Assembly: GCA_945882615.1 (NCBI GenBank)
Contig: CAMCWK010000002.1
Span: 62,001-126,000, forward strand
Source: Rhizobium sp. Q54
GTDB taxonomy: Bacteria; Pseudomonadota; Alphaproteobacteria; Micropepsales; Micropepsaceae
Direction: 5' to 3'
Length of the DNA stretch: 64,000 bases
Part shown: piece after piece, positions 1-64,000 of the stretch
Position numbering within the stretch: position 1 is the stretch's first letter
Layout of the letters: the number at the start of each line of letters is the position of its first letter
Position numbers and translations under genes: made by a program
The notes under the pieces: generated by a model
Databases searched by the model: none
Told to the model about the DNA's origin: nothing
What the model saw: only the letters and a program-made list of their open reading frames with translations

Positions 1-629
1 ATGGCATTGATGGTATCGCGCGACAGCCCACGGCGCTTGAGGCCGATCAGGTTCAGCCCTGCCAGCTCCGCATGGTCGCCAAAAGCCATGGCATAGGGAA
101 TGACGTCGCGATTGACCCCGGTCAGGCCGCCGACCATCGCGCCCTTGCCGACCCGGCAGAATTGCTGGACCGCCGACAGGCCGCCAAAGATCACGCCGTC
201 GCCAATAACCGAATGGCCGCCCAGCGCCACCGAATTGGCGAAGGTGACATCGTCGCCGACGATGCAATCATGCCCGACATGGCTGCCAGCCATGAAGAAT
301 CCCCGCGCGCCGACCCTGGTGACGCCCTTGTCGCGCTTGCTGCCGACATTCATCGACACCATCTCGCGCAAGGTGCAGGCCTCGCCGATCTCCAGCCGTC
401 CGTCGGTGAAATCATTGTCCCGGATCTGGCTCATCCCGCCCAGCGCCGCGCCCGGATAGATCTTGCACCCCTTGGCGATGCTGGTGATGCCGGTGATGGA
501 AACATGCGATAGAAGCGTGACGCCGTCCCCCAGCGTGACACGCGATCCGACATGGCAGAAAGGGCCGATCTCGACGCCTGCGCCCAGTGTCGCGCCGTCT
601 TCCACCACAGCGGTGGGGTGAACAGCCAT
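1..629 (-). CDS. lpxA: UDP-N-acetylglucosamine acyltransferase LpxA (partial, C-terminus off the left edge)
   Basis: First enzyme of lipid A synthesis: transfers an R-3-hydroxyacyl chain from ACP to the 3-OH of UDP-GlcNAc in the cytoplasm. The visible 209 codons show hexapeptide repeats of a left-handed beta-helix (for example DGATLGAGVEIGPF). A GHDCIVGDD segment places the likely catalytic His near residue 120. The ATG at 629 shares one base with the fabZ stop (TGATG), so translation is probably coupled. The reading frame is open to base 1; full-length family members are about 260 residues, so roughly 50 residues are missing. It is the last visible gene of the lpxD-fabZ-lpxA block. Confidence 0.95.
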   Translation of the reverse strand, partial: MAVHPTAVVEDGATLGAGVEIGPFCHVGSRVTLGDGVTLLSHVSITGITSIAKGCKIYPGAALGGMSQIRDNDFTDGRLEIGEACTLREMVSMNVGSKRDKGVTRVGARGFFMAGSHVGHDCIVGDDVTFANSVALGGHSVIGDGVIFGGLSAVQQFCRVGKGAMVGGLTGVNRDVIPYAMAFGDHAELAGLNLIGLKRRGLSRDTINA

Positions 630-1084
630 CAGCCGGCCGCGCCGTCGGAAACCATGGCGCTGAACTCAGCTTCGGCGCACAGCGTGTCGCCCACATAGGC
701 CTGGCCGGAGAACTTCCACACCGGACCGCGGCTGCGGACCAGGCTGACCGGCATGCGCAGCAAGTCTCCCGGACCGACCGGCTTGCGAAAGCGCGCATTC
801 TCGATGGTCATGAAATAGACCACGCTGCTGGTCTTGCCCCCCTGGCTGTGCACCACCAGCGCGCCAGCGGTCTGGGCCATGGCTTCCACGATCAGAACGC
901 CCGGCATCACCGCGCGTTCGGGGAAATGGCCCATGAAAAAGGGTTCGTTGATGCTGACCGCCTTGTAGCCCGTGGCGCTCTGGCCCGGCACGATATCGGC
1001 GAGTTTTTCCACCAGCAGCATGGGGGGCCGGTGCGGCAGCAGTTTCTTGATCTGCTCGACATCCAGAACAACATTGTCGGTCAT
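629..1084 (-). CDS. fabZ: 3-hydroxyacyl-[ACP] dehydratase FabZ
   Basis: Dehydrates 3-hydroxyacyl-ACP in fatty acid elongation and competes with LpxA and LpxD for the same acyl-ACP pool. The protein is 151 aa, the usual FabZ size. It carries the N-terminal [11 protein letters not shown] segment and the hotdog-fold active site: His about residue 53 in MGHFP and Glu about 67 in [11 protein letters not shown]. The frame stays open about 280 bases upstream of 1084, but that stretch is lpxD read in another frame. The chosen ATG makes an ATGA overlap with the lpxD stop and starts at the conserved MTDN. Confidence 0.95.
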
Positions 1085-2130
1085 TTTTCGTCCTGTGCGC
1101 GGCGCTTCGCCAGTCTGGTCAGGGCGTGAATCTCCCGAGCCCATTCTCTTACAGGTTTCGCCGGGGCCCCGCCATAATCCACGCCGCCCGGCAGCATGAT
1201 GTTCGATCCGGTCCCAGCCCGCGCGCCCAGGCGGGCGCCAGCGCCGATACGGGTGTGATCGCCCAGCCCCACTTGCCCGGCCAGGATCACCCCATCCTCC
1301 AGCACCACGCTGCCGGCCAGGCCGGCCTGCCCGGCGATGATGCAGTGACGTCCGATCTGACAATTGTGGGCGATCTGCACCAGATTATCGATTTTGCTGC
1401 CCTCGCCGATCACCGTATCGCCCACGGCGCCCCGGTCGATGGTAGTGGCCGATCCGATCTCGCAATCATCCTGAATGATGACGCGGCCCAGTTGCGGCAT
1501 CTTGATGAAGCCGCTCGCCCCCGGGGTGAATCCAAATCCCGGCTGGCCGATATGCGCGCCCGGCAAGATGACCACGCGGTCGCCGACATAGGCATGGCTG
1601 ATGGTGGCATTGGCGCCGATCTCGCAATGGCGCCCGATGGCGACGCCCGGACCGATCACCACGCCGGGCGCAAGGCGGGTGCCGTCCCCGATCTCCGCCC
1701 CCGGCCCGATCACCACGCCAGGGGCGATCTGCACATCCGTGCCCAGACGCGCGTCCGGCGAAATCGCCTGAGCCTGCGACCAGACGGCCTGCGAATAATC
1801 CGGATAGAACATCCGCGCCACGGCGGCGAAGGCGGCCTGCACGGATGACGCTTCCACCAACGTCATTCCGGACGGCGCGAGTGCGGCCGCCTGCGCGGCG
1901 GCGGAATGCGGGATCAGGCAGACGCCGGCGCCCGATGCGGCGAAGGCTTCGCGAAGCTGACGGCTGCCGGAGAAAAAGGAGAGATGCGCCGAGGAAGCAC
2001 CCGCAAGATCAGCCAGGTCCGATATGGCTTGCGCCCCATCGGCGCCGGCCGGGATGGCGCTGCCGATCTTTTCGCAAATCCGCGCCAGCGTGAACGGCCC
2101 GAGATTTTTGAAAAAACGGGGATCGGCCAT
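1081..2130 (-). CDS. lpxD: UDP-3-O-(3-hydroxymyristoyl)glucosamine N-acyltransferase LpxD
   Basis: Third step of lipid A synthesis: N-acylates UDP-3-O-acyl-glucosamine. The 349 aa protein has the expected N-terminal uridine-binding domain, about residues 1-110, including the FYPDYSQ segment. A long run of hexapeptide repeats ([14 protein letters not shown] and similar) follows. The likely catalytic His lies in the QIAHNCQIG segment, and a C-terminal helix ends in [11 protein letters not shown]. It sits 8 bp after the skp-like gene and overlaps fabZ by 4 bp, as in many alphaproteobacterial lpx clusters. Length and motif order are normal. Confidence 0.95.
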
Positions 2131-2138
2131 ATAGAAGC

Positions 2139-2723
2139 CTACTGCCTCGGCGCCTGCGGCTGTGTCGGCGGGGGCGGCGCATTGAGATCGACCTTGATGG
2201 TCGGCAGCTTCTGGTCCAGCCGGTCGATCACCTTCTGGGTGATGTCGAAGCTGTTGGCGGTGGCAAACACCACGGCTTGCTTGTCGACCACGATGTTGGC
2301 GCCCTGTTCCTTCACGACTTCCTGCAGGATCGGTCCCAGCGCCTGCTCCATCTGCTGGCGCGCCTGGAAGAAGCCAGCCTTGATCTGCTCGTCCTTCTTC
2401 TGGGCGGAAGCCTGCAGCGCGCGTTTCTTGGCCTCAATGCCGGCCATGCGCTTGGCCTTGACTTCGGGCGCCAGGATCGCCGTTTGCTGGATGGCGGTGC
2501 GCTCTTCCTGCTGAATGGTGCGGCCCTGAGCCGTCAGGTCGGTCTGGGCCTGCTTGGCGATGGCCTGGACCTGGCGAGCCACGTCCTGTCCGACCTTGGA
2601 GCCTTGCATGATGGCGACCTTGTCGATCACCACGAGTTTGGTGGGCGGCGACGCCGACTGCGCGAAGACCGGAGTGGCCAGGCTCGCGAGGCCCGCCAAA
2701 GCGAACGCGAAGATTTTGGTCAT
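2139..2723 (-). CDS. Skp/OmpH-family periplasmic outer-membrane protein chaperone
   Basis: Skp-family proteins hold unfolded outer-membrane proteins in the periplasm and pass them to the BAM complex. The 194 aa product starts with a Sec signal peptide ([16 protein letters not shown], cleavage near VFAQ). A short beta core ([13 protein letters not shown]) follows, then a long charged helical hairpin rich in Gln, Lys and Glu, about residues 50-130, forming the tentacle. The mature protein ends in a Pro/Gln-rich tail, [12 protein letters not shown], which is not part of the core fold. It lies 2 bp after bamA and 8 bp before lpxD, the usual position. Sequence is loosely conserved in this family, so no symbol is given. 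Confidence 0.88.
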
Positions 2724-2725
2724 GG

Positions 2726-5215
2726 TCAGTATCCTGTGGCAGTGCTGAAGTGGATGATCTGGGGTCTGTCATACTCGGTCTTGGCGATCGGCAGGCCGAT
2801 ATTGATCTGCACCGGGCCGACCGGCGAACGCCATTGCACACTGATGCCGGCGGTGGCGCGAAAGGCGAGATTGTCTTTCACGCAGGAGCCCACACCTGAA
2901 TACTGCGCACCTGTGCAGGTGCGGGTAAAGACATTGTCCAGATGGCCGATGGTGCCGAAATCGGAGAACAGGCCGAGGTTGATGCCAAAGCTTTCCGGGA
3001 TCAGTCCCGGCATGCGCGCTTCCAGGCTGCCGATGGCATAGACGGTACCGCCCAGCGCGCCGCTATTCTGGGGCGCGACAAGGTCGCGCGCGCCCACGCC
3101 CGCCAGCGAGAAGCCGCGGAAGGTTTCGCCGCCCATGAAGAAGCGTTCGTTAAACGGCACCAGCGATCCGTCATAGCCGGTGATATAGCCGCCGCGTCCC
3201 GACAGGCTGGTCACGACGCTGTCGTTGAAGAGCGCCTTGTAGGTGGAAAAGGTACTGGCGGTCGAAAGGTATTTCAGGCTGCCGCCGAAGCCCGCAAAGC
3301 TCTGCGAGAAGGAGAAGGTCGAGCCGGCAGTGGGCTTACGCACATCATCCAGGTCGTTATAGGAATAGGAGAACCCGATGATGGAGCCGCTGGCCGAACC
3401 CGCCGCCAGCTGGACGTCCAGCGGCGCCCCTGCAAAGGGACGCACTTCCTCGATCTTGTAGGTATAGCTGAGGCCCACGCTGCTATACTCAGAGATCGGA
3501 AAGCCCAGCCGCGCCACGGCGGCGGTCACATCGCTCTGATAGGTGGACTGCTCGAAATTGGTCTGAACCTGATAGAGATCGAAACCGGCCGCCAGCTCGC
3601 GGTCCAGGAAGTAAGGTTCGGTGAAGCTGAACTGCGCCGACCGGGTGATGTAGGACGCCTGCAGGCTAATGCGCATGTTCTGGCCGCGCCCGAACAGGTT
3701 CTGTTCGGTATAGCTGATCTCACCCAGGAGCGAGGTGGTCGAGGAATAGCCCAGGCCGACCTGAAGCGAGCCGGTGGACTGTTCGGTGACATTGACGTTC
3801 AGAGTGGTGCGGTCCGGCTGGCTGCCGGGCACGTTCTGCACGGTGACATCCTTGAAGAAGCCCAGGGCGCGGATACGGGTGCGCGAACGGTCTATCAGCA
3901 CACGGTTGAAGGCGTCACCTTCCTGCAGGCGGAACTGGCGGCGGATCACCTTGTCGAGAGTTCGGGTGTTGCCGGCGATATTGATCTTTTCGATATAGAC
4001 GCGGGGGCCCTGGGCAATCTCGAAGCCCAGATCGATGGTGCGCTCTTTCTCGTTGCGTTTGATGCGCGGATGGACTTCGGCAAAGGCATAGCCCTGGGTG
4101 CCGGCCGCATTGGTCAGGTCGTCAATCGCCTCCTGCACCACCTCCTGGGAATAGATGTCGCCTTCACTCGCGTCGATCAGCGGCCTGAGGCTGGCAGGGG
4201 TCAGTTCGCGAATCTTGGAATCGATCGTGATCTTGCCGAAACGATAGCGAACGCCCTCGTCCACCGTGAAGTTCAGGTAGAAGCTTTCGCGGTTGGGCGT
4301 CAGTTGGGCTACCGCGCTCACCACCTTGAAGTCGGCATAGCCGCGCGTGACGTAATAGCGGCGCACCGATTCCTGGTCGAACTGCAGCCGGTCCGGATCG
4401 TAATTGTCGTTGGTGGCGAAGAACTTCCACCAGCGGCTCTCCTCGGTCGCGATCTGACTTCTCAGCGTATCGTCGTCGAACACCTTGTTGCCGCTGAAAT
4501 TGATGCGGCTGACGCCGGTGGTCGGCCCGTCAGTAATGGAGAAGATCAGGTCGACGCGGTTCTGCGGCCGCTGGATGATCTGCGGATCGACCCGGGCGGC
4601 GAATTTTCCGTTGCGGCGGTATAGTTCGATGATGCGCTGGACATCGGCCTGGATCTTGGTGCGGGTGAAAACGGCGCGCGGCCTGATCTGGACTTCCTTG
4701 GTGAGGTCCTTGTCACTGACCTTGGTGTTGCCCTCGAATACCACCTGATTGACGATAGGGTTTTCGGTGACCCGGATCGTCAGTGTGCCGGTCGCGGATG
4801 CGAAGCTTGTATTGACGTCGGAAAACAGGCCGGTGGCGGTCAGCGATTTGAGCGCCTGGTCCACTTCGGCGGGCGAATAATTGTCTCCCTCGCGCACACC
4901 GACATAGGTCAGCACCGTGCCGGGCTCGACGCGCTGGGTTCCGCGGACCACGATATGCTGGATGATGCGCGGCGGAGCCTGGGTCGGCGCCACGCTGGCG
5001 GCGGGATTGGCGGCGTTGACGGCAGCTTCATTGCCGGCGGCGGGCTGGCCCGCCTGCTGATTGAGCTGTTCGGCGCGCTCGGCGGCGCCGGGGCGCAGCT
5101 GCGCCACCACAGGGGTGGAGGCCAGCGCCACGCAAAGGCCGGTGGTGGAGGTCGCGCGCAACAACCTGCTTTTGAGGCGCAATATTCGCATCCCGGTTTT
5201 GGCCAACTTGTCCAT
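2726..5215 (-). CDS. bamA: Outer membrane protein assembly factor BamA
   Basis: Central barrel of the BAM complex, which folds beta-barrel proteins into the outer membrane. The 829 aa protein has a signal peptide ending near VVAQ and a Pro/Ala-rich linker. Five POTRA domains follow at about residues 80-430, the first beginning IIQHIVVRGTQRVEPGT. The C-terminal 16-strand Omp85 barrel contains the conserved GGETFRGF-like lid segment. The last residue is Tyr rather than the Phe usual for barrel ends, a mild oddity. It sits between rseP and the skp-like gene, the standard alphaproteobacterial arrangement linking signal proteolysis, barrel assembly and lipid A synthesis. Confidence 0.96.
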   Translation of the reverse strand: MDKLAKTGMRILRLKSRLLRATSTTGLCVALASTPVVAQLRPGAAERAEQLNQQAGQPAAGNEAAVNAANPAASVAPTQAPPRIIQHIVVRGTQRVEPGTVLTYVGVREGDNYSPAEVDQALKSLTATGLFSDVNTSFASATGTLTIRVTENPIVNQVVFEGNTKVSDKDLTKEVQIRPRAVFTRTKIQADVQRIIELYRRNGKFAARVDPQIIQRPQNRVDLIFSITDGPTTGVSRINFSGNKVFDDDTLRSQIATEESRWWKFFATNDNYDPDRLQFDQESVRRYYVTRGYADFKVVSAVAQLTPNRESFYLNFTVDEGVRYRFGKITIDSKIRELTPASLRPLIDASEGDIYSQEVVQEAIDDLTNAAGTQGYAFAEVHPRIKRNEKERTIDLGFEIAQGPRVYIEKINIAGNTRTLDKVIRRQFRLQEGDAFNRVLIDRSRTRIRALGFFKDVTVQNVPGSQPDRTTLNVNVTEQSTGSLQVGLGYSSTTSLLGEISYTEQNLFGRGQNMRISLQASYITRSAQFSFTEPYFLDRELAAGFDLYQVQTNFEQSTYQSDVTAAVARLGFPISEYSSVGLSYTYKIEEVRPFAGAPLDVQLAAGSASGSIIGFSYSYNDLDDVRKPTAGSTFSFSQSFAGFGGSLKYLSTASTFSTYKALFNDSVVTSLSGRGGYITGYDGSLVPFNERFFMGGETFRGFSLAGVGARDLVAPQNSGALGGTVYAIGSLEARMPGLIPESFGINLGLFSDFGTIGHLDNVFTRTCTGAQYSGVGSCVKDNLAFRATAGISVQWRSPVGPVQINIGLPIAKTEYDRPQIIHFSTATGY

Positions 5216-5242
5216 AGGCGTCCGCGCGCGGACGCCGTGTTT

Positions 5243-6379
5243 TCAGAAAAGATTCAGCCGGACCAGGTCATTCCAAGTCGTCAGGAGCATCAGCCCCAGG
5301 ACGAAAACCAGCCCAAGTCTAAATCCAACGTCTTGGGCCCGCTCACCGAGCGGGCGCCCCAAAACAGCTTCCACTGCATAGTATAGAAGATGCCCCCCGT
5401 CGAGGAGCGGAATCGGAAAAAGATTGACCAGGCCAATACTTACAGAAAGTATAGCTACCAGATTGAGCAGTGGCAGGAAGCCGAAATCCGCCACCTGGCG
5501 GGTCATATTCGCGATCCCCACCGGCCCCCGGAGCTGATCGGTGCTGGTCCGCCCCGTGATCATCTGGGAAACCCCAACAATCGTGCTGTGAATGATGTTC
5601 CAGGTCTCGGAACAGGCAGCGCCGAAGGCTCCCACAGGGCCGTAGGTCTCGCGCGTCACCGGAGCCTTGGGATCTGGCCGCACCCCGATCACCAGCTGGC
5701 TGGTCGGGTTGCCCAGGACATCGGTGGTCTTCATCAGCCTGGGCGTGACGTTCACGGTCAAGTCGCGTCCGCCGCGAACCAGGCCGATGGCCAGGCTTTC
5801 GCCGCCGCTGAGCGAGATGATCTGCGGCAACTGCTGGAAGTCGGTGATCGTGGTGCGGTCGATTCGGGTCACACGGTCACCGGGCAGGATCCCGGCCAGG
5901 GCTGCCGGGCTGCCCTTGGTCACCTGGCCGATGATGGGCGTCATCACGCTGTGGCCGGTGTACATAAACAGGCCGGTCAGCAGGACGATGGCCAGCAGGA
6001 AATTGGCGAAAGGGCCGGCGGCGGCCACTGCGGCACGCTGGCCCACCGGCTTGTAGGTCAGGGTCTGCGCCTTTTCAGCCGCCGTCATCTGGCTGGCCGC
6101 TTCATTGTCAGGACGCGAGGACGCATCGGCGTCACCGGCGAACTTCACATAACCGCCCACCGGCAGCCATGACAGTTTCCAGCGGGTGCCATGCCTGTCG
6201 TTCCAGCCGAAAATCTCCTTGCCGAAACCGACCGAGAACACCAGCACTTTCACGCCGTAATAGCGCGCCGCCAGGAAGTGGCCCAGTTCGTGGAAAAATA
6301 CCACCAGGGTGATGACGAACAGAAATGCCGGCAGCCCCATCGGGGTCCAGGCGATCAAACTCTGTATCGTGTCCAACAT
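5243..6379 (-). CDS. rseP: Site-2 intramembrane zinc metalloprotease RseP (MmpA family)
   Basis: Cleaves transmembrane substrates such as anti-sigma factors or signal-peptide remnants within the inner membrane. The protein is 378 aa from the chosen ATG. The zinc motif HELGH is at about residues 30-34 in the first membrane segment. A PDZ domain lies in the middle (GSPAALAGILPGDRVTRID) and the second active-site motif LLDGGHLLYY is near the C-terminus. An in-frame GTG at 6388 is possible, but AGGTG lies 6 bases before the ATG at 6379 and fits that start better. The ATG is one base past the dxr stop. Caulobacter MmpA is the closest functional relative by context. Confidence 0.94.
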   Translation of the reverse strand: MLDTIQSLIAWTPMGLPAFLFVITLVVFFHELGHFLAARYYGVKVLVFSVGFGKEIFGWNDRHGTRWKLSWLPVGGYVKFAGDADASSRPDNEAASQMTAAEKAQTLTYKPVGQRAAVAAAGPFANFLLAIVLLTGLFMYTGHSVMTPIIGQVTKGSPAALAGILPGDRVTRIDRTTITDFQQLPQIISLSGGESLAIGLVRGGRDLTVNVTPRLMKTTDVLGNPTSQLVIGVRPDPKAPVTRETYGPVGAFGAACSETWNIIHSTIVGVSQMITGRTSTDQLRGPVGIANMTRQVADFGFLPLLNLVAILSVSIGLVNLFPIPLLDGGHLLYYAVEAVLGRPLGERAQDVGFRLGLVFVLGLMLLTTWNDLVRLNLF

Positions 6380-6380
6380 C

Positions 6381-7619
6381 TTACGCACCTACCCGCTGAC
6401 AAATTTCCTCGGCCAGAATTCGCGCGCGCGCATCCATGCCCAGCACACTTTCCAGATCGCCCGCCATGCCATTGCTGCCGCAATCGGTATCCAGCGCGGC
6501 GGCCACCACGCGCGGAATGTCGAGAAAGCCGATGCGCCGGTCCAGGAAGGCCTGCACCGCGATCTCGTTGGCGGCATTCAGCACCGTGGGCGCCAGCCCG
6601 CCGGAGCGCATCGAGCCGATCGCCAGGTTCAACGCAGGAAAACGGTCATGGGCGGGTGGGTGGAATACCAGGCTGCCCAGCGCCGTCAGATCCAGGCGGC
6701 GGGACGGCGATGGGATACGGCGTGGCCAGCCCAGCGCATGGGCGATGGGCGTGCGCATGTCGGGCGCCGACAGATGCGCCATGGTGGTGCCGTCTTCGTA
6801 GGAGACCAGGCAATGCACGATGGACTGGGGATGAACCACCACACCCAATTTTTCCGGCGGCAGGGCAAAGAGGAAATGCGCCTCGATCAGTTCCAGCCCC
6901 TTGTTCATCAAGGTGGCGCTGTCGAGCGAAATCTTGCGGCCCATCGCCCAGTTGGGATGGGCGACCGCCTCTTCCACCGTGGCGCCGCGCATGCGTTCCA
7001 GCGGCCATTCACGGAAAGGCCCGCCCGAGGCCGTAATGGTGACCAGATCGGCTTCGGACGCGTCCCCTGAGCCCAGCACCTGGAAGATGGCATTGTGCTC
7101 GCTGTCGACGGGCAGCACCTGCGCCCCGGACTTTTCCATCGCGTCGCGGAACACCGCGCCCGCCGCCACCACGCATTCCTTGTTGGCCAACGCCACCACG
7201 ACGCCACGGCGGATCGCCGCCAGGGCCGGCTCGATCGCCGCCGCGCCCATAATCGCCACCATTACGAAATCGGACGGACTCGCGGCTGCATCGATCACGG
7301 CTTGACGCCCGGCAGCCACTTCGATGCCGGTGCCGGCGAGGCCAGCCTTGAGTTCGCCGAACATCTGTTCGTTGCCGATCACCGCCAGCCGGGGATTCAT
7401 CGCCCTGGCCTGCTCGATCAGCACTTTCACATTCTCGCCCGCCGTCAGCGCCGCGATGGGCAGCGCGTCCGCGCCGTGGAGCTTCCTGACATGGCTGATG
7501 ACATCGAGCGTGTTGACGCCGATGGAGCCGGTGGAACCCAGCACCGTGACGCTGCGCGCCAGCACTTCATCCATGGGCGGCAGTTCGTCGAACACCTTGG
7601 TGGCCGCTATCGCCTTCAC
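6381..7619 (-). CDS. dxr: 1-deoxy-D-xylulose 5-phosphate reductoisomerase
   Basis: Second step of the MEP isoprenoid pathway: converts DXP to MEP using NADPH, supplying isoprenyl units for UppS two genes upstream. The 412 aa protein has the NADPH-binding motif LGSTGSIG near residue 28, preceded by about 20 more N-terminal residues than usual. Further motifs are ALANKECVVAAG, the metal and substrate residues in VDSEHNAIFQ, and SGGPFREWP. The start is GTG, overlapping the cdsA stop as GTGA. A later start near ARSVTVLG would match the usual family length, so the true N-terminus is not certain. Confidence 0.94.
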   Translation of the reverse strand: MKAIAATKVFDELPPMDEVLARSVTVLGSTGSIGVNTLDVISHVRKLHGADALPIAALTAGENVKVLIEQARAMNPRLAVIGNEQMFGELKAGLAGTGIEVAAGRQAVIDAAASPSDFVMVAIMGAAAIEPALAAIRRGVVVALANKECVVAAGAVFRDAMEKSGAQVLPVDSEHNAIFQVLGSGDASEADLVTITASGGPFREWPLERMRGATVEEAVAHPNWAMGRKISLDSATLMNKGLELIEAHFLFALPPEKLGVVVHPQSIVHCLVSYEDGTTMAHLSAPDMRTPIAHALGWPRRIPSPSRRLDLTALGSLVFHPPAHDRFPALNLAIGSMRSGGLAPTVLNAANEIAVQAFLDRRIGFLDIPRVVAAALDTDCGSNGMAGDLESVLGMDARARILAEEICQRVGA

Positions 7620-8485
7620 GACTGGCCTCCGAAAAGGGGATTGAAGCCGGTGGCGAACACCAGCAACGCCAGCACCACGGCGGCGGCGAAGGTGGAATCC
7701 ATGCGGTCCAGCACGCCGCCATGGCCCGGAATGATCGCGCCAGAATCCTTGGTGCCGAAGCGGCGCTTGACCATGGACTCCAGCAGATCGCCGCCATGGG
7801 CGACAAAACTGAACACAAAGGCGTAAAGCGCGCCTATGCCGACATCAAAGCCCAGCACGGCGATAAAGATGGCGAACATCAGCGCGCCGCAGAGACTGCC
7901 GCCGATGGTCCCCGCCCAGGTCTTGCCGGGCGAGAGCTTGGGCGCGATGCGGGCGCCGCCGATCAGCTTGCCGAACACCAGCGCGCCGGTATCGGTGGCC
8001 CAGACGATCAGAAACATGCCCAGCACGATCAGGGCGCCCTGGGGCGAAGTGCGCAGCGCGACCAGCGCCAGCGCGGGCAGGCCCAGATACAATACGCCGC
8101 CCGCATGCCAGAGCGGATTGTCGTCCCGCGCCTTCGCGAAGAAAAAGGATACCAGCGCGCCAACCGCCAGCACCGCGAAGGCAGGAAGGATCATGTCTTC
8201 CAGCAGCAGGAATACGGACAGGCAGATAGCGATGGCGGTGATCACAGTCTGGAAGTGGATGGGACGCAGCTCGGCCCGTTCGCGCATCGCGGGCGAGCGC
8301 ACCAGGCGGTGCCATTCGCGCGCGCCGAACAGCGCCAGGATCACGACAAGGCCCGCGAACCACTCGGCGCTGTAGAGCAGCACCGCCGCGGCGGTGATCG
8401 CCATGAAGGTGCCGAACACCACGCGCAACACGCCTTCGCTGACTGCGCGCGCCCTGCCACCGGAATGAGGCTGACTCATGGTCAC
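7616..8485 (-). CDS. cdsA: Phosphatidate cytidylyltransferase CdsA
   Basis: Inner-membrane enzyme making CDP-diacylglycerol from phosphatidate and CTP, the precursor of all phospholipids here. The 289 aa product has about seven or eight hydrophobic segments. The family signature is near the C-terminus, with KRRFGTKDSGAIIPGHGG then LDRMDS, including the metal-binding Asp residues. The GTG at 8485 overlaps the uppS stop (GTGA) and has GGAAG seven bases upstream; an ATG two codons later (8479) is the alternative. It lies between uppS and dxr. Confidence 0.94.
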   Translation of the reverse strand: MTMSQPHSGGRARAVSEGVLRVVFGTFMAITAAAVLLYSAEWFAGLVVILALFGAREWHRLVRSPAMRERAELRPIHFQTVITAIAICLSVFLLLEDMILPAFAVLAVGALVSFFFAKARDDNPLWHAGGVLYLGLPALALVALRTSPQGALIVLGMFLIVWATDTGALVFGKLIGGARIAPKLSPGKTWAGTIGGSLCGALMFAIFIAVLGFDVGIGALYAFVFSFVAHGGDLLESMVKRRFGTKDSGAIIPGHGGVLDRMDSTFAAAVVLALLVFATGFNPLFGGQS

Positions 8486-9222
8486 GCCACGGCTTCCGAA
8501 TCCAGCGCGCCGAAGCGGCGCTCACGCCCCCCGAACTGCGCCAGGGCACTCTCCAGCGCGGCGCGGTCGAAATCCGGCCACAGCGTATCCAGGAACAACA
8601 ATTCGGCATAAGCCGACTGCCACAGCAGGAAGTTGGACAAACGATGCTCGCCCGAGGTGCGAATCACCAGGTCGGGCGACGGCAGCGCGCTGGTAAACAG
8701 GCGGGCGGCGAAAAGTTCTGGCGTGATGGTTTCGGGATCAAGGCGGCCGTCGGCGGCGGCGCGCGCCAGCTCGCGGGTGGCGGCGACGATCTCCTCCTGC
8801 CCGCCATAGTCGAAGGCAAAGGTCAGGTTCATGCCGGTATTGCCGATGGTGCGCTTTTCCGACTCCTCGATCATCTGCTGGATGTCGCTGGCGACGCGGC
8901 CGCGATGACCTATGATCCGCATACGGATGTTACGCTCGACCAGCTCGTCCATGTCGCTGCGGAAATAGGCGCGGAACAGGCCCATCAGCGCGCCCACTTC
9001 GGTCTTGGGCCGCTTCCAGTTCTCGGATGAGAAGGCGAACAGGGTCAGGTTTTCCAGGCCCATGTCGCAGGCGGCGCGCACCGTTTCGCGCACCGCGCCC
9101 ATGCCGGCATAATGGCCCGCCTCGCGCGGCAGCAACCGCTTGCGCGCCCAGCGGCCGTTGCCGTCCATGATGATGGCGACATGCTTGGGAAGGTGCGAGG
9201 GTGTCTTGTCCGTCAAAGCCAT
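8482..9222 (-). CDS. uppS: Undecaprenyl diphosphate synthase (cis-prenyltransferase)
   Basis: Condenses isopentenyl diphosphate with farnesyl diphosphate to make the C55 carrier for peptidoglycan and O-antigen. The 246 aa protein starts at an ATG forming TAATG with the frr stop. It carries the catalytic Asp20 in IIMDGNGRWA, the FSSENWKRP segment, and the C-terminal substrate motif RTSGEHRLSNFLLWQ. The frame stays open further upstream, but that part is frr in another frame. Neighbours dxr and cdsA make this an isoprenoid and lipid sub-block. Confidence 0.96.
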   Translation of the reverse strand: MALTDKTPSHLPKHVAIIMDGNGRWARKRLLPREAGHYAGMGAVRETVRAACDMGLENLTLFAFSSENWKRPKTEVGALMGLFRAYFRSDMDELVERNIRMRIIGHRGRVASDIQQMIEESEKRTIGNTGMNLTFAFDYGGQEEIVAATRELARAAADGRLDPETITPELFAARLFTSALPSPDLVIRTSGEHRLSNFLLWQSAYAELLFLDTLWPDFDRAALESALAQFGGRERRFGALDSEAVA

Positions 9223-9782
9223 TACACCTGCATGATTTCCTGCTCCTTGTTCTGGAGCGCGGTGTCGATGTCCTTGATATGGGCGTCGGTCAGCTTTTGC
9301 AGCTCGTCGCCCTTGGTATGCTGGTCGTCTTCGCCGATCTTGCCGTCCTTTTGAAGGCGCTTGAGCAGGTCCATGCCGTCGCGGCGGACGTTGCGCACCG
9401 CGACGCGGGCGGCCTCGGCGTACTTGGCGGCAAGCTTGGAAAGCTCCTTGCGACGTTCCTGATTGAGCTCGGGCAGCGGAATACGCAGCAGCTGGCCGTC
9501 CATCTGCGGGTTCAGGCCCAGGCCGGCATCGCGGATCGCCTTGTCCACCGCCTTGGACAGGCCCTTGTCCCACACCTGCACCGTGATCATGCGGCTTTCC
9601 GGGGTGGAGATGGTGCCGACCTGGTTGATCGGGACCGTGTTGCCATAGGCCTCGACCTTGACCGGGTCCAGAAGCGCGGCGCTGGCCCGGCCGGTCCGAA
9701 GGCCGCCAAGCTCGCTTTTCAGGGTGGAGACCGCCCCGTTCATGCGGCGGTCCAGTTCGTCCTTGCTATAGGCCTCGGCCAT
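9222..9782 (-). CDS. frr: Ribosome recycling factor
   Basis: With EF-G, splits the post-termination ribosome. The start at 9782 gives 186 aa, the normal size, opening [18 protein letters not shown]; an in-frame start seven codons upstream (9803) is less likely. The tRNA-mimic three-helix segments are intact: [15 protein letters not shown] near residue 35, [15 protein letters not shown] around residue 105, and [17 protein letters not shown]. An AAGGTG just before the ATG is a close but usable ribosome-binding site. A 57 bp gap separates it from pyrH. Confidence 0.96.
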
Positions 9783-9839
9783 ATCACCTTCGCTCCAACG
9801 CACCCCGGTGAGAGACTATCCTTAAACCGGGGCGCCGCT

Positions 9840-10562
9840 TCACTTTTCTTCGATAATGGTTGCCCGGCCACGGCCCTGAAGAACCTCCGCCAAGGCGCCC
9901 GGCTCGGCCAGGGAAAAGACCAGGATCGGGATACGATTTTCCCGCGACAGGGAAATGGCAGCCGCATCCATCACCTGAAGATTCTGGGCTAACACCTCGT
10001 GATAGCTCAAAGAATCGTATCGTTTGGCGTCGGGAACCTTCTTGGGGTCAGCGCTGTAAACACCGTCCACCTGGGTGGCCTTGAGCATGGCGTCGCAGGC
10101 CATCTCCGCGGCGCGCAAGGCGGCGGCGGTGTCGGTGGTGAAGAATGGGTTGCCGGTGCCGGCAGCAAAGATCACCACCCGGCCCTTTTCCATGTGCCGG
10201 ATGGCCCGGCGCCGGACATAGGGCTCGCAGACATTGTTCATGGCGATGGCCGACTGGACCCGGGATGATACCCCCGTGCGCTCCAGCCCCGCCTGCATGG
10301 CGAGTGCGTTCATCACCGTCGCCAGCATGCCCATATAGTCGGCGGTGGCCCGGTCGATGCCCTTGGCCGATCCGGCCAGACCGCGAAAGATATTGCCGCC
10401 GCCCACCACCATGGAGATTTCGCTGCCGGCTTCATGGGCCTGCTTCACGTCCTGCGCGATGCGGTCGATGGTGGCGACGTCGATGCCGAACTGGCCCGCG
10501 CCCATCAACGCCTCGCCGGAGACCTTGAGCAGGACGCGGCGATATTTTGGCGTTGTGGACAT
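9840..10562 (-). CDS. pyrH: UMP kinase PyrH
   Basis: Phosphorylates UMP to UDP in pyrimidine synthesis; the bacterial enzyme is a hexamer of the amino-acid-kinase fold. The 240 aa protein has the N-terminal LLKVSGEAL, the phosphate-binding [10 protein letters not shown], the [13 protein letters not shown] loop and the ATP-site segment [13 protein letters not shown]. Later it has the [15 protein letters not shown] region. It sits 18 bp after tsf and before frr, the very common bacterial order rpsB-tsf-pyrH-frr. Confidence 0.97.
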
Positions 10563-10580
10563 GGATCGGGGACCTGTCGG

Positions 10581-11504
10581 TTAGCGGGTGCCTGCCATCT
10601 GGGCGACTTCATCGGCGAAGTCCGATTCCACCTTCTCGATGCCCTCACCGACCTTGAAACGAACAAAGCCTTCGATCTCGACCGGCGCGCCAAGGTCCTT
10701 GGACGCCTTCTCGATCAGCTTGGCGATCGGGGTTTCGCCGTCCAGCATGTAGACCTGCTGCATCAGCACCACTTCCTCGTAATACTTGCGCATGCGGCCT
10801 TCCATCATCTTCTCGACGACGGCCTCGGGCTTGCCGGACTGCAGCGCGATGTCCTTCTGGACATTGTATTCGCGCTCGACCAGCGCCTTGTCGAGATGCT
10901 CCTTGGTCAGCGCCAGCGGTGCCGCGGCGGCGACATGCATGGCGAGCTGCTTGGCCAGGACCGACAGCTTGTCCTTGTCGGCGGTGGACTTCAGGCCCAC
11001 CAGCACGCCGATATTGCCCAGTTCGGGCGAGGCGGCATTGTGCACGTAAGCGGCGACGACGCCCGGATTGACGCTCAGCGCGGCGGCGCGGCGCACCGTC
11101 ATGTTCTCGCCGATCTTGGCGACCAGTTCGGTCAGGGTCTGCTGCACGTTGGACGAGCCCATCGGCGCGGCCAGCAGCTTTTCCAGGTTGCCGCCTTCCT
11201 TCAGCGCCAGCTTGGAAGCGTCCTTCACGAAGGTCTTGAACTCGTCATTCTTGGCGACGAAGTCGGTTTCGGCATTCACTTCCAGCAGCACGCCGGTGCT
11301 GGCGTCAACCGCAACGCCCACAAGGCCTTCGGCGGCGGCGCGGCCGGATTTTTTGGCGGCCTTGGAAATGCCCTTCTTGCGCAGCCAATCGATGGCCGCT
11401 TCCATGTCGCCGTCATTTTCCGTCAGCGCATTCTTGCAGTCCATCATGCCCGCGCCGGTCTTGTCGCGCAGGTCCTTCACCATGCTGGCGGTGATGTTTG
11501 CCAT
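10581..11504 (-). CDS. tsf: Elongation factor Ts
   Basis: Guanine nucleotide exchange factor for EF-Tu. From the ATG at 11504 the protein is 307 aa, opening MANITASMVKDLRDKTGAGMM, with the TDFVAKN core motif near residue 80. The frame is open to 11516, but GGAG lies 6 bases before the chosen ATG, and the family starts at this residue. The UBA-like N-terminal domain and two-part core are complete. It is separated from rpsB by a 70 bp gap holding a strong hairpin (11529-11554), so its level may be set partly by attenuation. Confidence 0.97.
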   Translation of the reverse strand: MANITASMVKDLRDKTGAGMMDCKNALTENDGDMEAAIDWLRKKGISKAAKKSGRAAAEGLVGVAVDASTGVLLEVNAETDFVAKNDEFKTFVKDASKLALKEGGNLEKLLAAPMGSSNVQQTLTELVAKIGENMTVRRAAALSVNPGVVAAYVHNAASPELGNIGVLVGLKSTADKDKLSVLAKQLAMHVAAAAPLALTKEHLDKALVEREYNVQKDIALQSGKPEAVVEKMMEGRMRKYYEEVVLMQQVYMLDGETPIAKLIEKASKDLGAPVEIEGFVRFKVGEGIEKVESDFADEVAQMAGTR

Positions 11505-11528
11505 ACTCGTCTCCATTCTTGACCGTAC

Positions 11529-11554
11529 GCGCCCCTCTTCAAGAAGAGGGGCGC
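11529..11554 (-). terminator. rpsB-tsf intergenic hairpin (attenuator-like)
   Basis: Perfect 11 bp inverted repeat, arms 11529-11539 and 11544-11554 (GCGCCCCTCTT / AAGAGGGGCGC), with a 4-base loop. In the direction of transcription no T-run follows, so it is not a canonical intrinsic terminator. It could cause partial readthrough control or protect the rpsB 3' end. E. coli also has an attenuator between rpsB and tsf, which makes a similar role plausible. Confidence 0.6.
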
Positions 11555-11574
11555 GCGGGCTCTATAGGTAAAAC

Positions 11575-12354
11575 TTAAGCGGTGGCCGGTTCGGCTTCGA
11601 CCGGCTGGGCGCCGACGTCTTCGATCTCGGCCGCCTCGCCCAGGTCCACACCGGCTTCGGTCTGGCCCTGGCTGAGGCCGTCGATCACCGCGCGCGCAGC
11701 CAGGTCGCAATACATCGCGATGGCGCGGGCGGCGTCGTCATTGCCGGGGATCGGGAAGGCAATGCCGTCCGGATCGCAGTTGGAATCCAGGATCGCCATG
11801 ACGGGGATGCCCAGCTTGCGGGCTTCGGCGATGGCGATGGCTTCCTTGTTGGTGTCAATCACGAACAGCAGGTTGGGGACGCCGCCCATTTCCTTGATGC
11901 CGCCCAGCGAACGTTCCAGCTTGTCCTGCTCACGCAGCAGGCCCAGCAGTTCCTTCTTGGTCAGGCCCGACTGTTCGGCGGTCAGCAGCGTCTCTTCGAT
12001 CGAGCGCAGGCGCTTGATCGAATGGCTGATGGTCTGCCAGTTGGTGAGCGTACCGCCCAGCCAGCGATGGTTCACATAATACTGGGCGCAGCGCTTGGCG
12101 GCCGCCGCGATCGGCTCGGACGCCTGACGCTTGGTGCCGACGAACAGAATGCGACCGCCGCCAGCGGCCACTTCGCGCAGGGCGACCAGCGCCTGGTGCA
12201 GCAAGGGCACGCTCTGGGTCAGATCGAGAATATGGATGTCGTTGCGCTGCCCATAGATAAAGGGCGCCATCTTCGGATTCCAGCGCTGCTGGCGGTGGCC
12301 GAAATGGGCGCCCGCTTCGAGCAGTTGGCGCATGGAAAATTCTGGCAAAGCCAT
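11575..12354 (-). CDS. rpsB: 30S ribosomal protein S2
   Basis: Component of the small subunit near the 16S 5' and 3' domains. The 259 aa product opens [20 protein letters not shown] and has the S2 signatures [30 protein letters not shown] and [23 protein letters not shown]. The C-terminal Glu/Ala-rich tail, about 30 residues, is typical of alphaproteobacteria. AAGGAG lies 8 bases before the ATG. It is the first gene of the long minus-strand operon, preceded by a clear promoter and a structured leader. Confidence 0.98.
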
Positions 12355-12362
12355 TGATCAGT

Positions 12363-12455
12363 CTCCTTTACCGGTTGGCCAGATGCGCGGGTTACCCCTT
12401 TAAAAGGAGCACCGGACGGCGACAGCGGAACACCCGCCGAAAGCCACCCGCGCAT
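12363..12455 (-). promoter_or_regulatory. Structured 5' leader of rpsB with possible anti-Shine-Dalgarno
   Basis: The roughly 110-base leader between the predicted start site and the rpsB ATG holds two pairings. A 10 bp perfect long-range stem joins 12446-12455 to 12383-12392. CTCCTTT, read on the transcript from 12409 to 12403, is complementary to the AAAGGAG Shine-Dalgarno at 12369-12363. The two pairings overlap in space, which suggests alternative folds. This is inferred from complementarity; autogenous control of rpsB by S2 is known in other bacteria. Confidence 0.45.
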
Positions 12456-12469
12456 GCGAGATGGCGGGG

Positions 12470-12498
12470 CTTATAGGGATTTACCCCCGTCTTGCCAA
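12470..12498 (-). promoter_or_regulatory. Housekeeping promoter of the rpsB operon
   Basis: On the minus strand TTGGCA (12498-12493) is followed by exactly 17 bases and TATAAG (12475-12470), close to the sigma-70 consensus. Transcription would start near 12463, leaving a leader of about 110 bases before rpsB. The -35 lies inside the last codons of the upstream GT87-type gene. Confidence 0.7.
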
Positions 12499-13698
12499 GG
12501 GTTTTTCCTGCCGTTTTGGCCCCAAAATACCCCCCCAGAGAGCGGTCATCAGGCCCAAGATCACCAGCGGGGTGACCAGGCCCAGCGGCATGGCCCGGGG
12601 CGGGTTGTAAATCGGGGCCGCATAGGCGGCCAGCGGCAGCATCAGGGCCAAGGGGCGGGAACTTTCCGGCAGGCTTCGGACGTATAAAAGGGCCGCGATG
12701 GCCAGCAGCACCAGGTCGTAATTGGAGACATGGGGCGAAGCCAGCAGGACGGCGCAGCACAGGATGGCGAGCCGCATGGGGTGGCGGACGCGAAAGGCGC
12801 GCCAAACAAAAGCCGCCGCCGCCAGAACCGCAGTCCCCTGCGCCGCGAGCGCCAGCCAGCGGGGTGCGCCCAGCAGGGTGGCGATGGTGGAAACACTCTC
12901 GTCCCACATGCTTCCCCATTCGGTGGCGTTGACGCCGGCGACCTGCTGGGGAGCGAGATAAACATTGACCCAGTCCAGCCAGAGCTGCGGCCCGAACACC
13001 AGGACGCTGGCCAGGGTGAACAGGATGGCGCTGGCGGACATGGCCGCAAAGGCGCGGGCCTGCCGGGCAGCGATCAGCGCCAGCGGCAGCAACGGGAAGT
13101 ATTGCGGCTTGAAGATCATCAGTCCCAGCAGCGCGCCGGCCAGGATCGGCCTGATGTCCAGCAGCGAAAGGCCGCCCACGATCAACGCCGCCATCAGCAC
13201 GGCGTTCGAGCCGGCCAGCACGTTGTTGGACGCAGCCGGACACAGCAGCGCGCCCAGCAGGAAGAAGAGATGGAATTTGTCCGGCGCCAGCCTGTGCAGG
13301 CCCAAAGCCAGTGCGCCAAATTGCGCCAACTGGCTCAGCAGCAGCGACCAGCCCACCGAAAGCTTGGCGAAGGGCGCGACCAGCAGCAGATAGACCGGCG
13401 GATAGGGAAAAAGCGGCGCGGGCAACGGCCCCGACAGCCAATGGGCGAACTGGCCGTTGGTGGTCTGCGTGATCCAGAGCTGGTTATAGATGTGGCCAAG
13501 ATCGCCGGTGAAGACGGCGCGCCCCGCCGTCATGAAGATCACCCAATCCGCGCCCAAAGCGTTGAAGTGTGGCCCGATCACCCCGTCATGGCCGCTGCCC
13601 GTGGCCGCCACCAGCACCCAGCCATAGGCCGCGAAAAACAGGGCGACCAGCGCCAGAGGCCAGCGCCGCTTCAGGACGGGCGGAATCAAATCCATCAT
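12481..13698 (-). CDS. GT87 (DUF2029)-like multi-pass membrane protein, probable polyprenol-phosphate-mannose-dependent glycosyltransferase
   Basis: A 405 aa protein with about ten hydrophobic segments. A periplasmic loop early in the chain (GSGHDGVIGPHFNALGADWVIF, shortened here to its start GSGHDG) and the Asp-containing first loop resemble the GT-C fold of the DUF2029/GT87 family. Other visible points are a Tyr/Pro-rich LFPYPPVYLLL segment and a IFKPQY motif near residue 190 that is common in this family. The substrate is unknown. It is divergent from the aminotransferase gene by 43 bp and contains the rpsB -35 element in its 3' end. Family placement is from overall pattern and is moderate. 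Confidence 0.65.
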   Translation of the reverse strand: MMDLIPPVLKRRWPLALVALFFAAYGWVLVAATGSGHDGVIGPHFNALGADWVIFMTAGRAVFTGDLGHIYNQLWITQTTNGQFAHWLSGPLPAPLFPYPPVYLLLVAPFAKLSVGWSLLLSQLAQFGALALGLHRLAPDKFHLFFLLGALLCPAASNNVLAGSNAVLMAALIVGGLSLLDIRPILAGALLGLMIFKPQYFPLLPLALIAARQARAFAAMSASAILFTLASVLVFGPQLWLDWVNVYLAPQQVAGVNATEWGSMWDESVSTIATLLGAPRWLALAAQGTAVLAAAAFVWRAFRVRHPMRLAILCCAVLLASPHVSNYDLVLLAIAALLYVRSLPESSRPLALMLPLAAYAAPIYNPPRAMPLGLVTPLVILGLMTALWGGILGPKRQEKPLARRG

Positions 13699-13741
13699 CC
13701 GCGACTATGCGGCCAAAAGCCTTTCGGTTACACAGCGCCGC

Positions 13742-14923
13742 ATGAAAAGCCCGATCCGGTCCGTCATCGCCGATTTGAAGCCCAGCGGCATCAGCCAGGT
13801 CACAGCCTTGGGCCTTGGCAATCCCGATGTGCTGCCGCTGTGGTTCGGCGAGACCGACCTCGTCACCCCACCCTTTATCCGCAAGGCGGCGGCACAGGCC
13901 CTCGAAGACGGCCGCACCTTCTATACCAACGCGCGCGGCATCCAGCCCTTGCGCGAGGCGATCCGCGATTTCCACAAACGCACGTCAGGCGCCGACATCG
14001 CGCTGGAGCGCATCACCATTCCGGGCGCCGCCATGCTGGCGGCGGTCACCGCGCTGCAGATGGTGTGCGAGACCGGCGACAATATCGTGGTGGTCTCGCC
14101 GATCTGGCCCAACATCTTCCAGGCTGCGAAAGTCGTGGGCGCTGAGCCGCGGCTGGTGCGGCTGGAGGAAGACTGGAGCGCGGGGCGCTGGCGACTGGAC
14201 ATGGACAAGCTGTTCGACGCCTGTGACGACCGCACCAAAGCGATGTTTCTCGCGTCGCCCGGCAATCCCACGGGATGGATGCTGACGGCGGAGGAACAGA
14301 AGACCATCCTGACCTTCTGCCGCCGGCGCGGCATCGCCATCCTGGCCGACGAGGTCTATGGCACGCTGGTCTATGACGGTGCGGCGCATGCGCCGTCTTT
14401 CCTGACCATCGCTGACGAGAATGACGCGGTGTTCGGTATCAACAGCTTCTCCAAGCCCTGGGCGATGACCGGCTGGCGGGTGGGCTGGCTGGTGCATCCC
14501 AAGAGTGTGGAGAACGCCGCCGCCGCCATGGCCCAGTGCAACAACACCGGCAGCACGCATTTTGCCCAATATGGCGCATTGGCCGCACTCTCGCCCGAAG
14601 GCGAGGCATTTCGTGCCACCCTGCTCGAGCGCTGCCGCGCCGGGCGCGATGTGGTGGAGCGTTGGATCGGGCGCCAGAACCGGGTGCGCTGGATGAAACC
14701 GGACGGCGCCTTTTACGGCTTTCTGCATGTCGATGGGCTGAAAGACAGTTTGGGATTCTGCCAGCGCACCGTGCTGGATGATAAAGTGGGCGTGTCGCCG
14801 GGTTGGGCCTTCAGCCTGGGTGATGCCCGCGATGATTCCTATTTGCGCATTTGTTTCGCCCAGGATGCGTCGCGGCTGGAACAGGCGCTGACCCGCCTCG
14901 AAGGCGCGATCCGGAAAATATGA
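13742..14923 (+). CDS. PLP-dependent class I/II aminotransferase
   Basis: A 393 aa fold-type I aminotransferase. Visible motifs are YTNARGIQPLREAI near residue 60, the SPGNPTGWMLT substrate loop, ILADEVYGTLVYDG with the PLP-contacting Asp and Tyr, and the Schiff-base Lys in SFSKPWAMTGWRVGW. Near the C-terminus DDSYLRICFAQ holds the substrate carboxylate Arg. The substrate cannot be read from sequence; aspartate/aromatic-type activity is typical. No strong Shine-Dalgarno precedes the ATG. It converges with dnaE across a REP-like element. Confidence 0.88.
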   Translation: MKSPIRSVIADLKPSGISQVTALGLGNPDVLPLWFGETDLVTPPFIRKAAAQALEDGRTFYTNARGIQPLREAIRDFHKRTSGADIALERITIPGAAMLAAVTALQMVCETGDNIVVVSPIWPNIFQAAKVVGAEPRLVRLEEDWSAGRWRLDMDKLFDACDDRTKAMFLASPGNPTGWMLTAEEQKTILTFCRRRGIAILADEVYGTLVYDGAAHAPSFLTIADENDAVFGINSFSKPWAMTGWRVGWLVHPKSVENAAAAMAQCNNTGSTHFAQYGALAALSPEGEAFRATLLERCRAGRDVVERWIGRQNRVRWMKPDGAFYGFLHVDGLKDSLGFCQRTVLDDKVGVSPGWAFSLGDARDDSYLRICFAQDASRLEQALTRLEGAIRKI

Positions 14924-14928
14924 TCGCC

Positions 14929-14998
14929 ATGGCCGGGCTTGACCCGGCCATCCAGTGGCACACCACCAGTGTTGGATGGGCGGCTCAAGGCCGCCCAT
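14929..14998. repeat. REP-like intergenic palindromic element
   Basis: Two related stem-loops lie between convergent genes. Arms 14929-14937 and 14943-14951 (ATGGCCGGG / CCCGGCCAT) have a 5-base loop; arms 14976-14984 and 14990-14998 (ATGGGCGGC / GCCGCCCAT) also have a 5-base loop. A weaker palindrome around CACCACCAGTG sits between them. The paired, inverted layout is that of a bacterial REP/BIME element. It may also stop transcription from both sides. Confidence 0.65.
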
Positions 14999-15007
14999 AG
15001 AGGATTG

Positions 15008-18000
15008 TTAAACAGCTTCTACCGACATCACACCCGGCAGTGCCGCAATGCGGTTGCGCAAGGTGGCATTCACCGCGATGCGCTTCTTGAGTTCGATCTC
15101 GACTTCCTCGCCCGCATTGCCCGGTACCACGATGTTCACCAGCCCCTTGCCGGCTTGCGACAGTTCGGCGGACAGCATGTTCAGCGACGACGCATCGGCA
15201 AGACGGATCACCATGCCCTCGCCCGCCTGCGCCGCGGCCTGATCCAGGTCCAGGATGGATGCGGCGCGCAGTTTCAACTCGTCGCCATCCCATTCCGCGC
15301 TGGCGCTGATCAACAGCGACTTGCCCGATTCCAGCAGCGGGCGGCTCGCCGCCAGCACTTCGGGAAACAGCATGATCTCGAACATGCCGGTGGGATCGGA
15401 GAAGGAGACAAAGGCGTACATCTGGTCATTGCGGCCGCGCCGTTCGGACTTCTTGATCAGGGTGCCGGCGATCTTGGCCTTGAAGCCGGCGCGGCGGCGG
15501 TCTTCCGCCAGCGCGGCATAGGTGGAGGCGCCCAATCGCTTCAGCGCCGGGCCATAGGAATCCAGCGGGTGCCCCGACAGGTAAAAGCCCATCGCCGAGA
15601 ATTCCTCGCCAAGCCGCTCATGCACCGGCCAGTCGGGGATATTGGTCAGACGCAGATCTTCCGCCGGGCTGCTGTCCCCGCCAAACAGCGAGACCTGGCC
15701 GCTTTCGCGTTCGCGCTGCGCCGCCTGCGCCCCGCCCAGGATACGGTCGGAATTGTCCACCAGCTGGCGGCGGTTGGGATTGAGGCTGTCGAACGCCCCT
15801 GCCCGCACCAGATTTTCGAACGCCCGCTTGTTGACCAGCCGTGGGTCCACCCGCCGGGCGAAATCGGACAGCGATTTGAACTTGCCGCCTGCCAGACGTG
15901 TCTCCACGACATGATCCATCGCCTGGCGGCCCACGCCCTTCACCGCTGCCAGGGCATAGAACACCGTATTGGCCTCGGCATCGCAGGTGAACACCGCTTC
16001 GCTGACATTGATGTCGGGCGGCGCCACCTTGACGCCCAAGCGCTGGGCTTCCTGGCGGAAGATATTGAGACGGTCGGTGGTGCCGATATCCAGCGTCATG
16101 GAGGCAGCGAGGAATTCGACGGGATAGTTGGCCTTCAGATAGGCGGTCTGATAGGCGACCTGGGCGTAGGCGGCGGCGTGACCCTTGTTGAAGCCGTAAC
16201 CGGCGAATTTTTCCGCCTGCTCGAAAATGGTTTCGGCCACGTTGCGGGCGATGTTCCGCTCTGCCGCGCCTTTCATGAATTTTTCGCGCTGGGGGATCAT
16301 TTCCGCCGGGATCTTCTTGCCCATGGCGCGGCGCAGGATGTCGGCCTCGCCCATGGTGTAACCGGCCAGCTCGCGGGCGATGCGCATGACATCGTCCTGA
16401 TAGGTCATGACGCCATAGGTTTCCTTCAGGATCGGCTCCAGGGCGGGGTGCAGATACTCCACCAGCTCCTTGCCGTTCTTGCGGGCGATATAGGTCGGAA
16501 TGGCATCCATCGGACCGGGACGGTAGAGCGCGACCAGCGCCACCAGATCGTTGATGTGATTGGGCTTCATCTTGCGCAGCAGGTCGCGCATGCCCGCGCC
16601 TTCCATCTGGAAGACGCCGACGCTGTCGCCATGGGCGAGCATCTCGAAGGTGTTGATATCGTCGAAATCGATGGTCTGGGTGTGCAGCGCGATGCCGCGC
16701 TTTTTCAGCAGCTCTTCGGCCTTGGCGATCACCGTCAGGGTCTTGAGGCCCAGAAAGTCGAACTTCACCAGACCGGCTTTTTCCGCATCCTCATAGTCGA
16801 ACTGCGTCACCGGCATGTCGGAACGCGGATCGCGGTAGAGCGGCAGAATCTCGTCCAGCGGCCGGTCACCGATCACCACACCCGCCGGATGGGTGGAGGC
16901 ATGGCGGTACAGGCCTTCGATCTTCTCGGTGATCTCGAACAGGCGTTGGGCGATAGGTTCCTGCTCGGCGATCTGCTGCAGGCGCGGTTCGCTCTCTACC
17001 GCCTCTTTCAGCGAAATGGACTTGCCCGGCGGGTTGGGGATCAGCTTGGCGATGCGGTCCACCAGACCCAGCGGCATTTGCAAGACGCGGCCCGCATCGC
17101 GCACCGCGGCCCGCGCCTGCAAGCTTCCCAGCGCGATGATTTGCGCCACCCGGTCGGCGCCATACTTGTCGCGCACATAGCGCACCACCTCGTCGCGCCG
17201 CTCCTGGCAGAAGTCGATGTCGAAATCCGGCATCGACAGGCGTTCGGGATTAAGGAAACGCTCAAAGAACAGACCGAAACGCAACGGGTCGAGGTTGGTG
17301 ATGTCCAACGCCCAGGCCACCAGCGAAGAGGCGCCGGAGCCGCGCACGCCCACCGGAATGCCGCGCCCGCGCGTCCATTTCATGAAGTCGGACACGATCA
17401 GGAAGTAACCGGGAAAACCCATGCGGTTGATGATGCCGAGCTCATAGTCCAGCCGTTCGTCATAAACCTTGCGATCTTCGGCAAGCGGCGCATTGGTCAG
17501 ACGCCGTTCCAGTCCCGCGACAGCCTGCGCCTTCAGCTCGGCTTCCGCCGACAGGCCGGATTCCGGCGTGAATACGGGCAGGATCGGCTTGCGCTTGACC
17601 GGACGGAAGGCGCAGCGCCGTGCGATCTCGATGGTGTTTTCCAGCGCTTCGGGCAGATCGGCGAACTTGGCCTGCATCTCCGAAGGCGTCTTGAAGCGAT
17701 GCTCCCGCGTCAGGCGGCGGCGATCGTCCTGGGAGACGAAGGCGCCGTCGGCGATGCAAAGCAGCGCATCATGGGCTTCGTACATGTTGGCGCGGCCAAA
17801 ATGCACGTCATTGGTGGCGACGATGGGCAGCTTCAGGCCATAGGCCATGTCGAGCAGCCCGTCTTCCGTGGCCCGCTCTTCGGCCAAGTCATGGCGCTGC
17901 AGTTCGACATAGAGACGATCCGGGAAGGCGGCGGCGAGTTTTTCCAGCTGCGCCTGCGCGGCATCTTTCTGGCCCTCCAGAAGCAACTGGTTGATCACCC

Positions 18001-18424
18001 CGCCCGGTCCGCCGGTCAGGGCTATCAGGCCTTCGGTGTGGGCGAAAAGCTTTTCGGCTTTTACATGCGGCCAGTCGCCCGCTTCCACTTCCAGATAAGC
18101 GGCCGACAGCAACTTGGTCAGGTTCTGATAGCCGACGGTATTCTGCACCAGCAACGGCACATGCGGTGGCTTCTTGCGCGATCCCGTCTGCAACGGACCG
18201 CGGGGGGCGAACTCCACCGACAGCAGCGCGCCGATAATGGGCTGAATGCCACCCTTGGCCAGGGTGTCGGCGATCTCATAAACGCCAAACATGTTGTTGG
18301 TGTCGGTGACCGCCGCGGCGGGGGTTCCAGCTTCGCGCGCCAGATCGGCCAGTTCCTTGGGGTGCACCGCCCCTTCCAGAAGCGAATAGGCGCTTTTTAT
18401 GCGCAGATGAACAAAGGACGCCAT
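15008..18424 (-). CDS. dnaE: DNA polymerase III alpha subunit (replicative DnaE1)
   Basis: Catalytic subunit of the replicative polymerase. The 1138 aa protein opens MASFVHLRIKSAYSLLEGA, the PHP domain start. The C-family polymerase core follows, with the active-site aspartates in PDFDIDFCQERRDEV near residue 400 and VRGSGASSLVAW before it. The tandem helix-hairpin-helix and OB-fold (AGTLIKKSERRGRNDQMYAF) are at the C-terminus. Length and motifs fit DnaE1 rather than the shorter SOS-induced DnaE2. A 34-codon ORF with a LexA-type box lies 80 bp upstream in the same direction, so some dnaE transcription may come through it. Confidence 0.97.
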   Translation of the reverse strand: MASFVHLRIKSAYSLLEGAVHPKELADLAREAGTPAAAVTDTNNMFGVYEIADTLAKGGIQPIIGALLSVEFAPRGPLQTGSRKKPPHVPLLVQNTVGYQNLTKLLSAAYLEVEAGDWPHVKAEKLFAHTEGLIALTGGPGGVINQLLLEGQKDAAQAQLEKLAAAFPDRLYVELQRHDLAEERATEDGLLDMAYGLKLPIVATNDVHFGRANMYEAHDALLCIADGAFVSQDDRRRLTREHRFKTPSEMQAKFADLPEALENTIEIARRCAFRPVKRKPILPVFTPESGLSAEAELKAQAVAGLERRLTNAPLAEDRKVYDERLDYELGIINRMGFPGYFLIVSDFMKWTRGRGIPVGVRGSGASSLVAWALDITNLDPLRFGLFFERFLNPERLSMPDFDIDFCQERRDEVVRYVRDKYGADRVAQIIALGSLQARAAVRDAGRVLQMPLGLVDRIAKLIPNPPGKSISLKEAVESEPRLQQIAEQEPIAQRLFEITEKIEGLYRHASTHPAGVVIGDRPLDEILPLYRDPRSDMPVTQFDYEDAEKAGLVKFDFLGLKTLTVIAKAEELLKKRGIALHTQTIDFDDINTFEMLAHGDSVGVFQMEGAGMRDLLRKMKPNHINDLVALVALYRPGPMDAIPTYIARKNGKELVEYLHPALEPILKETYGVMTYQDDVMRIARELAGYTMGEADILRRAMGKKIPAEMIPQREKFMKGAAERNIARNVAETIFEQAEKFAGYGFNKGHAAAYAQVAYQTAYLKANYPVEFLAASMTLDIGTTDRLNIFRQEAQRLGVKVAPPDINVSEAVFTCDAEANTVFYALAAVKGVGRQAMDHVVETRLAGGKFKSLSDFARRVDPRLVNKRAFENLVRAGAFDSLNPNRRQLVDNSDRILGGAQAAQRERESGQVSLFGGDSSPAEDLRLTNIPDWPVHERLGEEFSAMGFYLSGHPLDSYGPALKRLGASTYAALAEDRRRAGFKAKIAGTLIKKSERRGRNDQMYAFVSFSDPTGMFEIMLFPEVLAASRPLLESGKSLLISASAEWDGDELKLRAASILDLDQAAAQAGEGMVIRLADASSLNMLSAELSQAGKGLVNIVVPGNAGEEVEIELKKRIAVNATLRNRIAALPGVMSVEAV

Positions 18425-18504
18425 GGAATGGTCTCAGCGAAGCCGCGCCAGTATCGCCCGCCGGCCAGCGATATGGGCGCCCGGCGGCGCCCTATCCACA
18501 GCGA

Positions 18505-18609
18505 TCAGGTGCTGGAACCCAGAAACACATGGGCGCCGCTGGCCAGCACAAAGGCCGACACCATGAACAGAATAAGCCCCGCGCCCGCCGCCGCATCCTT
18601 GATCCACAT
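18505..18609 (-). CDS. 34-residue single-span membrane peptide, SidA-like candidate
   Basis: A small ORF opening MWIKDAAAGAGLILFMV, with one hydrophobic segment covering most of the chain and a short C-terminal tail GSST. GGGAG lies 9 bases upstream of the ATG. A GTTC-N7-GTTC LexA-type box is centred about 37 bp upstream. Caulobacter SidA is a 29-residue, LexA-controlled inner-membrane inhibitor of cell division; from memory its gene is also next to dnaE. Size, topology, control and position agree, but sequence identity to SidA was not checked. The frame stays open to 18819, but that extension has no support. Confidence 0.55.
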   Translation of the reverse strand: MWIKDAAAGAGLILFMVSAFVLASGAHVFLGSST

Positions 18610-18638
18610 GATCGCCGTCTCCCTCTTGGTCGAGGTTT

Positions 18639-18653
18639 GTTCTAGTTTGGTTC
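18639..18653. promoter_or_regulatory. LexA-type SOS box (GTTC-N7-GTTC)
   Basis: An exact direct repeat GTTC-TAGTTTG-GTTC, the alphaproteobacterial LexA operator form. It lies 30 bases upstream of the 34-codon ORF and about 215 bases upstream of dnaE. On the minus strand a possible promoter TTGTGT-17-TAGAAC has its -10 inside this box, so LexA binding would block it. The operator form is known from Caulobacter and rhizobia; use here is inferred. Confidence 0.6.
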
Positions 18654-18822
18654 CATCCAGAACACAAGAACAAAAGGTGATCAAATTGCCCCGCACACGG
18701 GTGGCGTTGGACCAGTAAAGCGGATCACGCTGATAGCTCATGCAAAGACAAGTCTTTGCGCCGTCCCCGGTTTCGGTGTCCTTGGAATCACCCCAGGGGT
18801 TAACAAGCCCGCCGCGCAAGTG

Positions 18823-18889
18823 TTAACGCGGCAGCTCGGTGCCTTCGATCAGCTTGCCCTGATGCAGCAGCAGGGCCCGGGCCATGCGC
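18823..18889 (-). pseudogene. Remnant of a second lolD 3' end
   Basis: About 53 bp (18837-18889) repeats the end of the intact lolD gene (18944-18996), offset 107 bp, with about ten differences. Read on the minus strand it gives [17 protein letters not shown] then a TAA stop, against [17 protein letters not shown] in LolD. No upstream ABC sequence is attached. The bases between the two copies form a GC-rich hairpin (CGCGGC-GGA-GCCGCG). It is best explained as the leftover of a duplicated or replaced lolD gene. Confidence 0.7.
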
Positions 18890-18929
18890 CCCCCCGCGGC
18901 GGAGCCGCGCATAGAAAACGCGTCGCGCG

Positions 18930-19622
18930 CTACCGGGGAATTTGGGTGCCTTCGATCAGCTTGCCCTGGTGCAGCAACAACGCACGGTCCATGCGCGACG
19001 CCAGTTCGAAATTGTGGGTGGCGATCAGCGCCGCCAGACCTTCTTTGCGGGTGATGGCGATCAGGGCGTCGAACACCCCGCCGGACGTCCGCGGGTCCAG
19101 ATTGCCGGTGGGTTCGTCGGCCAGAAGGATGCGCGGGCGATTGGCCAGGGCGCGGGCGATGGCGACGCGCTGCTGCTCGCCGCCGGACAGCTTGGACGGC
19201 AGGTGCGTCAGGCGCTTGCCCAGCCCCACCACGTCCAACAACCGCGTGGCTTCCACCGCCGCATCCTTGCGCGACGTGCCCGCGATCATCTGCGGCAGCA
19301 CCACATTTTCCAGAGCGTCAAACTCTGGCAGCAGGTGGTGGGCCTGGTAGACGAAACCGATCTTGTCGCGGCGGATGCGGGTGCGTTCCTGATCCGGCAA
19401 TTTCGATGTGGCGACGCCGCCGACATAGATTTCACCACTGGTCGGCGCTTCCAGGAGCCCCGCGATATGCAGCAAGGAAGACTTGCCCGCGCCGGAGGGG
19501 CCCACCAGCGCCACGATCTCGCCCGGCTTCAGCGCCAGCGACAGGCCGCTGAACACTTCCAGCTGGCCCTCACCCTCCTTGTAACGGCGGGTGATGTTCT
19601 CAAGCCTGAGGATCTCATCCAT
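18930..19622 (-). CDS. lolD: Lipoprotein-releasing ABC transporter ATPase LolD
   Basis: Cytoplasmic ATPase that drives release of outer-membrane lipoproteins from the inner membrane to LolA. The 230 aa protein has Walker [12 protein letters not shown] near residue 41, a Q-loop in [12 protein letters not shown], the signature [15 protein letters not shown], Walker [13 protein letters not shown] and the switch His in ATHNFELA. The LolD-typical H-loop region and length are normal. It overlaps lolC by 8 bp. A partial second copy of its 3' end lies just downstream. Confidence 0.94.
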
Positions 19623-20895
19623 GGCGCAGCGCCTCGACCGGATCGAGCCTTGCTGCGCGCCATGAGGGATACAGCGTGGCCAGGAAGGTCAGCACCAGCG
19701 CCATCACCACCACCGCCGCCACCTCGCCCGGATCCATCTGGGCGGGCATGCGGGAGAGGAAATAGACCGCCGGATCGAACAGTGTCTTGCCCGTAAGGGC
19801 GGAAAGCCCCTGGCGGATGCTTTCGATGTTCATGCAGAACAGCACGCCCAGGATCAACCCCAGAATGGTGCCCACCACGCCGATGGTGGCGCCGGCGATG
19901 AAGAACACCCGCATCATGGCGCCGCGCGTCGCTCCCATGGTGCGCAGGATGGCGATGTCAGCGGATTTGTCCTTCACCAACATGATTAGGCCGGAAATGA
20001 TGTTCAGCGTCGCCACCAGGATGATCAGCGACAGGATCAGGAACATGGTGCTGGATTCCACTTCCAGCGCCTGCAGCACGGTGTTGTTGAGCTGCTGCCA
20101 GGTGACAATCCGCATCTGCGCGCCCGCCGCCTTCTGGATGTCGGGCACCAGCCTGAGATCGGCTTCCGGATCGCGCACCATCACCTCGATGCCGTTCACG
20201 GCTTCGCCCGCATTGAAGTAGAGTTGCGCCTCAGCCAGCGGCATGAAGAGATAGTTGTTGTCGTAGAGCGTGTTGCCGATGCGGAAGGTGCCGATCACGC
20301 GATAGGTCTTGATCCGCGGCGTGGTGCCGAAGGGCGTGACATTGCCGCGCGGCGAAATCAGGGTGATGTCGCCGCCCAGCCTGAGGCCCAGCTTGTTGGC
20401 CAGGCCCTGGCCGATGATGACGGACTCATCGCCTTCGAAAAATTGCAGCGCCCGGGGTGACAATTTCTCGGTCAGCACCGTGACATTGGCAAGATCCTCG
20501 CGGCGGACGCCCCGCACCAGCACGCCGGCATTGGCGCCGTTCTGGCTGGCCATCACCTGCCCATCCACGATGGGCGTGGCGCTGACCACGCCGTCGATGG
20601 TCTTGATGCGGCGGGCGACGGCGTCGTAATCGGCCAGATTGCCCATCTGCGACTGCACCGTCATGTGCCCCGACAGGCCCAGGATGGAGCGCAGCAGCTC
20701 GACCCGAAAACCATTCATCACCGACATGACGATGATCAGGGTGGCGACCCCCAGCGCGATGCCCAGCAGCGAGAACAGCGAGATTACCGAAATGAAGCTT
20801 TCCTGGCGCTTGGCGCGCAGATAGCGTGCGGCGATCATCCACTCGAACGGCGCGAAGATGCCGGTCCTGGAGGATGCTGCGGAGGATTTCGGCAT
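19615..20895 (-). CDS. lolC: Lipoprotein-releasing ABC transporter permease (LolC/LolE type)
   Basis: Inner-membrane partner of LolD. From the ATG at 20895 it is 426 aa, opening [20 protein letters not shown]; the frame is open to 21117 but that extension overlaps the divergent hydrolase gene and lacks family character. It has one membrane segment near residue 40 ([20 protein letters not shown]), a periplasmic MacB-like domain, and three C-terminal segments of the FtsX domain with [14 protein letters not shown]. One fused-type LolC/E gene per cluster is usual in alphaproteobacteria; naming it LolC rather than LolE or LolF is a convention. Confidence 0.9.
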
Positions 20896-20983
20896 GATGG
20901 GGACCGGCGAGTCGCTGTTTGGGGGGCGTGGGGACTCTTCTACAAAAGCCCCAGAACAAGCGCAAATTGCATCGGGAACAGGA

Positions 20984-21970
20984 ATGGACCGGCGACTGCT
21001 TCTGACCGGCCTCGCCTGCCTGCCGTCCCTGTCGGCAACGGCCCAGACACTACCGGCCCTGCGAGACATGCTGGCCGGGTTCCAGACCAGCGCCATGCTG
21101 GTGCTGCGCGGCGGCAAAACCGTGTTTGAGTATGGCGACGTCGCTTTGACCAGTTACATCGCCTCGGCGCGCAAAAGCCTTGTTTCCATTCTGTACGGCG
21201 CGGCCGTGGCCAAAGGCGTGATCTCGCTGGACCGGACGCTGGCGGAGATGGATTTCGACGACAAGGACGGGCTGCTGCCCCGCGAGCGCGCCGCCACGAT
21301 CCGCGATCTTCTGATGGCGCGCTCGGGCGTCTATCACAAGGCGGCCAATGGCGGCGACGCATCCGACCGCGCCCCGCCGCGCGGCTCGGTGCAGCCCGGA
21401 AGCTATTTCCTTTACAACAACTGGGACTTCAACGCCCTGGGCGTGATCTATGAGCGCCAGACAGGGCGCAAATTCTACGAAGCGTTCGGCGAGGATATCG
21501 CCGCGCCGCTGGCTCTGCGGGACTGGAACAGCGCAGGGCAGCCGGTGCGCAACGATACCGGCCTGTCGGATTATCCCGCCTATCACATGCTGCTTTCGAC
21601 GCGCGATATGGCGACGATCGGCCAGATGATGTTGCAACAGGGCCGATGGGAGGATCGGCAGGTGGTCCCCGCTGACTGGGTCGCCCGCACCACGGCCCTG
21701 GCCACACCCGCGGCAGAGGTGAACCGGACCTCACCCTTTGTCGAAGGCCTGGGTTATGGCTGGTTATGGTGGATATTCGATCCCGCGGCGGACTGGCCCG
21801 CGCCGCTCAAAGGCGCCTACACCGCCAGCGGCGCCTTCGGACAATTTATCACCGTGATTCCGAAGCTGGACATGGTGGTGGCGCACAAGGTGATTGCGCC
21901 GTCCAAACTGAATGTCCCGGCCGAGGATTACCTGCACAAAATCCTGCCCGCCGCGCTGCGCATCGCATAG
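20984..21970 (+). CDS. Class C beta-lactamase-family serine hydrolase, exported
   Basis: A 328 aa protein with a signal peptide (MDRRLLLTGLACLPSLSATA, cleavage near ATAQT). It has the SxxK motif SARKS near residue 66, where the Ser is the likely nucleophile, and a YNN tyrosine motif near residue 146. A TASGAFGQF segment near residue 285 stands where the third motif is expected. The family includes esterases, D-amino-acid peptidases and beta-lactamases, so substrate is open. It is divergent from lolC by 88 bp and runs toward the efflux gene. The start was chosen for the signal peptide and GGGAACAGGA upstream. Confidence 0.8.
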   Translation: MDRRLLLTGLACLPSLSATAQTLPALRDMLAGFQTSAMLVLRGGKTVFEYGDVALTSYIASARKSLVSILYGAAVAKGVISLDRTLAEMDFDDKDGLLPRERAATIRDLLMARSGVYHKAANGGDASDRAPPRGSVQPGSYFLYNNWDFNALGVIYERQTGRKFYEAFGEDIAAPLALRDWNSAGQPVRNDTGLSDYPAYHMLLSTRDMATIGQMMLQQGRWEDRQVVPADWVARTTALATPAAEVNRTSPFVEGLGYGWLWWIFDPAADWPAPLKGAYTASGAFGQFITVIPKLDMVVAHKVIAPSKLNVPAEDYLHKILPAALRIA

Positions 21971-22028
21971 CCGCTTTGCGGCCTTGTTTCTTGCGCCGAT
22001 CCCTTGATGGCCCCATACCCGCCCTGCG

Positions 22029-23243
22029 ATGACCCATGCCGCCGCCCCCAGCGATAGTTTCACCCGCGCCAGGCGGATTGAACTGATCGCCCTGTTCGGG
22101 CTGCTGACGGTTTTCATCCCCATCGGCATCGACATGTACCTGCCGGCGCTGCCCACCATTGCAGCCGAGTTCGGCGCCCCGGTTTCGGCCATCGAGCATT
22201 CCCTGGCGGCGTTTTTCCTTGGCATGTGTGTCGGCCAGGCGATGTTCGGCCCGCTTTCGGACCGTTTCGGGCGGCGCATGCCGATCCTGGTGGGCCTGGC
22301 GCTGTATGCCGTGGGCGCGGCCGGCTGCGCCCTGGCGCAAGGCCCCCTGACGCTCGACGCCCTGCGCTTCCTGCAGGCGGTCGGCGGCTGCGCCGGCACG
22401 GTGCTGGCGCGCGCCTGCGTGCGCGACCTGTTCCCGCCGGCACAGGCGGCACGCATCTTCGCCCAGATGCTGCTGATCCTGTCGGTGTCGCCGCTGTTCG
22501 CGCCCTTTGTCGGCGGCTTCCTGCTGCCGCTGACCGGCTGGCGCAGCCTGTTCTGGCTGCAGGCGGGCGCGGCGCTTCTGACCTGGGTCGTGGTGTGGAA
22601 AATCCTGCCGGAAAGCCATCCGGGCTCCGACCGGCGCCTGCATCCTTTTCATGTGCTGGCGGACTATTGGGCGATCGCGCGCGACCGGCATTTCTACCGC
22701 CTGATCGTTCCGGCCACTTTCACCGGCGCGGGGTTGTATGTCTTTCTCACCGGCTGGCCGAATATTGTGATCGGCATGTATCGCGTCGCGCCGGAATATT
22801 TCGGCTTCACCTTTGTGCTCAACGGCATCGGCCTGATCGTTTTCAGCCAGGGCACGGCCCGCTGGTTGAAGAACCATCCGGGCGAACCGCTGTTCTTCGC
22901 CGCGCTGGGCGTCAATGCGGTCGCCGCCTGTCTGGCGCTGCTGTTTGGCCTCACCAGCTGGGGTGGCCTGGTGGGGCTGATCCCCTGGATTTTCGTTTAT
23001 TGCGCCATGATCGGTTCGATCAACGCCACCGCCGCGGGGCTGACGATGCAGCATTTCGGCCATGCCGCCGGCATGGCTTCGGCCCTGATCGGTATTTTCC
23101 TGTATGGCGGCGGCTTCCTCGCCTCGCTGCTGATGGGCGCTTTCAACGCCCAGACCCCGGTGCCGATGACCGCCCTGATGTGTCTGTTCGGCCTTTGCGG
23201 GCTGGGCAGTTATGTCCTGTTCAGGCAGCCCGCCCCGCGCTAA
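22029..23243 (+). CDS. Bcr/CflA-family MFS drug efflux transporter
   Basis: A 404 aa inner-membrane protein with about 12 hydrophobic segments. Segment 1 has the Bcr/CflA pattern IGIDMYLPALPTIA, and the MFS loop 2-3 motif is GPLSDRFGRRMPIL near residue 75. Motif C-like residues follow in the RACVRDLFPPAQAAR region. It probably exports drugs or small metabolites by proton antiport; the substrate cannot be told. It lies 58 bp after the hydrolase and 35 bp before proS, so the three plus-strand genes may be cotranscribed. Confidence 0.88.
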   Translation: MTHAAAPSDSFTRARRIELIALFGLLTVFIPIGIDMYLPALPTIAAEFGAPVSAIEHSLAAFFLGMCVGQAMFGPLSDRFGRRMPILVGLALYAVGAAGCALAQGPLTLDALRFLQAVGGCAGTVLARACVRDLFPPAQAARIFAQMLLILSVSPLFAPFVGGFLLPLTGWRSLFWLQAGAALLTWVVVWKILPESHPGSDRRLHPFHVLADYWAIARDRHFYRLIVPATFTGAGLYVFLTGWPNIVIGMYRVAPEYFGFTFVLNGIGLIVFSQGTARWLKNHPGEPLFFAALGVNAVAACLALLFGLTSWGGLVGLIPWIFVYCAMIGSINATAAGLTMQHFGHAAGMASALIGIFLYGGGFLASLLMGAFNAQTPVPMTALMCLFGLCGLGSYVLFRQPAPR

Positions 23244-23278
23244 GACGGGCGCGGAACTTTGCCTTTTCGGAGCCTTTG

Positions 23279-24808
23279 ATGCAGCGCGCCCTGGATATAA
23301 ACCGCAGCCGGTTCGCCGACTGGTACCAGGCGGTGGTGCGCGACGCCGACATGGCCGAAACCAGCCCGGTGCGCGGCGCCATGGTGATCAAGCCCTGGGG
23401 TTATGGCGTGTGGGAGCAGATCCAGCAGGAGCTGGACCGCCGCATCAAGGCCACCGGCCATGAGAATTGCTACTTCCCCATGTTCATCCCGCTCTCCTTC
23501 ATCGCCAAGGAGGCCGAGCATGTCGAAGGCTTCGCCAAGGAAATGGCGATCGTCACCCATCACCGGTTGAAGATGATCGACGGCAAGCTGCAGCCCGATC
23601 CGGAAGCCAAGCTGGAAGAGCCGCTGGTGGTGCGCCCCACTTCGGAAACCATCATCGGCGATGCCTTCGCGCGCTGGATCAAGAGCCATCGCGACCTGCC
23701 GCTGTTGATCAACCAGTGGGCCAATGTGGTGCGCTGGGAAATGCGCCCGCGCCTGTTTCTGCGCACCACCGAATTTCTCTGGCAGGAAGGCCATACCGCC
23801 CATGCCACGGAAGCCGAAGCGGTGGAAGAAACCCGCAAGATGCTGGAAGTCTATCGCAGCTTTGCCGAGGACGTGCTGGCCATGCCGGTGGTTGCGGGCG
23901 AGAAGCCCGAGAACGAACGCTTCCCCGGCGCGGTGAACACCTATTCCATCGAAGCCATGATGCAGGACGGCAAGGCGTTGCAGGCCGGGACCTCGCATTT
24001 CCTGGGCACCCACTTCGCCGAGGCCCAGAGCATCAAGTTCCAGAACGATGCCGGCGGCATGGATTTCTGCAACACCACCAGCTGGGGCGTCTCCACCCGC
24101 CTGATCGGCGGGGTGATCATGACGCATGGCGATGATGACGGCTTGCGCCTGCCGCCCGCCATCGCGCCGCGCCAGATCGTGGTCGTGCCGATGCTGCGCG
24201 ACAAGCCGGAAGACACCGAAGTCCTGGCCTATTGCGAAAGCCTGGTGGAGGCGCTGGGCAAGCTCAGCGTGTTCGGCCAGCGGGTGCGCGTTTTGCTGGA
24301 CCTCAAGAAAATAAAATCCGCGGAAAAGCGCTGGAACTGGGTCCGGCGCGGCGCGCCCATCATCATCGAGATCGGGCCGCGCGACGCCGCCGGTGGCAAC
24401 ATCACCTATATGCGGCGCGACACCCTGCGCGATGGCGACAAGGTCAGGTCCATCGCGGTGGGCCGCCAGGAATTCATCGAAGAGAAAGCCGTGCAGCTGC
24501 TGGCCGAAATCCAGCACAGCCTCTATTCCGAAGCCAAGGCGCGGCTGGACGCCAACATCAAGAGCGGCGTCACCGACTGGGCGGGGGTGGAAAGTTATTT
24601 CTCGGGCAGTGACGAAGAGTTCAAGGGCTGGCTGCGCATCTCATGGTCCAAGCCCAGCGGCGCCGATCTTGAAAAGGTCGATGCCAGGCTCAAGACCCTC
24701 AAGCTGACGATCCGCAATGCGCCCTCGCAGCAGCCTGATACGTTCGCGCCCTGCCTGTTCACCGGCAAGCCCGGCGTTGAGGAGATTTTGATTGCCAGAG
24801 CTTATTAA
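23279..24808 (+). CDS. proS: Prolyl-tRNA synthetase, eukaryote/archaeal-type (ProS type 3)
   Basis: Charges tRNA-Pro with proline. The 509 aa protein has class II motifs RPTSETII near residue 122, NQWANVVRWEMRPRLFLRT, EFLWQEGHTAHATEAEA, GTSHFLGTHFAEAQ and GGVIMTHGDDDGLRLPP. It lacks the large editing insertion of E. coli-type ProRS and ends in a C-terminal domain finishing at Tyr, a eukaryote/archaeal-type feature. The frame extends upstream to 22226 only because it overlaps the efflux gene out of frame. GGAG lies 7 bases before the chosen ATG. It is the only ProRS in the window. Confidence 0.93.
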   Translation: MQRALDINRSRFADWYQAVVRDADMAETSPVRGAMVIKPWGYGVWEQIQQELDRRIKATGHENCYFPMFIPLSFIAKEAEHVEGFAKEMAIVTHHRLKMIDGKLQPDPEAKLEEPLVVRPTSETIIGDAFARWIKSHRDLPLLINQWANVVRWEMRPRLFLRTTEFLWQEGHTAHATEAEAVEETRKMLEVYRSFAEDVLAMPVVAGEKPENERFPGAVNTYSIEAMMQDGKALQAGTSHFLGTHFAEAQSIKFQNDAGGMDFCNTTSWGVSTRLIGGVIMTHGDDDGLRLPPAIAPRQIVVVPMLRDKPEDTEVLAYCESLVEALGKLSVFGQRVRVLLDLKKIKSAEKRWNWVRRGAPIIIEIGPRDAAGGNITYMRRDTLRDGDKVRSIAVGRQEFIEEKAVQLLAEIQHSLYSEAKARLDANIKSGVTDWAGVESYFSGSDEEFKGWLRISWSKPSGADLEKVDARLKTLKLTIRNAPSQQPDTFAPCLFTGKPGVEEILIARAY

Positions 24809-24817
24809 GAAATACCG

Positions 24818-25171
24818 TTAGTCAATTTCGTTCAAAATCTCATCCAAAGCTCTGTCCGCCCCCAGGACATAGCGCCTTGCGCGCTCGTGCATATCTTTCA
24901 AAGCCAAATACCAACTACTCAACGGCGCCTCAAATGGCGCCAATTTATCCATCTCTTCGTCGCTGAAAGAATCAGTGACCTCGCCAGAATCGTTGATAAT
25001 CCGGATACTGTAATCAGCTGGCTCTGGCTCATCCGGAACGATTTGCACTGTAAAATTCTTAAACGAGACTTGAAATACGTCACTCGTAATAGTGGATTTC
25101 CAATCCACGCCACCCTCAACGGTTTTCTCATACAACCGTTTTGCAAGTTTGGACTGCTTTTCGTAGCTCAT
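24818..25171 (-). CDS. Hypothetical acidic protein, 117 aa
   Basis: No family recognised. The product opens MSYEKQSKLAKRLYEKTVEGG, has a likely beta-rich middle (FQVSFKNFTVQIVPDEPEPADYSIRII) and a helical, acidic C-terminus (ERARRYVLGADRALDEILNE). No signal peptide or membrane segment is seen. It overlaps the upstream membrane-protein gene by 4 bp (ATGA), so the two are almost certainly cotranslated. The pair is AT-richer than the flanking genes, a sign of transfer. It converges with proS with 9 bp between the stops. A two-gene accessory cassette of unknown role. Confidence 0.65.
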   Translation of the reverse strand: MSYEKQSKLAKRLYEKTVEGGVDWKSTITSDVFQVSFKNFTVQIVPDEPEPADYSIRIINDSGEVTDSFSDEEMDKLAPFEAPLSSWYLALKDMHERARRYVLGADRALDEILNEID

Positions 25172-25695
25172 GGCAAACCTCCGGCCTCGTGCACTTTAAG
25201 CTGTGTAAGGACTGCAACAAGCTCATCGATATGATCTGAGATCACAGCATTGAGCTTGGCTGAACGCAAAGGAACACTCCCGCCGCTTAGGAAACGTTCC
25301 ACATGCCGCTCTATTTCACCCAAATTAGCGGAAGCGCTTTGAATTATGGATAGCTGCGCGTCCGTCATCTGAATGTTGGTATTCCGAAGCTGGACCAAAA
25401 TCTTTCGTATTGCAGCGTACCGATCCGGGAGAATCTTCCACGCACCTTCCCGTTGCAACCGCTTAATTTCCTCTAATGTTGCAATTGCTGTCCCAAAATC
25501 TACGACAAGCTCAAACCGGTGAACACCATCCCGCGCGGCGCGCGCTGCCGCCAACGCCTGTTGAGCAGCGCGTCTAGTTCGCCACAATCCTAGAAAGGTA
25601 AAACCGAAACCGACAATAGTGACGATGAAGCCCGCCACCTCAGTGACGTCGGCTACTCCATTCGCCCTTATCCAATTTACAAGGCCGAAGTACAA
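25168..25695 (-). CDS. Hypothetical membrane-anchored coiled-coil protein, 175 aa
   Basis: No family recognised. One membrane segment at about residues 20-40 (VAGFIVTIVGFGFTFLGLW) is followed by a basic RTRRAA stop-transfer. A long Ala/Arg-rich helix, likely coiled coil, at about 40-80 comes next. The rest is soluble and helical (TLEEIKRLQ, QSASANLGEIERHVERFL). The start is TTG with a G-rich stretch about 5 bases upstream; no better in-frame start is seen. It overlaps the 117 aa gene by 4 bp. The layout of small membrane anchor plus soluble partner recurs in defence and stress cassettes, but nothing here proves such a role. Confidence 0.6.
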   Translation of the reverse strand: MYFGLVNWIRANGVADVTEVAGFIVTIVGFGFTFLGLWRTRRAAQQALAAARAARDGVHRFELVVDFGTAIATLEEIKRLQREGAWKILPDRYAAIRKILVQLRNTNIQMTDAQLSIIQSASANLGEIERHVERFLSGGSVPLRSAKLNAVISDHIDELVAVLTQLKVHEAGGLP

Positions 25696-25918
25696 TTCTG
25701 CCCCCCCGTTGATACAGGAGTATCGTCTTTCTCCAGCCTAATCCACTATGGGAAACATCACTCAGAAAATGTCCGTGTCTTCAGTTACCAAGGCATAAAG
25801 TATGATTATCAATAGGTTGACCGCCGCATGTGAACTGGCTGACGAGCAGATCACCTGAAGAAATCGACGATGATGATCTTCAAGATTGGTACCGTAGCAT
25901 TTTTACAGGCGCGCTTGG

Positions 25919-26062
25919 CTAGAAGCGGCTGACGGTCTCGAACACCACGGCAATCGCGGCCATCACGGTCAGCAGCGGTCCCACGAACGACCGCTTGCGC
26001 TGGAAGAAAATCCGTTTTTTCGGCAGGCTTTCTTCGTAAAAGCACCAACTGTCGTACAGCAT
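25919..26062 (-). CDS. Small membrane protein, 47 aa
   Basis: An ORF of 47 codons. It opens MLYDSWCFYEESLPKKRIFF, has a basic middle (QRKRS) and one C-terminal hydrophobic segment (FVGPLLTVMAAIAVVFETV). AAGGGG lies 7 bases before the ATG, a good ribosome-binding site. Positive charges before the span predict an N-in topology. A longer frame at 25851-26114 on the same strand covers the same bases but has low-complexity composition and no such start signal. It lies 86 bp after the end of the 525 aa secreted-protein gene, same strand. Confidence 0.5.
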   Translation of the reverse strand: MLYDSWCFYEESLPKKRIFFQRKRSFVGPLLTVMAAIAVVFETVSRF

Positions 26063-26147
26063 CTTCGCGCCCCTTGCCCTTCGGATACGAGGCTAGGACA
26101 GCCGCAGTTACCACCGCTTTAAGATGTGTCCTAAAATGCGTCAGACG

Positions 26148-27725
26148 CTATTGCAGCGCCGCACCGCCGCGGGGCGAACCCGGCATGCGCTGCACCCAGG
26201 GCGCGCGGGCCGGCATCTGTGCAATCAGGCCGCGAATATCGACGTCCTGCGGCCCTGCCAGCGCATGACTGTCGCGATCCACCTCCTGCCGCATCTGGGC
26301 CTCGGCCGCATACCAGCGGCGCTTGCCCGACTGGTCGGGACAGCCCGGCCCATCATTGCCCCAGCGCAGCTCGACACAGTGATAGGGATCGAAGGACATG
26401 GCGAACAGCCGGCGGGACATATCGTCGAAGGTCTGCGATACCGGCCGCTTGTCGCTGGACAGATAGGTGATGGTGCAGGCCCGGCTCTGCTGGTCATAGA
26501 CGTTCAGCAGGTCGCGCTTGAGGTCGGTGCCATCATAGACGATGCGCGGATCGCGGTTCAGCCATTGGCCGATCATCCGCGCCAGGTCGCGGCGCAAGGC
26601 AACGAAGCGCGCCTTCAGCCGCGCGTCGCGCGCGGGCGTGGCATAGCTTTCCCACTCCCCATTGTCGCTGCTGTAGATGTTGGACGGTATCTGGGACGGA
26701 TGCAGCTTGGCGGAAATGCCGTTGGCAATCGCCTGGTTTACCGCCTGGGCCCGGTCGTTCAGGTCGTTGCACAGGATGCGCATATTGGCCTGGAGTTCAT
26801 AGACCGGGTTGAAATCGGTGCGGCCGCCCGACACCGCCACCCGGACATATTCGTAATAGCCCAGCCGGGCGCCGTTGTAGGACCAGCGCGCCTTGCTTTC
26901 GTCGCCGGCGGGATTGGGCTCAGTGCCCAGATACTGAACCAGCGAGAAATCGCGGATCTGCTGGTTGCGGGCAAAGACATAGCGCCCGCCGACCAGACGG
27001 CCATTGTCCCGACGCGCGCCCACCAGGCGCAGCGGCCGCCAGTTCTTCAGGCCCCAGCCCAGCGCGGCGGGGCTGCGCCCGAACTGCGCGCCATAGACGC
27101 TGCGGGTGATGGTGAAATCGGGATGGGCATCCATGTAGTGGATGCGACCTGAGGGTTCGACGCGATAGACGATGCCGATATGGGCATTGGTGTCATAGAT
27201 GATGGTGCCGGGGCGGATGCTGCCCGGCTGCAGGGCTGGGGAATAGAAATCCGACGGCACGGCGCTGTCAGTTCTCGCATCGGTGCGGAAGGTGGCGGAA
27301 TAGACGCTGTCGATCATCTCGCGCAGCGCGGCGGCCCCGTTTATGCCGCCGCCATTGTCGACGATGTTGGCGCGCCCGACGACCCGGTTGGAGGTGGCGC
27401 CGAAGCGCGAACCGGCCACCCCATTCACATAGGAAAAGGGCAGCCCGTTCTTCCAGGCGTAATAGGCCCGCAACAGATAGGGCAGCTTGGCGCAGTCGAC
27501 ATCGATGTCCAGGAAGGCGCCGTCGCTGCCGCGATAGGGATTGGCCGGATCGCGCAGGCAGCTTTGCGACGAGGAGCAGCCCGAATCCCCCAGCGCGGTG
27601 ATGAAGCGGCCATAGCCGATTTCGTCCTGGGCGTCCCAGTGGTCCTTGGTGATGCGCCACGGCGCGGCCTCGGCGGCGAAGGCGCCGCAGACCGTCAGTA
27701 CCAGGGCGAGAAGAAGGCCGCGCAT
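26148..27725 (-). CDS. Secreted protein with a possible papain-like (NlpC/P60-type) domain, 525 aa
   Basis: A signal peptide (MRGLLLALVLTVCGAFAAEA, cleavage near AEAAP) leads a 525 aa protein of no recognised family. A Cys in VDCAKLPYLLRAYYAWKNG, about residue 78, followed by HIGIVYRV about residue 183, matches the Cys then beta-strand His layout of NlpC/P60 and YiiX-like amidases. The rest, about 230-500, is helical with conserved-looking Trp and Tyr residues. If correct, it acts on an envelope amide bond in the periplasm. It follows a small exported-protein gene by 54 bp, probably one operon. The domain call is by motif only. Confidence 0.55.
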   Translation of the reverse strand: MRGLLLALVLTVCGAFAAEAAPWRITKDHWDAQDEIGYGRFITALGDSGCSSSQSCLRDPANPYRGSDGAFLDIDVDCAKLPYLLRAYYAWKNGLPFSYVNGVAGSRFGATSNRVVGRANIVDNGGGINGAAALREMIDSVYSATFRTDARTDSAVPSDFYSPALQPGSIRPGTIIYDTNAHIGIVYRVEPSGRIHYMDAHPDFTITRSVYGAQFGRSPAALGWGLKNWRPLRLVGARRDNGRLVGGRYVFARNQQIRDFSLVQYLGTEPNPAGDESKARWSYNGARLGYYEYVRVAVSGGRTDFNPVYELQANMRILCNDLNDRAQAVNQAIANGISAKLHPSQIPSNIYSSDNGEWESYATPARDARLKARFVALRRDLARMIGQWLNRDPRIVYDGTDLKRDLLNVYDQQSRACTITYLSSDKRPVSQTFDDMSRRLFAMSFDPYHCVELRWGNDGPGCPDQSGKRRWYAAEAQMRQEVDRDSHALAGPQDVDIRGLIAQMPARAPWVQRMPGSPRGGAALQ

Positions 27726-27779
27726 CCGCGAAATCTAGCAGCGCAGGCCGACCAAAATTGGGCCAGATGCCCGGGCTGG

Positions 27780-28175
27780 TTAACGGCAGGGCTTGGGGTT
27801 GAGCAGCGGCGCCATGCGGCGGCCATCGAAGCCGGCATAGGCCCCGCCCCCTGTTCCCGTGGCCGGGTTACGGTCACGGCCCCGAAAGCCCGTCTGGGGC
27901 GCGCCGCCGGCCAGCGGCACCATGATCTCGTCGGGCACCGGCACCGGCGGGGCGCCGACATCGGCGGGAATCACGGCCTCGCCGGTGGCATCGATCCCGG
28001 CAGCCAGGTCGGCGCCGGCCATGCAGGCGGAAGGGTCTCCCCCGTCCAGCAGGGGATCGGGCTTGCCCGGATAGGTAATCCGCCCGGCCGAGGCGGTATT
28101 GGCCGCCAAAATCAGCGCCAATGCCGCGAAAGCGCGAAGCCCGAGCCTTACGTAATAATGTTGCGCGTGATTCAC
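27780..28175 (-). CDS. Small exported protein, 131 aa
   Basis: From a GTG at 28175 the product opens VNHAQHYYVRLGLRAFAA, read with Met first, and has a signal peptide ending near ANTASAG. The mature part is about 100 residues, Gly/Pro/Ala-rich, with one Cys near the middle and one near the C-terminus (KPCR). The frame is open to 28286, but a signal peptide must be N-terminal, which favours the GTG. No family recognised. It lies directly upstream of the 525 aa secreted protein and probably shares its transcript. Confidence 0.55.
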   Translation of the reverse strand: MNHAQHYYVRLGLRAFAALALILAANTASAGRITYPGKPDPLLDGGDPSACMAGADLAAGIDATGEAVIPADVGAPPVPVPDEIMVPLAGGAPQTGFRGRDRNPATGTGGGAYAGFDGRRMAPLLNPKPCR

Positions 28176-28284
28176 AGCGATAGACCCATTTATGTCGTGA
28201 CAGAGCCGACGAAGCACTGTATCAAACGACCCTATAAAAGAACGTTGACCGCAAAGAACGGCCAAGTTCGGGGAGAAAAATCGC

Positions 28285-28313
28285 AAAGGCCGGAAGCAAA
28301 GCTTCCGGCCTTT
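28285..28313 (+). terminator. Strong intrinsic terminator-like hairpin
   Basis: Perfect 13 bp stem, arms 28285-28297 and 28301-28313 (AAAGGCCGGAAGC / GCTTCCGGCCTTT), loop AAA, followed by TGTTTATT. The form is that of a rho-independent terminator on the plus strand. No plus-strand gene ends just upstream, which leaves an untested small transcript from the 28176-28284 region as one option. Confidence 0.6.
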
Positions 28314-28322
28314 TGTTTATTA

Positions 28323-28407
28323 CCCCCTCCGGTCGCAGCTTTCTCTCGGCTCGCTGACGCTCACCTCGAACGCTGCGACCACCTCCCCATGCTCCGCATT
28401 GAGGGGG
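28323..28407. repeat. Nested inverted-repeat intergenic element
   Basis: Outer arms CCCCCTC (28323-28329) and GAGGGGG (28401-28407) enclose inner arms GGTCGCAGC (28331-28339) and GCTGCGACC (28372-28380). The design of flanking C/G runs with an inner palindrome is typical of dispersed intergenic repeats in alphaproteobacteria. Only this copy is in the window, so its repeat nature is inferred. Confidence 0.5.
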
Positions 28408-28450
28408 AGGCGGACCTGTGATTGCTTCGGGTCAGACCAAGGGGTGGGGG

Positions 28451-29737
28451 ATGCTGGAAAAACTGTTCGGGCTGAAGGCGCAAGGAGCGACGCCCAGAAG
28501 CGAGATGGTGGCGGGCGTCACTATATTCTTCACCATGGCCTATATCCTGTTCGTCAACCCGACCATCCTGTCGGCGGCGGGCATGGACCGCGGCGCGGTG
28601 TTCATGGCCACCGCCATCTCCGCCGCCCTCACCACGGCGCTGATGGGGCTGTACGCCAACCTGCCGGTGGCGCTGGCCCCCGGCATGGGCCAGAACGCCT
28701 TCTTCGCCTTCACCGTGGTGCCGCTGCTGGCGGGCGACTGGCGGCTGGCGCTGGGCTGTGTGTTCGTGGCGGGCCTCCTGTTCGTCGCCCTCTCGGCCAG
28801 CCCGGCACGCGAATGGCTGGTGGGCGCCATTCCCCAAAGCCAGAAGCGCGCCATCGGCGCCGGCATCGGCTTCTTCCTCGCCCTGATCGGTTTCCAGGGC
28901 GCGGGCTGGGTTGTCGCCAATCCCAGCATCCTGCTCCAGCCCGGCGACCTGTCCGACCCCAAGGCGCTGATCGCGGCGGGCGCGCTGCTGCTGATCGCGG
29001 CGCTGTGGGCGCGCAAGGTCACCGGCGCGGTGCTGATCGGCATCCTGGCCGCCACGACTTGCGCGCTTGTGCTGGGGCTGCAACCGCTGCCCGCGCTGGG
29101 CGCCGCCCCGCCCTCGATCGCCCCCACCTTCTTGCAGCTGCATTTCCCCGGCGATGCCGCCGCCAGCGTGCTGACCGGCGTGGTGCTGACCTTCCTGTTC
29201 CTCAACCTGCTGGATGCGTCCGGCACCCTGATGGCCGTGGGCACGCGGGCCGGGCTGATGGAAAAGGGCAAGCTCAAGAACGGCCGCAAGGCGCTGGTGA
29301 GTGACGCCAGCGGCAGCCTGATCGGGGCTGTGCTCGGCACCTCGCCGGTCACCGCCTATATCGAAAGCGCGGCGGGCGTGGGCGGCAAGACCGGACTGGT
29401 GGCGGTGACCGTGGCGGTGCTGTTCGCCCTCGCCCTGCTGCTGGCGCCGCTGGCAGGCGCGGTTCCGGCCTATGCCACGGCCCCGGCGCTGATTTTCGTC
29501 GCCGCCCTGTTCGCCACAGAGCTGAAAGAGATCGACTGGAACGACATCACCGAAAGCCTGCCCGCCCTGGTCACGGCGCTGGCCATCCCCCTCACCTTCT
29601 CCATCGCCGAAGGCATCGGCATGGGCTTTGTCGTTTATGCTGGTATCAAGCTGCTGACGGGGCGCTGGCGGGAGATCGGCCCCGGCGTGGCGATTATCGC
29701 GGTCGCCTTCGCGGCCAAAGTAGCATTTTCAGGCTGA
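28451..29737 (+). CDS. NCS2-family (AzgA-type) purine permease
   Basis: A 428 aa inner-membrane protein with 12-14 hydrophobic segments. Features of the AzgA branch are ATPRSEMVAGVTIFFTMAYI at the start, VALAPGMGQNAFFAFTV near residue 70, LDASGTLMAVG, and the pore segment GTSPVTAYIESAAGV near residue 300. Members import adenine, guanine or hypoxanthine with protons. An in-frame GTG at 28418 is possible, but the ATG at 28451 has an AAGGGG-rich stretch upstream and matches family starts. Its 3' end overlaps the convergent GNAT gene by 9 bp. Confidence 0.88.
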   Translation: MLEKLFGLKAQGATPRSEMVAGVTIFFTMAYILFVNPTILSAAGMDRGAVFMATAISAALTTALMGLYANLPVALAPGMGQNAFFAFTVVPLLAGDWRLALGCVFVAGLLFVALSASPAREWLVGAIPQSQKRAIGAGIGFFLALIGFQGAGWVVANPSILLQPGDLSDPKALIAAGALLLIAALWARKVTGAVLIGILAATTCALVLGLQPLPALGAAPPSIAPTFLQLHFPGDAAASVLTGVVLTFLFLNLLDASGTLMAVGTRAGLMEKGKLKNGRKALVSDASGSLIGAVLGTSPVTAYIESAAGVGGKTGLVAVTVAVLFALALLLAPLAGAVPAYATAPALIFVAALFATELKEIDWNDITESLPALVTALAIPLTFSIAEGIGMGFVVYAGIKLLTGRWREIGPGVAIIAVAFAAKVAFSG

Positions 29738-30181
29738 GTTGAAGCCGAGAGCTCTGTACAAGGCCATCGCGCCACCATTGCCAGTTTCGACTTTCAAATC
29801 CACCCATGCCGCACCGCGTTGCCGGAAAACGTGAAGGGCATTCAGCAACAATGCCGTGGCGACGCACTGACGCCGCCAGGATGGGTGAACCACCAGATCT
29901 TTCACATAGCCGGACGTCCAGCATTGCGCTACGCCGATCAGTGTTCCGGCAGAAAAGGCGGTGAAGCAGAGAGCGGGATCGTATTCGCTGTCGGCGGACA
30001 GATTCTCCCACCATTGCTCAAACGCGGGTACCGTGCCGCCGCCGTTCTCATAGCCTAGCGTCAGAAGTCCATGCACCAACGTGGCATTGGCCGACGTGAA
30101 TGGAGCGAGATTTACATTCGGCGGCCAGGCAGAACTGGCGGGCGGTTCGTCCAGCAATCGGCGCAAGCGCACATGATCCAT
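29729..30181 (-). CDS. GNAT-family N-acetyltransferase
   Basis: A 150 aa acetyltransferase starting MDHVRLRRLLDEPPA. The acetyl-CoA binding region is KDLVVHPSWRRQCVATALLL near residue 100, a variant of the usual RxxGxG/A (here RRQCVA). The C-terminal beta-bulge end is GAMALYRALGF. The substrate is unknown. The frame is open to 30244 but overlaps the DUF1467 gene; the chosen ATG lies 7 bp after that gene's stop. It converges with the purine permease. Confidence 0.8.
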   Translation of the reverse strand: MDHVRLRRLLDEPPASSAWPPNVNLAPFTSANATLVHGLLTLGYENGGGTVPAFEQWWENLSADSEYDPALCFTAFSAGTLIGVAQCWTSGYVKDLVVHPSWRRQCVATALLLNALHVFRQRGAAWVDLKVETGNGGAMALYRALGFNSA

Positions 30182-30188
30182 TCGGCGA

Positions 30189-30422
30189 CTACAACTCCAG
30201 CCAACCAAAACCGATAAAGGCATAGAACACTGCCCACAGCACAAAGGCGATGCCGGTAGCCCAGATCATCTTCTTTTTCAGCATGGGATTGAGCGGCGCC
30301 CCGGTGTCCGGGTCGCGCTCCGAACCCAATCCGACCGGCAGCAAACAGAAAAGCGTGATGAACCAGATCACCACATAGGCGCTGAAGATCACGACGTAAT
30401 GCAGGCCGTCCGCGATGGTCAT
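30189..30422 (-). CDS. DUF1467-family small membrane protein
   Basis: A 77 aa inner-membrane protein with two hydrophobic segments (YVVIFSAYVVIWFITLFCLL and MIWATGIAFVLWAVFYAFI) joined by a loop holding GLGSERDPDTGAPLNP. The pattern matches the alphaproteobacterial DUF1467 family of unknown function, which is often found after the nuo, birA, coaX and rnj genes, as here. It overlaps the RNase J stop by 4 bp (ATGA). Confidence 0.85.
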   Translation of the reverse strand: MTIADGLHYVVIFSAYVVIWFITLFCLLPVGLGSERDPDTGAPLNPMLKKKMIWATGIAFVLWAVFYAFIGFGWLEL

Positions 30423-32071
30423 ACTTCGCTCACCAGCACCCGGGTGATGGGCTTCTTGCCCCAGGCATCATGCGCGGCGCGGCGGGCGGCGCGGCGGATA
30501 TTCTCCGCCAGATTGTCCGGATCGCTGCCCTTGTTGCGGGCGATGGTGCCTTCCACCGCCTTCAGCACGGCTTCTTCCACCGCTTCGGGCATGCCTTCGC
30601 CCAGCACCACCGGATCGGCGGCGACGCGGCCCTTGTGATCCACCACCAGCGTCACCACCAGCAATCCCGCAAAACCCATGGCGCGGCGGTCCTTGGCGAG
30701 CCCATCGCCTTCCGGCACCAGCAGCCGTCCGTCCAGGTGAATGCGGCCCGCCGGCACTTCGTCGATCAGTTCGGGCCGGCCGGGGGCGAGGCGAAACATC
30801 TGGCCGTTTTCCGGCACCATGGCCTGCGGCACTTGAAGCTCACGCGCCAGCCTGGCATGGGCCATCTGGTGGCGCATTTCGCCATGCACGGGCAATGCGA
30901 GTTTGGGCCGTATCCAGCGATACATCTGGGCCAGCTCGTCGCGGCAGGGATGGCCGCTGACATGGACGAAATGGTCTTCGGCGGTCAGCAGTTCGACGCC
31001 GCGGGCCGCCAGCTTGTTCTGCATTTCGCCAATGGCCAGCTCATTGCCCGGAATGACGCGGCTGGAAAAGATCACCGCATCGCCCTGCGCCAGCTGCACA
31101 TGGGGATGATTGTTGTCGGCGATGCGGGCCAGCGCGGCGCGCGGCTCGCCCTGGCTGCCGGTGCACAGATACAGCACCTTGTGCGCCGGAAGGTCCGCCA
31201 CCTCGGTCTCGTCCAGCACGGTGGGAAAGTCTTTGAGGTAGCCGGTCTCGCGCGCCGCGCTGACCATCTTCTGCATCGAACGGCCGACCAGCGCGACCCG
31301 CCGGCCATGCGCGCGTGCCGCGCGGGCCACCGTGTCCAGCCGCGCGACATTGGAGGCAAAGCCCGTCACCGCCACGCGGCCCTTCAACGTGCCGATCAGC
31401 GCGGTGAGACTTTCGCGCACCTTGCTTTCCGACCCCGAACTGCCCGGCACCAGCGCGTTGGTGGAATCGCAGACCAGCGCCAGCACGCCTTCATTGCCGA
31501 GCGCTTCCAGCGCGGCCGCGTCGGTCGCCTCGCCCAGCATGGGATTGGGATCGATCTTCCAGTCGCCGGTATGGGCGACTACGCCCAGGGGCGTCCTGAT
31601 CGCCAGCAGGTTGGGTTCCAGGATCGAATGGGTGATGGAGATGAAATCCAGCGTGAAGGGCCCCAGCGTGATCTGCCCGCCCACCGGCACTTCCTTGACA
31701 TGAACCTTGGACGACAGCCCCGCCTCGTCCAGCTTGCCGGTGATCAACCGGGCTGTAAACGGCGTGGCATAGATCGGGCAGCGCAAGCTTGGCCACAGGG
31801 GCGCGATGGCGCCGATATGGTCCTCATGCGCATGTGTGGCGATGATGCCCAGCACATTTTCCCGCTGCTCCGCCAGGAAACGGATGTCGGGCATCAGCAT
31901 GTCCACGCCCGGCAGGCTGCCTTCGCGGCCGAACAGCACACCGCAATCGACGATGATCCATTGCCGGTCATCGGGCGGGCCGAAGCCATAGGCGTTGAAA
32001 TTCATGCCGATCTCGCCCGAACCGCCAAGCGGCAGGAAGACCAATTCATCCTTCGGAGAAAAACGATCCAT
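30419..32071 (-). CDS. rnj: Ribonuclease J
   Basis: Metallo-beta-lactamase/beta-CASP ribonuclease with 5' exonuclease and endonuclease activity, used in rRNA and mRNA maturation. The 550 aa protein has the two-zinc motif THAHEDHIGA near residue 80, SITHSILEPN and VAHTGDWKID for the remaining metal ligands. The beta-CASP segment has GSQGEPRAAL, and HVSGHPCRDEL follows. The C-terminal domain is normal. It starts at an ATG that shares one base with the coaX stop (TGATG). The birA-coaX-rnj order after nuoN is characteristic of alphaproteobacteria. Confidence 0.95.
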   Translation of the reverse strand: MDRFSPKDELVFLPLGGSGEIGMNFNAYGFGPPDDRQWIIVDCGVLFGREGSLPGVDMLMPDIRFLAEQRENVLGIIATHAHEDHIGAIAPLWPSLRCPIYATPFTARLITGKLDEAGLSSKVHVKEVPVGGQITLGPFTLDFISITHSILEPNLLAIRTPLGVVAHTGDWKIDPNPMLGEATDAAALEALGNEGVLALVCDSTNALVPGSSGSESKVRESLTALIGTLKGRVAVTGFASNVARLDTVARAARAHGRRVALVGRSMQKMVSAARETGYLKDFPTVLDETEVADLPAHKVLYLCTGSQGEPRAALARIADNNHPHVQLAQGDAVIFSSRVIPGNELAIGEMQNKLAARGVELLTAEDHFVHVSGHPCRDELAQMYRWIRPKLALPVHGEMRHQMAHARLARELQVPQAMVPENGQMFRLAPGRPELIDEVPAGRIHLDGRLLVPEGDGLAKDRRAMGFAGLLVVTLVVDHKGRVAADPVVLGEGMPEAVEEAVLKAVEGTIARNKGSDPDNLAENIRRAARRAAHDAWGKKPITRVLVSEV

Positions 32072-32850
32072 CAGGCCTTTTTCGCCTTTTGGGCGGCGTG
32101 GATCAGCATCAGCCCGCGCATGGTCAGGTCGGGATCGTAATGGTCGATGGCCTCGGTCTGGGCGTGAAACACATTGGCGAGCCCGCCGGTGGCCACCACC
32201 GTCATCGGCGCGCCGAATTCCTCCTTGATGCGCTTCACCAGTCCCTCGATCAGGCTGATATAACCCCAGTAGAGGCCGGACTGCATCGCAGGAACCGTGT
32301 CTTTTCCGATAACGCTTTGCGCGCGCGATATCGCCACCCGGGGCAGCATGGCCGCCGCGCTGTGCAAGGCCGCGGCGGAAAGATTCACCCCCGGCGCGAT
32401 CACGCCGCCTTCATAGTCGCCATTCGCCGTCACAATGTCGAAGGTCGTGGCGGTGCCGAAATCGACCACGATCAGGGCGCCCTGGTACCGCTCATGCGCC
32501 GCGATGGTGTTGACGAGCCGGTCGGCGCCGACCACTTCCGGCCGGTCGACATTGACCTTGATGCCAAGATCCAGCTCGGGGTCCCCCACCACCAGCGGCT
32601 CGCACTTGAAGTATTTTCGGCAGAGCTGGCGCAGGTCGAACAGGGCGGCCGGCACCACCGTGGCGATGATCGCTTCCGAAATGTCACTGAAGGCAAGGCC
32701 CTGGATCTGCAGCAGGGGCGAGAGTGTCCCGGCATATTCGTCGCCCGTGCGGGTCTTGTCGGTGATGGTGCGCCACTCGGCACGGACTTCTTTGCCGTCA
32801 TAAACGGCGAAGACGGTGTTGGTGTTGCCGGCGTCGATGGCGAGCAGCAT
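32071..32850 (-). CDS. coaX: Type III pantothenate kinase
   Basis: First step of coenzyme A synthesis: phosphorylates pantothenate. The 259 aa protein belongs to the ASKHA fold, with the phosphate-1 motif [16 protein letters not shown] at the N-terminus, the [14 protein letters not shown] segment, and [13 protein letters not shown], which holds the catalytic and metal-binding Asp. [17 protein letters not shown] and the adenosine-site ATGGLA are also present. It shares single bases with both neighbours, birA and rnj, at TGATG junctions. Confidence 0.95.
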
Positions 32851-33578
32851 CAGAAAAACACCTCGCCCGCCGCGATGGCCGAAATCCGGCCCTGTTCGTT
32901 CAGCAGCAGCGCGCCGCTGGCGTCGATGCCTTCAAACACACCAAGGCGGGTTTCGTGCGGCAACCGGGCGCGGATAGGAAGGCCCAGCCCGCCGGCCCGC
33001 GCCAGCCAGGCCGTGCGCAATGTCTCAAAACCGCCGCTCATCCAGCCAGCATACCAGTGGGCGAAGCTTCTCGCGAGCAGGGTCAAGGCCTCGTCCGGCG
33101 ATGGTGGACTTGCGAATTGCGCCAGCGCGGTGGCGGGGAATTCGGTGCCTTCGGGCGCGGCAGCCAGGTTGATACCGATGCCCACCGCCAGCCAGGCGCC
33201 TGTGGGGGCATCACCGGATTCCAGCAGGATGCCGGCGGCCTTTTTGCCCTCGACCAGCACGTCATTGGGCCATTTGACGGTCACAGAGGCCTTGGGCGCG
33301 ACATGCGATGCCACATCGGCCACCGCCAGCGCAGCGGCGAAGGACAGTTGCCCGACCGGTCCCGGCGGCGATTGCGGGCGCAACAGCAGCGTGGCGGCGA
33401 GATTTCCAGGCAGGGTTTCCCAGCTGCGGCCGCGACGGCCACGACCCGCAGTCTGCTTTTCGGCCATGATCCACACGGGACCCGCCTCGCCCTTTTCGGC
33501 AAGACGGCGCGCTTCGCTGTTGGTGGAATCCATCTCGGCGTGACGCGCCAAGGCATAGCCCTGGGGCCAGGATATCAA
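32850..33578 (-). CDS. birA: Biotin--[acetyl-CoA carboxylase] ligase (no DNA-binding domain)
   Basis: Attaches biotin to the BCCP subunit of acetyl-CoA carboxylase. The 242 aa protein lacks the N-terminal helix-turn-helix of E. coli BirA, so it is a ligase only. It has the biotinyl-AMP motif GRGRRGRSW near residue 45, the KWPNDVLV segment with the catalytic Lys, and the GIGINL motif. The start is TTG, forming TTGA with the nuoN stop. It sits at the end of the nuo operon with coaX, a conserved alphaproteobacterial arrangement. Confidence 0.94.
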
Positions 33579-35011
33579 GGCAGCAGCGCCTTTGCCGCCG
33601 CGTCCGCGGCATTGATCAGCGGCGACGGCGCCACCAGCAGCGCCAAGGTCACCGCGCCGGAAGCCAGCATGATCGCGGTCGAGCCGAAGGCCCGGCCCTT
33701 GTCCAGCGCCGGCGCCGGTTCCTCAAAGAACATGATGGCGGTCAGGCGCAGGTAATAGACAAGGCCCACGGTGCTGGCCAGCACGCCGATCACCGACGGC
33801 CAGATCAGGCCCGCCTCGATCGCCGACAGGAAGATGTAGAATTTGGCGACAAAACCGGCCAGCGGCGGCAGGCCCGCCAGACTGAGGAACAGCATCGAGA
33901 ACAGCACCGCCAGTTTCAGGTCGGTACGCGCCAGCCCGGCGAGATCGGAAATGCTCTCCACCGACTTGCCTTCGCGGCGCATCGCCTGGATGCAGGCAAA
34001 GACACCGATATTGGTGGCGACATAGACCGCCAGATAGATCAGAACGCCGCGCACGCCCAGCGTGGTGCCAGCGGCAAGGCCCAGCAACGCATAGCCCATA
34101 TGGCCGATGGAGCTGTAGGCCATCAGGCGCTTGATGTTGGTCTGCCCGATGGCGGCGACCGCGCCCAGCACCATGGAAAGGACCGAGATGAAGATGATGA
34201 TCTGGCGCCACTGGGTGATCAGCTCGGGGAACGGGATCAGGATGGCGCGCAGGAACAGGCACAGCGCCGCGACCTTGGCGGCGGTGGCGAAATAGGCGGT
34301 AACCGGGGTGGGGGCGCCCTCGTACACGTCGGGCGTCCACATGTGGAACGGCACGGCGGAGACCTTGAAGGCGAGTCCCGCGATCACGAAGACGATGCCG
34401 AAAATCACCCCCAGGCTCGCTCCATTGGCGGCGGTGACCGTGGCGATGGCGGCGAATTCGACCGAACCGGTAAAGCCATAGATCAGCGAGATGCCATAGA
34501 GCAGCATGCCCGAGGACAGTGCGCCCAGGACGAAATACTTCAGGCCCGCTTCGGTGGAACGCAGACTGTCGCGGTTGAAGGACGCCAGCACATAGAGCGC
34601 CAGGGATTGCAGCTCCAGCCCCATATAGAGCGACAGGAAACTGCCCGACGACACCATCAGCATCATGCCCAGCGACGCGATCACCATCAGCACCGGCAGC
34701 TCGAAGCGCGACAGGTTAAGGCGCGTGAAATACTCTTCGGCCAGCAGGATGCTCAAGGCTGCGCCCGCCAATATCAGCAGCTTGGCGAAACGCGAGAAGC
34801 CATCGGCGATGAAGGCGTTGTTGAAGGCGGTGGCCTGTTCCGGGCCCAGCACGATCGCCACGCCCGCCGCGGCCAGAAGCGCGATACTGCCCCAGCTTAT
34901 CAAGGGCGCGGTCTTCTCACCCCCGATCGCGCCCCACAGCAGCAGCGCCATGGCGCCGAGCGCCAGGATCAGTTCGGGAAGCAGGACCATCAGGTCGGCA
35001 CAAATATTCAC
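33575..35011 (-). CDS. nuoN: NADH-quinone oxidoreductase subunit N
   Basis: Antiporter-like proton-pumping subunit of complex I, inner membrane, 478 aa with about 14 hydrophobic segments. The Mrp-type core is visible: [21 protein letters not shown] with the key Glu near residue 130, and [20 protein letters not shown] near residue 230 with the conserved Lys upstream in LAFKVSAVP. It overlaps nuoM by 4 bp at its start and birA by 4 bp at its stop. Size is normal. Confidence 0.96.
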
Positions 35012-36522
35012 TGTGCGGCTTCCTTCTGCACGATTGCCACTTTGGGCGCGTGATGCGCCGCCAGCGCCGCCTTGTTGTCACTGATCAGCTTGGCCACTGC
35101 CGGGGTGGTGACGTCGAACACCGGCTTGGGATAGATGCCCAGCGCGATGGTGATGATGACCAGCGGCGCCAGCAGCGCGATCTCGCGCGCCGTCAGGTCC
35201 TGGATGGTCTTGAGCGACGGCTTGACCAGCGCGCCGAACACGACGCGGCGATAGAGCAGCAGCGCATAGGCCGCCGACAGGATCACGCCGGTGGCGGCGA
35301 AAATCGCGATCCAGCTATTGTGCGCGAAGGCGCCCAGCATGGTGAGGAACTCGCCGACAAAGCCGCCGGTGCCCGGCATGCCGACATTGGCCAGCGTGAA
35401 CACCAGGAAGCAGGCGGCATAGAGCGGCATGCGGTTCACGAGCCCGCCATAGGCGGCGATCTCGCGGGTGTGCATCCGGTCATAGACCACGCCGACACAC
35501 AGGAACAGCGCGCTCGCCACCACGCCATGGCTGAGCATCTGGAAGATACCGCCCTCGATGCCCTGATGGTTGACGGTGAAGATGCCCATGGTGACGAAGC
35601 CCATATGCGCGACCGACGAATAGGCGATCAGCTTCTTCATGTCCTCCTGCGCCAGCGCCACCAGCGAGGTGTAGATGATCGCGATCACGCTCATGGTGAA
35701 GACCATCGGGGCGAACATTTCGGTCGCCACCGGGAACATGGGAAGCGAGAACCGCAGGAAGCCGTAACCGCCCATCTTGAGCAGGATGCCCGCCAGGATG
35801 ACCGAACCTGCGGTGGGCGCCTCGACATGGGCGTCCGGCAGCCAGGTATGGACCGGCCACATGGGCATCTTGACCGCGAAGCTGGCGAAGAAGGCCAGCC
35901 ACAGCCAAGTCTGCATCTGGGGCGGGAAGTTGGGATTGTCCAGCAGCGCCACGATGTCGGTGGTGCCGGCGTACCAGTACATGCCCATGATGGCGAGCAG
36001 CATCAGCACCGAGCCGACAAAGGTATAGAGGAAGAACTTGAAGCTGGCATAGACGCGCCGCTTGCCGCCCCACACGCCGATGATCAGGAACATCGGGATC
36101 AGGCCGGCCTCGAACAGCACATAGAACAGCACCAGATCGAGCGCGCAGAACACGCCGATCATCATGGTTTCCAGCACCAGGAAGGCGACCATATATTCCG
36201 CGACGCGGGTTTCGATCGATTCCCAGCTGGCCAGGATGCAGAAGGGCATCAGGCCCGCTGTCAGCACCACGAACAGCATGGAAATGCCGTCCACGCCCAT
36301 GTGATAGGAAATGCCGCCGCCCAGCCATTCCAGCTTTTCGACCATCTGGAAACCGGGATTGGCATTGTCGAAATTGGCCCACATCACCAGCGACAGGGCG
36401 AACACCACCGCCGTTGTGCCCTGCGCGATCCAGCGGGCGCTGTCGGGCTTGGGCATCAACAGGATGGCCAGCGCGCCCAGCAGCGGGACGAAGGTGCAAA
36501 GCGAAAGAATGGGCAGGCTCAT
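35008..36522 (-). CDS. nuoM: NADH-quinone oxidoreductase subunit M
   Basis: Antiporter-like membrane subunit, 504 aa from the ATG at 36522 ([20 protein letters not shown]). Family motifs include [22 protein letters not shown] with the conserved Glu, [21 protein letters not shown] with the channel Lys, and [14 protein letters not shown]. The frame stays open upstream to 36705 but that part is nuoL in another frame. It overlaps nuoL by 4 bp (ATGA) and nuoN by 4 bp. Confidence 0.96.
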
Positions 36523-38549
36523 GGCGCGCCTCCCTGGACGACGAACCATGTCGCCAACGCAACCACGCCCAGCAGCATCGCCAATGCGTAATGATAGAGA
36601 TAACCGGTCTGCAGCTTGACCGCGCCACGGGTCGCATCGAGTACGCGCGCGGCAATGCCGTCCGGTCCCAGCCCGTCGATCACCGTGCCGTCGCCGCGCT
36701 TCCACAGGAAGCGGCCCAGCTTCAGCGCCGGGCGCACGAAGATCAGGTCATACAGCTCGTCGAAGTACCACTTGTTGTAGAAGAACAGGTAGATCGGGCT
36801 CTGCTTGGCCTGGATCGCCGCCGCCAACTTGGGATGCAGGATGTAATAATAATAGGCGATCAGGAAGCCGATGATGGTCACTACCAGCGGACCGAATTCG
36901 ACCCACAGCGGCAGGTGGCCTTCATGGCCTTCGGGCACCACCAGCGACTCGCGCCAGAAGTGATGCGCGCCCTCGCCCAGGAAATACTGAAAGAAGACGC
37001 CGCCCGAGAACAGTGCGCCCAGCGCCAGCACGCCCAGCGGCACCAGCATCACCAGCGGCGATTCATGCACTTCGCTGAGCTTGGGGGCGTGATGCTCGTG
37101 ATGGCCATGGTCATCGTCCAGCGGTTCGTCATGCGAATGGTCGTCCGCCGGCTGATGGCCGTGATCCGCCACGGCGGCATTGCCGCGATAGGGGCCGTGG
37201 AAGGTCAAGAGGAACTGGCGCCAGGCATAGAAGCTGGTCATGCCGGCGGCGAGCAGCAGCAAGGTAAAGGCATAGGAGCCGACCCCGGTATGGGCCGCGA
37301 AAGTGGAATTGATGATGGCGTCCTTGGAATAGAAGCCGGCAAACCCGACATGCAGCAGTGGGATGCCGACGCCGGTCAGCGCCAGATTGCCGATCAGCAT
37401 CATCGCCCAGGTGAAGGGAATGGCCTTGGCAAGCCCGCCCATCTTTCGCATGTCCTGCTCGTGATGCATGGCGTGAATGACCGAGCCCGCGCCGAGGAAC
37501 AGCAGCGCCTTGAAGAAGGCGTGGGTGAAGAGATGAAACATGGCGGCGTTGTAGGCGGCGACGCCCGCGGCGGCGAACATGTAGCCCAGCTGGCTACAGG
37601 TGGAATAAGCGATCACCCGCTTGATGTCGTTCTGGAACAGACCGACCGTGGCGGCGAAGAAGGCGGTGCTGGCGCCGACAATGGTGACGAATTGCAGCGC
37701 AAAGGGCGACAGCTCGAACATGGGCGAGCAGCGGCAGACCAGGAACACGCCCGCCGTCACCATGGTGGCGGCATGGATCAGCGCGGAAACCGGGGTGGGA
37801 CCTTCCATCGCGTCCGGCAGCCAGATGTGCAGGCCCAGCTGCGCCGACTTGCCCATCGCGCCCACGAAAAGCAGCAGACAGAGGGTGGTGAGGATGTCCG
37901 GATACATGCCAGCGAATTCAAAGGTCCGGCCGACCATGGACGGGGCTGCGGCAAAGACCTCGTCGAAATCCAGCGTGCCAAACACCGTCCAGATGCCGAA
38001 GATACCCAGCGCGAAGCCGAAGTCGCCGACCCGGTTGACGATAAAGGCCTTCATGGCGGCGGCGTTGGCCGACGGCTTGGTGTACCAGAAGCCGATCAGC
38101 AGATACGAGGCCAGGCCCACCCCTTCCCAGCCGAAGAACAGCTGCAGGAAGTTGTTCGAGGTCACCAGCATCAGCATGGCGAAGGTGAACAGCGACAGAT
38201 AGGAAAAGAATCGTGGCCGATGCGGATCTTCGTGCATGTAGCCAATCGAATAGAGGTGCACGAGCGATGACACACCTGTCACCACCACCAGCATCACCGC
38301 CGTGATGGAATCCACCCGCACGGTCCAGTCGGCCACGAAGCTGCCGGAATGAATCCAGGACAGGACCTGGATGATCTGGGTTTCGCCGCCGCCCAGCGCC
38401 ACCTGGCCGAACGCCACCACCGACAGCGCCGCCGAGGCAAACAGCAACCCGGTGGTCACCAGCTCGCTGGCGCGCGCGCCGATCACGCGGCCCAGCAGGC
38501 CCGCGATCACACAGCCCAGAAGCGGCAGGAAGACGATGGCGGCGTACAT
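36519..38549 (-). CDS. nuoL: NADH-quinone oxidoreductase subunit L
   Basis: Distal proton-pumping subunit of complex I, 676 aa with about 16 hydrophobic segments and the long lateral helix at the C-terminal side. Visible motifs are [19 protein letters not shown] with the conserved Glu, [21 protein letters not shown] with the channel Lys, and [11 protein letters not shown] His/Asp-rich loop ([14 protein letters not shown]) at about residues 465-490 lies in a hydrophilic loop and is commonly seen in alphaproteobacterial NuoL. It starts 1 bp after nuoK. Confidence 0.96.
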
Positions 38550-38550
38550 G

Positions 38551-38859
38551 CTAGCCCTTCATCATGTTGACGTCCTCAACCGCGATGGTACCGCGGTTGC
38601 GGAAATAGACGACCAGGATGGCCAGGCCGATGGCGGCCTCGGCGGCCGCCACGGTCAGGATGAACAGCGCGAAGACCTGCCCCACCAGATCACCCAGATA
38701 GACCGAGAAGGCGACGAAATTGATGTTCACCGCCAGCAGGATCAGTTCCACCGACATCAGGATGATGATGATGTTCTTGCGGTTGAGAAAAATGCCCAGC
38801 ACGCCGATGGTGAACAGGATCGCCGCGACGGTGAGATATTCGGTAAGACCGATAGCCAT
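38551..38859 (-). CDS. nuoK: NADH-quinone oxidoreductase subunit K
   Basis: Small three-helix membrane subunit, 102 aa. It opens [20 protein letters not shown] and contains [18 protein letters not shown], which holds the conserved Glu residue of the proton path, and a second Glu in [11 protein letters not shown]. The start immediately follows the nuoJ stop with no gap, and the stop is 1 bp before the nuoL ATG. Confidence 0.96.
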
Positions 38860-39465
38860 CTAGGCGCCCTCTCCCGGCTTAACGTCCACCATCTCCACCG
38901 CCGTGGCGGCGGTGCGGGCGTTCTGGTCTGAAATAACCTGGCGGCGCACGCCCGGTCTTGACCTAAGCGTCAGCACGATGGCGCCAATCATGGCGACCAG
39001 CAGCACCAGGCCGGCAATCTGGAAGTAATAGATGTAATCGGTATAGAGAATTCGCCCCAGCGCCTCGGTATTGGTGATCCCGGCGGGCGTGGCGCTGGCA
39101 AGCGCAGCCTGCGACGCCGGTTTCAGCACCCACACGCTTCCCACCATCACAAGTTCGGCCACCAGGATCAGGCCGATCAACACGCCGAAGGGCAGATACT
39201 GCAGGCTGCCGCGCTTGAGTTCGGCGAAATCGATGTCCAGCATCATCACCACGAACAGGAACAGCACGGCAACGGCGCCGACATAGACCACGATCAGGAT
39301 CATCGCCAGGAATTCCGCCCCCAGCAGCACGAACAGGCCGGCAGCGTTGAAGAATGCCAGGATCAGGAATAGCACCGAATGCACGGGATTGCGCGCGGCA
39401 ATGACCATGACCGCGCTAGCGATCAGGATCGCCGCAAAGAAGTAGAAGGCTATCGCTTCAAACAT
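38860..39465 (-). CDS. nuoJ: NADH-quinone oxidoreductase subunit J
   Basis: Five-helix membrane subunit of complex I, 201 aa. It opens MFEAIAFYFFAAILIASA, with the conserved LGAEFLAMILIVVYVGAVAVLFLFVVM region near residue 55 (given here by its start LGAEFLAMILIV), where the pi-bulge helix lies. The C-terminus (DVKPGEGA) is soluble. It is 15 bp after nuoI and abuts nuoK. Confidence 0.95.
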   Translation of the reverse strand: MFEAIAFYFFAAILIASAVMVIAARNPVHSVLFLILAFFNAAGLFVLLGAEFLAMILIVVYVGAVAVLFLFVVMMLDIDFAELKRGSLQYLPFGVLIGLILVAELVMVGSVWVLKPASQAALASATPAGITNTEALGRILYTDYIYYFQIAGLVLLVAMIGAIVLTLRSRPGVRRQVISDQNARTAATAVEMVDVKPGEGA

Positions 39466-39480
39466 TCCGTTTCCCTACGC

Positions 39481-39966
39481 CTAACGATAAGGCGCATCCA
39501 ATTCCAGATTGCGGGCGATTTCCCGCTCCCAGCGATCGCCATTCGCGAGCAGCCGGTTCTTGTCGTAGTAAAGTTCTTCGCGCGTCTCGGTGGAGAACTC
39601 GAAATTGGGGCCCTCCACGATCGCGTCCACCGGGCAGGCTTCCTGGCAGAAGCCGCAATAGATGCACTTCACCATGTCGATGTCGTAGCGGGTGGTGCGG
39701 CGTGAGCCGTCTTCGCGCGGCTCGGCCTCGATGGTGATGGCCTGGGCGGGGCAGATCGCCTCGCACAGTTTGCAGGCGATGCAGCGTTCCTCGCCATTGG
39801 CATAGCGGCGCAGCGCATGTTCGCCGCGGAAGCGGGGCGACAGCGGGCCCTTCTCGAACGGGTAGTTCAGCGTTGCCTTGGGAGCAAAGAAATAGCGCAT
39901 GGTCAGGATGAAGCTCTGGATGAACTCCCAGAAGAAAATCTGACGCGCCGTGCGATCGAAGTTCAT
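39481..39966 (-). CDS. nuoI: NADH-quinone oxidoreductase subunit I
   Basis: Carries the two [4Fe-4S] clusters N6a and N6b that pass electrons toward NuoB. The 161 aa protein has two ferredoxin motifs: [12 protein letters not shown] near residue 61 and [12 protein letters not shown] near residue 100. The ATG at 39966 ([15 protein letters not shown]) gives the normal family length; the frame extends to 40026 but overlaps the end of nuoH. It lies 8 bp after nuoH. Confidence 0.96.
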
Positions 39967-39974
39967 GGTCAATC

Positions 39975-41018
39975 CTACAGGTGCGGGCGAACGAAGAGCA
40001 CCCAGCCCGCCGTCACCACCACCCACAAAAGCGACGTCGGCAGGAACACCTTCCAGCCCAGACGCATCAACTGGTCATAGCGGTAGCGCGGCACCATGGC
40101 CTTCACCATCGCGAACATGAAGAAGAAGAAACAAATCTTGATCAGGAACCAGAAGATTCCCGGAATGGCGTTCAGCGGCCAGATGTCCAGCGGCGGCAGC
40201 CAGCCGCCCAGGAACAGGATCGAGCACATCGCGCACATCAGCACGATGGCCAGATATTCGCCCAGGAAGAATAGCAGGAACGGGGTAGAGGAATATTCCA
40301 CGAAAAAGCCCGCCACCAGCTCGCTTTCCGCTTCGACCAGATCGAAGGGCGGCCGGTTGGTTTCGGCCAGCGCCGAAACAAAGAAGATCGGCAGCATGGG
40401 AAACAGGATGGAAAAGACGTTCCAGCTCAGCATCGAAGCGCCGGCCTGAGCCTCCACAATCTTGGTCAGGTTCAGCGAGCCGGCAAACAGCAGCACGGTG
40501 ATGATGACAAAGCCGATCGAGACTTCGTACGACACCATCTGGGCCGCGGCGCGCAAGGCCGACAGGAAGGGATATTTCGAGTTCGACGCCCAGCCGGCCA
40601 TGATGATGCCGTAAACGCCCAACGACGACATCGCGAACAGGTACAGGATGCCGACATTGATGTCGGCCACCACCCAGCCCTTGTCGAGCGGCACCACCGC
40701 CCAGCCGGCAAAGGCCAACACCACGGTGACCAGCGGGGCCAGCATGAAGACGACCTTGTTGGAACCCGCCGGAATGATGACTTCCTTCAGCAGGAACTTG
40801 GTCAGGTCGGCAAAGGTCTGCAACAACCCGAACGGGCCCACCACGTTGGGACCACGGCGCATCTGCACCGCCGCCCAGATCTTGCGGTCGGCCAGCAGCA
40901 GATAGGCGATCAGCACCAGCAACACCACGTCGAAAATCAGGATCGACAGGAACTGGCTGACGAACCACGCGAAACTGTGGTTCATGCCAAGGCCGGTGAA
41001 GAGGTCGGTGAACAGCAT
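39975..41018 (-). CDS. nuoH: NADH-quinone oxidoreductase subunit H
   Basis: Membrane subunit forming much of the quinone site at the junction with the peripheral arm. The 347 aa protein has about eight helices. Conserved segments are [16 protein letters not shown] near residue 45, [19 protein letters not shown] with the Glu-rich loop near residue 210, and [17 protein letters not shown] near the C-terminus. The ATG at 41018 shares one base with the nuoG TAA stop (TAATG). Confidence 0.96.
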
Positions 41019-43146
41019 TATTCCGCCGCCATCTTGCTGGAACCGGAAACAAACTCGCGACTGCACTGCGCCATGGTCTCGCTGGCGCGCGCCACCGGAT
41101 TGGTCAGGTAGTAATCGCCAATGCCCGGCGTGACGGGGGCACTCTCCAGCGCCCCGCTCTCGCCCACCGCGCCCCAGGTCGCGGCCGACGCGTCGGCATG
41201 GACGGGCGCTTCATTCAGCGTGGCGAAATGGGGCGCCTGTTTTTCAATGGCGGCGATCAGCGCAGCGCGGTCGTCATAGGGCAGTTTCACGCCCAGTACT
41301 TCCGACAACGCCCGCAGTATGGCCCAGTCTTCCTTGGCCTCACCCGGCGGGAAGGTGGCGCGGCGACCGCGCTGCACCCGGCCCTCGAAGTTCACATACA
41401 GGCCATCTTTTTCGGTATAGGCGGCGCCGGGCAGGATCACGTCGGCATGGTGGGCCCCGGCATCGCCATGGCTACCCTGATAGACCACGAAGGCGCGGCC
41501 CAGATGGGCGACGTCGAATTCGTCGGCGCCCAGCAGATATATAAAGTCGATCTCGCCCTCTGGGCGCCGTCGACGATGCCGGCCACGTCACGGCCATTGG
41601 TGCCCGGCACAAAGCCCAGGTCCAGTGCAGCCACGCGTGACGCGGCGGTGTGCAGGATGTTGAAACCATTCCAGCCGCCTTCGGCAGCCGAGCCCGCCGG
41701 GCCGATCATGCCGCTGTCGCCGGCGATCTTGGCTGCCAGCTTCAGAATGGCCGCGCCGTCCCTGCGAGTCAGCACGCCAGAACCCAGCACGATCATAGGA
41801 CGCTTGGCGTCAGCCAGTGTCTTGGCGAAGGCGTGGCTGCCGCTGGCGATCTGTTCCAGTACCGCAATGTCGGTGCCAAGCTGTTCCGCCGGATAGGTCA
41901 GGTCCACCGCCGGACCGATATTCGCCACCTTTACCCCGCTGGCCAGCCAGGCCTTGCGGATGCGCGCGTTCAGCACCGGCGCGTCCCAGCGCGGATTGGC
42001 ACCCACCAAAAGAATGGCATCGGCGGCTTCCACACCGGCGATGGTCGAATTGAACAGATAGGTCTGGCGCGGACCGGCCGTGATCTTCGCGCCATCCTGG
42101 CGGCAATCGATATTGGCGACGCGCAAGGCGCCCATCAGATCCTTCAGCGCCTTGATCTCTTCCGCCGCAGCCAGATCACCGACAATGGCGGCCATGCGGT
42201 CGGGCGCGGTGTCTTTCACCTTGGCGGCGATGGCGGCAAAGGCTTCAGCCCAGCTCGTCGGCTTCAGCTTGCCGCCGATGCGGACATAGGGCCGGTCGAG
42301 GCGCTGGCGTGAAAGCCCGTCACAAGCATGGCGCGCCTTGTCGGAAATCCATTCCTCGTTGATCTCTTCGTTCAGGCGCGGCAGCACCCGCATCACCTGG
42401 GGCCCGCGCGTATCGACGCGGATGTTGCAGCCCTGCGCGTCCATCACGTCGACGCTTTCGGTCTTGCGCAGCTCCCACGGGCGGGCATTAAAGGCATAGG
42501 GCTTGGAGGTCAGCGCGCCGACCGGGCACAGGTCCACCACATTGCCGGACAGTTCAGACGCGAACGCTTTCTCCAGATAGGTCGTGATTTCCATATCCTC
42601 GCCGCGACCCGTCGCGCCCAGGTCCGGCACGCCCGCCACTTCGGTGGCGAAGCGCACGCAACGGGTGCACTGGATGCAGCGGGTCATGATGGTCTTGACC
42701 AGCGGGCCCATATACTTGTCTTCGACGGCGCGCTTGTTCTCGTTGAAGCGGTGGAAGGCGGCGCGGCCATAGCCCATCGCCTGATCCTGCAGGTCGCACT
42801 CGCCGCCCTGGTCGCAGATCGGGCAATCCAGCGGATGGTTGATCAGCAGGAATTCCATTACGCCTTCGCGCGCCTTGCGGGCGTAAGGGCTGGTCGTGTT
42901 GATCTTGGCCGGCGTGCCGTCCTTGTTGGGGAAGATATCCTTGACCTGCAGCGCGCAGGAGGCCTGCGGCTTGGGCGCGCCCACCCATTCCACCAGGCAC
43001 ATGCGGCAATTGCCGGCGACCGACAGGCGCTCATGGAAACAGAAGCGCGGAATTTCCGCGCCGGCCTGTTCGCAGGCCTGCAGCAGGGTCAGCGTTTCTT
43101 CCGCCTCGATTTCCTTGCCGTCAACGATCAGCTTGCGCGTGGCCAT
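41018..43146 (-). CDS. nuoG: NADH-quinone oxidoreductase subunit G, interrupted by a frameshift
   Basis: Iron-sulfur subunit of the peripheral arm, expected about 709 aa. The N-terminal [2Fe-2S] ligands are in [15 protein letters not shown]; then come the His-ligated cluster region, [14 protein letters not shown] and [15 protein letters not shown], then the molybdopterin-fold part. The frame starting at 43146 reads [10 protein letters not shown] and then goes out of phase at about 41557-41560. The next frame continues [19 protein letters not shown] and ends at 41018 with MAAE. One missing base near the CCAGAGGGC segment restores a single frame. It could be a sequencing error or a real mutation. 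Confidence 0.9.
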
Positions 43147-43149
43147 GGC

Positions 43150-44427
43150 TTACTCCGCCGCCATTTTCGAGAAAGCGGCAATGCGCGCTTCGATTTCCGG
43201 GCGGAAATGCCGGATCAGGCCCTGGATCGGCCAGGCCGCCGCATCGCCCAGGGCGCAGATGGTATGGCCTTCGATTTCTTTGCTGACTTCTTGCAACAGG
43301 TCGATCTCGGACACCTGGGCATCACCCTTCACCATGCGGGTCATCACGCGCCACATCCAGCCCGTGCCTTCCCGGCAGGGCGTGCACTGGCCGCAGCTTT
43401 CATGCTTGTAGAAATAGGCCAACCGCTGGATCGCCTTGATCACGTCGGTGGACTTGTCCATCACGATCACGGCGGCGGTACCAAGGCCGGTCTGCACCGC
43501 CTTCAGGCTGTCGAAGTCCATCAATATGTCGTCGCAGGTGGCCTTGGGCATCAGCGGCACCGAGGCGCCGCCCGGAATGACCGCCAGCAGATTGTCCCAA
43601 CCACCACGCACGCCGCCGGCGTGCCGGTCGATCAGTTCGCGCAGCGGAATGCCCATTTCCTCTTCGACATTGCAAGGCTTGTTCACATGGCCCGAGATGC
43701 AGAACACCTTGGTGCCGGTATTGTTGGGACGGCCGATGCCCGCGAACCATTCGGCGCCGCGCCGGATGATGGTCGGCGCCACCGCGATGCTTTCGACATT
43801 GTTGACGGTGGTGGGGCAGCCATAGAGGCCGACATTGGCCGGGAACGGCGGCTTGAGGCGCGGCTGGCCTTTTTTGCCTTCCAGGCTTTCGAGCAGCGCG
43901 GTTTCCTCGCCGCAGATATAGGCCCCTGCCCCGTGATGGACGTAAAGGTCGAAGTCCCAGCCATGGATGTTGTTCTTGCCGATCAGCTTGGCGGCATAGG
44001 CTTCATCGACGGCGCGCTGCAGCGCCTCGCGCTCACGGATGAATTCGCCGCGCACATAGATGTAACAGGCATTCGCCCGCATCGCGAAGCTGGCGACCAG
44101 GCAACCCTCGACCAGCGTATGCGGATCGTGACGCATGATGTCGCGATCCTTGCAGGTGCCCGGCTCGGATTCGTCGGCGTTCACGACCAGATAGTGCGGA
44201 CGCTCCTTCACTTCCTTGGGCATGAAGGACCATTTCAGGCCAGTGGGGAACCCCGCGCCGCCGCGGCCGCGCAGGCCGGACTTCTTCATGATGTCGATGA
44301 TGCCGTCCGGGCCGAGCGCCAGGATGGACTTGGTATTGTCCCACTGGCCGCGCTTCTTGGCGGCTTCCAGACCGGGGTCCTGCAGGCCGTAGAGATTGGT
44401 GAAAATGCGATCCTTGTCGGCGAGCAT
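43150..44427 (-). CDS. nuoF: NADH-quinone oxidoreductase subunit F
   Basis: Site of NADH oxidation; binds FMN and [4Fe-4S] cluster N3. The 425 aa protein has the FMN/NADH motif [16 protein letters not shown] near residue 51, [35 protein letters not shown] and the cluster motif [16 protein letters not shown] near residue 350. The start shares one base with the nuoE stop (TGATG), and nuoG follows after 3 bp. Length is normal. Confidence 0.97.
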
Positions 44428-45179
44428 CAGGTGGCGGCTCCCGGCGGTTTCTGCTTGGGCGATTCACGATCGCTGGCGGCCTTGGTCGGCTTCTTGGCGT
44501 CGGCGTCGGTGTTGGCGGGCTGCGGCGGCGCCGGCGGTTCGACCTTGTACTTGCCGATCATCGAACCGTCATACAGCGAAGCATCGGTCAGGCTGGTCGC
44601 GCCGCCTTCCGGCTCGGAGGAGCGGCGGGCATTCTGGGGGCCCGGCTTGAGAGCCTTGCCAGCGCGCAGGTCGGCGATCATCTTTTCGGTGATGGGACCA
44701 TCAATATCTTCATAGAAGTCGCTGCCGATCTGCAGCATCGGCGCATTCACGCAGGCGCCCAGGCATTCCACTTCCATCCAGCTGAACTTGCCGTCCGCCG
44801 AAACCGTGTGGGGGTGGGGATGGATATGCTTCTTGCAGGCATCGACCACGGCGTCCGAGCCGCGCAGCCAGCAGGGCGTGGTGGTGCAGACCTGCACCAG
44901 ATGGGTGCCGACCGGCTGCAGGTTGAACATGGTGTAGAAAGTCGCCACCTCCAGCACCCGGATGAAGGGCATGTTCAACATCCTGGCGATGCTTTCGACC
45001 ATCGGATGGCTGACCCAGCCTTCCTGTTCCTGCCCGCGCCACAGCAGCGAGATCACCGCGCTGGCCTGCCTACCTTGCGGATACTTCACGATTGTATCGC
45101 GCGCCCACGCCGCATTTTCCGCGTTGAACGCGAAACTTGCGGGCTGGACGTCCGGCGGTGCGAGGCGGCGAAGCGACAT
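44427..45179 (-). CDS. nuoE: NADH-quinone oxidoreductase subunit E with extended C-terminal tail
   Basis: Thioredoxin-fold subunit carrying [2Fe-2S] cluster N1a. From the ATG at 45179 ([18 protein letters not shown]) it is 250 aa. Cluster ligands are in [10 protein letters not shown] near residue 97 and [10 protein letters not shown] near residue 138. The core ends near residue 175; about 75 further residues form a low-complexity Pro/Lys/Ala tail ([20 protein letters not shown]), longer than in E. coli-type NuoE. Such tails occur in some alphaproteobacteria. It begins 4 bp after the inserted NTF2-like gene. Confidence 0.94.
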
Positions 45180-45183
45180 GGGC

Positions 45184-45516
45184 CTACTTTGCGAAATCGA
45201 CGCGGGCAATCAGCCCGCCCGTAAAGGTGTAGATGGCGATGATCTCGAACTGCTCGCCGCCCGGCTTGCGGATCACCAGCTCGTGATCCACCACCGTGTT
45301 GCCGACGGCGACACGATTGAGCAGTTCGGCCTTGTTCTCAGGAAACTGGGCGAAGGCCTTGGCATAGCGCGCCCTGATGGCCTCGCGGCTGGTTTCGGTC
45401 GGCGTGCCGTTCAGGCCCGACACGACGCAGTCTTCGGTAAAGTACGAAACGTACTTTTCCAGGTCCTGGGCGTTGTAGGCATCCAGCTGCGCAGTTGCGA
45501 CGTCGATATTACTCAC
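45184..45516 (-). CDS. NTF2-like (SnoaL-type) protein embedded in the nuo operon
   Basis: A 110 aa protein starting at GTG ([19 protein letters not shown] after the initiator) that overlaps the nuoD stop as GTGA. The pattern is the NTF2-like cone fold: helix [14 protein letters not shown], then [28 protein letters not shown], and beta strands [12 protein letters not shown] and [19 protein letters not shown]. Members are small-molecule isomerases, ligand binders or unknowns. It is cotranslated with nuoD and nuoE, which suggests a link to complex I assembly or to stress on it, but no such role is established. Not part of standard complex I. Confidence 0.8.
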
Positions 45517-46721
45517 CGGTCCACCTCGCCAAACACGATATCGAGGCTGCCGAGGATCGCCGAGACGTCCGCCAGCATGTGGCCTTTGCACATGTAATCC
45601 ATCGCCTGCAGGTGCACGAAGCTGGGCGCGCGGATCTTGCAGCGGTAAGGCTTGTTGGTGCCGTCGGCTACCAGATAGACGCCGAATTCGCCCTTGGGTG
45701 CTTCCACCGCGGCATAGGTCTCGCCCGCCGGCACATGGAAGCCTTCGGTGTAGAGCTTGAAGTGATGGATCAGGGCTTCCATCGAGGTCTTCATTTCGCC
45801 GCGGCGGGGCGGCACCACCTTGCTGTCGGCACTGACCACCGGGCCGGCCGGCATCTTCTCGATGCACTGGCGCATGATCTTGGTGGATTCGCGCATCTCT
45901 TCCATGCGCATCACATAGCGGTCGTAATTGTCGCCGTTCTTGCCGATCGGAATCTGGAAATCGAGTTCGTTGTAGCACTCGTAAGGCTGGCTGCGGCGCA
46001 GGTCCCACTTCACACCGGTAGAACGCAGCATCACGCCCGACATGCCCCACATCTCCGCCTCGGCGCGGGTGACCACGCCAATATCGACATTGCGCTGCTT
46101 GAAGATGCGGTTTTCGGTCAGCAGGCCTTCGATGTCGTCCAGCACAGTGACGAAGTGGTCGCAGAACTTCAGAATGTCCTCGGCCAGGCCGGGCGGCATG
46201 TCCTGATGCACCCCGCCGGCGCGGAAATAGGCGGCATGCATGCGGCTGCCGGAGATGCGCTCATAGAACACCATCAGCTTTTCGCGCTCTTCAAAGCCCC
46301 ATAGCGGCGGGGTGAGCGCGCCCACGTCCATCGCCTGGGTGGTGACGTTGAGCAGATGGTTCAGCAAACGGCCGATTTCGGAAAACAGCACGCGGATATA
46401 CTGGCCGCGCTTGGGCACTTCCATGCCGATCAGCTTTTCGATCGCCAGACAGAAGGCATGTTCCTGATTCATCGGCGCGACGTAATCGAGCCGGTCGAAA
46501 TAGGGGATGGCCTGCAGATAGGTCTTGTGCTCGATCAGCTTCTCGGTACCGCGATGCAAGAGGCCGATATGCGGATCGACGCGGGTGACGATTTCGCCGT
46601 CCAGGTCCAGGATCAGGCGCAGCACGCCGTGCGCGGCCGGATGCTGCGGCCCGAAATTGATCGTCAGCTGCGGATCGTCACTGATATGACCCTGCTTGGC
46701 GTCCAAAGTAACGCTTGTCAT
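45513..46721 (-). CDS. nuoD: NADH-quinone oxidoreductase subunit D
   Basis: 49 kDa-type peripheral subunit lining the quinone pocket, homologous to NiFe hydrogenase large subunits but without the metal cysteines. The 402 aa protein has [17 protein letters not shown] near residue 22, with the quinone-pocket His, [13 protein letters not shown], the Tyr in the pocket region, and [19 protein letters not shown] near the end. It overlaps nuoC by 4 bp at its start and the NTF2-like gene by 4 bp at its stop. Confidence 0.97.
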
Positions 46722-47350
46722 GGCTTTTTCCCCGGATCGCCGGAGGTTGCGTTCGGCGCCATGGCGGCCTTTTCATCGCCAGGAAGAATATGCGGCGCAC
46801 CTTCCCAGGGGCTCATGAAATCGAAGTCGCGGAATTCCTGCACCAGCTGTACCGGCTGATAGACCACGCGCTTGAGCTCGTCGTCATAACGCAGCTCGAC
46901 AAAGCCGGTGAGCGGGAAGTCCTTGCGCAGGGGATAACCCGAAAAACCGTAATCGGTGAGGATGCGGCGCATGTCGGGATGATCGGCGAAGGGGATGCCA
47001 TACATGTCGAAGGCTTCGCGCTCGAACCAGCCGGCGGCGGGATAGACGCCGATGATGGAGGCGATGCTCTCGCCCTCCCCCACCTGCGTCTTGACGCGGA
47101 TGCGCGTATTATTGGTCAGCGACAACAGGTGATAGACGACGTCAAATCGCTTGGCGCGCTGCGGCCAGTCATTGCCGCACAGGTCCACCAGGATTTTGAA
47201 GTCACCCGCATTGTGCAGATGGACCATCACCTTGAGGATGTCGGCGGCACTCACGTCCAGCGTAAGCTCGCCGCGCGCGATCGCAACGCCCGTGACCGCG
47301 CCGCCCAGTGCCGCTTTGATGTTTTCGCCCGTTTGCGCCAGATCGGTCAT
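46718..47350 (-). CDS. nuoC: NADH-quinone oxidoreductase subunit C
   Basis: 30 kDa-type peripheral subunit, 210 aa, separate from NuoD as in most alphaproteobacteria. The family signature [17 protein letters not shown] segment appears as [21 protein letters not shown] near residue 115 (key residues E, R, E, F, D), followed by [21 protein letters not shown]. The C-terminal tail after residue 190 is Ala/Pro/Lys-rich ([10 protein letters not shown]). It starts 2 bp after nuoB. Confidence 0.96.
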
Positions 47351-47352
47351 GA

Positions 47353-47922
47353 TCAGCGCTCGATGGTGCCGGTGCGGCGGATTTTCCGCTGCAGCAGCAG
47401 GATGCCATAGACCAGCGCTTCGGCGGTGGGCGGACAGCCCGGCACGTAAATGTCCACCGGCACGATACGGTCACAGCCGCGCACCACGGCATAGGAATAA
47501 TGATAATAGCCGCCGCCATTGGCGCAGCTGCCCATGGAGATGACATAGCGCGGCTCGGGCATCTGGTCGTAGACCTTGCGCAGCGCCGGGGCCATCTTGT
47601 TGGTCAGGGTACCGGCGACGATCATCACGTCGCTCTGGCGCGGTGAAGCGCGCGGCGCGATGCCGAAACGCTCGAGATCGTAACGCGGCATCGAAGCCTG
47701 CATCATTTCAACAGCGCAGCAGGCCAGACCAAAGGTCATCCACATCAAGGAGCCGGTGCGCGCCCAGTTCACCAACGCTTCGGAGCTGGTGAGCAGAAAG
47801 CCCTTATCGGCCATCTCGGCCTGCAGCGCCTTGAAATAGGGATCGTTGTCGGTGATGGAGGCGGCACCGCCTTCAACGCCAGCGCGTGCGGCAGTACCTT
47901 GCGGGGTCAGGATCACTCCCAT
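47353..47922 (-). CDS. nuoB: NADH-quinone oxidoreductase subunit B
   Basis: Holds the terminal [4Fe-4S] cluster N2 that reduces quinone. The 189 aa protein has the cluster ligands CC in [11 protein letters not shown] near residue 67, [16 protein letters not shown] and [14 protein letters not shown]. The start at 47922 (MGVILTPQG) overlaps the nuoA stop by 10 bp; the frame is open further upstream but enters nuoA. Length is normal for the family. Confidence 0.96.
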
Positions 47923-48278
47923 TCGAGCGCGCCCTTCTTCCATTCATAGATAAAGCCGACGGTCAGAACGCCCAGGAACGCCATCATGGACCAGAAGCCA
48001 AAGACGCCCGTAGTGCCCAGAGTGATCGCCCAGGGAAACAGGAAGGCCACTTCCAGGTCGAATATGATGAACAGGATAGCGACCAAATAGAACCGCACAT
48101 CGAACTTCATGCGGGCGTCGCCAAAAGCCGGGAAGCCGCATTCGTAAGCCGAAAGCTTTTCAGGGTCCGGCTTGGAGGGCGCCACGATCAGCGGAATCAC
48201 GATCAGCGCACCGCCCAGAACGGCCGCCAGCCCGATAAAAATCAGGATCGGCAGGTATTCCAGCAGCAAAGCTTCCAT
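47913..48278 (-). CDS. nuoA: NADH-quinone oxidoreductase subunit A
   Basis: Small three-helix membrane subunit, 121 aa, first gene of the nuo operon. It opens [20 protein letters not shown] and has the conserved loop [20 protein letters not shown] near residue 46 and the second helix [15 protein letters not shown] with Asp and Glu. An ATG two codons earlier (48284) is possible, but GGGG lies about 8 bases before 48278, the better site. Confidence 0.95.
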
Positions 48279-48593
48279 ACACATACCCCGCGGTCCGTGC
48301 CCCAGCGTACAAGACGCCCCCAAACGGCCAGACCAGTGCTATTTCGCGCTGCAGTACAGCAACCGCGCTAGGCGGGGTTTAACGGAAGATTCGCCGCAGA
48401 AAAACAGGAAAATTCGCCACTTTTGGGCGCAGGAAAGAAGGCAGTGGAAACAGAGCGCGTTGTTGCGACCCGTTCTTAAATACTGGCCATTTTCTGGAAG
48501 AGTTGGGCTAGCGGCAGCGTAGCCAACGCGGAGCGGCGGCCAGCGGCCCAAGGCCGCGCCACCAAAAAATAACAGCCATTTTCTGGAAGAAAA
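48279..48593. other. Intergenic region between nuoA and tRNA-Asp
   Basis: About 315 bases without a gene. It holds an imperfect dyad GTTGGGCTAGC / GCGTAGCCAAC around 48502-48527, a second GC-rich palindromic patch to about 48560, and a 16-base direct repeat (48486-48501 and 48575-48590). The second copy is part of the tRNA terminator. The nuo promoter must lie here, but no clear -35/-10 pair was found on the minus strand. The part near nuoA is otherwise featureless. Confidence 0.6.
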
Positions 48594-48597
48594 TGGC
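48575..48597 (-). terminator. Intrinsic terminator of tRNA-Asp
   Basis: On the minus strand GCCATTTTCT-TCC-AGAAAATGGC forms a 10 bp stem beginning within the tRNA CCA end, followed by TGTTATTTTTT. This is a good rho-independent terminator just after the tRNA. A 16-base half copy lies 89 bases further on. Confidence 0.65.
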
Positions 48598-48670
48598 GGG
48601 AGCGACGGGCCTCGAACCCGCGACCTTCGGCGTGACAGGCCGACACTCTAACCAACTGAGCTACGCCCCC
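48594..48670 (-). tRNA. tRNA-Asp (GTC)
   Basis: 77 bases with encoded CCA. Acceptor GGGGGCG pairs with CGCTCCC; the D arm has GCTCAGTTGGTTAGAGT; the anticodon loop CTGTCAC gives GTC; the T arm has GGTTCGAGGCC. It is followed by a strong terminator. Structure is complete. Confidence 0.96.
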
Positions 48671-48748
48671 GCATACGCTCCTGAAGATGAGGCGCGCGAA
48701 GGGGGCCGATGTAGGGGAGCCCCCCTGCCAAGTCAAGCAAATCGCCCG

Positions 48749-49249
48749 CTATTGGGCCGCCGGCGGCGGCATGTCGTCAGGTTCCCCGGCGGCCGGCGGC
48801 GTGGCGGGGCGCACGCCCCGTTCCAGCGGCGTTAACCGGGCGTCGCGGTTGCGGTCCAGCTGGTCGAACAGCGAATAGGGGGCGGCGGTAAACTCGGTGT
48901 AGTTGATACAGCCGTCCTGGCTCCAGTCCATCAGCGGCGTGGCGGTGGACTGGTCGGCATCGACGCGGCTCTGATTGATGTCGGCGACCTGATCGCCATC
49001 CAGGCAGCCATTGCGCTTTACATCATGGGCCGCGAACTCAGCGCGCAAGCCCGCGATCAGCTCATCGCGCGTCACAATGCCGTCCTTGCTGGCGTCGAAT
49101 GTGAGCAGCATGGCGGACGGACCGCCGCGAAAATTCTCATCGCGCGGCTTTTCCGCCGGCCGCATCCAGGGCGGCGGCTGGTTGCGGCCTGAACTGCAGG
49201 CGGTGGTCAAAAGAACCATGCCGATCAGGGCTAAAAGAGAAATGCGCAA
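48749..49249 (-). CDS. EF-hand calcium-binding lipoprotein
   Basis: A 166 aa predicted lipoprotein. The start is a TTG at 49249 with AGGGAA upstream; the longer frame runs into tRNA-Val and cannot be right. The signal peptide is read as MRISLLALIGMVLLTTAC, with the Cys near residue 18 as lipidation site. Four EF-hand-like loops follow: DASKDGIVTRDE, DVKRNGCLDGDQ (degenerate), DWSQDGCINYTE and DRNRDARLTPLE. The tail is Pro-rich. It is probably envelope-anchored and binds calcium; the role is unknown. It sits between two tRNA genes on the same strand. Confidence 0.72.
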   Translation of the reverse strand: MRISLLALIGMVLLTTACSSGRNQPPPWMRPAEKPRDENFRGGPSAMLLTFDASKDGIVTRDELIAGLRAEFAAHDVKRNGCLDGDQVADINQSRVDADQSTATPLMDWSQDGCINYTEFTAAPYSLFDQLDRNRDARLTPLERGVRPATPPAAGEPDDMPPPAAQ

Positions 49250-49266
49250 GAGCCATTCCCTGTCTT

Positions 49267-49341
49267 TGGTGGGCGGTGACGGGATCGAACCGCCGACCCT
49301 ATCGGTGTAAACGATACGCTCTACCGCTGAGCTAACCGCCC
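49267..49341 (-). tRNA. tRNA-Val (TAC)
   Basis: 75 bases with encoded CCA. Acceptor GGGCGGT pairs with ACCGCCC; D arm GCTCAGCGGTAGAGC; anticodon stem TATCG/CGATA with loop TTTACAC, giving TAC; T arm GGTTCGATCCC. It lies 17 bases before the EF-hand lipoprotein start, so that mRNA may be made by processing of a joint transcript. Confidence 0.96.
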
Positions 49342-49456
49342 GGAAGGCTGCTCTTAGCATACCCTGCAATGAAAATGGCGACCGCGAGACACGGCCGCCA
49401 TTCATTTTGTGCTAAATTCCCTTCCCTCGGCGCTGGACGCGCCATCGCCGGGATGA

Positions 49457-49478
49457 ACACGCCGCTTTGGCGGCGTGT
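49457..49478 (-). terminator. Hairpin at the HU stop codon
   Basis: Perfect 9 bp stem, arms 49457-49465 and 49470-49478 (ACACGCCGC / GCGGCGTGT), loop of 4. It begins at the HU stop codon on the minus strand. The sequence after it is not T-rich, so it may be a weak or factor-dependent terminator or a 3' end stabiliser. Confidence 0.5.
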
Positions 49479-49750
49479 CAGTTCAGCGAGTCCTTGAGCT
49501 GCTTGCCGGCGCGGAAGCGCGGCTGCTTGGACGGCTTGATGGTGATTTCCTCGCCGGTCTGGGGATTGCGGCCCTTGCCGCCCGCCCGGGTCGCCACCAC
49601 GAATACGCCAAAACCGGTGAGACGGACTTCGTCCCCCGCCTTCAACGAGGCGGCGATCAGGTCGAACACGCCATCCACTGCCTTGGCAGCGTCATTCTTG
49701 GCCAGGCCGGTTGTGTCCGAAAGCTTCTGGATGAGATCGTTCTTGTTCAC
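49478..49750 (-). CDS. hup: DNA-binding protein HU
   Basis: A 90 aa nucleoid protein that bends and packs DNA. It opens MNKNDLIQKLSDTTGLAKND and has the HU/IHF core GDEVRLTGFGVFVVATRAGG. The DNA-binding arm is GRNPQTGEEITIKPSKQPRFRAGK, with the tip residues Arg-Asn-Pro near residue 61. The lack of IHF-specific features favours HU. It follows lon, as in many proteobacteria, with a terminator between them. Confidence 0.95.
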   Translation of the reverse strand: MNKNDLIQKLSDTTGLAKNDAAKAVDGVFDLIAASLKAGDEVRLTGFGVFVVATRAGGKGRNPQTGEEITIKPSKQPRFRAGKQLKDSLN

Positions 49751-49902
49751 GGATGGCTCCTTTTCCTTTGGTCGCCCCGGCGAAACCCGGCGCTCCTCAC
49801 GCGATTCTTTTCCCGTAGCAGGACTCTAGGGGGGGGACTTGCACCCCGTAAAGCTGAAAAGTCGCGGAATCGGGGGATTTTTGGCTTGAATCAACAAAGA
49901 AA

Positions 49903-49930
49903 AGGGCCCGGAAGCTGCCTTCCGGGCCCT
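49903..49930 (-). terminator. Intrinsic terminator of lon
   Basis: Perfect 12 bp stem, arms 49903-49914 and 49919-49930 (AGGGCCCGGAAG / CTTCCGGGCCCT), 4-base loop, followed on the minus strand by TTTCTTTGTT. It begins 15 bases after the lon stop. Confidence 0.85.
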
Positions 49931-49944
49931 GATCTGTACCTTGA

Positions 49945-52383
49945 TTAGTGCGTAACGACCGGATCGTCGTCCTCGGCGAGCGGCAGGGTCGTGGCCACTT
50001 CGGGCTCGACCCAATCGATCGCCTCTGGCTGGCGGGTCAACGCAACCGCCAGCACCTCGCCCATGGTGGCGACCGGAACGATGGTCAGACCTGCCTTCAC
50101 ATTGTCGGGAACCTCGGCGAGATCCTTCTCATTGTCCTTGGGGATGATCACGGTGGTGATCCCGGCCCGCAAGGCAGCAAGCAGTTTCTCCTTCAGGCCG
50201 CCGATGGGCAGCGCCCGTCCGCGCAGGGTCACTTCGCCGGTCATCGCCACATCGCGGCGGATCGGAATACCGGTGATCACCGAAATGATCGACGTGGCCA
50301 TGGCCAGACCCGCGCTGGGGCCGTCCTTGGGCGTGGCGCCTTCGGGGACGTGGACGTGGATGTCGATCTTGTCGAACAGCGGCGGCTTGATACCGAAGCT
50401 GGTCGCCTTGGAACGGACATAGGACCGCGCTGCGTCGATCGACTCCTTCATCACATCGCCCAGCTTGCCGGTGGCCTGGAAACGCCCCTTGCCCGGCAGC
50501 ATCACCGACTCGATGGTGAGCGTCTCGCCGCCGACTTCCGTCCAGGCCAGGCCGGTAACGACCCCGACCTGATCCTCGCCTTCCATCTCGCCAAAGCGAT
50601 GACGGCGCACGCCGGCATAGGTGCCCAGATTGTCCGCCGTGATTTCCAGCGTTTTGGTCTTCTTGGAGAGGATTTCCTTCACCGCCTTGCGCGTCAGGTT
50701 GGCGATCTCGCGCTCCAGATTGCGCACGCCCGCCTCGCGGCTGTAGTAGCGGATCAGGTCGCGGATGCCCTCGTCCGTGATCTTCCACTCGTCATCCTTC
50801 AGCCCATGCGACTTCATCTGCTTGGGGATCAGGTGGCGCCTGGCGATCTGGATCTTCTCATCCTCGGTGTAGCCGGGAATGCGGATGATCTCCATGCGGT
50901 CCATCAGCGGCTGCGGCATGTGCAGACTGTTGGCCGTGGTGACGAACATCACGTCCGAAAGATCGAAATCGACCTCGAGATAGTGATCGTTGAAGGTCGC
51001 ATTCTGTTCGGGATCAAGGACCTCCAGCAGCGCCGACGACGGATCGCCGCGATAATCCGCGCCCAGCTTGTCGATCTCATCCAGCAGAAAGAGCGGATTG
51101 CTGGTCTTGGCCTTCTTCATCGACTGGATGATCTTGCCGGGCATCGAGCCGATATAGGTCCGCCGGTGACCGCGGATTTCCGCTTCATCGCGCATCCCGC
51201 CCAGGCTCATGCGGACATATTCGCGGCCCGTCGCCTTGGCGATCGAGCGGGCGAGTGAGGTCTTGCCCACGCCTGGGGGGCCAACCAGGCACAGGATCGG
51301 TCCCTTCATCTTGCCGACGCGCTGCTGCACGGCGAGATATTCCAGGATACGCTCCTTGACCTTTTCCAGGCCGAAATGATCGTCGTTCAGCACCAGCTCG
51401 GCGGCGACGATGTCGCGCTTGACCTTGCTCTTCTTGCCCCACGGCAGGGACAGCAGCCAGTCGAGATAGTTGCGCACCACGGTGGCTTCCGCCGACATGG
51501 GAGACATGGAACGCAGTTTCTTGACCTCGGCATGCGCCTTTTCGCGCGCTTCCTTGGACAGTTTGGCCTTGCGGATGCGCTCTTCCAGTTCGTTCATCTC
51601 GTCGCGGCCTTCCTCGCCTTCGCCGAGTTCCTTCTGGATCGCCTTCAACTGCTCGTTCAGATAATATTCGCGCTGGGTCTTCTCCATCTGGCGCTTGACG
51701 CGGCTGCGGATTTTGCGCTCGACCTGGAGCACGCCGATTTCCGCTTCGATCAGCGACAGGATCTTTTCCAGCCGGTCGGTGGTGCTGAAGGTTTCCAGCA
51801 GCGCCTGACGTTCCCCGATCTTGACCGACAGATGCGAGGCGACGGTGTCGGCCAGCTTGGCCGCATCATCGATCTGCGCCACCGCGGCCAGCGTCTCGGA
51901 CGGGATTTTCTTGTTGAGCTTGATGTACTGCTCGAAATTGGCCTTCACCGTGCGCATCAGCGCTTCGGATTCCTGAACCGCGGCGGGTTCTTCCGCAATC
52001 TTCTCGACCGTGGCCTGGAAGAAATCGCTGCGCGGCGAAAAGCCGGTGACGCGGGCGCGCGCCTTGCCTTCGACCAAGACGCGCACGGTCTGATCGGGCA
52101 GCTTCAGAAGCTGCAGCACGGTGGCCAGGGTGCCGATGGTGTGCAGGCCTTCCGCGGTGGGATCATCCTCAGCCGCGTTCTTCTGGGTCAGAAGCAGGAT
52201 CTGCTTCTCGTCATTCATCACTTCCTCAAGCGCGCGGACGGATTTCTCCCGGCCCACGAACAAAGGAACGATCATGTGGGGGAAAACCACGATATCGCGC
52301 AGCGGCAGGACCGGCGCGCTGCCCGGGTCCTTGGCCTCAACTTTGTCTTTGGTCTCGACTTTCTTGGTGGCGTCATCCGCCAT
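49945..52383 (-). CDS. lon: ATP-dependent protease Lon
   Basis: Homo-hexameric AAA+ protease that degrades misfolded and regulatory proteins. From the ATG at 52383 (MADDATKKVETKDK) it is 812 aa. The N-domain begins VLPLRDIVVFPHMIVPLFVGR; Walker A is GPPGVGKTSLARS near residue 360, Walker B FLLDEIDKLG; the catalytic Ser is in KDGPSAGLAMA and the catalytic Lys in GGLKEKLLAA. AGGAG lies 8 bases upstream. The frame is open 15 codons further up without support. A heat-shock-like promoter lies at 52476-52505. Confidence 0.97.
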   Translation of the reverse strand: MADDATKKVETKDKVEAKDPGSAPVLPLRDIVVFPHMIVPLFVGREKSVRALEEVMNDEKQILLLTQKNAAEDDPTAEGLHTIGTLATVLQLLKLPDQTVRVLVEGKARARVTGFSPRSDFFQATVEKIAEEPAAVQESEALMRTVKANFEQYIKLNKKIPSETLAAVAQIDDAAKLADTVASHLSVKIGERQALLETFSTTDRLEKILSLIEAEIGVLQVERKIRSRVKRQMEKTQREYYLNEQLKAIQKELGEGEEGRDEMNELEERIRKAKLSKEAREKAHAEVKKLRSMSPMSAEATVVRNYLDWLLSLPWGKKSKVKRDIVAAELVLNDDHFGLEKVKERILEYLAVQQRVGKMKGPILCLVGPPGVGKTSLARSIAKATGREYVRMSLGGMRDEAEIRGHRRTYIGSMPGKIIQSMKKAKTSNPLFLLDEIDKLGADYRGDPSSALLEVLDPEQNATFNDHYLEVDFDLSDVMFVTTANSLHMPQPLMDRMEIIRIPGYTEDEKIQIARRHLIPKQMKSHGLKDDEWKITDEGIRDLIRYYSREAGVRNLEREIANLTRKAVKEILSKKTKTLEITADNLGTYAGVRRHRFGEMEGEDQVGVVTGLAWTEVGGETLTIESVMLPGKGRFQATGKLGDVMKESIDAARSYVRSKATSFGIKPPLFDKIDIHVHVPEGATPKDGPSAGLAMATSIISVITGIPIRRDVAMTGEVTLRGRALPIGGLKEKLLAALRAGITTVIIPKDNEKDLAEVPDNVKAGLTIVPVATMGEVLAVALTRQPEAIDWVEPEVATTLPLAEDDDPVVTH

Positions 52384-52475
52384 GCTGTGTACTCCTGCCG
52401 GATCAACCCGGCGCAATTGGCTCCCCACCTGGGCAAGCCTTGAACGAAGCCGAACGGGGCGACTCCGGATACTGT

Positions 52476-52505
52476 AAAGTGGCCCCCCTAATTGGGGGTT
52501 TCAAG
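52476..52505 (-). promoter_or_regulatory. Possible sigma-32 (RpoH) promoter of lon, with a central palindrome
   Basis: On the minus strand CTTGAAA (52505-52499), an exact -35 of the sigma-32 type, is followed by 16 bases and CCACTTT, a fair match to a CCCAT-type -10. The spacer holds CCCCC-AATTA-GGGGGG, a perfect 5 bp palindrome. Lon is heat-shock induced in most bacteria, which supports the call; the -10 is weak. Confidence 0.4.
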
Positions 52506-52649
52506 GCGGCGTAAGGGCTTAACCGGGGCAAGTTCCCAGTTCCTCACAAAAACCCGCGCGCAAGGCCCCATTTTCGCCCCCGTGCGGCGAATTTGCCCCC
52601 GGGCCGCCCCCGTGGCTATCGTTTCGAAAACCATAAATCGAGGAACCTG

Positions 52650-53876
52650 ATGCTTGACCGCCGCGCCTTCACCGCCCTGTTTGGCGCCACGCTGGCCACA
52701 CCGGCGCGCGCGGCAGGCGGCACCCTGCCCTTTTACGCCAGCGTCGGGCCCGAACTGTTCTGGTATGGGCTGGACGAAGACACCGCCCAGCTGAGGCGGA
52801 TGGGCAGCGTGCGGCTACCGGCCAATGTGCAATATGCCTGGCCCGATCCGGCCGGCTTCGGCTTTCTCTATGTCGCAGCCAGCAGCAACCAGCCCGGTGC
52901 GGACGATCACTGTGTGCAGGCTTTTTATGTTGGTGCTGCCGGCGCGCTGACCCCATCAGGCCCGCTGGTGAAACTGCGCCAGCGCCCGGTGCATATCACG
53001 GTGGACGCGGCCTGCCGCTTCCTGGTCACCGCCTACAACCTGCCCTCTGCCATCAGCGTCCACCGCATTGGCCGCGACGGCAGCATCGGCGAAGAGATCG
53101 CCCAACCCGCGCTCGATACCGGCATTTACGGCCATCAGGTGCGCTTCACCCCTTCGGGGCGCAGCGTGGTGCTGGTGGCGCGCGGCAACGATGCCCGCCC
53201 CGGCCAACCCGAAGACCCGGGCGCACTGAAGGTGTTCGGCTTTGATGACGGCAAGCTTTCCAATCTTCAGTCGCTGGCGCCGGGCGGCAACGGCCTTGGC
53301 TTTGGCGCCCGCCATGTGGATTTCAGCAAGCGATACTGTTTCGTGTCGATCGAGCGGCAGAATGCGATCGGCGTTTACGGCCTGGAGTCCGGCGGCAGAC
53401 TCAGCGCCGAACCGCTATTCATCAAGAATGCGCTGGTGGATCCCGATGCCAAAGCGAAATATCCCGGCCAGGGCGCCGGGCCGATCCATGTCCACCCCGG
53501 GGGGCGCTTCGTCTACCAGACCAACCGTGGCGCAGGGACAGTGGATTATAACGGCCAGCGCGTTTCCAACGGCGGCGAGAACAATATCGTCGTATGGCAG
53601 ATCAATCCGGCCACGGGCGAACCCACCCGCATCCAGAACATCGACAGCCATGGCTATGAGGTTCGCACCTTTGTCATCACGCCGGACGGCAACCATCTGA
53701 TCGCCGCCAGCCAGACGGCCATGCTGGTGCGCGACGGCGCCAATGTCAGGCCGGTGGCTGCGGGACTGTCGGCTTACCGGATCGGCGGCGACGGCAAGCT
53801 CACATTCCTGCGCAAGCTGGATGTCGACACATCCGGCGGAACGCAGTTCTGGTCAGGATTGCTCACCATGGCCTAA
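52650..53876 (+). CDS. Exported lactonase-family beta-propeller protein
   Basis: A 408 aa protein with a Tat-like signal peptide (LDRRAFTALFGATLATPARA; twin Arg then Phe). Repeats of a seven-bladed propeller follow: FLYVAASSN, LVTAYNLPSAISVHRI, RYCFVSIERQNAIGVY, FVYQTNRGAGTV and HLIAASQTAMLV. The pattern matches the YbhE/6-phosphogluconolactonase-like lactonase family. True 6-phosphogluconolactonase is cytoplasmic, so an exported member probably acts on another lactone or has a binding role. AGGA lies 5 bases before the ATG. It converges with clpX across a large dyad. Confidence 0.75.
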   Translation: MLDRRAFTALFGATLATPARAAGGTLPFYASVGPELFWYGLDEDTAQLRRMGSVRLPANVQYAWPDPAGFGFLYVAASSNQPGADDHCVQAFYVGAAGALTPSGPLVKLRQRPVHITVDAACRFLVTAYNLPSAISVHRIGRDGSIGEEIAQPALDTGIYGHQVRFTPSGRSVVLVARGNDARPGQPEDPGALKVFGFDDGKLSNLQSLAPGGNGLGFGARHVDFSKRYCFVSIERQNAIGVYGLESGGRLSAEPLFIKNALVDPDAKAKYPGQGAGPIHVHPGGRFVYQTNRGAGTVDYNGQRVSNGGENNIVVWQINPATGEPTRIQNIDSHGYEVRTFVITPDGNHLIAASQTAMLVRDGANVRPVAAGLSAYRIGGDGKLTFLRKLDVDTSGGTQFWSGLLTMA

Positions 53877-53884
53877 CGCAGAGA

Positions 53885-53961
53885 TTTTGGCCGCTGAGCA
53901 GGAGCGCGCGCGGAGCGTGCTTTAAGCACGTGAGCACGCGCGACGCACTCAGCGGTCAAAA
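53885..53961. repeat. Large dyad between convergent genes
   Basis: Arms 53885-53898 and 53948-53961 (TTTTGGCCGCTGAG / CTCAGCGGTCAAAA) pair over 14 bases with one G-U. Inside, CGTGCTT-T-AAGCACG forms a second perfect stem. T-runs lie at the outer 5' side, not after the stem, so it is not a plain intrinsic terminator. It fills the whole gap between the lactonase and clpX stops. Confidence 0.6.
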
Positions 53962-53968
53962 GATCAAG

Positions 53969-55234
53969 TTAGGAAGCGGACTTCTGCGCTTCGGCTTTGT
54001 CCGAATAGGTATAGAGCGGACGCGCCTTGCCTTCGACGACATCGCTGGTGATCACCACCTCCTGCACGCCCGTCAGGGTCGGCAGTTCGAACATGGTTTC
54101 CAGCAGGATGCCTTCGAGGATGGACCGCAGGCCGCGGGCGCCGGTCTTGCGCAGGATCGCGCGCTTGGCGATGGAATGCAGCGCCTCTTCCTGGAAGCGC
54201 AGCTTGACGCCTTCCATCTCGAACATGCGCATATACTGCTTGGCCAGCGCGTTCTTGGGACGGGTGAGGATTTCGATCAGCGCCTGTTCCTGCAGATCGC
54301 CAAGGGTGGCGAGAACCGGCAAACGGCCGATGAATTCCGGGATCAGGCCGAACTTCAGCATGTCTTCCGGCTCGACTTCGCGCAGCAACTCGCCTGTGCC
54401 GCGTTCGTCCGGCCCCTTGGGATTGGAGCCGAAGCCCATGGAAGAACCCTGGGTGCGCTGGGCGATGATCTTGTCCAGGCCGGCAAAGGCGCCGCCGCAA
54501 ATAAAGAGAATGTTGGTCGTGTCCACCTGCAGGAATTCCTGCTGGGGATGCTTGCGGCCGCCCTGCGGCGGCACGCTGGCGACGGTGCCTTCCATGATCT
54601 TGAGCAGGGCCTGCTGCACGCCTTCACCCGACACGTCGCGGGTGATGGACGGGTTGTCGGACTTGCGCGAAATCTTGTCGACTTCGTCGATATAGACGAT
54701 GCCGCGCTGGGCGCGTTCGACATTGTAGTCGGCGGCCTGCAGCAGCTTGAGGATGATGTTCTCGACGTCTTCACCGACATAACCGGCTTCGGTCAGGGTG
54801 GTGGCGTCGGCCATGGTGAAGGGCACATCCAGGATGCGCGCCAGCGTCTGGGCCAGCAGCGTCTTGCCGCAGCCGGTGGGGCCAATCAGCATGATGTTGG
54901 ACTTGGCCAGCTCGACGTCGCCGTTTTTTCCCGAGCTGTTGATGCGCTTGTAATGGTTGTGGACGGCGACCGACAGCACCTTCTTGGCGTGCGCCTGGCC
55001 GACGACGTAATCGTCCAGCACCTTGAAGATTTCCTGGGGCGTGGGCACGCCCTCCTTGGACTTCATGAAGGAGGTCTTGTTCTCCTCCCGGATGATTTCC
55101 ATGCAGAGCTCGACGCATTCATCGCAGATGAACACCGTCGGGCCCGCAATGAGCTTGCGCACCTCGTGCTGGCTCTTGCCGCAAAAGGAACAGTAGAGCG
55201 TGTTCTTGGACTCGCCGCCGCTAGCATTGCTCAT
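53969..55234 (-). CDS. clpX: ATP-dependent Clp protease ATPase subunit ClpX
   Basis: AAA+ unfoldase that feeds substrates to ClpP; essential for cell-cycle proteolysis in several alphaproteobacteria. The 421 aa protein has the N-terminal zinc domain ([11 protein letters not shown] ... CDECVELC), Walker [12 protein letters not shown] near residue 120, Walker [10 protein letters not shown] and the sensor segment [13 protein letters not shown]. The ClpP-contact IGF-type loop appears as LGF-like residues near 270. It lies 217 bp after clpP, longer than the other gaps here, so it may have its own promoter. Confidence 0.97.
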
Positions 55235-55451
55235 CGTCTTCCACCGGGCCCTTTCGACCCTTTTTAGCCCTTGCAGGGGGCTGGTACAGCTTCAGCCTAA
55301 CCGGGCCATGCTGCTTTGCACAATGCGGGGGAACACCGAAGCACCCCGCTTCCCACATTCGACCATGCTAAGGCCGATGGGATCAAGATTTGTTTAATCC
55401 GGTAAAAGGCCGAATCTCCTTGGAATCCCGGAACTTTAGCCGGAAATCCAC

Positions 55452-56084
55452 CTATGGGGTGGGGGACTCGGTCTCCGGCCGGCGTTCCATGACCTGATCG
55501 ATCAGGCCGAAAGCCTTGGCTTCCTCACCAGTCAGATAGGTATCCCGGTCCAGCATCTTTTCAATGGCTTCCACGGTCTGGCCGGTATGCTTGGCATAGA
55601 TCTCGTTCAGCCGCTTCTTGAGTTTGACGATCTCCTGGGCGTGGCGGGCGATGTCCGCCGCCTGGCCATAAAAGGACGCCGAAGGCTGGTGCACCATCAC
55701 CCGAGCATTGGGCAGGGCGTAGCGATGGCCTTTCATGCCCGAACACAGCAGCAAGCTGCCCATCGAGGCGGCCTGGCCGATGCAATAGGTGTGAATAGAG
55801 GGGCGGATGTACTGCATGGTGTCATAGATCGCCATGCCCGCCGTCACCAACCCGCCCGGCGAGTTGATGTACATATGGATTTCCTTCTTGGGGTTTTCGG
55901 CCTCAAGAAACAGAAGCTGGGCGGTCATCAGGCTGGCGCCGTAATCCTCGATCGGTCCGGTGACGAAGATCAGCCGTTCCTTGAGGAGGCGCGAATAGAT
56001 GTCGTAAGCGCGCTCGCCGCGGGCGGTCTGCTCGACCACCATTGGTACCAGCGTGTTGTTGTAGAATTCGGTCGGATTCGACAT
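55452..56084 (-). CDS. clpP: ATP-dependent Clp protease proteolytic subunit ClpP
   Basis: Serine peptidase forming the tetradecameric proteolytic barrel. The 210 aa protein has the catalytic triad Ser107 in GQAASMGS, His132 in VMVHQPS and Asp181 in [10 protein letters not shown]. The N-terminal segment [20 protein letters not shown] is complete. The short tail PETESPTP is normal. It lies between tig and clpX, the usual order, with 108 bp to tig and a TATATT -10-like element there but no matching -35. Confidence 0.97.
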
Positions 56085-56192
56085 CGAAAATGCGCCCTTT
56101 GATTCGTCGGCAGACAGTAGCCGGAAAATCCTCCGGCCACGCTTAATATAGCGTTGCTTTTGCCAATTGCGAGGCGGGGCGACCGTAAAGGC

Positions 56193-57539
56193 TTAGGCCT
56201 TGGTCGGCTCGTCCTCGGGATCGGCAAACAGGGTTTCCTTGTCCACCTTGCGCTCATTGACCGTGGCGAGTTCCGCGATGAAGTCCACCACCTTGTCCTC
56301 GAACAAGGGCGCGCGGATCTCGGCCTGGGCCTGCGGATTGTTGGCGTAGAACTGGAACACCTGCTGCTCCTGGCCGGGGAACTGGCGCGCGCGGGCCATG
56401 ATGGCGCGCTGCACTTCGTCGCCGGCAACGCTGATGCCGTTCTGCTCACCCAGCTTGCCCAGCACCAGGCCCAGGCGGACCCGGCGTTCGGCGATCTTGC
56501 GGTATTCGGCCTTGAGTTCGTCTTCGGTCTTGCCTTCGTCGGCGGCGGTCTTGCCTTCGCGCTTCAGTTCTTCCTCGACCTGGGCCCAGATATTGGCGAA
56601 CTCATGGTCCACCATGGCGGGCGGCAGCGGGAAATCATGGGCATTGTCCAGGGCGTCCAGCACGCGGCGTTTCAGATGCAGGCGTCCGGCGGCCTTGAAA
56701 TCGCTGGTCAGCTGTTCGCGGACGCGATCCTTCAAGGTGGCGAGATCGTCCAGGCCGAGCTTCTTGGCCAGTTCATCATCGATTTTGGTATCTTCCGGCA
56801 CCTTCACTTCCTTGACGGTGACGGCAAAGACAGCATCTTTGCCCGCCATTTCGGGCGCGTGATATTCGGTCGGGAAGGTCACCTTCACATCGCGGCTTTC
56901 GCCGGCCTTGGCGCCGATCAACTGGTCTTCAAACCCGGGAATGAAGGTGCCGGTGCCCAGGGTGAGGCTGAAATCGCTGCCCTTGCCGCCATCGAACGGA
57001 ACGCCGTCGACACTGCCCTCATAATCGATCACCGCCAGGTCGTCCTTGGCGGCCGGGCCGTCCTTGGTGACATGGTTGCGGACATTCTTTGCCAGACGAT
57101 CCAGCGCTTCATTCACATCGGCGTCTGCGACGTCGGTGGTCAGGCGCTCCACCGTCAGCTTGGACGGATCGGTGACTTCGAACTCGGGCATCAGGTCGAC
57201 GATGACCTTGAAGGTGAGATCGGACTTGCCGTCTACCACATCCTCGACGCTGCCGACCGGCTCGACGCGGGGCTGCAAGGCGGGCTTGAGCTTGTTGTCG
57301 GCGATGGCCTTCTGGCTGCCTTCATTGACGGCGGCCTCGACCACTTCGCCCATGATGGACTTGCCGAACTGCTTCTTGAGGAAGGAGACGGGGGCCTTGC
57401 CGGGACGGAAACCCTTGAGGTTCATCTTGGGCTTCATTTCCTCCAGCCGGGCATTGACGCGGCTGTCCAGCTCACTGGCCGGCACGGTGACCGTGAACTG
57501 CTTGTGCAAGTCCTGGGAAACCGTCTCGCTGATCTGCAT
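56193..57539 (-). CDS. tig: Trigger factor
   Basis: Ribosome-bound chaperone and peptidyl-prolyl isomerase that meets nascent chains. The 448 aa product starts MQISETVSQDLHKQF. The ribosome-binding signature GFRPGKAP is near residue 43, followed by the FKBP-type PPIase domain (about 150-245) and the helical C-terminal arms. An in-frame ATG six codons upstream is less likely, because AGGA lies 8 bases before the chosen ATG. The C-terminal tail is acidic. tRNA-Leu lies 31 bases upstream on the same strand. Confidence 0.96.
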   Translation of the reverse strand: MQISETVSQDLHKQFTVTVPASELDSRVNARLEEMKPKMNLKGFRPGKAPVSFLKKQFGKSIMGEVVEAAVNEGSQKAIADNKLKPALQPRVEPVGSVEDVVDGKSDLTFKVIVDLMPEFEVTDPSKLTVERLTTDVADADVNEALDRLAKNVRNHVTKDGPAAKDDLAVIDYEGSVDGVPFDGGKGSDFSLTLGTGTFIPGFEDQLIGAKAGESRDVKVTFPTEYHAPEMAGKDAVFAVTVKEVKVPEDTKIDDELAKKLGLDDLATLKDRVREQLTSDFKAAGRLHLKRRVLDALDNAHDFPLPPAMVDHEFANIWAQVEEELKREGKTAADEGKTEDELKAEYRKIAERRVRLGLVLGKLGEQNGISVAGDEVQRAIMARARQFPGQEQQVFQFYANNPQAQAEIRAPLFEDKVVDFIAELATVNERKVDKETLFADPEDEPTKA

Positions 57540-57570
57540 TTCGAACGTCCTACTCATCTCTTTTGGGAAC

Positions 57571-57655
57571 TGGTGCGGGCAGAGGGACTTGAACCCCCAC
57601 GACTTTCGTCACTGGAACCTAAATCCAGCGCGTCTACCAGTTCCGCCATGTCCGC
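57571..57655 (-). tRNA. tRNA-Leu (TAG)
   Basis: 85 bases with encoded CCA and a long variable arm (TGACGAAAGTCGT). Acceptor GCGGACA pairs with TGCCCGC with one A-C mismatch; the D arm holds GGCGGAACTGGTAGACGC; the anticodon stem CTGGA/TCCAG has loop TTTAGGT, giving TAG; the T arm has GGTTCAAGTCC. Confidence 0.95.
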
Positions 57656-57694
57656 GTTGAAGCGGGCCCCTATAGCAGGGGATTCTGGGGGTTG

Positions 57695-58207
57695 CTAGGC
57701 CCGCCCGCCCATGGGGCGCAGGTAGGTCGCGACGTCCCAATAGCGGCCGAATTTCCGGCCCACTTCCCGGTAGATGCCGGCCGGCTCAAAGCCGAATGCC
57801 CGATGGAGCCGTACCGAGGCGTCGTTGGGCTGGGTGATCCCGCCAAACGCCCGGTGGATGTCTTCGTCTTTCAGGGCATCAAACAGCACCGCATAGAGCC
57901 GAGGCCCGATACCCTGTCCCGTCAGCTGCGGCGCCAGATAGATGCTGGAAAGAACCGTGGTGTCATAGGCGGCGCGTTCGTTGTAGCGGTGCGAGCTGGC
58001 CCAGCCGATGACCGCGCCATCCTTCACCGCCACAAAACAGCGATAGCGGCCGGTGAGGCCGAAGCTATCCAGCCATTGCCGGCGCTGCTCAATGGTGCGG
58101 GGCTCGATATCGAAGGTGACCGGGGTCTCGCGGACATAGTAATTGTAGATATCGGTTAGGGCCGCAAGGTCGCCCAATTCGGCAGGCCGGAAAATAACAT
58201 CCGTCAT
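57695..58207 (-). CDS. GNAT acetyltransferase of the phosphinothricin/methionine-sulfone (Pat/MnaT) type
   Basis: A 170 aa acetyltransferase. It starts MTDVIFRPAELGDLAALTDI and has the family segment YNYYVRETPVTFDIEPRT near residue 22, GWASSHRYNERAAYDTTV, the acetyl-CoA loop APQLTGQGIGPRLYAVL near residue 100, and HRAFGFEPAGIYREVGRKFG. Members acetylate phosphinothricin-like or sulfone/sulfoximine amino acids. The frame is open upstream into the XRE-cupin gene, but the ATG lies 2 bp after that gene's stop, so the two are probably one transcript. Confidence 0.87.
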   Translation of the reverse strand: MTDVIFRPAELGDLAALTDIYNYYVRETPVTFDIEPRTIEQRRQWLDSFGLTGRYRCFVAVKDGAVIGWASSHRYNERAAYDTTVLSSIYLAPQLTGQGIGPRLYAVLFDALKDEDIHRAFGGITQPNDASVRLHRAFGFEPAGIYREVGRKFGRYWDVATYLRPMGGRA

Positions 58208-58209
58208 GA

Positions 58210-58776
58210 TCAGCTCCGGGCCAGCGCCACCACATAGTGGCAGGGGCGCGTGCTTTCGTTGGCGTAGGTGACTTCGGCGGGCGGGCCGAAGCCAAGGCTG
58301 TCGCCGGCCCTGAGCAGATGGCGCTCGCCACCTTCGATCAGCACCAGTTCGCCCATCTGCACCCACACCACGTGGCGGGCATGGGCATAGGTCCAGGCGG
58401 GAATAGAGACGCTTTCGCCGGCCGGCAGTTCGACCTGCACCATTTCCAGCGGATGGTCGGGACGGCCGAAAATCTGGCGGCGGCGATAACCGGTGGCCGG
58501 GTCGCGCCAGACCGGCTGGTCGGCGGCGCGGGTCAGGCGCCCCTTCTCCCCCTCCGCCTTGAGCAGCAAACCCGCCAGGGTCAGGTCGAAAGCCGCCGCC
58601 AGCCGGACCAGAAGGCCGGCTGACGGACTCATCTCTCCGCGTTCAATCTTGCTGATCGAGGCCTTGGCGACCCCCGACCGCTCCGCCAACTCGGCCAACG
58701 ACCAGTTGCGGGCGCCGCGTTCCAGGCGGATGTGCTGGGCAATGCCCGCTTCCGCTTCGTCTACTATCATGTCCAT
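58210..58776 (-). CDS. XRE-family regulator with C-terminal cupin domain
   Basis: A 188 aa transcription factor. The helix-turn-helix is at about residues 12-66 (WSLAELAERSGVAKASISKIERGEMSPS), given here by its key turn SGVAKASISKIE. A cupin domain follows at about 110-185 (WTYAHARHVVWVQMGELVL, GDSLGFGPPAEVTYAN), likely sensing a small ligand. An inverted repeat overlaps its -10 and start, so autoregulation is likely. An ATG two codons later (58770) is possible. It directly precedes the GNAT gene, a likely target. Confidence 0.85.
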   Translation of the reverse strand: MDMIVDEAEAGIAQHIRLERGARNWSLAELAERSGVAKASISKIERGEMSPSAGLLVRLAAAFDLTLAGLLLKAEGEKGRLTRAADQPVWRDPATGYRRRQIFGRPDHPLEMVQVELPAGESVSIPAWTYAHARHVVWVQMGELVLIEGGERHLLRAGDSLGFGPPAEVTYANESTRPCHYVVALARS

Positions 58777-58811
58777 TCGTCCATTATAATAGACGAATGG
58801 AACTAGAGCAA
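58772..58811 (-). promoter_or_regulatory. Promoter and operator of the XRE-cupin gene, apparently leaderless
   Basis: On the minus strand TTGCTC (58811-58806), 17 bases, TATAAT (58788-58783) is a near-perfect sigma-70 promoter. Transcription should start about 7 bases after the -10, at the ATG (58776) itself, so the mRNA would be leaderless. A perfect 10 bp inverted repeat (58772-58781 and 58792-58801, TCCATTCGTC / GACGAATGGA) brackets the -10 and the start codon. It suits an operator for the gene's own product. Confidence 0.65.
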
Positions 58812-60239
58812 ATCCAGCACTTCGGGCAGGATTTCCGGCAAATCCTCCGCGATCAGGCCTGGCCCGAAGCGGTCCGCAGCGGCACCATGCAGCCAGGTCC
58901 CGCAGGCTGCGGCCTCAAAGGTCGCCAGTTTCTGGGCCAGGAGTCCGGCGATAAAGCCCGCCAGCACATCCCCTGCCCCCGCAGTCGCCAGAGTCGGCGG
59001 GGCGTTGGCGTTGATCGCGGCCTTGCCGCTGGGAGAGGCGATCACCGTGTCGCCGCCCTTGAGCAGCACCACCGCCCCGGCACGGGCGGCGGCCATGCGG
59101 ACCGCCTCGACCTTGCCGCCCGCCTCGTCCAGCAGCCCCGGAAAAAGGCGTTCGAACTCGCCGGCATGGGGCGTCAGCACGCATTTGTCGTGCAGCCGAT
59201 TGAACAGCGCCTCCGGATCATCCTGGAACGAGGTGAGCGCATCGGCGTCCAGAACGACAGCCGCACCGCTCTTCAACGCGATATCGACCAGCGCCCGGGT
59301 CTCGCCGCCCACGCCAAGTCCCGGTCCGATGACCACCGCATTCAACCGCCTGTCGGCCAGGATTTCCGCAAGGCCCGCCGCGCCCTCAAAGGGCTTGAGC
59401 ATGATGGCGGTGAGATGAGCCGCGTTCACGCCCATCGCGTCGGGCGGCGAGGCAACGCTCACCAGCCCTGCCCCGATGCGAAGCGCACCGCGCGCCGCCA
59501 GCCGCGCCGCGCCGGTGGCGTGGGCCGGGCCGCTCACCGCCACCACATGGCCGCGGTCATATTTGTGTCCGACGGCCTTGGGATACGGATAGGACCAGAG
59601 TGACGGGGTGTTTTCGAACAACAGTGTATCTGCCGCCGCATCGGGAATGCCGATATCGGCCAGCACGATTTCCCCGCAGGCTTCGCGTCCGGGCTGCAGC
59701 AGATGCCCCGGCTTCTTGCGAAAGAAGGTGACGGTCAGCACCGCTTTCACGCTTACGCCACCCAGCGATTGGCCGGTATCGCCCGACACGCCGCTGGGCA
59801 TGTCAATCGCCACCACTGGCAGATCGTTCAGGGCTTCGACGATCCTAGCCGACGCGCCTTCCAGGGGCCGGGAAAGCCCGGCACCGAATAGCGCGTCCAC
59901 CACCAGCTTTGCACCGTCCAGCGCCGCCGGCGTCAGCGCCAGTCGGGCGCCCTTCCAGCGTTCCGACATGGCTTTGGCGTCGCCCCGAGGATCAGCGTCA
60001 TGCGCCACCCGCACGGTAAAACCATGTTCATCCAGCAGCCGCGCCACCGCAAAGCCGTCGCCGCCATTGTTGCCGGGACCGCACAGCACGGTCACCGCGC
60101 AGGGTTTGAAGCGGGCCGCGATGGCGTCGGCCACCGCACGCCCGGCATTCTCCATCAATGTCAGGGACGCCACACCGTGTGCCACGGCAAAGGCGTCGGC
60201 TTTCGCCATCTGCGCGCAGGTGAGAACCTCATGACTCAT
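58803..60239 (-). CDS. nnr: Bifunctional NAD(P)HX epimerase / ADP-dependent NAD(P)HX dehydratase
   Basis: Repairs hydrated NAD(P)H. The 478 aa protein joins an N-terminal YjeF_N epimerase domain (about 1-215; GPGNNGGDGFAVARLL near residue 58, VVDALFGAGLSRPL) to a C-terminal ribokinase-like dehydratase (about 230-478; GPGLGVGGETRALV, LTPHAGEFERLFP, LKGGDTVIAS and ATAGAGDVLAGFIAG with the catalytic Asp). The ATG at 60239 makes an ATGA overlap with the aminotransferase stop; the upstream open frame is not coding. Its 3' end holds the -35 of the next gene. Confidence 0.94.
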   Translation of the reverse strand: MSHEVLTCAQMAKADAFAVAHGVASLTLMENAGRAVADAIAARFKPCAVTVLCGPGNNGGDGFAVARLLDEHGFTVRVAHDADPRGDAKAMSERWKGARLALTPAALDGAKLVVDALFGAGLSRPLEGASARIVEALNDLPVVAIDMPSGVSGDTGQSLGGVSVKAVLTVTFFRKKPGHLLQPGREACGEIVLADIGIPDAAADTLLFENTPSLWSYPYPKAVGHKYDRGHVVAVSGPAHATGAARLAARGALRIGAGLVSVASPPDAMGVNAAHLTAIMLKPFEGAAGLAEILADRRLNAVVIGPGLGVGGETRALVDIALKSGAAVVLDADALTSFQDDPEALFNRLHDKCVLTPHAGEFERLFPGLLDEAGGKVEAVRMAAARAGAVVLLKGGDTVIASPSGKAAINANAPPTLATAGAGDVLAGFIAGLLAQKLATFEAAACGTWLHGAAADRFGPGLIAEDLPEILPEVLDLL

Positions 60240-61399
60240 GCTGGGCCGAGATATTTTTCGAGGCGGGCGAGCGACTGTTCGATCAGCGATTGCTGTTTGC
60301 AGAAGGCGAAGCGCACGAAGGTATCCGGCGTGCCGCTTTTGAAGAAGGCCGACAGCGGGATCAGCGCCACCCCGGCCTCGCGGATCAGCCGTTCGCAAAA
60401 GGCGAAATCCTTTTCATTGGTAAGCTTGGCAATGCCGGCGGTCAGGAAGTAAGTGCCTTCGCAGGGCTGCACGTCGAAGCCCAGCCTGGTCAGCCCGGCC
60501 GTCAGCACATCGCGGTTCTGTTGCAGCCTTTTGGTCAGGGCCAGCGGAAAGTCCATCTCGTTGGTCAGGCCATGCGCCACCCCCAGCTGCAAGGCCGGCG
60601 GGGTGGTGAAGGTGAGGAACTGGTGCGCCTTGGTCGCCACCGACACCAGATGGCGCGGGCCGGTCACCCAGCCGACTTTCCAGCCGGTCAGTGAAAAGAT
60701 TTTTCCCGCCGAGCCGATGCGCAGGCAACGTTCGCGCATGCCCGGCAACGTCGCCAGCGAGATATGCGCACGGCCGTCAAACACCAGATGCTCATAGACC
60801 TCGTCGCAGATCACCACCGCATTGGTTTCCAGCACCACGCGTACCAGCGTCTCCAGCTCCTCGCGGCTGAAGGCGCGCCCGGCGGGATTGTGCGGGGAGT
60901 TGATCAGCACCGCGCGCGTCTTGGGGCCCATCGCGGCGCGCAGGGCCTCTTCGGTCAGACGCCAGTCGGGGGGGGCGAGCTTCACGGTCTTGATCACCGC
61001 GCCGGTCGCCTCCACGATGGGACGATAGGAGTCATAAGTGGGCTCGATCAGCACGAACTCATCGCCCGGATGCGCGCATGCCAGGATACAGGCGGCCAGC
61101 GCCTCGGTGCCGCCGGAGGTGATCACCACCTCGTCTTCCGGATCGAACGCCAGCTTGTAGAAGGCGCGCGCATGCGCAGCGACCGCCTGACGCAATTCAG
61201 TCAGGCCCTTGGAAGGGGGATACTGGTTGGGGCCATCGATCAGGGCGCGCGCCGCAACCGCGCGCAAACCGGCCGGGCCATCCTGGTCGGGAAACCCCTG
61301 CCCCAGATTGATGGCGTCATAGCGAAGCGCCAGCCCGGTCATATGCTGGAAGATGCTGATGGGAAGGTTGGAGAAGACAGGATTGAGCGCGGGCGGCAT
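60236..61399 (-). CDS. PLP-dependent aminotransferase (kynurenine/methionine aminotransferase-like, class I/II)
   Basis: A 387 aa fold-type I aminotransferase. It opens MPPALNPVFSNLPISIFQHM and has AINLGQGFPDQDGP near residue 32, QYPPSKGLTELRQAV, SPHNPAGRAFSREEL, CDEVYEHLVFDG and the Schiff-base Lys in GSAGKIFSLTGWKVGW. The INLGQGFPD and YEHLVFDG pattern fits the YbdL/kynurenine aminotransferase group. The start at 61399 is preferred to the upstream GTG (61423); no clear ribosome-binding site precedes it, and TATAAG lies 7 bases upstream, so a leaderless start is possible. It overlaps nnr by 4 bp. Confidence 0.87.
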   Translation of the reverse strand: MPPALNPVFSNLPISIFQHMTGLALRYDAINLGQGFPDQDGPAGLRAVAARALIDGPNQYPPSKGLTELRQAVAAHARAFYKLAFDPEDEVVITSGGTEALAACILACAHPGDEFVLIEPTYDSYRPIVEATGAVIKTVKLAPPDWRLTEEALRAAMGPKTRAVLINSPHNPAGRAFSREELETLVRVVLETNAVVICDEVYEHLVFDGRAHISLATLPGMRERCLRIGSAGKIFSLTGWKVGWVTGPRHLVSVATKAHQFLTFTTPPALQLGVAHGLTNEMDFPLALTKRLQQNRDVLTAGLTRLGFDVQPCEGTYFLTAGIAKLTNEKDFAFCERLIREAGVALIPLSAFFKSGTPDTFVRFAFCKQQSLIEQSLARLEKYLGPA

Positions 61400-61489
61400 G
61401 GCTGTGCTTATAAGGATGAGCACCGACCTTAGGGGCCAGCGCGGCCAAGGAACACCCGCTCGAGGGCTTCAAAAATAGCTCATTATTTG

Positions 61490-61537
61490 TGCAATTTGCC
61501 CAAAATGCAGGCTATTTTGTTCGCCTGCTAATTGGGC
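61490..61537. promoter_or_regulatory. Dyads upstream of glnB, candidate NtrC enhancer
   Basis: Two overlapping dyads lie about 100 bp before the sigma-54-type promoter. One is TGCAATTT-GCCC-AAAATGCA (61490-61509), like the TGCA-bounded NtrC site. The other pairs GCCCAAAATGCAGGC (61498-61512) with GCCTGCTAATTGGGC (61523-61537) at 12 of 15 positions. The region is AT-rich, as for upstream activator sites. Which protein binds is inferred. Confidence 0.45.
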
Positions 61538-61586
61538 GTATTTCATTAATCATTTGATTTTACTAGAGTTTTTGGAATGTCAAAAC

Positions 61587-61602
61587 CGGCACAAGTCCTG
61601 CT
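61587..61602 (+). promoter_or_regulatory. Sigma-54-type promoter of glnB
   Basis: CGGCACAAGTCCTGCT has the obligatory GG (61588-61589) and GC (61600-61601) in exact -24/-12 spacing, and GGCAC matches consensus. The start site would be near 61613, about 39 bases before the glnB ATG. Nitrogen-controlled sigma-54 promoters at glnB-glnA are well known in alphaproteobacteria. Confidence 0.6.
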
Positions 61603-61612
61603 AACCCGTTAA

Positions 61613-61990
<378 letters not shown>

Positions 61991-62066
61991 AAACGCCGGC
62001 AAAGCCGGATCACACACGCCGCTCTGGTGGGGCGGTTCTCAGATTAAACGAAGGGAAGACTGAACT

Positions 62067-63488
62067 ATGGCCGACAAGAAGACGACTGCTGCCGACATCC
62101 TGAAACTGATCAAGGAAAAGGAAGTCAAATATGTCGACGTGCGCTTTACCGATCCCAAGGGCAAGTGGCAGCACGTCACCTTCGACCTGATGATGGTCGA
62201 TGATGATTTCCTGAACGAAGGCACCATGTTCGACGGCTCGTCGATCGCGGGCTGGAAGGCCATCAACGAGTCCGACATGCTGCTGAAGCCGGACCTGGAA
62301 ACCGCCGTCATCGATCCCTTCTTCGCCCAGACCACGCTGATCCTGATCTGCGACGTGATGGAGCCGATGACCGGCCAGCATTATTCGCGCTGCCCGCGCT
62401 CGATCGCCAAGGCCGCCGAGAATTATGTGAACTCCTCGGGCGTCGGCGACACCACCTATTTCGGCCCGGAAGCCGAATTCTTCATCTTCGACGACGTGCG
62501 TTTCGAAGTCGGGATGAACAAGGGCTATTACTATGTCGACTCCAAGGAAGGCGCCTACAATACCGGCACCGAATATCCGGAAGGCAATCTGGGCCATCGC
62601 CCGGCCGTGAAGGGCGGCTACTTCCCGGTGCCCCCGATCGATTCCGAGCAGGACATGCGCGGCGAAATGCTGGCCGTCATGAAGGACATGGGCATCCAGC
62701 CGGAAAAGCACCATCACGAAGTCGCCACCGCCCAGCATGAACTTGGCTTCAAGTTCAACACGCTGACCAAGTGCGGCGACTATATGCAGATCTACAAGTA
62801 TGTGATCCACCAGGTCGCCCAGGCCTATGGCAAGTCGGCAACCTTCATGCCCAAGCCCATCTATGGCGACAACGGCTCGGGCATGCATGTGCATCAGTCG
62901 ATCTGGAAGGGCGGCAAGCCGCTGTTCGCCGGTTCGGGCTATGCCGACCTGTCCGACATGTGCCTGTTCTACATCGGCGGCATCATCAAGCATGCCAAGG
63001 CGCTGAACGCCTTCACCAACCCGCTGACCAACAGCTACAAGCGCCTTATCCCCGGCTTTGAAGCTCCCGTGCTGCTCGCCTATTCGGCGCGCAACCGTTC
63101 GGCCTCGTGCCGCATCCCGCACTCGCCTTCGCCCAACGGCAAGCGCGTCGAGGTCCGCTTCCCCGATCCGGGTGCGAACCCCTACCTCGCCTATGCCGCC
63201 ATGCTGATGGCCGGTCTCGATGGCATCGAGAACAAGATCCATCCGGGCGGCCCGATGGACAAGGACCTGTATGCCCTCCCCCCCGAAGAGCTGGCGAAGG
63301 TGCCGCAGGTTTGCGGCAGCTTGCGCGAAGCGCTCGACTCCCTGCGCGCCGACAATGCCTTCCTCAAGAAGGGCGGCGTGTTCGACCAGGACTTCATCGA
63401 CGCCTATATCGATCTGAAGATGGAAGACGTGTATGCCTTCGAGCACACGCCCCATCCGATCGAATTCAAGATGTACTACTCGGTCTGA
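62067..63488 (+). CDS. glnA: Glutamine synthetase type I
   Basis: Makes glutamine from glutamate, ammonia and ATP; dodecamer. The 473 aa protein opens [20 protein letters not shown]. It has the DGSSIAGW segment near residue 52, metal-binding [10 protein letters not shown], the [10 protein letters not shown] loop near residue 273, [13 protein letters not shown] and [10 protein letters not shown]. The adenylylation site is the Tyr of [11 protein letters not shown] near residue 405, so GlnE control is likely. It lies 76 bp after glnB, with a small CCGGC/GCCGG hairpin in the gap, and ends at a clear terminator. Confidence 0.98.
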
Positions 63489-63508
63489 GTTCGCTCACAC
63501 TGAACGAG

Positions 63509-63537
63509 AAGGGCGCGGCGCAAGCTGCGCCCTTTTT
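63509..63537 (+). terminator. Intrinsic terminator of glnB-glnA
   Basis: Stem of 11 pairs with one G-U, arms 63509-63519 and 63524-63534 (AAGGGCGCGGC / GCTGCGCCCTT), loop GCAA, then TTT. It starts 21 bases after the glnA stop and ends just before the convergent histidine kinase stop; it may serve both directions. Confidence 0.85.
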
Positions 63538-63539
63538 CG

Positions 63540-64000
63540 TTAAGCGACTGCGGCGCGCGATTCCGGCGCCTTCACCGGCAGGGTCACGAAGGCCGAGCAG
63601 CCCTTGCCAAAATCGCTTTCCATCCAGGCGTGGCCGCCATGCAGCTGCGCAAGGCCCCGCACCAGCGCCAGCCCCAGTCCGGTGCCGCCGGCCTGGCGGT
63701 CGAAACGGTTGTCCACCTGATTGAACGGCGAGAAAATCTTGTCCAGCTTGTCGCGCGGTATCCCCGGTCCGTTGTCACGCACCATAATCTGGAAATCGCC
63801 GCTGGCAGCGCGCCCCGCAACCACCTCGATGCGGCCGCCCTGGGGCGTGAATTTGACGGCGTTGGACACCAGATTGATCAGGATCTGTTTCACCGCCCGC
63901 TCGTCGGCATAGAGCGGCGGCGCCGCATCCTCGACCGCAATCACCAAGTTCTGGTCTTTCTCGCGTGCCTTGGTCCCGATCAGCTTGAGCGCAATATCGA
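63540..64000 (-). CDS. Sensor histidine kinase, C-terminal part (N-terminus off the right edge)
   Basis: Only the catalytic ATP-binding domain is in the window, about 153 codons, open to base 64000. Visible boxes are N (NLVSNAVKFTPQGG), G1 (VRDNGPGIP), F (IFSPFNQVDNRFDR) and G2 (GTGLGLALVRGLAQLHGG). The dimerisation His and any sensor domain are outside. The protein ends ESRAAVA. It converges with glnA across a terminator. Partner and signal cannot be told from this part. Confidence 0.9.
   Translation of the reverse strand, partial: DIALKLIGTKAREKDQNLVIAVEDAAPPLYADERAVKQILINLVSNAVKFTPQGGRIEVVAGRAASGDFQIMVRDNGPGIPRDKLDKIFSPFNQVDNRFDRQAGGTGLGLALVRGLAQLHGGHAWMESDFGKGCSAFVTLPVKAPESRAAVA

What the first reader, a model, noticed from the sequence alone, without database searches (positions are those of the whole stretch)
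18505..18653. LexA-box micro-ORF next to dnaE: a candidate SidA-type SOS division inhibitor
A 34-codon single-span membrane peptide has an exact GTTC-N7-GTTC box 30 bases upstream and lies just before dnaE. Caulobacter SidA is a 29-residue LexA-controlled inner-membrane peptide that stops division at FtsW/FtsN. Such ORFs are usually missed by gene finders.
Basis: partly seen in the sequence, partly recalled or inferred. Interest (0 to 1): 0.72.

Follow-up and report, generated by a model that had tools for sequence, protein, structure and literature searches.

The report
SidA-like SOS membrane peptide before dnaE
Just before the gene for the main DNA polymerase lies a real, overlooked 34-amino-acid membrane peptide under DNA-damage (LexA) control; it is a distant relative of the Caulobacter division inhibitor SidA, and similar peptides sit at this spot in about a dozen alphaproteobacterial families, so a checkpoint known only from Caulobacter and its close kin is probably much older and wider.

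Summary
Minus-strand ORF 18505-18609 encodes MWIKDAAAGAGLILFMVSAFVLASGAHVFLGSST; an exact box (18639-18653) lies 29 bases upstream and dnaE starts 80 bases downstream. One box per window is expected by chance, so the case rests on conservation. The peptide is found in 34 of 37 same-genus genomes. All 30 loci examined lie upstream of dnaE and carry the box 41-76 bases upstream. Substitutions are coding-like (pN/pS 0.26, against 0.99 and 2.36 in the other frames). The genome's other boxes mark lexA, ssb, a uvrD/pcrA-type helicase and imuA. Named Caulobacter vibrioides carries its SidA (NCBIfam NF033228, E 2e-20) at the same place before dnaE. The window peptide escapes that model. But a profile built without its genus ranks it first of 1929 short ORFs in the window, and profile-profile comparison gives 93%. 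In 107 other alphaproteobacteria, 21 dnaE-upstream regions hold the box against 3 with the reversed control, and most of these hold a similar peptide. Best reading: a divergent member of a wider SidA family, LexA-repressed, blocking septation at FtsW/FtsI/FtsN. The gene, its control and its ancestry are well supported by sequence. Division inhibition and its target are inferred.

The parts
18505..18609 (-). micro-ORF, 34 aa single-span membrane peptide MWIKDAAAGAGLILFMVSAFVLASGAHVFLGSST (SidA-like)
   Evidence: Translation; homologues in 34/37 genus genomes; 30/30 upstream of dnaE with box; pN/pS 0.26; leave-genus-out HMM rank 1 of 1929
18639..18653 (-). LexA box, GAACCAAACTAGAAC read on the gene's strand (GTTCTAGTTTGGTTC on +)
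   Evidence: Exact match; conserved in all 30 genus loci; same type as the boxes at lexA (GAACTAAAGTAGAAC), ssb, uvrD/pcrA-type helicase and imuA in this genome
18617..18623 (-). Shine-Dalgarno-like GAGGGAG before the ATG at 18609 (position approximate)
   Evidence: Read directly; purine-rich block conserved
18635..18675 (-). probable promoter with the LexA box inside it: conserved TTTTGTTCTTG block (about 18665-18675; -35 TTGTGT here, TTGACA in relatives), -10 TAGAAC overlapping the box
   Evidence: TTTTGTTCTTG found in 24 of 30 genus loci; block alignment; hexamer assignment is inference
15008..18424 (-). dnaE, DNA polymerase III alpha subunit, downstream gene in the same direction
   Evidence: NCBIfam NF004226; Pfam
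18425..18504 (-). spacer between the micro-ORF and dnaE; has a CTGTGGATAG motif just after the stop, kept in relatives, and a G+C-rich hairpin without a T run
   Evidence: TGTGGA after the stop in 29/30 genus loci; hairpin read
18930..19622 (-). lolD, upstream neighbour (context)
   Evidence: TIGR02211 is the best of its NCBIfam hits, though below that model's cut-off

Best explanation
The micro-ORF is a real protein-coding gene repressed by LexA: the box lies inside its promoter. It is a divergent, unannotated member of the SidA family, inherited at the locus just upstream of dnaE. On DNA damage RecA-driven LexA cleavage releases the promoter. The 34-residue peptide inserts in the inner membrane, N-terminus (K4, D5) most likely inside, and binds the late divisome complex FtsW/FtsI/FtsN, holding it inactive, so septation stops while DNA is repaired. 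Shown here by sequence: the coding gene, conserved box, dnaE linkage and relation to SidA. Inferred: LexA binding, induction, topology, target and division arrest.
For: Coding: pN/pS 0.26 in frame versus 0.99 and 2.36 out of frame, differences by codon position 174/86/400. Conservation with box and dnaE: 30/30; 34/37 genomes, the three misses being 58, 67 and 74% complete. SOS box validity in this genome: boxes at lexA, ssb, uvrD/pcrA-type helicase and imuA. SidA is at the same locus: the C. vibrioides DSM 9893 peptide hits NF033228 at 2e-20, and 73 of 80 named Caulobacteraceae-type loci have dnaE within 900 bases. Homology: leave-genus-out HMM E 0.0022, next best ORF 0.74; hhalign 93%; most tested genus peptides beat about 99% of segment-preserving shuffles. 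Class-wide: 21/107 box versus 3/107 control, and most of the top micro-ORFs for both HMMs carry a box. SidA function from PMC4211646.
Against: No expression or phenotype data. NF033228 does not match the window peptide, and the direct A1-A2 profile comparison is weak (probability 9.7%); the link needs intermediates, and short hydrophobic helices can resemble each other by chance (one of 2000 segment-preserving shuffles scored as well). Of three FtsW positions where mutations suppress SidA in Caulobacter (A31, F145, A246), this genome's FtsW has C, L and A, so contacts differ if the target is the same.
Confidence: 0.75

Rival explanations
1. The box is there to put dnaE under SOS control; the micro-ORF is only a leader peptide that tunes dnaE translation or transcription.
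For: dnaE follows by 80 bases with no clear T-run terminator; the box-dnaE linkage holds across families.
Against: Selection acts on the amino-acid sequence and keeps a membrane helix with a charged start, which a leader does not need. Spacing to dnaE varies, and in one subclade dnaE lies 536-1050 bases away behind a DUF3788-type ORF. In Caulobacter the same-position peptide is an inhibitor in its own right. Joint control of dnaE as a second effect is not excluded.
Confidence: 0.1
2. An SOS-induced membrane toxin peptide of the TisB/DinQ kind that depolarises the membrane and gives dormancy, not a divisome inhibitor.
For: Same size, topology and LexA control as those peptides (general knowledge for TisB); DinQ is an SOS-regulated single-span peptide (PMC3567139).
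Against: Sequence and locus tie it to SidA. It is a conserved chromosomal gene at a fixed housekeeping locus, in 34/37 genomes, unlike mobile toxin modules. An antisense regulator was not looked for.
Confidence: 0.1
3. Chance box and spurious ORF.
For: The exact box is expected 1.42 times per window.
Against: Box, ORF and dnaE kept together in 30/30 relatives with coding-type substitution.
Confidence: 0.02

Closest known systems
SidA of Caulobacter crescentus (CCNA_02004; NCBIfam NF033228)
   Same: LexA box in the promoter, about 30-residue single-span membrane peptide with a charged start before the helix ([KR][DE]xxA), position just upstream of dnaE
   Different: Not matched by the curated SidA model; starts MW(I/L/A)KDAAAG; lacks the FVWM(V/M)C core; 34 instead of 29 residues
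DidA of Caulobacter
   Same: Damage-induced small membrane division inhibitor acting on the FtsW/I/N complex (PMC4211646)
   Different: 71 residues, SOS-independent (DriD), another locus
YneA (Bacillus subtilis), SosA (Staphylococcus aureus)
   Same: SOS-induced division inhibitors; YneA is small and acts through FtsW (PMC13396833, PMC6851548 titles and abstracts)
   Different: No sequence relation shown, other phylum, not known to be linked to dnaE
TisB / DinQ (E. coli)
   Same: SOS-controlled single-span peptides
   Different: Membrane toxins with antisense RNA control (general knowledge; DinQ in PMC3567139); no sequence or locus relation shown

Membership tests
SidA family | Match to NCBIfam NF033228 above cut-off | tested here: not met
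   0 families at E<=1 for the window peptide; the C. vibrioides peptide scores 72.4 bits. In the class search 0/190 genomes exceed the cut-off; among the 14 controls only C. vibrioides does. So it is outside the curated subfamily; the claim is of a wider, homologous family.
SidA family | Sequence homology, possibly remote | tested here: met
   Leave-genus-out HMM rank 1 of 1929, E 0.0022; hhalign A1 versus A3 93%; direct A1-A2 weak, 9.7%
SidA family | LexA-type box GTTC-N7-GTTC in the promoter | tested here: met
   18639-18653, 30/30 relatives
SidA family | Locus immediately upstream of dnaE | tested here: met
   Window and 30/30 relatives; named Caulobacteraceae-type loci 73/80
SidA family | About 30-residue single-span inner-membrane peptide | tested here: met
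   34 aa, hydropathy maximum 2.25; membrane location itself not measured
SidA family | Induced by DNA damage through RecA/LexA | not testable with these tools
   Needs RNA-seq or a reporter
SidA family | Binds FtsW/FtsN and blocks division | not testable with these tools
   FtsW suppressor positions in this genome: A31->C, F145->L, A246=A, uninformative by themselves
TisB/DinQ-type SOS toxins | Antisense RNA partner and toxic depolarising peptide | not tested
   No search for an antisense RNA was made; toxicity cannot be tested here

The most novel reading that the evidence does not exclude
SidA is not a Caulobacter speciality but one branch of an old alphaproteobacterial family of dnaE-linked, LexA-controlled membrane micropeptides (about nine family-level groups with clear sequence resemblance, about four more with a box and a single-span ORF only), mostly unannotated, coupling SOS division arrest and possibly replicative-polymerase supply in one operon.
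Probability: 0.7. Interest if true: 0.6.

Novelty: new member of a known kind. Interest (0 to 1): 0.5.

Why it matters
The division brake of the alphaproteobacterial SOS response has, as far as I know, been worked out in Caulobacter only, and the curated SidA model did not exceed its cut-off in any of the 190 genomes of the class searched here. A synteny rule (box, micro-ORF, dnaE) finds relatives that sequence models miss, gives a list of unannotated genes to test, and provides natural SidA-FtsW variants for mapping the contact. It also raises the question whether dnaE is induced together with the brake.

Tried and rejected
The genus-peptide profile (A1) searched against 385 class genomes gave, outside the genus, mostly chance hits; only the f121 genus stood out; the dnaE-anchored approach was needed. 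Direct profile comparison of A1 with Caulobacter-type peptides alone was too weak. NF033228 as a class-wide probe found nothing over its cut-off. Searches for a paper placing sidA next to dnaE found none held (the original SidA paper is not held); the adjacency was shown instead from named genomes. The whole genome was not available as a file. The organism could not be named. FtsW residue comparison was inconclusive. No structure prediction was run: a 34-residue helix would not separate the hypotheses.

Full report
What is in the sequence. On the minus strand, 18609 down to 18505 encodes MWIKDAAAGAGLILFMVSAFVLASGAHVFLGSST. A Shine-Dalgarno-like GAGGGAG precedes the ATG, the box GAACCAAACTAGAAC (GTTC-N7-GTTC on the + strand) lies at 18639-18653, 29 bases upstream, and dnaE begins at 18424, 80 bases past the stop. 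dnaE is confirmed by NCBIfam and Pfam. The upstream neighbour is lolD-like.

Chance. One exact box in 64 kb is what shuffled sequence gives (1.42 expected), and the genome has 58 against 50 for the reversed pattern. The box alone is therefore no evidence. The genome does use this box type, however: exact copies lie before lexA, ssb, a uvrD/pcrA-type helicase and imuA, and the copy at lexA (GAACTAAAGTAGAAC) is also found, letter for letter, at the micro-ORF of two relatives.

Conservation. A 34-residue query found the peptide in 34 of 37 same-genus genomes, window genome included; the three without a match are only 58, 67 and 74% complete. In all 30 loci that were read, the ORF lies upstream of dnaE in the same direction and has a GAAC-N7-GAAC box 41-76 bases before its conserved part. 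Invariant residues are W2, D5 and G9. Substitutions follow the code: pN/pS 0.26 in frame against 0.99 and 2.36 in the shifted frames for the ten closest sequences; third positions change most. The box and a TTTTGTTCTTG block a little further upstream (24 of 30 loci) stand out in the alignment; in relatives the block runs into TTGACA, a good -35, so the box sits within the promoter (inference).

Relation to SidA. SidA of Caulobacter is a 29-residue LexA-controlled inner-membrane peptide that interacts with FtsW and FtsN (PMC4211646); it is CCNA_02004 (PMC10769358), and dnaE is CC1926 with lexA at CC1902 (PMC1839093). A scan of named genomes found it in many Caulobacter and Phenylobacterium records; 73 of 80 loci have dnaE within 900 bases and 53 an exact box within 150 bases upstream. 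The copy of C. vibrioides DSM 9893 matches NCBI's SidA model at 2e-20. So SidA itself sits where the window's peptide sits.

Is it the same family? The curated model does not match the window peptide, and a direct profile comparison with Caulobacter-type peptides is weak. Intermediates close the gap. Among dnaE-upstream regions of 107 other alphaproteobacteria, 21 have an exact box against 3 for the reversed control. Many hold a single-span micro-ORF shortly after the box: MSEWVKDTAALFVLGAVMWSGFALTAAAQAAG, MDWVKDAAGLAALVGLWGAFAAWAEIIGSVVGS, MTNFLKDFLALSSVVGVLWAVTVWSAIVGSALT...VSRWFQDIAALASVAAMGWTVLLWSEIAKAAVAG. They share [K/R/Q][D/E]xxA at the start of the helix. A profile built from these and SidA-type peptides without the window's genus ranks the window peptide first of 1929 short ORFs (E 0.0022, next 0.74) and above all but one of 2000 segment-preserving shuffles; profile-profile comparison gives 93% over 32 columns. 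Caution: these are short hydrophobic peptides, and a few genus members score no better than several percent of their shuffles.

How it most likely works. Damage activates RecA, LexA is cleaved, the promoter opens, the peptide inserts in the inner membrane and holds the FtsW/FtsI/FtsN complex inactive until repair is done. The gene, box, synteny and ancestry are shown by sequence; LexA binding, induction, topology and target are inferred from SidA. FtsW of this genome has C, L and A at the positions of the Caulobacter suppressors A31, F145 and A246, so the contact may differ. Joint control of dnaE is possible, because no T-run terminator separates the genes, but a conserved CTGTGGAT motif and hairpin in the spacer leave room for a separate dnaE promoter.

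Verdict. A real, LexA-linked gene that no NCBIfam or Pfam model matches, best filed as a divergent branch of a wider SidA family. It is a new member of a known kind; the wider spread of the family is the interesting part.

Noticed in passing
18425-18504 and the same spacer in L031-L060: CTGTGGAT(A/G), resembling part of a DnaA box, lies 7-25 bases after the micro-ORF stop in most of the 30 genus loci (TGTGGA in 29); in our window it is followed by a perfect GGGCGCC/GGCGCCC hairpin. It may belong to a separate dnaE promoter.
   Followed up: partly
L048, L053, L057, L060: One subclade has a DUF3788-type ORF (Pfam PF12663, E 2.4e-15 for the L053 copy; apparently two copies in L048) between the SidA-like peptide and dnaE, in the same direction.
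   Followed up: partly
18838-18890 versus 18945-18997: The 3' end of lolD is duplicated 107 bases away (50 of 61 bases identical over 18830-18890), leaving a partial copy of its C-terminus downstream of the gene.
   Followed up: partly
G000 contig 2, 52990 and 80424: lexA lies about 27 kb from dnaE in this genome; in Caulobacter the two are also near each other (CC1902, CC1926), so lexA-dnaE proximity may be old.
   Followed up: no
L321 (G000 contig 29, 26737-26773): Four GTTC half-sites in phase every 11 bases form three overlapping exact boxes with no long ORF close by; meaning unknown.
   Followed up: partly
L212, L217, L222, L227, L233: Some Caulobacteraceae carry two boxes 18 bases apart before the SidA-like gene.
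   Followed up: no
18665-18675: The TTTTGTTCTTG block upstream of the box is kept in 24 of 30 genus loci; part may be the -35, the rest unexplained.
   Followed up: partly
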